A DNA stretch of 35,440 nt from a candidate division TA06 bacterium (GTDB lineage Bacteria; Hydrothermota; 32-111; QNBC01), in contig QNBC01000003.1 in the NCBI GenBank assembly GCA_003641665.1, positions 1 to 35,440 of the forward strand, given 5' to 3'. The notes below the pieces were generated by a model, which saw only the letters and a list, made by a program, of their open reading frames with translations, ran no database searches and was not told the DNA's origin. Positions 1 through 35,440 of the stretch are shown here, piece by piece (the stretch's first letter is position 1; every line of letters starts with the position of its first letter). The position numbers and the translations under genes were made by a program.

Positions 1-18
1 GAAAACAGTTCGTTTCAT
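1..18 (-). CDS. Start of a CDS running off the left edge (MKRTVF...)
   Basis: Reverse complement reads GGGGGTG-TTT-ATGAAACGAACTGTTTTC: SD-like G-rich tract followed by ATG; ATGA overlap with the upstream 21-codon ORF. Confidence 0.5.
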
Positions 19-80
19 AAACACCCCCAATTTAAATTATAAATAAAATGATTTTTAAAATGAAATAAACTTTTTTTCAT
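15..80 (-). CDS. Possible 21-aa leader peptide MKKSLFHFKNHFIYNLNWGCL, translationally coupled to the edge CDS
   Basis: ATG preceded by AAGGGTGG; stop TGA overlaps the next ATG as ATGA; promoter immediately upstream. Confidence 0.35.
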   Translation of the reverse strand: MKKSLFHFKNHFIYNLNWGCL

Positions 81-114
81 AAAACCACCCTTGTTGATTA
101 TTATAATTTTACCT

Positions 115-144
115 ATTATACCACTCCTCCATACATATTTTCAA
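115..144 (-). promoter_or_regulatory. Sigma70-type promoter TTGAAA-N18-TATAAT
   Basis: Reverse complement TTGAAA (144-139), 18 nt, TATAAT (120-115). Confidence 0.55.
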
Positions 145-197
145 GTACTATTTTTTGTTTTCCGATAGATACGCATGTAATATTAACCAATTACTAA

Positions 198-335
198 AAA
201 CCAATAAATCAGAGTAATACAATAGTTAAACGAAAAGGAAAAATATATACTTTTGATAGATTTAATCAGCTTACCGCCATCGGAAACAGTGTCGAAGCAA
301 TCTTATCCGATTACCCTACCACTTTTTCCTTTTAA
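198..335 (+). pseudogene. Possible protein-coding remnant without a start codon (KPINQSNTIVKRKGKIYTFDRFNQLTAIGNSVEAILSDYPTTFSF*)
   Basis: 45 sense codons between two stops in otherwise gene-free DNA; protein-like composition; no recognised family. Confidence 0.2.
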
Positions 336-395
336 ACTCATAATTCTCCCTTTTCAAAATCAGTGTTAGCCGGATGCACAAAAAACAAAATTTAT

Positions 396-827
396 TTAAT
401 AGCCCGTATGACCGAAACCACCTTCGCCTCTACCCGTATCGCTTAAATCTTCCGCTTCTTCAATCTCTGCTTTATAGACCTTTGAAATAACTAATTGAGC
501 TATTCTATCCCCTTTTTTTACATAATAGTCTTCCGATGAGAAATTAAAGAGTATTACTTTTATCTCTCCTCTATAGTCAGCGTCGATTGTTCCCGGAGCA
601 TTCAGAATGCCAATACCATGTTTAAACGCAAGACCACTTCTCGGTCTAACCTGAAGTTCAAATCCGGGAGGAATCTCTACTGCAATTCCCGTTGGTACAG
701 CGACAAATTCTCCCTTTTTTATAACAATATCTTTTGACGAAGAGATATCCATTCCCGATGAATGTTCCGTTTTATATTGAGGTACTTCTATCCCTCTTTC
801 CAGTAGTTTTAATTTAATCTTAACCAT
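396..827 (-). CDS. dut: dUTP diphosphatase
   Basis: Trimeric dUTPase motifs SSGMD, RPRSGLAFKHGI, APGTIDADYRGEI, GDRIAQLV, GRGEGGFGHTG. Confidence 0.96.
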   Translation of the reverse strand: MVKIKLKLLERGIEVPQYKTEHSSGMDISSSKDIVIKKGEFVAVPTGIAVEIPPGFELQVRPRSGLAFKHGIGILNAPGTIDADYRGEIKVILFNFSSEDYYVKKGDRIAQLVISKVYKAEIEEAEDLSDTGRGEGGFGHTGY

Positions 828-828
828 C

Positions 829-1770
829 TTAGTGTTTATGAAACAATTTTCCCAGATCTCCTCCTATCCAAACATCATTTTCATCGCTATAATAGACTGT
901 TCTTAAAATTGCATTTTTTATCCCCTCTTCCTTTTCCCATTTCCCCTGATTAAAACGATATATTGTTGAATTTAATCCCGAACCGAGTCCTCCTACAATA
1001 TAACCGCTGTTAATATCACTTTTATAAACGGCATACAACGAAATATCCAGATTTTCCATACTGGTATCCTCAATAAAAACACTTCCGTTATAGTAATAAA
1101 TTTTATTTTCGTTACCTACTATATATCCCGTAGATCTATTTAAGAAAAATATATCGTTTAATTTATCCCCGTTCCCGAGAGTAACTGTGTTCCAAGTGCC
1201 ATTACTGTACTTTAAAAGAACCGATCCCGAATCTTTTGAAGCAACAAAAAATGCGGTTTCACCGGACAACGCCCCGACCTTAAACGGATGAGGATCCCAT
1301 GAATTTGCCAAATACTTAGGAGCCCAGTACGAACCGTTAAAGTAGTAAATAACATCATTACCACAAACCCAGATACTGTTTGTGTCCAGCCCATCAATTC
1401 CCGTTAATCCACCCAGTGTATCCCTCATTATAACGCTTGCATTCCCTGATGTATCAATTTTTATTACGACAGAATTGCTATCATCTCCCCCGCAGATATA
1501 AACTATATTTCCAAAGACATCCATATCATAAAGAGGAAGATTTAACGTGTCCGGGTTTGCAATTTCGTTCCATCCATCGTTTTCATATGCGAATATTTCA
1601 CCGCCATTAGTTACAAGATATCCTCTTCCATCTGATGTGAACTGTATTCTTTCAATGGTATGCGTTGTCCCTATTTCCACCTGATTCCATGATGGGGAAT
1701 GGAAAATGGAACAACCCGCAACAAATAGCACGATCATTGAGATAAACAGTCCGAATTTAATTGTTCTCAT
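829..1770 (-). CDS. Predicted lipoprotein with beta-propeller-like repeats
   Basis: Lipobox-like VAGC after N-terminal hydrophobic segment; repeated 'YxxN..W..' units; SD GGAGGC before ATG. Confidence 0.6.
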   Translation of the reverse strand: MRTIKFGLFISMIVLFVAGCSIFHSPSWNQVEIGTTHTIERIQFTSDGRGYLVTNGGEIFAYENDGWNEIANPDTLNLPLYDMDVFGNIVYICGGDDSNSVVIKIDTSGNASVIMRDTLGGLTGIDGLDTNSIWVCGNDVIYYFNGSYWAPKYLANSWDPHPFKVGALSGETAFFVASKDSGSVLLKYSNGTWNTVTLGNGDKLNDIFFLNRSTGYIVGNENKIYYYNGSVFIEDTSMENLDISLYAVYKSDINSGYIVGGLGSGLNSTIYRFNQGKWEKEEGIKNAILRTVYYSDENDVWIGGDLGKLFHKH

Positions 1771-2436
1771 TTATGCCTCCTTTAAATAATTTTCCAGTTT
1801 AACAAATGCCTTATCCAATCCTTCCGATCTATCTTTGAAATCACTTTTCAATATTTTATACTGACTTAGTAAATCCTTTCGTTGAAAAATAATCGGAAGA
1901 CGTAAAGTGCCAATTGCATTTTTAATATCATTGTTCATGATGTTCTCTCTTTCTCTGAATTCCTTGTCTATTAAATGAAATTCATCCTTCGACAAACCGA
2001 ACCTTTTTGCAATTTTTGCTAGATATTCCCTCTTGACACCATTTATCCCCCCTATGGACATAAGATTATATATTATTCGAAAGTTGTCGTATCGATCATT
2101 TTTAAATTTGCTCGATGAAAGTGATACTATTTTCATATTTTCATTGTTCAAATATTTGTCAAACAATCTTAAAAGTGATAATTGCTGATCTTCGGGGATT
2201 CCATTTACAATATTATTCCTCACATATTCCCTCTTGCTAAACATAAATTTATCATCCAAACTCGATGCTCTTGCCGCCCAATATACCATCTCTTTTAGCG
2301 ATTCCAATTTCTCATTTCCACTATCCGTATGAAATAAGTCGAACAGGTGGCCAACCATTCCGCCTATTAAAGCTCCCGGCAATCCACCGAAAATCAAGCC
2401 TGTTCCCGCTCCGAATATTTTACCCTTAATCTTCAT
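1771..2436 (-). CDS. TerB/DjlA-N-like protein with N-terminal glycine-rich hydrophobic segment
   Basis: [25 protein letters not shown] followed by alpha-helical TerB-like region. Confidence 0.5.
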
Positions 2437-2902
2437 CCTTTTTTACCAAATCGGAAAATTGAATAACCTCTATATTCCCCTCTTTTAACATCTCTTTCGA
2501 AAGTTCGTCCGGATATCCTTCTTTATATATAATACGCTTTATACCCGCATTTATAAGCATCTTCGTGCAAATCACACATGGATGGTTCGTGACGTATATT
2601 GTTCCACCATCGATACTTATCCCCATTTTAGCCGCTTGAACTATGGCATTTTGTTCCGCATGAACGGCTCTTGATAACTCCTGTCTTTGTCCGGAAGGAA
2701 TATGTAATCTATCCCTTATGCACCCCCCCAAATCATCACAATGCTTGAAACCTTCAGGTGGACCATTATATCCTGTTGTCAAAATTCTCTTGTTTTTGAC
2801 TATAACCGCACCTACTTTCCGTCTTAAACAAGTGCTCCTCTCTTTCACCAATTCCGTAATTTGCATGAAGTACTCATCCCAACTAGGCCTTTCCATAATC
2901 AC
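2426..2902 (-). CDS. dCMP/cytidine deaminase family protein
   Basis: [11 protein letters not shown] and [19 protein letters not shown] zinc motifs; N-terminal [11 protein letters not shown] typical of dCMP deaminase. Confidence 0.93.
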
Positions 2903-3447
2903 TTCCCATTAAACATATTATACATTTTTCTAAATTTATCATACTCTTCTTTGAAAACATCATACTTCGAATCTTCATAAAGGCATAAGATAATTCTTTC
3001 AAGAGAGGTGTTTGCATTCTTACAAAAAGGAATTATCACTTTAAATATGTTTTCGGCACACCTTTTAACAGGATAACGAAAAATTCCGGTGCTTATTGCA
3101 GGTATGGCTATGGATTTCAACCCTTTCTCATCTGCTATTCTTAAAATATTTCTTATCGCCTCTTTGAATTTTTCGTCTTCGTCTCCCTCTCCCATTGTGG
3201 GGCCTACGGCGTGAATGATGTATTTTGCAGGCAATCTCCCCGCTCCCGTTAAAACAGCTTCCCCTACATTTATGGGAGATAACTTATCACTCTCTTTTTG
3301 AATCGTATAACCACCTCGTCTTACTATTTGCCCCGCCAATCCGCCACCATGCTGAAGATACTTATTGGCAGGATTTACAATTGCATCCACTTCGAGACTC
3401 ATTATATCCCCTTTCATAATCTCGATATTAGTGTTTCCGACTTTCAT
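2899..3447 (-). CDS. Macro domain protein (ADP-ribose binding/hydrolase type)
   Basis: [21 protein letters not shown] and [13 protein letters not shown] motifs. Confidence 0.92.
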
Positions 3448-4945
3448 ATAACCTCCTAAAAACAGGGTAAAACAGGTATATCAGTAAAATTAATAACAAG
3501 AATTCAGGAAAATAGAACCCGTATTTATTATAAAATGTTTTCTCGTTAAGTATATCGATTTTAGCACATAATGTTGCCTTTGTAAATATTTTAGTCTCAT
3601 GCTCCATATTGCCCCATTGGTCAATCTTACCGGAAATTCCCGTATTAGCGCATCTAACTATCGTTCTTCTGTTTTCTATTGCCCTTATGGGTAAAAACGA
3701 TGTATGCATGTAAGAAAAAAATGTTTTACCAAACCAGGCGTCCTCTGTTATATTTATCAGGAATTGGGCGTCTCTTTTAACGAATTCTCTCGATAAATTT
3801 TCAAACATGGATTCAAAACAGATAATAACGGAAAATTTAGTTTCCCTTTCTTTAAATACGGTATATTCCGGGCCCACCGAATAATCTCCTTCACCAAGAT
3901 CTATTTTTCTCAAAAATTGGAATTTGTCTGCATAAGGCATACGCTCTACGAATGGGACAGGTAACATTTTTCTGTATATTTCCGATGAATCACCGGGATA
4001 GAGTAACATCGCCCCGTTGTAATACCTCACCGGTCCTTTCCTTGCAAAATCAACAATAGGGGTCCCCGTTAAAATGGGTACCTTTATGGAATCTATAAAT
4101 TTGAAAAGTCGTTTCATTATATCGGTTCTGTAATTCAAATAGACAGGACTTGCCGTTTCGGGCCATACAACCAAATTCAAATCTGAATCTGCTATTTCCT
4201 TTGTCATTCCCTCAAGACGATTAAATCGCTCTGTGATATAATCGGAACGATGCTTGATATACGGTGAAATGTTCGGTTGAATAATACCTACACTTATCGT
4301 GTTCTCTCCTTTATGAAAATCAGTGCTTAAAAATCCATACAAAGTTATAGTTACTATTACAACTGCCAACGAATAAACATAGCCATATTTTCTTGTTTCT
4401 AAAAATTTGTAGATCAGGTAATTGACAAATAAAATAACAAATGTAACACCGTAAACACCGATTAAATCGGCATATTGTATAAAAAATGGGAATTGTGATT
4501 GCGTCAGAGGAATTATACCCCATTGAAAGCCGAATGAAGGTCCAAGTCCTCGCCAAAATTCTGTAAGCGGAAAAATCAATAAAAATGGCCAAACTTTTCC
4601 ATATTTCCTTTTTATAAGACCGAATATTACAAAACCTATTCCGTATTGAATGGCAATAAACAGAATAAGCAGAAACACTCCAAACCGGATAATCGCAATA
4701 TTTACCCCTTCTATATTTAGAAGGAACATCCAGTATAATAGAATTGTAAATAAAATCAAACCGAATGTAAAACCGACAAGAAAAAAATCTCTGCGAGAAT
4801 CCGTCTTATTTAAAATATAAAATATGGGAATAAAAATAAAATAAGGCACAAGAGTTTTAAGGATAACATTAATGGGGAAAAAACAAATAGCAAGTATTGC
4901 CGCAGAAATTGCAGTCAAAATATAACTGTTTTTAAGATATTTCAT
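3428..4945 (-). CDS. lnt: Apolipoprotein N-acyltransferase
   Basis: Multiple TM helices then nitrilase fold (WPETASP, VICFES..., NITEDAWFG). Confidence 0.92.
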   Translation of the reverse strand: MKYLKNSYILTAISAAILAICFFPINVILKTLVPYFIFIPIFYILNKTDSRRDFFLVGFTFGLILFTILLYWMFLLNIEGVNIAIIRFGVFLLILFIAIQYGIGFVIFGLIKRKYGKVWPFLLIFPLTEFWRGLGPSFGFQWGIIPLTQSQFPFFIQYADLIGVYGVTFVILFVNYLIYKFLETRKYGYVYSLAVVIVTITLYGFLSTDFHKGENTISVGIIQPNISPYIKHRSDYITERFNRLEGMTKEIADSDLNLVVWPETASPVYLNYRTDIMKRLFKFIDSIKVPILTGTPIVDFARKGPVRYYNGAMLLYPGDSSEIYRKMLPVPFVERMPYADKFQFLRKIDLGEGDYSVGPEYTVFKERETKFSVIICFESMFENLSREFVKRDAQFLINITEDAWFGKTFFSYMHTSFLPIRAIENRRTIVRCANTGISGKIDQWGNMEHETKIFTKATLCAKIDILNEKTFYNKYGFYFPEFLLLILLIYLFYPVFRRLYESRKH

Positions 4946-5553
4946 TCCTTAATCTTCACGATTCTTCCGTTAATTTCAAGCCTGTTTTCAACAAGTAATT
5001 TTATGGCATCAGGATATGCTTTATGCTCTTCTTTCAGGATCCTTTCGGATAGTGTTTCTTCGGTATCATCGGCAAATACCGGAACAGTTCTCTGAAGTAT
5101 GATAGGCCCAGTATCCACATCTGTATCAACGAAATGAACGGTACACCCCGAAACTTTCACTCCGTACTCTATTGCTTGACGCTGTGCGTGTAATCCTTTG
5201 AATGAGGGCAAAAGACTGGGATGTATGTTTAAAACATAATCCACCGAATCTATTATTCGTTTATCCAATATCCGCATAAATCCAGCGAGAAAAATGTAAT
5301 CCGCATCATATTTATTGATAACTTCCATATATCTTTTCACCCCCTCATCATCAAATCTTGATATTTTTTCCCCGGGGTAAACATAAATGGAATCTATTCC
5401 CTTTTCCCTTATCTTAAAAAGTCCTTCCGCTTCAGGATTATCACTAATTACTTTGACTATATCGAGATTTCTAATATAGCCTTCCTCAACGGATTTTGCT
5501 ATTGCCAACAAATTTGAGCCTCTTCCCGAAATAAAAATAATGGCTTTTTTCGT
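4942..5553 (-). CDS. purN: Phosphoribosylglycinamide formyltransferase; probable ACG start upstream of the listed ORF
   Basis: NIHPSLLPSFKGLHAQRQAIEYGVKVSGCTVHFVD motif. Extending the frame upstream restores KKAIIFISGRGSNL after AGGTGG-N6-ACG. Confidence 0.85.
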   Translation of the reverse strand, partial: TKKAIIFISGRGSNLLAIAKSVEEGYIRNLDIVKVISDNPEAEGLFKIREKGIDSIYVYPGEKISRFDDEGVKRYMEVINKYDADYIFLAGFMRILDKRIIDSVDYVLNIHPSLLPSFKGLHAQRQAIEYGVKVSGCTVHFVDTDVDTGPIILQRTVPVFADDTEETLSERILKEEHKAYPDAIKLLVENRLEINGRIVKIKE

Positions 5554-5556
5554 ATT

Positions 5557-6486
5557 CTACCACCTGTTCAAAACATCGATTAGTCTTTTAATTTCTTTAT
5601 CGTTGTATAAAAAATGTGCCAATCCGATAAAGATTAACGAATCATTAAATTCCGCACTTTTTTCGTTCATTGGTAAATCATTTTCAAAGTAGTTTAACGG
5701 CTTAATCTCGTTATCCATTAGGTAAGAGAATAAGTCTTTTTTATCTCTAACCAAAATGACTAACGCAAAATATACAAATTTCTCACAATAAAGTATTTTA
5801 AAATGCCGATTCTCAACATTTTTATTTATTTCACTACAGATTTTTTTAAAATTATCATTCAACGATTTCGTATAAACTCCGTTTATTCTGCTTTCCAAAA
5901 ATGCTCCCAATCGTGGGAAATCGGAATTCTTTATGTTCTCTATATGTTCGTCTATCAGATTGAGGGCTCCTTTATTATTTCGTATAAAACGATAAAAATT
6001 ACTACTGAATCGGAATGAAAAAGGTTCTTTTGTCTTTCGGAGTTTTTCATAATTTCCGGTTTCTATATTGCCGTTCGGTTCCACACAAACCCCGAGAGGA
6101 GACCTGTAAAACAGGTTCAAATTGTCCATATTTATAACATTTTTCAAGTGATAACTATCATTATCAAAGATGTAAATGTTTTCTTTTATCGTCAATCCGC
6201 AACGATCGAAAATATTTGCTATATTTTTAGCTCCACATGGATAAATATCTCGTAAAACAAGCAGTGAATTTTTATCGATTAACTCATTTATATTTTCATA
6301 ATCGGGGGAATAATCCACAAAATCATAATAGTATAGTTCCGTAAAAAAATTTGAAAATATATTATTTTCTCTTTTACCTATTATTGAGGGCAACACAACC
6401 TTACCATAATTATTCTTCAAATTATTTAAAACATAGCTTATGGCATGGTATTTATTTGTAAAAAGTAAATTTTTTGTTCTTTTCAT
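5557..6486 (-). CDS. Divergent DegT/DnrJ/EryC1-like (PLP fold type I) protein, probably catalytically degenerate
   Basis: N-terminal 'NKYHAISYVLNNLKNNYGKVVLPSIIG' and C-terminal 'LPMNEKSAEFNDSLIFIGLAHFLYNDKEIKRLIDVLNRW' resemble the sugar aminotransferase pattern. Confidence 0.5.
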   Translation of the reverse strand: MKRTKNLLFTNKYHAISYVLNNLKNNYGKVVLPSIIGKRENNIFSNFFTELYYYDFVDYSPDYENINELIDKNSLLVLRDIYPCGAKNIANIFDRCGLTIKENIYIFDNDSYHLKNVINMDNLNLFYRSPLGVCVEPNGNIETGNYEKLRKTKEPFSFRFSSNFYRFIRNNKGALNLIDEHIENIKNSDFPRLGAFLESRINGVYTKSLNDNFKKICSEINKNVENRHFKILYCEKFVYFALVILVRDKKDLFSYLMDNEIKPLNYFENDLPMNEKSAEFNDSLIFIGLAHFLYNDKEIKRLIDVLNRW

Positions 6487-6496
6487 TATTTCAAGA

Positions 6497-7600
6497 TTAC
6501 TGCATCAGGTCAGCACCACATTTTTCACAGAACCAACTATCGGGCTTGTTTTTATGTCCGCATTTGGGACAAACTATATATTTGTCCTCGGGGTTTTCTT
6601 CCGGATTAACCGTAATAACCGTATCATGTTCTATAAAGCTATCCCCCTTTTCTTCCGTTGTTTCGATTTTCTCATCCTTTTCCGGGGCATTCTCTTTCTG
6701 CTCTTTTTCTTTCTTTGGGTTTTCCTCAGCAACGCCCTTTAATTCATCTATAAGTTCTCCCACTTCATTTTCATTAAAGAAACTTTCAAATGATTCGTTC
6801 TCTACTGATTCTCCTTGTTGTTCTTCTTCCTTCTCCGCATTTACTTTTGATTTTTCTTCTTTTTTGGTTTCAGCTGTTTCATCGGAAGCGGATGTTACTT
6901 CTTCCGTAGTCTCTTCAAGATTCGTCCCGAATATGTCTTCGAGGGTTTCATCGAGATTTGCCTGTAATTCTTCAATCATATCTTCTTCTTTCTTCTCAGG
7001 CGTTTCTTCAACCTTTTCTTCTTCGGATTTTTCCGGTTCGGTCACCTTATCGGTAACAATAGGTTGTTCCTCCTCCTTATGTTCAATAACTTCCGGTTGT
7101 TCTTTCCGACTCTCTTCTTTCGCCGGTTCATGAGTGGCTTCTTCCATCACTTTTTTATTCTCTTCTTCTACTCCGACAACCTCCGGAACTACGTTTTCAC
7201 CACCCAAGGTCGCTTTTATTGTTTCGATTTCTTGCAGAAGTGATTGATATTTTTCTTTCTTATCCCCCATTCGTTTTTTATATTCATCTTCTCCGAATTC
7301 CTCGGCTAAGTATCTGAGTTCTATTTCATCGATTTCCTTTTTTAATTTTTTACTCTCTTCCTCATTATTTAACATCTTTTCGTTAAGTTCTTTTTTGAGA
7401 TTTTCAAGATTTGATAAATCTTCTTTATATTTCTTTTCTATTTCTTTAAGTTTCCCTTCATATTCATTGAAAATTTTATCAAAAACATCAGGATCCACAT
7501 CATTCTTTTTCTTTTCGATTTTTGTTAATTTTCTCTTTATATCATCAATATCATTCTTATACTTTTCGCAAGCCTTTTGAAGTTTTAAAAACTCATCCAT
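6497..7600 (-). CDS. Coiled-coil, acidic low-complexity protein with C-terminal zinc ribbon
   Basis: Heptad-like K/E/L-rich N-terminus; E/K-rich middle; C-terminal CPKCGHKNKPDSWFCEKCGADL. Confidence 0.7.
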   Translation of the reverse strand: MDEFLKLQKACEKYKNDIDDIKRKLTKIEKKKNDVDPDVFDKIFNEYEGKLKEIEKKYKEDLSNLENLKKELNEKMLNNEEESKKLKKEIDEIELRYLAEEFGEDEYKKRMGDKKEKYQSLLQEIETIKATLGGENVVPEVVGVEEENKKVMEEATHEPAKEESRKEQPEVIEHKEEEQPIVTDKVTEPEKSEEEKVEETPEKKEEDMIEELQANLDETLEDIFGTNLEETTEEVTSASDETAETKKEEKSKVNAEKEEEQQGESVENESFESFFNENEVGELIDELKGVAEENPKKEKEQKENAPEKDEKIETTEEKGDSFIEHDTVITVNPEENPEDKYIVCPKCGHKNKPDSWFCEKCGADLMQ

Positions 7601-7610
7601 ATATGCCCTC

Positions 7611-8549
7611 CTAAATGGCTTTTAATATTTCAAGTGTATAAAAATCAATTACATCTCTGTCGATTCCTATCACTCTTAGTTTATATTCCATATTATAAAA
7701 CAAATCAAACAGTTTTTCAATTCTTTTCTTATTCATTTCTCTCGCTATTCTTTCATATTTCTCTTCGAGATAATCCCCTCTTAGACGTTCTCCTTCATAT
7801 ACAGCAACAATTTTAAGAATCATTTTTTTAAACATGGATAAAAAGATAACAGGATGTACACCCCAATTTAAAAGATTATCTATATTCTCTCTGACACCAT
7901 TTATATCTTTGTCAAGAAACGATTTACTCATTTTATAAAATGAAATCTGTGAACCTTCTCCTATAATTCTGGTAAAAAGATCCGGCTCTTTTGCAGCTGC
8001 CTCTCCAAGCAATTCAACCTGTTCCAGAACGCTATCGATTTTTTCGATATCGTTACCGTATAACTGAACAATCGTATCGATGTTTTTCATGTTTAGTTCA
8101 ATCCCTCTTCTGCTACTCATGGACTTTACAATAGTTTTTATATCCGAAGGTCGTTTACTCACCGAAGCTATTTCAATTTTATTAAAAGAGTTGAATATCT
8201 TATACTTTTCTTTTGAGAAAATGAATATATTACAGTTTTTTGCCTTTTTAACATAAGAAATCAGTTCTTCTCGGTTATTTGCATTAAGACTTTCAAACGA
8301 ATAGACGATAATTAAATTTTCATTACATCCGAAGGAGTACGATTGAAGTGCTGAGGAAAATAAAGAAATATCATACTGCTCCTCAAGGTCAAATATAAAA
8401 AAGTTGAATTCAACGGAACACCCCTTCAAATAGACTTTTTTTAGTATATTCTCTATTTTATTCCTGTTAATATTGTCTTTATATAAAACAAAATTAATTC
8501 CCTCATATTTACGATTACTTAAATTTCTATAAAATTCCAAAATATTCAT
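7611..8549 (-). CDS. holA: DNA polymerase III delta subunit
   Basis: Overall HolA-like pattern: YGNDIEKIDSVLEQVELL, then WGVHPVIFLSMFKKMILKI domain III region. Confidence 0.78.
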   Translation of the reverse strand: MNILEFYRNLSNRKYEGINFVLYKDNINRNKIENILKKVYLKGCSVEFNFFIFDLEEQYDISLFSSALQSYSFGCNENLIIVYSFESLNANNREELISYVKKAKNCNIFIFSKEKYKIFNSFNKIEIASVSKRPSDIKTIVKSMSSRRGIELNMKNIDTIVQLYGNDIEKIDSVLEQVELLGEAAAKEPDLFTRIIGEGSQISFYKMSKSFLDKDINGVRENIDNLLNWGVHPVIFLSMFKKMILKIVAVYEGERLRGDYLEEKYERIAREMNKKRIEKLFDLFYNMEYKLRVIGIDRDVIDFYTLEILKAI

Positions 8550-8564
8550 ATAAACTCTTTTTTA

Positions 8565-8593
8565 ACAATAACAAACTTATATTGTAATGTCAA
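8565..8593 (-). promoter_or_regulatory. Promoter for the holA operon: TTGACA-N17-TATTGT
   Basis: Reverse complement TTGACA (8593-8588), 17 nt, TATTGT (8570-8565). Confidence 0.6.
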
Positions 8594-8611
8594 GAAATAA
8601 TAGTATAAAGA

Positions 8612-8631
8612 GGGTAGATAAGTCCACTTGT
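8612..8631 (+). repeat. Degenerate/truncated copy of the 43-bp interspersed repeat (GGGTAGATAAGTCCACTTGT)
   Basis: Matches the 5' part of the repeats at 17250 and 34943 and has the same 24-nt offset from TGTCAA. Confidence 0.5.
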
Positions 8632-8640
8632 TACATTATA

Positions 8641-8669
8641 TTGACATTGTCAGTAATTAATTATAAAAT
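8641..8669 (+). promoter_or_regulatory. Promoter for the lamin-tail gene: TTGACA-N17-TAAAAT
   Basis: TTGACA 8641-8646, TAAAAT 8664-8669, overlapping palindrome TGACATTGTCA. Confidence 0.55.
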
Positions 8670-8699
8670 TAAATAATCAATAAAAATAAGGAGGAGAAA

Positions 8700-10307
8700 A
8701 TGAAAATGTTTTTGTTCATTCTATTGTTTCCCTTTATGCTATTTTCAGCAAATCTTATACAAAATCCCGGTTTTGAGACATGGGCGGCTGACGATTCCAT
8801 TCCGAATAATTGGTTAATTGAGAACAATTACTATGTTTGCTCCGCAAAAGAGAGCACAAACGTATTTGCCGGTAACTACAGCATTAAATTGGACAGAATA
8901 AGAGCCGGTAACGACGGTATAAAACAATTTGTAAAATCGGGAATTTCTTCCGGAGATACATTTGTTTTCTCTATGTATGTTCTCGATAACGACTCAACAA
9001 GAATAGGTGGCTTTCTCAGGACTTATAAACACGGAGGAGGGGACTCCACTGTTTTTCTCCCATACAGTTCTGATAACACATCATTTCAACAAATTGCAGA
9101 CACTTTTGTTACGCCTAACGGGGCATGCAGTATAGGCGTTTTTATAAGATTATACAAAGATACAGCAGATTCCGGCGTTGCCTTTGTTGATAGTACATAC
9201 CTCGACATTCATTCCACCGGACCTCATCAACCTCCATTTTTATACGATGAAGAAAAAACACCTGATAATGTAACTTCCGATGACGATGTTGTTACATTCA
9301 TATCCGTTTCCACGGACGATAATGCTACAATTGCAGCAGATACGATGTTTTATAAAATTAATGACAACGGGGTGTTTACAGCCGTCAACCATGATAGTAT
9401 GTCGCAACAAACTTATTACTATTCAATTCCTAAACAAAGTACCGGTGATACAATTTTTTATTATTATAAATTCAAAGACAGCGATGATTCGATTGCAATT
9501 TCCGATACTCTCTCCTATGTCGTTCAACCGAAGAACGTCCCTGATGTTTTCATCAACGAGATCATGTACAATCCAAGCTCTTCACAGGGAACTGATGATC
9601 ACTGCGAATATTTGGAACTCTGGAATCTTGAAGGAAGTACGGTTGATATGACAGGATGGACTCTATCCGACGGAGAAGCGACTTTTACATTTCCTTCACT
9701 ACAAGTCGCGGCAAACTACTTTGTGGTTGTATGCAGAGATACGGATTCCATAAGAGGATTTTATCAAACAAAAGCACTCGGTGACGGGGATGACTATCTT
9801 CTCGGCAATATGTCCCTTGCACTAGGCAATAGTGGAGATCAGGTGATATTAAAAACAGGCAATTCAACGCTTGTGGACTCCGTAAACTACGATGATGCTT
9901 CCCCCTGGCCAACAACGCCTGACGGAGGCGGTCCTTCGCTTGAACTCGTAGATCCTATGAATTATGCAAGTCATAATCAGGGAAGTGGTTGGGCAGCATC
10001 TGCCGATAACGGAACCCCCGGTGATATAAATTCCACGTATAATCCGTCGGGGATTTCAACCGAATCCCATGATACTCCTCCAATAAGTTTAATAAAATAT
10101 CGGAATCTGCATCTCAGTGTAAATTCTCCCTACGAGGGCAAAAAATCTGTTTCTCTATATGATATTTCAGGGAAATTACGGTTTAAGAAAATATTTTTCT
10201 CAAAAAGTAAGACTTTTAAATTATCGGATTTCGGTAACGGCGTCTATTTTGCACATATCAAATCATTGCACGAAGACGGAGTTAAAAAAATAGTTATTAT
10301 AAAATAG
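8700..10307 (+). CDS. Secreted protein: CBM-like domain, lamin-tail domain, T9SS-like C-terminal sorting domain
   Basis: Signal peptide; LIQNPGFETW...YSIKLDRI (CBM4/9-like); VFINEIMYNPSS...GWTLSDG (LTD); C-term SVSLYDISGKLRFKK...GNGVYFAHIK...KKIVIIK; SD GGAGGAG. Confidence 0.85.
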   Translation: MKMFLFILLFPFMLFSANLIQNPGFETWAADDSIPNNWLIENNYYVCSAKESTNVFAGNYSIKLDRIRAGNDGIKQFVKSGISSGDTFVFSMYVLDNDSTRIGGFLRTYKHGGGDSTVFLPYSSDNTSFQQIADTFVTPNGACSIGVFIRLYKDTADSGVAFVDSTYLDIHSTGPHQPPFLYDEEKTPDNVTSDDDVVTFISVSTDDNATIAADTMFYKINDNGVFTAVNHDSMSQQTYYYSIPKQSTGDTIFYYYKFKDSDDSIAISDTLSYVVQPKNVPDVFINEIMYNPSSSQGTDDHCEYLELWNLEGSTVDMTGWTLSDGEATFTFPSLQVAANYFVVVCRDTDSIRGFYQTKALGDGDDYLLGNMSLALGNSGDQVILKTGNSTLVDSVNYDDASPWPTTPDGGGPSLELVDPMNYASHNQGSGWAASADNGTPGDINSTYNPSGISTESHDTPPISLIKYRNLHLSVNSPYEGKKSVSLYDISGKLRFKKIFFSKSKTFKLSDFGNGVYFAHIKSLHEDGVKKIVIIK

Positions 10308-10309
10308 GA

Positions 10310-11665
10310 TTAAGGTTTATATTTTTTCATAAATTGCAACCGTTTAATGGAATAGAAAAGCATGATAGCGGTAACGATTGCGGATATGGAATCTGTTATC
10401 GGGAATGTTATCCAGATGCCGTTTAATTTGAATATAGCCGATAATAGGTAAACAGCAGGGATAAATAGCAATAATTGCCTGAGTATGGCAAGAAAAAAAG
10501 CCGGTACCGATTTACCGAGGGACTGATACATGGATGATGCAACTATTTGAAAACCGATAAGCGGAAAAGCTGCAGTTATTATCCTCAATGCACTACTTCC
10601 CATTTTAATTAAATCAGGATTTTTACTAAACAGCGATATGAAAAATCCGGGGAAAAGACAGAGTATAATAAAACTCGATGTGGAAATCAGACTTGCCGCT
10701 ACGATAGAATCCTTTATCCCCTCTTTCACTCTATCATATAATCCAGCTCCGTAATTAAAGCCCACAATCGGCTGCAATCCCTGAGCAATACCGAACATAG
10801 GCATGTATGCAAGCATCAGAAGTCTCTGAATCACTCCATAAACAGCAATCCCCATATCGCCCCCGTAAACGGAAAGTAGTTTGTTTAACACGATTATCAT
10901 TAAACTTCCCACAACCTGCCTTGCAAAAGCAGAAGAACCTATGGTAAATATTTCCTTAATTAAATGCCATTTTAACCGTAATTTATTTATCCGGAATTTA
11001 ATTATACTGTACTTGCTCCTAAAATAGTAAAACTGAACAACAGTAGTTATAAATTTCGCAATCACCGTTGCAATTGCAGCACCTGCAACCCCCATATGGA
11101 GGCCGAAAATAAAAATCGGATCAAGAATAATATTTACAATTGCCGAAGTAAGCATTGTTATCATCGCCATGTTGGCATTACCTTCAGCCCTGATTATATT
11201 GTTTGTCACCATTGTGAATAGAGTAAAAAATATACCGGAAAGAATGATTCTCAAATATACAATTGAGTAACCGATGATATTCTCCGAAGCACCAAAAACT
11301 TTCAATATCTGAGGGGCAAAAACAATAGACGGAACACCTATTATGATTCCAAGTAGTACCGTAAGAGAAAGAGCATTACCCAGGGTGGATTCTGCACCGT
11401 CAATATCTTTTGCTCCCCACTTTCTCGAAATTATAGAGGCACTACCGATTCCCACGGAAAGTGATATTGCCATAACAATCATCTGAATGGGAAATGCGAT
11501 GGAAATAGCCGCTATACCACGGACACCAACCCCTCTCCCCACAAAAATCGTATCCACAACATTATAGAAAGCATTTACAATCATCCCGATCATTGCGGGA
11601 ACGGAAAGCTTGAGGAGAAGACTCCAAATCTTCTCCTCAGCTAACATTTCAGTTCTTTTATGCAT
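10310..11665 (-). CDS. MATE family efflux transporter
   Basis: 12 TM helices; LSVPAMIGMIVNAFYNVVDTIFVGRGVG and GIAQGLQPIVGFNYGAG motifs. Confidence 0.94.
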   Translation of the reverse strand: MHKRTEMLAEEKIWSLLLKLSVPAMIGMIVNAFYNVVDTIFVGRGVGVRGIAAISIAFPIQMIVMAISLSVGIGSASIISRKWGAKDIDGAESTLGNALSLTVLLGIIIGVPSIVFAPQILKVFGASENIIGYSIVYLRIILSGIFFTLFTMVTNNIIRAEGNANMAMITMLTSAIVNIILDPIFIFGLHMGVAGAAIATVIAKFITTVVQFYYFRSKYSIIKFRINKLRLKWHLIKEIFTIGSSAFARQVVGSLMIIVLNKLLSVYGGDMGIAVYGVIQRLLMLAYMPMFGIAQGLQPIVGFNYGAGLYDRVKEGIKDSIVAASLISTSSFIILCLFPGFFISLFSKNPDLIKMGSSALRIITAAFPLIGFQIVASSMYQSLGKSVPAFFLAILRQLLLFIPAVYLLSAIFKLNGIWITFPITDSISAIVTAIMLFYSIKRLQFMKKYKP

Positions 11666-11683
11666 AGCGGAATAATTTTATTT

Positions 11684-13348
11684 TTACGATTTTATTCTAT
11701 CTATTAGATACTTTGCCTTCGGGAATCTCTCATGGATGTAACGTTCGGCGATTTGCACTTTCTCTTCGCTATATTTCGCATTTTGAAGCATAAATATGGC
11801 AATTGTTATGATAGCTGCAATCTCCACCAAATCGCTTTCATAGTACTCTTTCTTAGTATGGTTCTCCTCTTTTTTAAGAAGCTCTACAAGTGCTTTCAAC
11901 TCATTTAACAAGTCTTTCGTTTTATTAATATGCTCAACCAAACCAAGTTCTGTTTTTTCGATAGCCTCTTCCATGAATTTGAAATACAATCCGGAAGTAA
12001 TGAAGCCTATAGCGGCAACAACCTGCAATTGCGTTGTTCCTTCGTAAATATTTGTAATTCGTATATCTCTGTACAAACGTTGTATTTTAAAATCTCTCAT
12101 ATACCCTGTACCACCATGTATCTGCAGAGCATCATAGCATATCTTGTTACCAACTTCCGTTAAATAAAATTTGGATAGCGGGGTAAGAAATCCTGCTAAC
12201 TTATTGTAGTATTGATAGAGTTTCCTAATGGATTTGTCACCTGTGGCTTCATATTTCTTCTCATATATCTTCTTATAATCTACAGCAATTGTCGTATTAT
12301 AGAGTAATGCTCTCATTGCATCCAATTCCATCTTCATATCGTCGAGCATTCTTCTAACCATGGGGAAGTTTATAATGCTTTTACCGAATTGTTCTCTTTC
12401 CTCTGCATAGGCATATGCCTCTCTATAAGCTTCCTCGGCAATCCCGAGAGCCTGTGCGGAGACTCCGATTCTCGCTCCGTTCATCAGAGTCATGACATAC
12501 TTGATCAAACCGTAACCTCTTTTACCAACAAGTTCGGCTTTTGTCCCATGAAACTCTATTTCACAAGTAGGAGAGCCGTGAATTCCAAGTTTATCCTCAA
12601 TTCTCCTAATTTGCACCGTCTCATCTCTTTCGATAACAAACATTGAGAGCCCTCTTGCATCCGTTGTACCCTCTTCACTACGGGCAAGCACAAGTGAAAT
12701 ATCGGCATTGCCATTCGTTATGAAACGTTTTACTCCGTATAATCTAAAACAACTCTCCTTTTCATCCCAAACGGCCTTTGTCCTTACAGACTGCAAATCA
12801 CTCCCTGCATCAGGTTCGGTCAATATCATTGCTCCTGTTGCTTCTCCCTTAGCGAAAGCCGAACAGTACTTCTTCTTCTGCTCTTCCGAACCAAAATCAT
12901 TTATCGTTTCGCCTATATCCTGCAACCCGAAAAGATTCATCAAACTTCCATCAGCTCGAGAAACAATTTCTATCATCATAACATAAATAAGCGTAGGAAA
13001 ATTAAGACCAAAATACTCTCTTGGCAATGTTACACCGTTAAGTCCCGCTTTTTTCAACATATCGAGGTTAATCCGGGTTCCTTTTGCGTATGTAACTTCT
13101 CCATTTTCGAATTTTGCCCCTTCTTCATCAACGGAATCTGCATTTTCCGCTATAATATCACCTGCAATTTTCCCGAGGATATTCAGGCTGAGTTTATAAT
13201 TTTCCATTGCATCATTATAATTTTCAGGAGCAAAATCGTACTTTTTTACTTCTTCGTAATTATTTTCATACAAACTTACCAGTTCACTTAAATCATAATT
13301 GTTAAGATAAAACTCTATATCCTTATTATCATCATAATAGTTTGCCAT
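11684..13348 (-). CDS. Acyl-CoA dehydrogenase family protein
   Basis: AMILTEPDAGSDLQSV, EEREQFGKSI, LQIHGGTGYMRDFKIQRLYRDIRITNIYEGTTQLQ. Confidence 0.96.
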   Translation of the reverse strand: MANYYDDNKDIEFYLNNYDLSELVSLYENNYEEVKKYDFAPENYNDAMENYKLSLNILGKIAGDIIAENADSVDEEGAKFENGEVTYAKGTRINLDMLKKAGLNGVTLPREYFGLNFPTLIYVMMIEIVSRADGSLMNLFGLQDIGETINDFGSEEQKKKYCSAFAKGEATGAMILTEPDAGSDLQSVRTKAVWDEKESCFRLYGVKRFITNGNADISLVLARSEEGTTDARGLSMFVIERDETVQIRRIEDKLGIHGSPTCEIEFHGTKAELVGKRGYGLIKYVMTLMNGARIGVSAQALGIAEEAYREAYAYAEEREQFGKSIINFPMVRRMLDDMKMELDAMRALLYNTTIAVDYKKIYEKKYEATGDKSIRKLYQYYNKLAGFLTPLSKFYLTEVGNKICYDALQIHGGTGYMRDFKIQRLYRDIRITNIYEGTTQLQVVAAIGFITSGLYFKFMEEAIEKTELGLVEHINKTKDLLNELKALVELLKKEENHTKKEYYESDLVEIAAIITIAIFMLQNAKYSEEKVQIAERYIHERFPKAKYLIDRIKS

Positions 13349-13357
13349 ACCGCTCTC

Positions 13358-14365
13358 CTATTTCCCCAATTCTTTATACATTTTTATCATCATTGGCAAT
13401 ACTTCATTCAAGTCACCTACTATTCTCACATGGGCAATGTCAAATATGGGAGCCTCCGGATCGGTATTCACCGCTATAATGGTCCCCGATTGCTCCATCC
13501 CTACCCTGTGTTGAACAGCTCCGCTAATTCCAAAAGCAAAATAAACCTTCGGCTTTACAACAGTCCCGGTTTGTCCTATCTGATGATCTTTCCCGATATA
13601 ACCTGCATCTACGGCTGCTCTTGTTGCACCGACTTCGGCTTTTATCAGTTTGGCGAAATCAAATAATTTTTGAAAATTTCCCTTGGAACCTACCCCTGCA
13701 CCGCCTGCTACAATGATATCGGCACCTTTCAAATCAACTGTTTTTTCCTTCAATATGCGATCTAATATCTTCACTTTTTCATCTTCGGGTGATTCATCAA
13801 GAGTTAACTCTACTACTTCACCTTTCCTTGAATAATCAGGTTCGATTAAGTGCATTACTCCCTCTCTCACTGTAGCCATCTGAGGATGCATTTCGGGATT
13901 TACAATTGTAGCAATTATATTTCCTCCCCATGCCGGTCTGATTTGGTAGAGAAGATTTTCCCATTTCTTTTTCATATATTCAAAATCACCGATTTGCAAA
14001 TCCGTGCAATCCGCAGTAAGACCGCACCTTAGTGTGGATGCTATTCTCGGTGCAAGATCCCTCCCAATATTAGTCGCTCCGTAAAGAATGATTTGAGGAT
14101 CTGATTTTTTTATGATTTCGAGCATACCCCGTGTGTGGGGTATCGTTCTATACGGAGAATATTTATCTCCCTTAACGGAAAATACCTTATCAGCACCGAA
14201 TGCAAATAATTCTTTGAAAAACCTGTCATTATCTTTCCCAATAATAGCCGCATGCAATTCCGTATTGAGCTTTTCCTTCAGTTCGTTCCCTTTGGAGAGC
14301 AACTCCAGAGATACACTTCTTATTTTATCATTATCCGTTTCAATATAAACCAAAACACTTTTCAT
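13358..14365 (-). CDS. etfA: Electron transfer flavoprotein subunit alpha
   Basis: C-terminal GAVQHRVGMEQSGTIIAVNTDPEAPIFDIAHVRIVGDLNEVLP. Confidence 0.96.
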   Translation of the reverse strand: MKSVLVYIETDNDKIRSVSLELLSKGNELKEKLNTELHAAIIGKDNDRFFKELFAFGADKVFSVKGDKYSPYRTIPHTRGMLEIIKKSDPQIILYGATNIGRDLAPRIASTLRCGLTADCTDLQIGDFEYMKKKWENLLYQIRPAWGGNIIATIVNPEMHPQMATVREGVMHLIEPDYSRKGEVVELTLDESPEDEKVKILDRILKEKTVDLKGADIIVAGGAGVGSKGNFQKLFDFAKLIKAEVGATRAAVDAGYIGKDHQIGQTGTVVKPKVYFAFGISGAVQHRVGMEQSGTIIAVNTDPEAPIFDIAHVRIVGDLNEVLPMMIKMYKELGK

Positions 14366-14368
14366 AAA

Positions 14369-15190
14369 TTACCCCACAAGGTGATTTTCCATTAAATCAT
14401 TAAACAGTTCTTTTATACCGTTTTCGTCCGGGCTATAATCCTTAGTTTCCTTTTTAGCAATTACCACGGATTCTATGTTCTTCACTTTTGTGGGAGAACC
14501 ATTAAGCCCGACATATTTTGCATCTACCCCTATATCATCAAGGGATAACATATCTATCTTTATCTTGCTTTCCGGTGCAATGTCAGCCTTTTTATATTTC
14601 ATCATCATCTTTACATTTTCCGGTCTCGGTATATTGGCTTCTTTTGTAACAGTTAATAGAACCGGTAATGTGGCTTTTACCTTTTCAACACCGTTTTCTA
14701 TCTCCCTATCGCAAATCACTTCTTTGCTATCAACTTCTTCTATGGAAAGGGTATACGTAATCTGTGGAACATTTAGTTTTTCAGCCACCTGAGGTCCCAC
14801 CTGGGCTGTATCTCCGTCAATCGCCTGTCTACCACAAATAATAAGATCAAAATTCGGCTCCACATGTTTAATAGCACCTGCAAGGGCCACGGATGTTGCA
14901 AGCGTATCGGAACCTGCGAGTTTTCTATCACTTATAAGCACCGTCTTATCTGCACCTCTGTATAAGGAATCCTTCAATACCTCTTTTGCATTGGGTGGTC
15001 CCATGGATATTACAGTGATATAAGCTCCATATCTATCTTTTAGTTCCAGCGCCATTTCCAGGGCGTTCAAATCCTCAGGATTGAAAATTGCCGGAAGAGC
15101 CTGCCTGTTAAGAGTGCCGTCCTCTTTCATGGCGTTTTCAGGTACATTTTTAGTATCCGGCACTTGCTTTGCAAGTACTACTATTCTCAT
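14369..15190 (-). CDS. etfB: Electron transfer flavoprotein subunit beta
   Basis: MRIVVLAKQVPDTKNV, GRQAIDGDTAQVGPQVAE. Confidence 0.96.
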   Translation of the reverse strand: MRIVVLAKQVPDTKNVPENAMKEDGTLNRQALPAIFNPEDLNALEMALELKDRYGAYITVISMGPPNAKEVLKDSLYRGADKTVLISDRKLAGSDTLATSVALAGAIKHVEPNFDLIICGRQAIDGDTAQVGPQVAEKLNVPQITYTLSIEEVDSKEVICDREIENGVEKVKATLPVLLTVTKEANIPRPENVKMMMKYKKADIAPESKIKIDMLSLDDIGVDAKYVGLNGSPTKVKNIESVVIAKKETKDYSPDENGIKELFNDLMENHLVG

Positions 15191-15216
15191 AAATAACCTC
15201 CATATTTAGCATAGCA

Positions 15217-15261
15217 ATGTTATCATATTATTATTTACATGTCAAACTATAATGATAACAT
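15217..15261 (-). promoter_or_regulatory. etf operon promoter TTGACA-N17-TAACAT flanked by a perfect 10-bp inverted repeat
   Basis: ATGTTATCAT (15217-15226) and ATGATAACAT (15252-15261); -35 at 15245-15240; -10 at 15222-15217 inside one half-site. Confidence 0.6.
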
Positions 15262-15417
15262 AATGATATACAAAGAAACTGTAATTACCATTTTAAAAAG
15301 CAATAACACTTCCTATTTTTTGTGAAAGCGGAGAAGAAATACGGGAATGTTGGGAATCCTTATATTTACAATCAACGGCAAAACATCTATTATATAATTC
15401 TCATATGCAATTAAATA

Positions 15418-17169
15418 TTAAACCTGCTTCCCAAGTATGGCGGCTCTTTCTTTAACCTTCTCTATAAGAGGTATAATATTCAGTGTTGTGAATATTTTTA
15501 GTGCCCGCTTGTATGCCGAAATAGCTTCTGTTTTACTTTTTCGCTCCTTTGCCTTTCCCATACAGTAATAAATCATACCTCTAATTTTATCGCTATAACC
15601 CTTTTCCGCCAATTTATTATTGATATCGTCTATAACATGCTCTCCCCTACCATTCTCAATTTGATATAACCATTCTGAAATGTAATATTTGTAATAATCA
15701 TCCTTTTTCTTGGCACTTTCTCTTAATTCTTTCGCTTTAATCAGGAAGAACAATGCTTTATCATAATTTTTCATTTCCCTATAAATATCAGATAAAAGCA
15801 AACTCGTAAGATAAATCCCATATTTATCTTTATTTTCATGATTCGCTATTAAACAGTTTACTGAAACCGCTTCGGCCTTACGGTAATTTCTCATTTCATA
15901 ATAAACCCTTGCTATTCCCCGAAGGCTCATTGCCCTTCCCAAAGAATCTCCCGTAATTGCCTTAATACTCAATGAATAATTATAATATTTTATGGAATCC
16001 GACAATTTATTTAAATCAAACATTATTTCCGCCATAATATTGTAACTTTTCGATTTGATATATATCATATCATCAAAATCTTTTCTCTTTCTCTCAATAT
16101 AAATAAAAATATCGTCCTTTGAGGAATAATCCTCTTGCTCGAATTCTCTATACATTTTCTCAAGCTCTTCCCCGTATATCAAAGCTCTATCGAGTTCTCT
16201 TTTTTTCCAATAATATATCAAAATACCATTGTATGCTCTTACCTTTTCCGCAATGGGAATGTGAGCATTATTTTCATTGAAATAGAGGAAATTTTTATAT
16301 AGTTCATCAATATTTCCCATATAATAATTCGACATAGCAATTTCATTTCTAATCCTATATTTGTACTCCCCGTTAACTTCCAATCCTTGATTTAAGAAAT
16401 AGATTGCTTCCATCGGTTTCCAAACTTTATTCAACGTCACACCCATCATAAGATACACTCTATCAATATCCGGACGATTGTATTTGTCTAAAGATCTCCT
16501 AAATAAATCAAGTGATTCATATAAATCAATTTTACTCCTGTAAATTCCACGGCAGTAATCGATAATTCCATGATTGTATAAATCCAAAAAAATCCCTACA
16601 ATATCTGCGTCAAATTTTCTTCCGGCTTGCTTTTTTAAATACTTCAATGTCTCCTCATCTGTGTATGCTCGTTTCCTGTAAACTCTCTTAGAAGTCATTG
16701 CATCAAAAACATCGGCAACAGCTATAATGCGTGACAATAGGGGAATCATATCACCTTTAAGGTGGTCCGGATACCCATCTCCAGATAGTCTTTCATGATG
16801 AGATCTTATAGCTTCCAAAACAGGGGATAAGACGGGATGTCTTCCTAACAGTTCTTGAGAATAAATTGTATGTCTTTCAATCTCATTTCGCTCTTCTACT
16901 GTCAATCCCCCCTCTTTCTTAAGAATTCTCTCATCGATTTTTAACTTACCAATATCATGTAATTTTGCAGCCAAAGATAGGATTGCAAGCTCTTTCTCCG
17001 ACAAATTTAATTCTCTACCGATTTCTACAGAAAATAACCTTACACGTTCGGAATGCCCTTCCGTATATTTATCCTTTGCATCAAGAACTTCGGATATCAT
17101 ATTTGTAATCAGAAAAAATAATTCCTTTACACTATTCGAATCGTTGTAAATATCCAAATTGTCTTTAAT
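15418..17169 (-). CDS. HD-GYP domain protein with C-terminal TPR-like repeats; probable ATT start
   Basis: AKLHDIGKLKIDERIL, RSHHERLSGDGYPDHLKG; helical repeats afterwards; GGAGG-N7-ATT AAA GAC AAT TTG places the start 4 codons upstream of the listed TTG. Confidence 0.9.
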   Translation of the reverse strand: MKDNLDIYNDSNSVKELFFLITNMISEVLDAKDKYTEGHSERVRLFSVEIGRELNLSEKELAILSLAAKLHDIGKLKIDERILKKEGGLTVEERNEIERHTIYSQELLGRHPVLSPVLEAIRSHHERLSGDGYPDHLKGDMIPLLSRIIAVADVFDAMTSKRVYRKRAYTDEETLKYLKKQAGRKFDADIVGIFLDLYNHGIIDYCRGIYRSKIDLYESLDLFRRSLDKYNRPDIDRVYLMMGVTLNKVWKPMEAIYFLNQGLEVNGEYKYRIRNEIAMSNYYMGNIDELYKNFLYFNENNAHIPIAEKVRAYNGILIYYWKKRELDRALIYGEELEKMYREFEQEDYSSKDDIFIYIERKRKDFDDMIYIKSKSYNIMAEIMFDLNKLSDSIKYYNYSLSIKAITGDSLGRAMSLRGIARVYYEMRNYRKAEAVSVNCLIANHENKDKYGIYLTSLLLSDIYREMKNYDKALFFLIKAKELRESAKKKDDYYKYYISEWLYQIENGRGEHVIDDINNKLAEKGYSDKIRGMIYYCMGKAKERKSKTEAISAYKRALKIFTTLNIIPLIEKVKERAAILGKQV

Positions 17170-17202
17170 ATCTAAACCTCCCTGTGGAATATACTTTATA
17201 TA

Positions 17203-17231
17203 ATAATATTTTAAATATCTCTATTTGTCAA
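17203..17231 (-). promoter_or_regulatory. HD-GYP gene promoter TTGACA-N17-TATTAT
   Basis: Reverse complement TTGACA (17231-17226), 17 nt, TATTAT (17208-17203). Confidence 0.7.
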
Positions 17232-17249
17232 TTGACGAATAAGAATTTA

Positions 17250-17292
17250 GGGTAGATAGGTCCGCCTGCATTAAGGTTCCGGCAGACAGGTA
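17250..17292 (+). repeat. 43-bp interspersed hairpin repeat, copy 1
   Basis: GGGTAGATAGGTCCGCCTGCATTAAGGTTCCGGCAGACAGGTA, 37/43 identical to 34943-34985. Confidence 0.85.
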
Positions 17293-17333
17293 TAGACATA
17301 TCAACCAGTAATGGAAATAAAGGAGGTGAAAAA

Positions 17334-17381
17334 GCGAGTAAGATTTGGGAAAGAACTGAGCTCAAATCACTACATAAATAA
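17334..17381 (+). pseudogene. Possible N-terminal relic of an Old Yellow Enzyme-type oxidoreductase
   Basis: AAAGGAGGTG SD then SKIWERTELKSLHK*, resembling OYE N-termini; no intact start, no continuing ORF. Confidence 0.2.
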
Positions 17382-17426
17382 GAACGGCTTCCACATTGTC
17401 ACTCTTTTTTTTATTTTAATAAATAT

Positions 17427-19317
<1,891 letters not shown>

Positions 19318-19339
19318 TTACTTCCTTAATTCCCGCTTT

Positions 19340-20371
19340 TCACTTATTGAGAATAAGCATAGCGTCTCCGTAACTGTAAAATCGGTAGCGTTTCTCAACT
19401 GCAATTTTATATGCATTCAAAATAGTGTCCTTTCCACCTAATGCACAAACAAGCATAATCAATGTGGAACGGGGAAAATGAAAGTTAGTGATTAAATTGT
19501 CGATAATTTTAAATTTATATGGTGGATAGATGAAAATATCCGTCTCACCTTCTCCGGGCTGAAGTGTACCCGATTCTGTGGCACATGTTTCCAAAACTCT
19601 GACCGTAGTCGTTCCCACGGCAAATATCCTCCTCCCCTCTTTCTTTGCTCTGTTTATGATAGCTGCTGTCTCTTCTGATAATCGGTAATATTCCGTATGC
19701 ATCTTATGCTCTTCCGGATTGTCCGTTTTCACAGGTCTGAACGTTCCGATTCCCACATGCAATAGTACTTCCGTTATGATTACTCCTTTCTTCTTGATTT
19801 TCTCTATCAAATTAGACGTGAAATGCAAACTTGCCGTAGGGGCTGCACACGAACCGTCTATCCTAGCAAAAACGGATTGGTATCGTTCCTTATCCAGTTC
19901 CTCGCTTTCCCTTTTAAGATACGGAGGAATGGGAGGGGTTCCGTATTTCTCTACAATCCTGTAAAAGTTCTCTTCTCCGTTTGTTTTCAAAATTCTCAAA
20001 CCCTCATCGTTTCTATCCGAAATTTTTATTTTAGACGAGCCTATACACAATATATCTCCGATTTTTGCCTTTTTACCGGGGCTTACCATTGCTTCTACGG
20101 TAAATTCATCGATGAATTTACTTATGAGGATTTCCACCTTTCCCCCCGTTTTCTCTCTCCTTGACATAAGCCGAGCGGGAATAACTTTCGTCACATTAAA
20201 AACGAGAACATCCCCCTCTCTGAAATACTCGATTACATCCCTAAAAATTCTATGTTCAATGGTTTTATTTTTCGTATGCACCACCATAAGCTTGGATAAA
20301 TCTCTCTCTTTAAGCGGATATTTGGCTATGAGAGACTCGTCAAACGGATAATCAAAATCAGAAGTTCTCAT
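19340..20371 (-). CDS. queA: S-adenosylmethionine:tRNA ribosyltransferase-isomerase
   Basis: FDYPFDESLIAKYPLKERDLSKLMV, GSCAAPTASLHFT, LLHVGIGTFRPV. Confidence 0.97.
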   Translation of the reverse strand: MRTSDFDYPFDESLIAKYPLKERDLSKLMVVHTKNKTIEHRIFRDVIEYFREGDVLVFNVTKVIPARLMSRREKTGGKVEILISKFIDEFTVEAMVSPGKKAKIGDILCIGSSKIKISDRNDEGLRILKTNGEENFYRIVEKYGTPPIPPYLKRESEELDKERYQSVFARIDGSCAAPTASLHFTSNLIEKIKKKGVIITEVLLHVGIGTFRPVKTDNPEEHKMHTEYYRLSEETAAIINRAKKEGRRIFAVGTTTVRVLETCATESGTLQPGEGETDIFIYPPYKFKIIDNLITNFHFPRSTLIMLVCALGGKDTILNAYKIAVEKRYRFYSYGDAMLILNK

Positions 20372-20572
20372 CTATTTTAGTATAAAATTTGCAATAATAG
20401 TCAAAATTATGGAAATAATTATGGAACTTACTATGGGGATTATTATTGTAAAATCATTCTTCTTGATTATAATATCACCCGGCATATGAAACTTTGGCAA
20501 AAATGTTAAAATCAAACCGACAATTAAAAAGAATATCCCCAGCAAGAGCATTATTTTTCCCAATCCTATCAA
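20372..20572 (-). CDS. DUF2905 family small membrane protein
   Basis: Two TM segments with GLILTFLPKFHMPGDIIIKK; position next to ruvB. Confidence 0.8.
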   Translation of the reverse strand: MIGLGKIMLLLGIFFLIVGLILTFLPKFHMPGDIIIKKNDFTIIIPIVSSIIISIILTIIANFILK

Positions 20573-21591
20573 AACATTTCCTCCTGTTTATTAAAGCCGT
20601 TATACGCAATATCCAGATGTTTGAACGCAAGTTCCGTAACTTCCCTACCCCTTGGCGTCCTCTTTATAAATCCTTTCATCAGAAGGTATGGTTCGTAAAC
20701 ATCCTCTATGGTATCCTGCTCTTCTCCGATGGATGCGGCTATGGTCTTTAACCCCACAGGACCACCATTGTATTTCCTTATAATAGTAAGTAAAATTTCT
20801 CTATCCACATCATCTAACCCCTCTTCATCTATTTTTAATTTCTCGAGAGCATGGGTTGCTATGGCTTTATCAATAACACCTTCCCCTTTCACAATAGCGT
20901 AATCCCTGACTCTTTTTAACAGTCTATTTGCGATTCTTGGTGTCCCTCTGGAGCGCCTTGCAATTTCCAAAAGCCCGTCTTCTTTATATTTGGCTTTCAA
21001 TATTTTAGCAGATCGCTTTATGATTTCCAGAATATCATCCTCACCGTAGAAATTGAGACGCGAAGTGAAACCGAATCGGGATCGCATAGGAGAAGATAAA
21101 AGCCCCGTTCTTGTTGTAGCTCCTATGAGAGTAAACGGTTTAAGCGGTATTCTCACTGATTTTTCACCCGGACCATTATCTATCATTATATCGAGTAAAA
21201 AATTTTCCATGGCGGGGTAGAGATATTCTTCCACCGTGCGATTCATCCTATGAATTTCGTCTATAAAAAGAATATCCCCTTTTTTCAAATTCGTTAAAAT
21301 CCCGGCAAGATCGGCGGGTTTATCGAGAATGGGACCACTTGTAATCTTAATATCAACATCAAGTTCATGGGCGATTATGTATGCAAGCGTTGTCTTCCCC
21401 AATCCGGGAGGTCCGAATAGTAAAATATGATCCAGGGATTCGTCACGTATTTTCGCCGATTGGATAAAGACGGAAAGATTCGACTTCAAATCTTCCTGTC
21501 CGATAAATTCATTGAAACTCTTAGGCCTGAGAGCATTATCAAATTCGACATCATCTTTGGACCTAGAAGGTGTAAATATTCTTTCTATCAT
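20569..21591 (-). CDS. ruvB: Holliday junction branch migration ATPase RuvB
   Basis: LRPKSFNEFIGQEDLKSNL, LLFGPPGLGKTTLA, FIDEIHRM, RSRFGF. Confidence 0.98.
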   Translation of the reverse strand: MIERIFTPSRSKDDVEFDNALRPKSFNEFIGQEDLKSNLSVFIQSAKIRDESLDHILLFGPPGLGKTTLAYIIAHELDVDIKITSGPILDKPADLAGILTNLKKGDILFIDEIHRMNRTVEEYLYPAMENFLLDIMIDNGPGEKSVRIPLKPFTLIGATTRTGLLSSPMRSRFGFTSRLNFYGEDDILEIIKRSAKILKAKYKEDGLLEIARRSRGTPRIANRLLKRVRDYAIVKGEGVIDKAIATHALEKLKIDEEGLDDVDREILLTIIRKYNGGPVGLKTIAASIGEEQDTIEDVYEPYLLMKGFIKRTPRGREVTELAFKHLDIAYNGFNKQEEMF

Positions 21592-21592
21592 A

Positions 21593-22168
21593 CTACTTTT
21601 CCTGTAATGCCAATTTGATTATTTCCTCAATCGTAAGATTGGAATCTCTCTTTAAAATCTTTCCGACCTTCTTTTCAGCGTCGTTTCTCTTATATCCGAG
21701 TTGCATCAAAGCCCGAGCTGCATCGTTGAATTTCGACTCGTTTACCCTATCAGGTATCGTAACATCCACATTCAACTTATTCTTCAATTCCACAAACAAC
21801 CTCTCCCCCGTTTTTTTCCCAATTCCCTTTATTCTTATAAAACTCGAAATATCCCCTTTGGTAACATTATCATAGATCTCTTTCGGTGAAAATCCGCTTA
21901 ATATGGATAGGGCGGTTCGCGGTCCTATACCGCTTATCGAAATCAAATCAAGAAACATATTTCTCTCTTCATTTGTACCGAATCCGAATAATTCGATTTT
22001 TTCCTGTCGAATAATCATAACAGTATACAGGCTCACATGGGAATTAATTTCTGGCAATATGGATGAAACGGAAACAGGTATGTTAATTCTGTAACCAATA
22101 CCGTTTACATCAATCAGACAGGAAAGGGGGTCTTTATCTGTAAGAATTCCTGATATTCTCTCTATCAT
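21593..22168 (-). CDS. ruvA: Holliday junction branch migration protein RuvA
   Basis: Typical N-terminus (DVNGIGYRINIP), ISGIGPRTALSILSG, IKGIGKKTGERLFVELKNKL. Confidence 0.96.
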   Translation of the reverse strand: MIERISGILTDKDPLSCLIDVNGIGYRINIPVSVSSILPEINSHVSLYTVMIIRQEKIELFGFGTNEERNMFLDLISISGIGPRTALSILSGFSPKEIYDNVTKGDISSFIRIKGIGKKTGERLFVELKNKLNVDVTIPDRVNESKFNDAARALMQLGYKRNDAEKKVGKILKRDSNLTIEEIIKLALQEK

Positions 22169-22631
22169 AATCCATCAAACATCCGATTGCAATAGCACAT
22201 GCATCGGAAATATCATTCTCCTTTTGTGGAATTTCTATATTCAATAACTTCTCCACCATGTATTTTACAGCTGATTTGGAGGCATTGCCTTTTCCCGTAA
22301 CAATCTTTTTCACCTCTCTCGGGGCAAACTCTTTTACCTTCAACCCGTTTACAGACGCGGCAATAATCGCTGCTGCTCGTGCTTGACCGAGTTTCAAGGA
22401 TGATTGATAACTCTTGCCCGAAAACACCGTTTCAATTGCAAATAAATCAGGTTTTTTATCCTTTATAATAGCATCTATACCGGAGAATATCGTCATCAAC
22501 CTTACGGCAACATCCTCCTTTACGTTCGTTTTAACCAAACCGTATTCTACCAATTTGAAACCGTATTGCTTGTATTCAATGATGGCATAACCCGTATTTC
22601 TAAATCCCGGATCTATTCCAATCGCTTTCAC
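22134..22631 (-). CDS. ruvC: Crossover junction endodeoxyribonuclease RuvC
   Basis: [50 protein letters not shown]. Confidence 0.96.
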
Positions 22632-23386
22632 TGTTTATTTAATATTTTTTCCATGATCTCATCCGGGATGTCAAAATTTGTGTATGTATTTTGTACATCA
22701 TCGAGATCATCCAGGGCATTCATCAGTTTTAATACCGATTCCGCCTGTTTCTCATTCAATTTCACAGTTGTTTGAGGGATCTTTGTCACTTCCGCCGTAT
22801 CGTATTTTATTCCCTTTTCATCGAGGGCATTCTTCACATCAAACAATGCATGAGGCGTTGTATAAATCGTAATCGTGCCATCCTCCGTTACCATATCATC
22901 TGCACCGGCTTCAAGAGCGACTTCCATTAATGTGTCTTCATCCGTGTTCTCATCTTTGGTAATCGTTATGATACCTTTGGAATCAAACATCCAGTTAACC
23001 GATCCCAATGAACCGAGATTTCCGTTGTACTTGTCAAAAACATGTCTGACTTCGGCTGCTGTTCTATTTTTATTATCTGTTACGGTTTCCACAAGTATTG
23101 CAACGCCATGAGGACCATACCCTTCGTAGGTCACCTCTTCGTATGTAACGCCCGGTAATTCACCTGTTCCCTTCTTTATTGCTCTTTCTATATTATCACT
23201 GGGCATATTTGCCGCTTTGGCAGCCTGTATCGCATTTCTCAGTCTTGCATTCGCTTCCGGATCTCCTCCACCTTCTTTTGCAGCCATTGTAAGTTCGCGA
23301 ATCAGTTTTGTAAACACCTTGCCTCTTTGTGCATCTGCCTTAGCTTTTTTGTACTTGATGGAACTCCACTTATTGTGACCTGACAT
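22628..23386 (-). CDS. yebC: YebC/PmpR family regulatory protein
   Basis: [46 protein letters not shown]. Confidence 0.97.
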
Positions 23387-23408
23387 CTATACCTCCTAAA
23401 AATAGTTT

Positions 23409-23458
23409 GATATTCGATATTTGTATCCGATATTATCATTTTATAAGCATTTTTGCAA
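23409..23458 (-). promoter_or_regulatory. yebC operon promoter TTGCAA-N17-TAATAT with overlapping direct repeats GATATTCGATAT / GTATCCGATAT
   Basis: -35 at 23458-23453; -10 at 23435-23430; repeats at 23409-23420 and 23423-23433. Confidence 0.5.
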
Positions 23459-23488
23459 GTGTAAAAAGAATTGGACAAGATTAATCAT

Positions 23489-23566
23489 CCGCTATATGCG
23501 AGTTTTTCATAATAAATTGCAGATGTTTTTACCATAGCGGGAATTGACTTTATTATTAAAAACTCG
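23489..23566. repeat. Interleaved inverted repeats (18 bp with 1 mismatch, plus 7 bp) in an intergenic region
   Basis: CGAGTTTTTCATAATAAA (23499-23516) vs TTTATTATTAAAAACTCG (23549-23566); CCGCTAT (23489-23495) vs ATAGCGG (23534-23540). Confidence 0.6.
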
Positions 23567-23670
23567 TTTTATTATGTTACTATTTGCCATATCTTTCTTC
23601 AACATTATGACTTTTATCTTAAAACATTAATAATATTCATACCTATCTATTGAATAAAAATGCTTGACTT

Positions 23671-23717
23671 TTATTTCCTCCTTTTCATTATGAGTAATCT
23701 CCTTTTTTTAAGATTAC
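23671..23717 (-). promoter_or_regulatory. Hairpin partly sequestering an SD upstream of a 5-codon ORF MKRRK*
   Basis: Minus strand GTAATCT-TAAAAAAAGG-AGATTAC, then ATG AAA AGG AGG AAA TAA at 23688-23671. Confidence 0.4.
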
Positions 23718-23744
23718 CCCTTTTTGCATTATTTTCAATCCTTC

Positions 23745-23796
23745 ATATGTGACATTTCGCTTTGTAATTTATATGTAACATTTTAGCATTGTAACA
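23745..23796 (+). repeat. Tandem imperfect 23/24-nt repeats with TGTRACA motifs upstream of the OmpA promoter
   Basis: ATATGTGACATTTCGCTTTGTAA (23745-23767), ATATGTAACATTTTAGCATTGTAA (23771-23794). Confidence 0.6.
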
Positions 23797-23808
23797 TCAG
23801 TCCATCAT

Positions 23809-23837
23809 TTGACATCCATTTTCTTTTGTTATAGTAT
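23809..23837 (+). promoter_or_regulatory. Promoter TTGACA-N17-TAGTAT for the OmpA-family gene
   Basis: TTGACA 23809-23814, TAGTAT 23832-23837. Confidence 0.6.
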
Positions 23838-23915
23838 TCTATAATGAAAGATTATAATCAATTCAGCGTAGCAAAAGTACTAAAAATAGTGTTTTTTCAA
23901 AAAGGAGACTTTATT

Positions 23916-24884
23916 ATGAAAAAAATAACATTGATTCTGGTAATTGCATTAATGTTTTCAACAAATCTATTTGCATTGGAAACAGAAGATATTAAAGGGG
24001 CAAAAGACAACCCTCTAATTTCGAGATTTGATAATTCCGTTATTGTCTACTATAATACCGTTAAATGGGATACCTATATTTTACCCGTTTCAAAAATCAT
24101 AAAAGTTGAAGGGCAAAATGCCTGGAAGAAAAAGTTAAAATTAGAAGGGGAAGTAAATAGAATTCAATATGTAACAGATAAAAACAACAACGCATCTTTT
24201 GTTTATATGAATTATTTGTCAGCATTAAAAAAGTCCGGTTGGGAAATACTCTTTAGTGGTAATGGCAGTAATGAACTTGGAAATTCAAGTTATGAGTGGC
24301 AATACACTATGTTTGGAGAAGGCTTGGACCTGGGGGATAAATTCGGAGGTAAATACAATTTTCGTGGCAGTGATTATGCCTATATTGCTGCAAAATTTGA
24401 GGAAAATGACACATCCTACTATGCTATGATTTACATTATTGAGAAAGATGATTTTACAATGATAAATCAAGATATAATAAAAGTTAAAAATCCCGATTTA
24501 GGATTAGTTACTGCAAAACAGTTAACCGAAAAGATAGACAAAAAAGGACATTTGGCGTTAGATGGTATTTTCTTTGAAACAGGTAAGGCTACTATTACGG
24601 AAAAGTCTATTCCTGCTTTAAAAAATATTGCTGGATATTTAAACAATCACAAAAACAAAAAGTTCTTCATTGTAGGGCACACGGACAATATGGGCAATTT
24701 TCAAGATAATATGACATTATCCGAAAACAGGGCAAAAGCTGTAATGAATGAGTTAATCAATAAATATGGTGTTGATAAAAATCAATTACAGGCTTATGGA
24801 GTGGCAAATCTATCTCCGATAACTTCCAATTCAACCGAAAAAGGAAGAGCAAAAAACAGGCGAGTTGAAATAGTAGAGCAATAA
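23916..24884 (+). CDS. OmpA-family outer-membrane/periplasmic protein (start moved from 23844 to 23916)
   Basis: SD AAAAAGGAG before MKKITLILVIALMF signal peptide; C-terminal FFETGKATITEKSIPALKNIAGYL...IVGHTDNMG...NRRVEIV. Confidence 0.9.
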   Translation: MKKITLILVIALMFSTNLFALETEDIKGAKDNPLISRFDNSVIVYYNTVKWDTYILPVSKIIKVEGQNAWKKKLKLEGEVNRIQYVTDKNNNASFVYMNYLSALKKSGWEILFSGNGSNELGNSSYEWQYTMFGEGLDLGDKFGGKYNFRGSDYAYIAAKFEENDTSYYAMIYIIEKDDFTMINQDIIKVKNPDLGLVTAKQLTEKIDKKGHLALDGIFFETGKATITEKSIPALKNIAGYLNNHKNKKFFIVGHTDNMGNFQDNMTLSENRAKAVMNELINKYGVDKNQLQAYGVANLSPITSNSTEKGRAKNRRVEIVEQ

Positions 24885-24941
24885 ACCATACTACCAATAT
24901 TTGAATTAGCTATAAGAGGACATGTCGGTTTAAATCTATTT

Positions 24942-24961
24942 ACCATCTATTTTAAGATGGT
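24942..24961 (+). terminator. Possible weak terminator hairpin after the OmpA gene
   Basis: ACCATCT-ATTTTA-AGATGGT followed by TATTACATTTTATTTT. Confidence 0.4.
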
Positions 24962-25125
24962 TATTACATTTTATTTTGATTATAAAACTCTGAAATGATT
25001 TCAAAAGGAAAGTTATGCTGGACTTGTTTCAGTATATCAATTTTACCTGTTAATTATTACCATACCTGTTCGTCGAAACTTCTGTGCAGACTGATCTATT
25101 ATATACCAAAATTAAAATATTTGCT

Positions 25126-25154
25126 TTGACATGTGATAAAAAATGCTTTATAAA
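25126..25154 (+). promoter_or_regulatory. Promoter TTGACA-N17-TATAAA
   Basis: TTGACA 25126-25131, TATAAA 25149-25154; SD GGGAGG before ATG 25177. Confidence 0.65.
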
Positions 25155-25176
25155 TTAATCATACAGGGAGGTTCGG

Positions 25177-25908
25177 ATGATTATTTATCACATTTCGGAT
25201 CTGCATTTGGGTAGTTCTTACTATCTCGACAAATTGGGTGCTTCCGTAGCGAATATCATAAATAACGATGATTGTGACATTCTCCTCGTGACAGGAGATC
25301 TTACAAGTGAAGGGCATTATTTCGAATTTCAAGCTGTAAAAAAATATCTTAAAACCATAAAGAGTAAGGAAAAACTCATCATTCCAGGTAATCACGATTC
25401 GAGAAATGCCGGTTATATAACATTCGAGAATGTAATTGGTAAGAGAAATACATTCATCATAACGGGAAATATCGCCATTCTTGGACTTGATTCAAGCGAA
25501 CCCGATCTCGATGACGGGCACATTGGAAGAGAGAACTACCCGATGATTCGTAAATTCTTTGAAGATAATGATGACAAGATTAAAATACTTTCATTGCACC
25601 ACCATCTTATCCCCATCCCGAGAACGGGAAGGGAACGCCATATACCGGTTGATGCCGGGGACGTCCTGGAACTCATAAAAGAACTCAACATACATATGGT
25701 TATAAGCGGGCATAAACATGTACCGTACATTTGGAAACTCGAAAATACTTATTTTATCACAGCAGGGACGGCTACAACAAACAGAACGAGAGGCGATCAA
25801 GCACAGTCATTTAACAAGATAATTATCAAAAATCGTAATGTAAGAGTGAGTTTTATAAATTCAAATACAGGCAATGAAAAAGAGGTATTGAATTTTAATG
25901 CCAAATAA
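25177..25908 (+). CDS. Calcineurin-like metallophosphoesterase (CpdA-like)
   Basis: HISDLHLGS, VTGDLTSEG, IPGNHDSR, SGHKHVP. Confidence 0.93.
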   Translation: MIIYHISDLHLGSSYYLDKLGASVANIINNDDCDILLVTGDLTSEGHYFEFQAVKKYLKTIKSKEKLIIPGNHDSRNAGYITFENVIGKRNTFIITGNIAILGLDSSEPDLDDGHIGRENYPMIRKFFEDNDDKIKILSLHHHLIPIPRTGRERHIPVDAGDVLELIKELNIHMVISGHKHVPYIWKLENTYFITAGTATTNRTRGDQAQSFNKIIIKNRNVRVSFINSNTGNEKEVLNFNAK

Positions 25909-26800
25909 TGTTTATGCAGGTATAGACATAGGCGGGACATTCACAAAACTCGGTGTCGTTTCTCATGATAAGATCGTAGCAAGAAAACTAATCAAGAGCC
26001 CGACGAATATAAACGAATTCTTCCAATTGTTCGAGGAGTTAAAAGCCAATTATGAATTTACAGCTTTGGGGGTTGGTATACCTGGTATAATCGACCATAA
26101 AAATATGATAATGAAATACGCTTCGCCTTCCCTTGGCTTTTTAAATGAAAAATCTATAAAAGAGAAGATTGAAAGGATAATAAGCACTAATGTGTACATA
26201 ACAAACGATGCAAATGTTGTTACAATCGGTGAAATGATATATGGAGCGGGCAAAGGGATAAGTTCGGCGCTATGCCTGACACTTGGAACGGGAATCGGTG
26301 GAGGTCTGTATTATAAAAACAGGTTGCTGATAGGTGACAACGGATTTGCAGCAGAATTCGGCCATATTAATGTGATTGAGAACGGAACTCTTTGCTCATG
26401 CGGGAAAAGAAGAGGGTGTGTTGAAAACTATTTTTCTATTTCCGGAATTATAAATCTTGTTAGAGAAGTAAAAGGTAAAGAGCATCCTATGGAGGAGATA
26501 TTGAAAATGGCTCAAAACGGGGATAAAGATATTTTAAAAGCTCTCTCGAATGTATCATTTCTACTTGGAAAAGCAATAGGCGCCATATTACTCGTAATCG
26601 ATATAAATACAATCATCCTCGCCGGAGGACTGTCACGATTTTTCCCCTATATCAAAAATGCTGTTATGAGAGGTATAAAAGAATATTGCTACTCCTCAGA
26701 TTATGCAAACATTACAATAAAAAAATCCGAATTACTGGAAAATGCCGGAATCCTCGGCGCCGCTTACCTCGCTAAATCCCGCGGAGAAATTCTATATTAG
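25898..26800 (+). CDS. ROK family sugar kinase
   Basis: GIDIGGTFTKLGVV, TLGTGIGGG, EFGHINV, CSCGKRRGCVENY. Confidence 0.95.
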   Translation: MPNNVYAGIDIGGTFTKLGVVSHDKIVARKLIKSPTNINEFFQLFEELKANYEFTALGVGIPGIIDHKNMIMKYASPSLGFLNEKSIKEKIERIISTNVYITNDANVVTIGEMIYGAGKGISSALCLTLGTGIGGGLYYKNRLLIGDNGFAAEFGHINVIENGTLCSCGKRRGCVENYFSISGIINLVREVKGKEHPMEEILKMAQNGDKDILKALSNVSFLLGKAIGAILLVIDINTIILAGGLSRFFPYIKNAVMRGIKEYCYSSDYANITIKKSELLENAGILGAAYLAKSRGEILY

Positions 26801-26897
26801 TAATATTCGAATTGTCAAACTGCCGTAACAATCCCATACAATTCACATGCTACTTTTACTTTTTCTTCTCTTTAATGTGACAAAATATTAAATCTCC

Positions 26898-28349
26898 TCA
26901 AATGCCGGACAAAACATCCTCTTTCTTACTCCTTTGTCTGTATATCATAAACAAAACTATTAAAATCGGAATAACTAATAAAGTTAAACTCATTTTTCTA
27001 TCCAAAGCGATACTGATATGAAACCTATTGAAATATGAAAGTAGGTAAAAATAGATCTTCTCGGTAAAATATATCACCGCTATTATATATTTTGATAAAA
27101 TAGGGAAAAATATGTGGAATATAATTGCCAAAATACCAAGAGTTATTATGAATGATGTTAAAGGTATGAAAATTATATTGGTAATTGGGGTTATTATTGA
27201 AACTTCGTGAAAAAAATAGGTCAAAATAGGTAGTGTAAAAAGGGAGATTAAAACGCTAATCACAAATGGATACAGTACATTTTTTTGAATACTGTTTTTT
27301 AAAGGAACATTAATCAAATCATTGGAAATTAAAATCGCAAGAGTAGCCGAAAAACTAAGTAAAAATCCCGGTGTATAAATTTGGCGTGGGGATAGAAGCA
27401 AAATAATAAATCCCACGGCAAACAATAAATTATAGGAGGATATATAACGTTTTACAAGATAGGAAATCATAATCATACTTAACATCACAGATGCTCTGAA
27501 TGCTGAAACTCTGAAATTTACGAATATAAGATAAAAGCCAATTGCCATTAGAACAAACAGTGTCGCAAATTTCATATTTAAGCGAAACAATCTCGCTAAA
27601 AGAAACATTATTCCCATTATAACTGCCATGTGCAAGCCGCTCAATGCGAGTAAATGGTTAATACCGCTACTTTTAAACATATCTCGTATGCTTTTTGATA
27701 ATCTTTCCCTTTCCCCAAAAAGGAATGACATTAAGAGGCTATTGTATTCATCCGGTAATGATTCAAAAACATCTTTTCTAAAAATATCAGTAAACATCAA
27801 TAATCCATTTAACGGTTGAGAATTTCCGCATTTTAATATCTTAACATAACTGTCTCTTTTTATTGTAATTTTACCGTATATCCCGTTATTTTCATAGTAT
27901 TGCTCGATTTGATCATTGAATTTGGATATAAATCCCTTAAAGGAAATTTCATCCCCGGGAAACAGTTTATAGTAACGATTGTAATTTATTAACCGTATCT
28001 TTTTCCCTCTTAAATAATCCGGATAAAACACACTTATGTATGCTTTGTTCTTATCAATGTTAAATGTACCATCACGCAAAACTTTCCCTTGAATATATAC
28101 ATCCTCTTGCTCAATACCCGAGACTTTAGCCTTTTTTGGTAAAATAACACCAAGTGCAAAAATTATGATTATAATAACAAATTGAGAAAAACGGTGATAT
28201 GTGAATTTAAAAAGAATAAACCACAGAGCGAATAGCGATATTAAAATAATCCAACCAAAATCCAATTTGTCGGATAAAATAATACCTAAAACAAAAATGA
28301 AAAATACTTTTACACTTAAAATTGTTCTGCTATTTAAGCGATTCCTCAA
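26898..28349 (-). CDS. ComEC/Rec2-type competence channel protein lacking a C-terminal metallo-beta-lactamase domain
   Basis: DUF4131-like N-terminus; INHLLALSGLHMAVIMGIMF; FRASVMLSMIMISYLVKR; ends shortly after the TM block. Confidence 0.85.
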   Translation of the reverse strand: MRNRLNSRTILSVKVFFIFVLGIILSDKLDFGWIILISLFALWFILFKFTYHRFSQFVIIIIIFALGVILPKKAKVSGIEQEDVYIQGKVLRDGTFNIDKNKAYISVFYPDYLRGKKIRLINYNRYYKLFPGDEISFKGFISKFNDQIEQYYENNGIYGKITIKRDSYVKILKCGNSQPLNGLLMFTDIFRKDVFESLPDEYNSLLMSFLFGERERLSKSIRDMFKSSGINHLLALSGLHMAVIMGIMFLLARLFRLNMKFATLFVLMAIGFYLIFVNFRVSAFRASVMLSMIMISYLVKRYISSYNLLFAVGFIILLLSPRQIYTPGFLLSFSATLAILISNDLINVPLKNSIQKNVLYPFVISVLISLFTLPILTYFFHEVSIITPITNIIFIPLTSFIITLGILAIIFHIFFPILSKYIIAVIYFTEKIYFYLLSYFNRFHISIALDRKMSLTLLVIPILIVLFMIYRQRSKKEDVLSGI

Positions 28350-28695
28350 TTTCCACTACGGTTTTGTGCAATTCGTAACGAGCCAGCCCCAGATTCTGGT
28401 TCTCTCCCTCTACAATAAGGTAAACAAAATAGAGCTCGTTTATGGGAATAATAATGTATGTGCTATAACCCGTTGTAAAAAACATCTCCATTAAGTTGCC
28501 CTTATCTCTGCTTTTAGCGACTTTATCACTATTTAAAATTATAGATGTAACATCCGCATCCATTTTCTCTATATCTATACTATCGTCTTTTTTTACATGT
28601 GCAAGTCCCATTCCGTCGGTCCCTACTATGCTTACCAGTACGGAGCCCGAAATTTTATCTAAAAGCTTATTTAATTTCTCTTCATAATTAATCAT
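28330..28695 (-). CDS. Roadblock/LC7-like domain protein
   Basis: Size and pattern 'LLDKISGSVLVSIVGTDGMGLAHV...MEMFFTTGYSTYIIIPINELYFVYLIVEG'. Confidence 0.6.
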   Translation of the reverse strand: MINYEEKLNKLLDKISGSVLVSIVGTDGMGLAHVKKDDSIDIEKMDADVTSIILNSDKVAKSRDKGNLMEMFFTTGYSTYIIIPINELYFVYLIVEGENQNLGLARYELHKTVVEIEESLK

Positions 28696-29354
28696 TACTT
28701 CTTACCTCCTTTAAATATCTTGCTAAATATCCCTCCCCTTGAAGCTTCATCTATTTTTTTCTTTTCCATAAGCGCTCTTTTATTGTGCGGATTCCACTGT
28801 AATGCTTGTTTTATATTGCTCTTATATTTTTCTTCATTTCCCATGGATTTATAGATTATTGCTATGTTCACGTACAGGTCCGCATTATCTATCTTTTGTT
28901 CAAGGGCTTTTGTTGCATATTTTAATGCTTCGTTTACATTGCCCCCGGATGACATAATCGCAAGAGCTAAAAAACTGTTCGACTCAGGGTGATTCGGTTT
29001 CATCTTTATACATGCCTTGAAATATTCAACTGCTTTCTTGAATTCTTTTTTCCCTATTGAGTTTATACCTTCCTTGAAAATTTTTGTGAAATGTTGCTCG
29101 ACATAAACATCCCCTTCATCTTTAATCCCCATTCGCAGTTTTTTGTCGTATTCGTTCCTTCTTGCTGGATCAATCAATACACGGTATGCTTCCGTTATTA
29201 ATGCAAAATTATCATTAGTTGATACCCATCCTTCTTTTGTTATCGAATTTGCCTTATCCGGATGAAACAACTTAGCAAGCTCTAAATAGGCATTTCTAAT
29301 TTCTTTGGTTGTTGCATTCTTAGGGATTTTTAAAATTGCATAATAATCTTTCAT
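28695..29354 (-). CDS. DnaJ domain protein with C-terminal TPR repeats
   Basis: DYYAILKIPKNATTKEIRNAYLELAKLFHPDK (HPD), then TPR-like repeats. Confidence 0.9.
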   Translation of the reverse strand: MKDYYAILKIPKNATTKEIRNAYLELAKLFHPDKANSITKEGWVSTNDNFALITEAYRVLIDPARRNEYDKKLRMGIKDEGDVYVEQHFTKIFKEGINSIGKKEFKKAVEYFKACIKMKPNHPESNSFLALAIMSSGGNVNEALKYATKALEQKIDNADLYVNIAIIYKSMGNEEKYKSNIKQALQWNPHNKRALMEKKKIDEASRGGIFSKIFKGGKK

Positions 29355-29375
29355 ACTAATAATATTATATAAAAT

Positions 29376-31793
29376 TTATTGATAATTTTCAAGCTTCTTA
29401 ACGGATAAAATTGTATATTCATCATCCCTAAGTTTTATTTTCTCTCCGGTTTTTTTACCTTCCAGGGCTTCTCCAATATCAGAATTATAGGAAATAATAT
29501 TCTTTTCAATGTTAGATTCCCACGGTCCCAACACTTTATATACAAATTCTTCACCCTTTTTGTCTTTTAATTTCACTTCGGTTCCGAATGTTACAAAATC
29601 GCCTTTAATGTCATCGAGTTCTTTGACTATAGCATTGTTAATTTCATCTTCCAAAACTTTTATTTTATGTGATAACATTCTTTGTTTTTCCTTTGCCGCT
29701 TTGTATTCGGCATTTTCACTTAAATCCCCCATTGCCACAGCTTCACTGATACGCTTACTATTCTCCGGAATTTCAACACCAAGAATATGCTTACGCAATT
29801 TAACTTTTTCATTATAAGTACTTTTCAATGTAAAAAACGTATCTAATGCTCCTTCTTCCCTTTTCTTTTTATCAATTTTTTTCTCTATCTCTATTTCTTT
29901 TTCCTTTTCAATATCAGGGAATTCTTCGTTTACCATACCTTTCAATGTAACCTGCATTTCAACGGGCAAATTTTCAATTCTATCTATCTGTCTAATAAGC
30001 ATCCTGGCTCTATTTTCATTACCAATACTACTTACGGCTTTCTTAAAGAAAGCAAAATTATTACTTCTTATTAAATCTCTCGTTTTCTGCATCAACTGCT
30101 GATATAATTGTCTTGCCTCTTTATCTTGTTCGTTATTCGCTTCTATGGAAATATATTCATACAGTTCAAACAATTTTTCAAATAGCCTTTCAATACCAAT
30201 CTCTTCATCTCCTCCCCAGGCACCTTTCAACTTATTCTTTACTACAATCAGAAATAAATCGGGATGAAGATAAATATCGTCCAATGTGTCTTTGATTATC
30301 TTTTCTGCCAAATCCTTTTTATCATTTTTGTATAGATATTCTATGTATTGTTCTTGAACAAAAGGTGAAAACTGAGAAACGGATGTTTCCATATAATCGT
30401 CAAATCCTTCCCAAATATTCTCTGCAATTTTAAACGTCTCATAAATATATTTTGCACGTACGATATCATTCATATAGCCGTTAAGACGTTCCTTCGCAGC
30501 TACCTGCTCTCTTAAGAAATTCTCCAGGTCATATTTGTCCGGGAAAATCTTTTTGAGAAAAAAGAACGCTCGCAGATTGGGTATTGTTTTAAAAGAACTC
30601 TCTATCTGTTTCTTTTCTTCCTCATCAAGATCATTCTGTATCTTTTCAAGTTCAAATAGCCTTCTCTTTAAATCAGTTATTTTCAATATTTCATCAACGA
30701 TAGATTTACCCCCCCCTTTATTTATCGCATAATTATAACTCAAATCTTTCGTTATAATCGGGGATTTTTCACATGCTCTTTTAATTCTTTTCCACTCGTT
30801 TAACCAATCTTTTTCATCGATAAAGTAAGGGACAAAAAACGATTTTAATTCCTTTTGAGAGAGCTTTTTGTTCGCCTTTTTCAATATAACATATACTGCT
30901 TTATCAGGAGATTCTTTTATTAAATTCTTAAAATCATCTATTCTGTCGAAACGGTAAACATTATAATCGTTTTTATCAAGATGAACAACTATATTATTAA
31001 GCTTCTGTCTTTTAAATTTCTTTACCGTATTATTCTTAAATCTTATTTTTACATCATCAAAAATATAATCGACCTTTTCGATTTTACCGGTTCCAAAATT
31101 TTGATGATAAACATATTCATCTTCGTCAAATAAAATGAGATCTTCAAATACCTTAACGGCTTTCTTCAAACTATCGCATATCATCAATTTTGATATTTTA
31201 AGTAGTTTATCAAGATTTTTATGTTCTTTATATATGTTTTTATAATAATCAATAAACAACATTTTAATATTTTTATCGTTGGGATCCGTATCGAGTAGCA
31301 ACTTGAGAAATTTATAGTAGATCTCATCTTTCATATCAATATCGTTAATTACAAGATTAATAATGCTGCTCGCGAGTTCTTTATTCCCTTTCTTTGATAT
31401 GATCACTGCAATTTCGTATATCTCATCATTGGACAATTTTTTATTTTCGAGAGCTTCAAGAATATTTTCTTCGAGTTTTCCATAACTCTTTTCATGTGCC
31501 AAAGATTTCAAATATTTAAAATAATATTTCTTATATTTAATTTCATCTTTCCCCTCGTAATAATCCATTAATTTTTTCACTAATGGTGATTGTTTTTCAG
31601 ATTTATTTATAAGATAATTCAGATAAGTAAAATAATCTTCATCAAATTTCCTGGTATTCTCACAGGCATCAATGTAAGCTCTTATAATTGCAGTGGATTT
31701 CTTCCCCTTATCACTTAACTCTTTAAACAGATCGATCAGCTCATCCCATTTCTTTTCTCTCTTTAATTCTTGAATCTCTTCCGATTTACTCAT
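29376..31793 (-). CDS. Large protein with helical repeats, CarD-like segment and C-terminal GreA/GreB domain
   Basis: C-term RISEAVAMGDLSENAEYKAAKEKQRMLSHKIKVLEDEI...IGEALEGKKTGEKIKL; middle DEYVYHQNFGTGKIEKVDYIFDDVKIRF. Confidence 0.88.
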   Translation of the reverse strand: MSKSEEIQELKREKKWDELIDLFKELSDKGKKSTAIIRAYIDACENTRKFDEDYFTYLNYLINKSEKQSPLVKKLMDYYEGKDEIKYKKYYFKYLKSLAHEKSYGKLEENILEALENKKLSNDEIYEIAVIISKKGNKELASSIINLVINDIDMKDEIYYKFLKLLLDTDPNDKNIKMLFIDYYKNIYKEHKNLDKLLKISKLMICDSLKKAVKVFEDLILFDEDEYVYHQNFGTGKIEKVDYIFDDVKIRFKNNTVKKFKRQKLNNIVVHLDKNDYNVYRFDRIDDFKNLIKESPDKAVYVILKKANKKLSQKELKSFFVPYFIDEKDWLNEWKRIKRACEKSPIITKDLSYNYAINKGGGKSIVDEILKITDLKRRLFELEKIQNDLDEEEKKQIESSFKTIPNLRAFFFLKKIFPDKYDLENFLREQVAAKERLNGYMNDIVRAKYIYETFKIAENIWEGFDDYMETSVSQFSPFVQEQYIEYLYKNDKKDLAEKIIKDTLDDIYLHPDLFLIVVKNKLKGAWGGDEEIGIERLFEKLFELYEYISIEANNEQDKEARQLYQQLMQKTRDLIRSNNFAFFKKAVSSIGNENRARMLIRQIDRIENLPVEMQVTLKGMVNEEFPDIEKEKEIEIEKKIDKKKREEGALDTFFTLKSTYNEKVKLRKHILGVEIPENSKRISEAVAMGDLSENAEYKAAKEKQRMLSHKIKVLEDEINNAIVKELDDIKGDFVTFGTEVKLKDKKGEEFVYKVLGPWESNIEKNIISYNSDIGEALEGKKTGEKIKLRDDEYTILSVKKLENYQ

Positions 31794-32866
31794 ACATTAA
31801 ACCTAAATTCAATTATATCGCCATCTTCTACGATATAATCCTTTCCTTCTAATTTTAATAGACCTTTTTCCTTCAAAACGCCAAAATCGGGATTATTTTT
31901 AAAATCGTTAAAATGTACGACTTGTGCTTTAATAAACCCTTTTTCGATATCCGAATGAATCTTCCCGGCAGCTTTCTGTGCTGTAGTACCTTTTTTTATA
32001 GGCCAGGCTTTTACTTCATCCTTCCCAACGGTAAAAAACGATATTAAACCAAGACGATTAAAAGTTGCTTTCTTAACTATTTCTATTGCAGATTCTGAAA
32101 CACCGAGTTCTTCCATGTATTCGGCTCTCTCTGCTTCATCCAATTGATTAATTTCCATTTCCAGTTCCCCACACATATCAACAACTCCGAAATTCAGTTT
32201 TTCCCCCAAATCTTCTACCTGTTTTTTTGTCCCTTCATCAATCGTTTCCTCCCCTCTGTTAATGACTATAAGAAGTGGTTTCAAAGACAAAAGATTGTAA
32301 CCTTTCAAGAGGTGTAAATCTTGCTCGGATAGCGATAGTGTCCTTAAAGGAATTTCATTTTCGAGAGATTGCTTTAATCTTTCGAGAAGAGGAAACTCCC
32401 TTTTTTCATCCCCTACAAGGTTCCCTTTCTTCTTTTCCAGTCGTTGTAATCTCTTTTCAATAATCGAGTAATCACTAAACATAATCTCTGAATCAAGAGT
32501 CAATATATCTCTTAAAGGATCCGGTTCAGGAAATCTGTAAATGACATCCTCTCGATTGAAATACCTCACAATCTCAAGAATTACATCAATATTCTTTGCA
32601 AACTCAACAACTTTCGTACCCCAATTTTCTCTTTCCTCTTCCGATATAGCCGGCATATCGGTAATATTCATCGTTGCATATTTTAATTTTTCCGGCTGAA
32701 ATATGGAATTCAAATAATCAATTCTCTGATCTTTTAGTTTTACAACGGCGGTATTGGGTTTGGAATCTTTTAGGGAGTAAGAAGTTACTTCTACGGACAA
32801 TCCTGTAAGTGCATTAAATATAGTGGTTTTACCTGTATTTTCAAGCCCTATTATTCCGATATCCAT
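31790..32866 (-). CDS. Divergent YchF/Obg-like GTPase
   Basis: GIIGLENTGKTTIFNALTG; VRYFNREDVI; C-terminal TGS-like VVHFNDFKNNPDFGVLKEKGLLKLEGKDYIVEDGDIIEFRFNV. Confidence 0.82.
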   Translation of the reverse strand: MDIGIIGLENTGKTTIFNALTGLSVEVTSYSLKDSKPNTAVVKLKDQRIDYLNSIFQPEKLKYATMNITDMPAISEEERENWGTKVVEFAKNIDVILEIVRYFNREDVIYRFPEPDPLRDILTLDSEIMFSDYSIIEKRLQRLEKKKGNLVGDEKREFPLLERLKQSLENEIPLRTLSLSEQDLHLLKGYNLLSLKPLLIVINRGEETIDEGTKKQVEDLGEKLNFGVVDMCGELEMEINQLDEAERAEYMEELGVSESAIEIVKKATFNRLGLISFFTVGKDEVKAWPIKKGTTAQKAAGKIHSDIEKGFIKAQVVHFNDFKNNPDFGVLKEKGLLKLEGKDYIVEDGDIIEFRFNV

Positions 32867-33771
32867 TTTCCATTAATCTTTCTAAATCTATATGCATTTA
32901 ACATGCTATCGGAGATAGGAAATTCGTAATCAAAGAGAGTTTTGGCTTCTCCACTATATCCCACTATACTTTTCTTCTCTTTATCGTAATAAATATGAAA
33001 CAGTGCAATGCTTCCCATTTTACCATATGTTCTAAAAATCACCGTATGTGTGTTTTTGTCCTCAATGGGTTTATTGATTCCTCTTCCGTTAAATCCACCG
33101 AGAATAAAATCTATTCCGTTGACATTCTCAGCAATGTACTTATCCCTCTGATCCCCTATATCCGTAACAGCAATTATTATATCAACATTATGAGCTTTCA
33201 ATATTGAAACCATTCTTCTTGCAGATTCCAATTCATTTTCAATGTCGATTTTATCCCAGTATTTACTCTGATTGAATAACTTCAAATACTGCGAAACCAG
33301 GCCAAAAATACCAATTTTAATTCCTTTTCTTTCAATTATCTCATACTGTTTTATTGGAAAATCGGCAAATATGGCATTTGACGAAACATAAGGAAATTCA
33401 CCTACTATTGATTTTAAATCTGTCCCCATAGAGATATCATAGACACCGAAATTGATAAAATCGTAATTTACATCTTTCAAAAATTTTCTAATTTTCTCTG
33501 TCTTTTCCACCGGATAGAAGGGGTTGTCCGTAAATATATTCCCGTTTGAGATAAGAATCAAACTACTGTCTTTCTCTCGCTCCTCATTAACAAACGGAAT
33601 AAACGATGCCGCATTTCCTATGGTAGGAGGAAAGGAAGGATTCATGTAAGTAGCATATTCCGGCTTCAAGTGTCCTTGAATGTCTCCGGTAAATACGATA
33701 CTTATATCGGAAATACTGTCGGCAAAGACGAACAGAGGTAAAAATAAAAATAAAACTAATATTCTCTTCAT
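32851..33771 (-). CDS. Exported UshA/5'-nucleotidase-like protein, metal-site residues mostly missing
   Basis: Signal peptide; IVFTGDIQGHL; GIKIGIFGLVSQYL; VNGIDFILGGFNGRGI. Confidence 0.65.
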   Translation of the reverse strand: MKRILVLFLFLPLFVFADSISDISIVFTGDIQGHLKPEYATYMNPSFPPTIGNAASFIPFVNEEREKDSSLILISNGNIFTDNPFYPVEKTEKIRKFLKDVNYDFINFGVYDISMGTDLKSIVGEFPYVSSNAIFADFPIKQYEIIERKGIKIGIFGLVSQYLKLFNQSKYWDKIDIENELESARRMVSILKAHNVDIIIAVTDIGDQRDKYIAENVNGIDFILGGFNGRGINKPIEDKNTHTVIFRTYGKMGSIALFHIYYDKEKKSIVGYSGEAKTLFDYEFPISDSMLNAYRFRKINGKWISE

Positions 33772-34325
33772 TTAATCCTCAATTCTTTTGTGGAACGTTT
33801 TAATATGGGAGTAAAGAATTTTTCTTCATAGTATCGAGCGGCTTCAGGTGACGTAATCGCAACACTTGACTCATCATTTTGGGACATTGCGTAGTAACTC
33901 CAGTTTGTGGACCCCAAAACGACAATGGTGGAATCCACGATAAACATCTTCGCATGTGTAGTTGTATCCAAATCATCATACAATGCTTCTACACCATGTG
34001 CAGTAAGATATTCAACGGCATCCATATTTTGTCTCGTACTATTTTTTGCAAAATTTGAAGCATCAACTATTACCCTAACCTTCACTCCTCTGTTATGTGA
34101 ATAAATTAAAGCATCAAGTATCTCGGTTATGGGATCTCCTTCCCTATTAAGGGAGGGATGAATTTCAAGCATTGCTACATCAATGGTTTTACCGGCATTT
34201 TTAATCAAGTTGATTGTATAAGGTAAATAATCTCTGTTATTTAAAACGGTAACGCTTTTGGCGGGAAAACCAAACAACTGAAAAGAAAATAAAATCAGCA
34301 AAGTAAAAAATATAAATCGTTTCAT
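33768..34325 (-). CDS. Exported single-HKD phospholipase D-like protein (Nuc-like)
   Basis: Signal peptide; HAKMFIVDSTIVVLGSTNWSYYAMSQNDE. Confidence 0.88.
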   Translation of the reverse strand: MKRFIFFTLLILFSFQLFGFPAKSVTVLNNRDYLPYTINLIKNAGKTIDVAMLEIHPSLNREGDPITEILDALIYSHNRGVKVRVIVDASNFAKNSTRQNMDAVEYLTAHGVEALYDDLDTTTHAKMFIVDSTIVVLGSTNWSYYAMSQNDESSVAITSPEAARYYEEKFFTPILKRSTKELRIK

Positions 34326-34888
34326 AATAGTTCCGGTTCTTTAAGAGATCTCTTTCTAATCTCGGAGAAATATCGTTCAAAATCACTGTAAACCGATTTT
34401 GAAAAAACAGCCACAGAAGCTTCTCGGTTCAATTCAAGGGCATAGTAACTCCAGTTCATTGAACCAACAATGGAAATATAATTATCGATAAGTATTATTT
34501 TATTATGGGATGTAATCATTCCCGGATCGTATAGAATATTTATTTTGTTATTCGATTTTTCCTCTATCCACTTGGCAAATTCAATATTTTTTCTCGTGTT
34601 ACTCATATTCCATGAAGAAACATCTAAAATCATAGTTACTTTTACACCTCTATCCATCGCTTTTAAAAGAGCATCGTAAATCTTATCATTTATGGAATTA
34701 GAATATTTTTTATATATTCTTGCTGTAAAAATAAGAACATTAATACTATCCTTGGCTTCGTTAATTAAATTGATTAACTTGGGAGTGTACTCTCTATTGT
34801 TCATGGGTATTATACTGTCGCACGGTAATGCATTTATAGAGGTTAGAGACACAAACGTAATAACGAAGAACAGAATAACTTTTTTCAT
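34322..34888 (-). CDS. Exported single-HKD phospholipase D-like protein (start moved to 34888)
   Basis: MKKVILFFVITFVSLTSINA signal peptide; HNKIILIDNYISIVGSMNWSYYALELNRE; the listed start at 34933 lies upstream of the -35 box. Confidence 0.88.
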   Translation of the reverse strand: MKKVILFFVITFVSLTSINALPCDSIIPMNNREYTPKLINLINEAKDSINVLIFTARIYKKYSNSINDKIYDALLKAMDRGVKVTMILDVSSWNMSNTRKNIEFAKWIEEKSNNKINILYDPGMITSHNKIILIDNYISIVGSMNWSYYALELNREASVAVFSKSVYSDFERYFSEIRKRSLKEPELL

Positions 34889-34895
34889 ATCTTCC

Positions 34896-34924
34896 CTTAT
34901 ACAATATTTTTTATCTGTTGTCAA
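34896..34924 (-). promoter_or_regulatory. Promoter of the PLD-ComEC operon: TTGACA-N17-TATAAG
   Basis: Reverse complement TTGACA (34924-34919), 17 nt, TATAAG (34901-34896). Confidence 0.6.
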
Positions 34925-34942
34925 TATAAACAATAAATTTCG

Positions 34943-34985
34943 GGGTAGATAGGCCCGCCTGCACTAAAGTTTCGGCGGGCAGGTA
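34943..34985 (+). repeat. 43-bp interspersed hairpin repeat, copy 2
   Basis: GGGTAGATAGGCCCGCCTGCACTAAAGTTTCGGCGGGCAGGTA; perfect 7-bp stem GCCCGCC/GGCGGGC. Confidence 0.85.
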
Positions 34986-35241
34986 CAAAACATATTAATC
35001 GGAAATAATTGAGATACCGAGATACTATAAACCAATCATACATTTATGTTTAATATGTCATATTATTGAGTTTGTATTTATTTCCGAGACAATACATCTT
35101 TCGTTACCGGAAATAGGTAAACCTCCCCAACTACAGCTCCACATTCTTCAATAATCTGTAATCCATATTAATGCTATGAAATCAGTTTTTTGCATTTTCA
35201 ATAAACATACATTATTTTCTTTTTCAAATAAAGCTATTCAC

Positions 35242-35440
35242 CTACTTCATTTTAAAGAATTTTTTCGTAAATTCCCTTTCCCCATCAATTACTATCATAT
35301 ATGACCCTTGTGGAACAACTTTCCCCTCGTTATCGCATCCGTTCCATATGTAGAAGTCACCATTCGTCTCAAATCGCTTAACCTCTCTGCCGATTAAAGA
35401 GTAGATTTTTCCTTTTATGATATTCTTGTTTTTCCTATCA
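35242..35440 (-). CDS. 3' end of a CDS with FlgD-Ig/T9SS-like C-terminal domain
   Basis: Translation GKIYSLIGREVKRFETNGDFYIWNGCDNEGKVVPQGSYMIVIDGEREFTKKFFKMK*. Confidence 0.75.
   Translation of the reverse strand, partial: DRKNKNIIKGKIYSLIGREVKRFETNGDFYIWNGCDNEGKVVPQGSYMIVIDGEREFTKKFFKMK

Follow-up and report, generated by a model that had tools for sequence, protein, structure and literature searches.

A hairpin-bearing repeat phased to sigma70-type promoters in a candidate division TA06 bacterium: apparent right end of a transposon family that probably inserts in a promoter-directed manner

Why should the same short hairpin repeat stand at one fixed distance upstream of sigma70-type promoters? 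The question was raised by a copy at position 17250 of the window, by which we mean the whole analysed stretch of 35,440 nucleotides; the genome to which it belongs (G000, hereafter the own genome) is a 1.75-Mb draft of 184 contigs. A sequence-only reading had described three copies of a hairpin module, each 18 nt from a TTGACA box and each heading a minus-strand gene, and had proposed a regulator-binding site, a portable promoter, or a mobile repeat that targets the −35 box.

Results

Copies of the repeat in the window and across the genome

The window contains two exact matches, at 17250 and 34943, and a copy with 3 mismatches at 8612, where shuffled sequences lead one to expect 0.01 copies. 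All three have the same minus-strand layout, CTATCTACC followed by 19 nt (18 nt when counted from CTACCC), TTGACA, N17, and a −10 hexamer, which is TATTAT, TATAAG, and TATTGT for the 17250, 34943, and 8612 copies, respectively. A minus-strand gene lies downstream of each, as had been read. The 8612 copy is a degenerate remnant, for which we looked for a left half and found none. An Rfam search of the window gave no match to known structured RNA. Coordinates are listed in Table 1.

Table 1. Repeat copies of the window and the promoters that adjoin them
Feature	Position	Strand	Remarks
Right terminal inverted repeat (IRR) of the 17250 copy, interrupted by the hairpin, GGTTGATATGTCTATACC...CCTATCTACC	17251..17306	minus	Profile match 17285-17309; terminal CTACC ends at 17251
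30-nt hairpin unit within the IRR of the 17250 copy	about 17261-17290	minus	
Stretch retained from the full-length insertion sequence (right end)	17282..17341	minus	Matches the G003 element over 61 nt with 77% identity, E 4e-6
Native 19-nt spacer of the 17250 copy	17232..17250	minus	Position corresponds to the 15-bp target-site duplication plus 3-4 nt of young copies elsewhere
Native sigma70-type promoter, TTGACA-N17-TATTAT	17203..17231	minus	Kept in G002 without the element
Second copy, right end with hairpin, GATTAATATGTTTTGTACC...CCTATCTACC	34944..35000	minus	
Promoter TTGACA-N17-TATAAG, 19 nt past the right end of the second copy	34896..34924	minus	
Third copy, in which about the last 18 nt of a hairpin-type right end survive in degenerate form	8613..8632	minus	3 mismatches
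Promoter TTGACA-N17-TATTGT, 19 nt past the remnant	8565..8593	minus	

Across the own genome, the 19-mer occurs in 38 copies at up to 2 mismatches (reversed-pattern control, 0). A search for ATCTACC-N17..21-TTGAC returned 47 sites, again with 0 for the reversed control, and the gap was 18 or 19 nt in 46 of the 47. Thus, TTGACA is clearly enriched at a fixed spacing, neither a lack of such enrichment nor a placement mostly in genes being observed, and the phasing described from the window extends genome-wide, although it is 18 or 19 nt and not strictly 18.

The constant portion of these sites is the terminal TATCTACC and not the hairpin. At about 20 of the 47 phased sites the hairpin is missing, and most of these share the longer left part GGTTAATATGTTCATACCTATCTACC; selection of copies by the hairpin core alone left the phasing unchanged. 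The hairpin proved to be a 30-nt unit inserted inside the 26-nt GGTTAATATGTTCATACCTATCTACC, sometimes in tandem (L019, L064, and L072). A search of 39 relatives at up to 2 mismatches found no hairpin, and outside the own genome it was met on one public contig, JAGHAO010000082.1 (from a MAG labelled Caldisericaceae), where the element (L039) has the same phasing and lies upstream of a gene reading as a subtilisin-like protease. This contig may be a misbinned part of the window's lineage. The hairpin is a genome-specific addition, and the phasing is not determined by it. A hairpin-defined regulon was rejected, given downstream genes without a common function and the absence of the hairpin from relatives. 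Two further hairpin repeats were seen in the own genome: GTCATTCCGAACTTGTTTCGGAATCTCATTC, inside many elements just left of the right end (L119, L126, L131, L133, and L134), and the tandem repeat CCGCCGAAGCTTTAGCGTAGGCGG of L093 (G000:C122:5394-5509), whose units are ~92 nt apart and adjoin no promoter.

Anatomy and distribution of the element

A transposon family is recognizable whose right terminal inverted repeat (IRR) is GGTTAATATGTTCATACCTATCTACC. The related left end (IRL), GGCACGTGGTATAGACATACTTACC, lies upstream of it in the opposite orientation, and the two are paired in 37 elements of 144-500 nt. The 18-mer of GGCACGTGGTATAGACATACTTACC occurs 16, 10, 42, and 28 times in four genomes, counts of which a few may come from right ends, and 0 times in controls. 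When the outer flanks of 36 elements were compared, duplications peaked at exactly 15 bp, at which length identity reached at least 80% in 6 of 36 versus 0.000 of random pairings; other lengths gave little signal, and the flanks of the remaining elements are too diverged. Perfect target-site duplications (TSDs) border the hairpin-bearing L003 of the own genome (CTTAAAATAATTTTT, 15/15) and L201 of the relative G001 (AAACAGATCAACGGC), and exact duplications fix the element ends as 5'-GG...CC-3'. With inverted repeats at both ends, a constant 15-bp TSD, and sequence in common with an autonomous copy, the short copies have the features of MITEs. On this sequence evidence, the repeat is identified as the IRR of short non-autonomous transposons (MITEs) and of their parent insertion sequence. 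The idea of an asymmetric regulator site was dropped because left ends and duplications had appeared.

The candidate parent, L262 of the relative G003, is a complete copy of about 1.33 kb with a 378-amino-acid (aa) open reading frame between 21-bp inverted repeats of 95% identity. Its product matches the NCBIfam IS481 transposase model with an E value of 1e-21 and 77 bits, where the family cut-off is 224, and it contains a Fis-type helix-turn-helix (HTH); a homolog with 33% identity shares D146, D222, and E264. It is thus predicted to be a DDE transposase, distantly IS481-like. The coding region for the transposase C terminus extends across the left inverted repeat, and left ends still encode a remnant of this C terminus in G001, G002, and the own genome, in the last as only 11-22 residues; L132 of the own genome is 76% identical to the full-length element over 184 nt. 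An intact transposase was found only in G003, the search of the draft own genome giving none. Many own copies lie within 200 nt of contig ends (for example G000:C34:1, C89:32, C96:30, C77:125, C141:200, and C117:180) and look as if longer repeat copies had broken the assembly; such positions and the draft state of the assemblies may have kept full-length copies out of the own-genome sequence. The ends of a homolog in G029 (L277) were also examined and displayed no convincing inverted repeat.

With a profile of the hairpin-less element, the own genome yielded 65 matches, two congeners yielded 45 and 111, and another genome of the family yielded 70 (best E, 1e-8 to 5e-9), compared with 0-6 weak matches in each of 56 other phylum members. 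The transposon family is confined to one bacterial family (four genomes), with a sub-consensus that differs by genome, as in CTACT of G002 versus CTACC. A few weak matches (best E, 2e-5) are present in G054 (C118 and C71), a distant phylum member whose genome has 9% contamination, and may reflect contamination or transfer. Viral contigs held no exact match to the hairpin or the plain element, and a viral origin was rejected.

Right ends face promoters at a fixed distance

For the phasing count, loci were fetched regardless of promoter, and a −35 and a −10 of at least 4/6 each were scored at 18/19 nt, promoters being consensus predictions and all genomes drafts. By this measure, 41 of 50 hairpin-type right ends (82%) and 66 of 99 plain ones (67%) are phased, against 2-3% at control offsets and 2 of 38 (5%) for left ends of the same family; about a third of the plain right ends are unphased. 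The spacing is exact to 1 bp, and neighbouring offsets hold hardly any right ends. The orientation of the right end toward the promoter is fixed and the association one-sided; the element does not include the −35, nor, with few exceptions, does the duplication. The symmetric L007/L025 (G000:C24:6324-6371) has TATCTACC-type ends on both sides and separates two divergent promoters, with an 18-nt spacing to each.

In young copies, so called solely from a surviving duplication, the 15-bp TSD and a further 3-4 nt take up the space before the −35; the cut would therefore span roughly −55 to −40, the −35 being taken to start at about −36. Among elements with a recognizable duplication, 7 of about 10 stand at 18-19 nt (L003, L119, L158, L165, L201+, L230, and L256), with three exceptions: L201- is at 14 nt, the duplication of L227 includes the −35 hexamer, and L163 has no evident promoter. 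For the window copies, a left end or duplication was sought and none was recognizable, including in the spacer of the 17250 copy; these copies are old or truncated.

One explanation of the spacing is that the transposase reads the hexamer TTGACA as a DNA sequence and not a working promoter. Most phased copies do have an exact TTGAC. However, of the 83 right ends with TTGAC at 18/19 nt, 80 also have a −10 of at least 4/6, and the imperfect −35s TTTACA, TTGCAA, and TTCACA stand at the same spacing, which favours promoter recognition over a bare hexamer, although some of this might also result if insertions in genes are purged by purifying selection. Recognition of the hexamer as such is thus possible but doubtful.

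A second explanation is that the right end acts as a global activator site or UP-like element at a fixed distance from the −35, with random transposition and selection that keeps the phased copies. Right ends are present at orthologous promoters of the own genome, G001, G002, and G003 while the spacers diverge (L129/L136/L148), their position, about −55 to −80, would be appropriate for a class I activator, and the symmetric L007 serves two divergent promoters at equal spacing. Nonetheless, young duplication-bearing copies are already phased, neighbouring offsets are nearly empty, orthologous copies often belong to different subfamilies, and the downstream genes are functionally unrelated (aminoacyl-tRNA synthetase, uvrA, rpsU, tRNA, and secreted proteins). 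The phased young copies and the unrelated genes in particular weaken the case for selection of a regulator site, and we consider it unlikely as the source of the phasing. As a secondary role of the right end, regulator binding is possible, since orthologous promoters often have such ends, an occupancy that also fits selection for function.

The promoters are native

At six loci (L074, L121, L125, L131, L018, and L003, compared with G001), the element is present in one species and missing in the other, with similar promoter and spacer. Likewise, for the G001 L201 locus, the own genome has the matching promoter and upstream flank but no insertion. The promoter of the 17250 copy is kept in its G002 ortholog (TTGACA...AAAATATTATT) with the element absent; this element-free comparison rests on G002, the G001 contig beginning 17 nt before the −35. 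Since orthologous promoters exist without the element, including that of the 17250 gene, the promoters are native. Other orthologous promoters are occupied in both species, where the copies often differ in subfamily and the hairpin is confined to the own genome. The same promoters may have been hit repeatedly, or retained copies may later have been homogenised; either course fits this pattern.

These data leave little of the portable promoter, in which the repeat would carry its own −35 box: the constant TTGACA distance of all three window copies had suggested it, but the spacers differ and belong to the target duplication, the −35 lies beyond the element, and relatives have the same promoters without it, making this reading highly improbable. 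The proposal of a mobile repeat that targets the −35 box fared well, given paired inverted repeats, 15-bp TSDs, a transposase-bearing copy, and the element-free promoters that comparison of orthologous loci revealed. Mobilization of a REP/REPIN-type hairpin by a RAYT (Y1 tyrosine) transposase would account for a short G+C-rich hairpin in tens of intergenic copies with GTAG beside the stem, yet it is scarcely credible here: Y1_Tnp (PF01797), detected in control genomes, is absent from the own genome, which refutes a RAYT origin of the element. Moreover, the hairpin sits within a longer inverted-repeat end, and the elements have 15-bp duplications, which would not be expected from single-strand Y1 transposition.

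Discussion

Promoter-directed, oriented transposition of an IS481-like element and its MITEs probably explains the repeat. Points that speak against it are the unphased third of plain right ends, the young insertions that depart from the spacing (L201-, L227, and L163), the presence of an intact transposase in G003 only, and the occupancy of many orthologous promoters. Comparison of sequences establishes a family-restricted element, 15-bp duplications, a one-sided association with promoters at a fixed distance, and native promoters; from these we infer that the phasing arises at insertion, i.e., that insertion is directed to promoters. In the proposed mechanism, a transposase with a Fis-type HTH and a DDE core would cut with a 15-bp stagger about 4 to 19 bp upstream of the −35. 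This cut window, roughly −40 to −55, would coincide with the region bound by the RNA polymerase alpha C-terminal domains, and the transposase probably reads the −35 region or promoter-bound RNA polymerase. The 30-nt hairpin would have arisen inside the IRR in the own genome and then spread with it. Evenly balanced, in our judgment, is the more specific proposal that the target is promoter-bound sigma70 RNA polymerase (or its alpha C-terminal domain/UP region), that the 15-bp cut is made in one orientation, and that a common end has thereby come to stand at tens of promoters, where it may later have been co-opted for regulation.

Duplications of ~15 bp are made by some IS481 members, the reported range being 2-15 bp (PMC10045372). 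The element described here resembles this family in its match to the transposase model and in a duplication inside that range, but differs in a score well short of the family cut-off and in its GG...CC ends; sigma70-promoter targeting by the IS481 family was not found reported in the literature surveyed. In function, the ISAjo2 group of the ISAjo2/IS1202 family comes closest; it also combines oriented insertion with a fixed distance from a host-protein-bound site, and it likewise has imperfect inverted repeats, of 24-26 bp. It targets dif, 5 bp from the XerC sites, with 5-bp duplications, and has TGT...ACA ends and transposases of 394-507 aa, while for a subgroup with duplications of >15 bp no target was found (PMC10132070). 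By contrast, the present element has GG...CC ends and a 378-aa transposase, and it adjoins a −35/−10 promoter, not a dif/XerC site.

For bacterial promoter-targeting insertion sequences, no matching description was found in the open-access literature. Bacterial site-specific transposons are known to read tRNA genes, attTn7, or dif sites. The yeast retrotransposons Ty1 and Ty3 and the transposon Tn7 insert with set orientation and spacing relative to a marked place in the genome, next to transcription complexes in the case of Ty1 and Ty3; these involve other enzymes and hosts, and no accessory targeting protein was found for the element here. Correia elements and hybrid-promoter insertion sequences are short mobile repeats beside promoters that supply a −35 or a whole promoter, whereas the present element brings no such sequence and inserts next to a promoter already in place. 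The likeness to RAYT-mobilized REP/REPIN repeats ends at the short hairpin and its tens of intergenic copies, as the genome here has no RAYT and the element has long inverted-repeat ends with 15-bp duplications.

If promoter-directed transposition is true, this promoter-reading family would be a bacterial counterpart of Ty1/Ty3 targeting, and tens of promoters would have gained a shared upstream element by transposition and not by point mutation. It would also offer a testable target for the long-duplication IS481/IS1202 relatives without a known one (PMC10132070). The promoter of another mobile element may be a target too, as a right end in G003 (L258, G003:C276) lies upstream of a gene that, from its sequence, resembles an IS110-type transposase.
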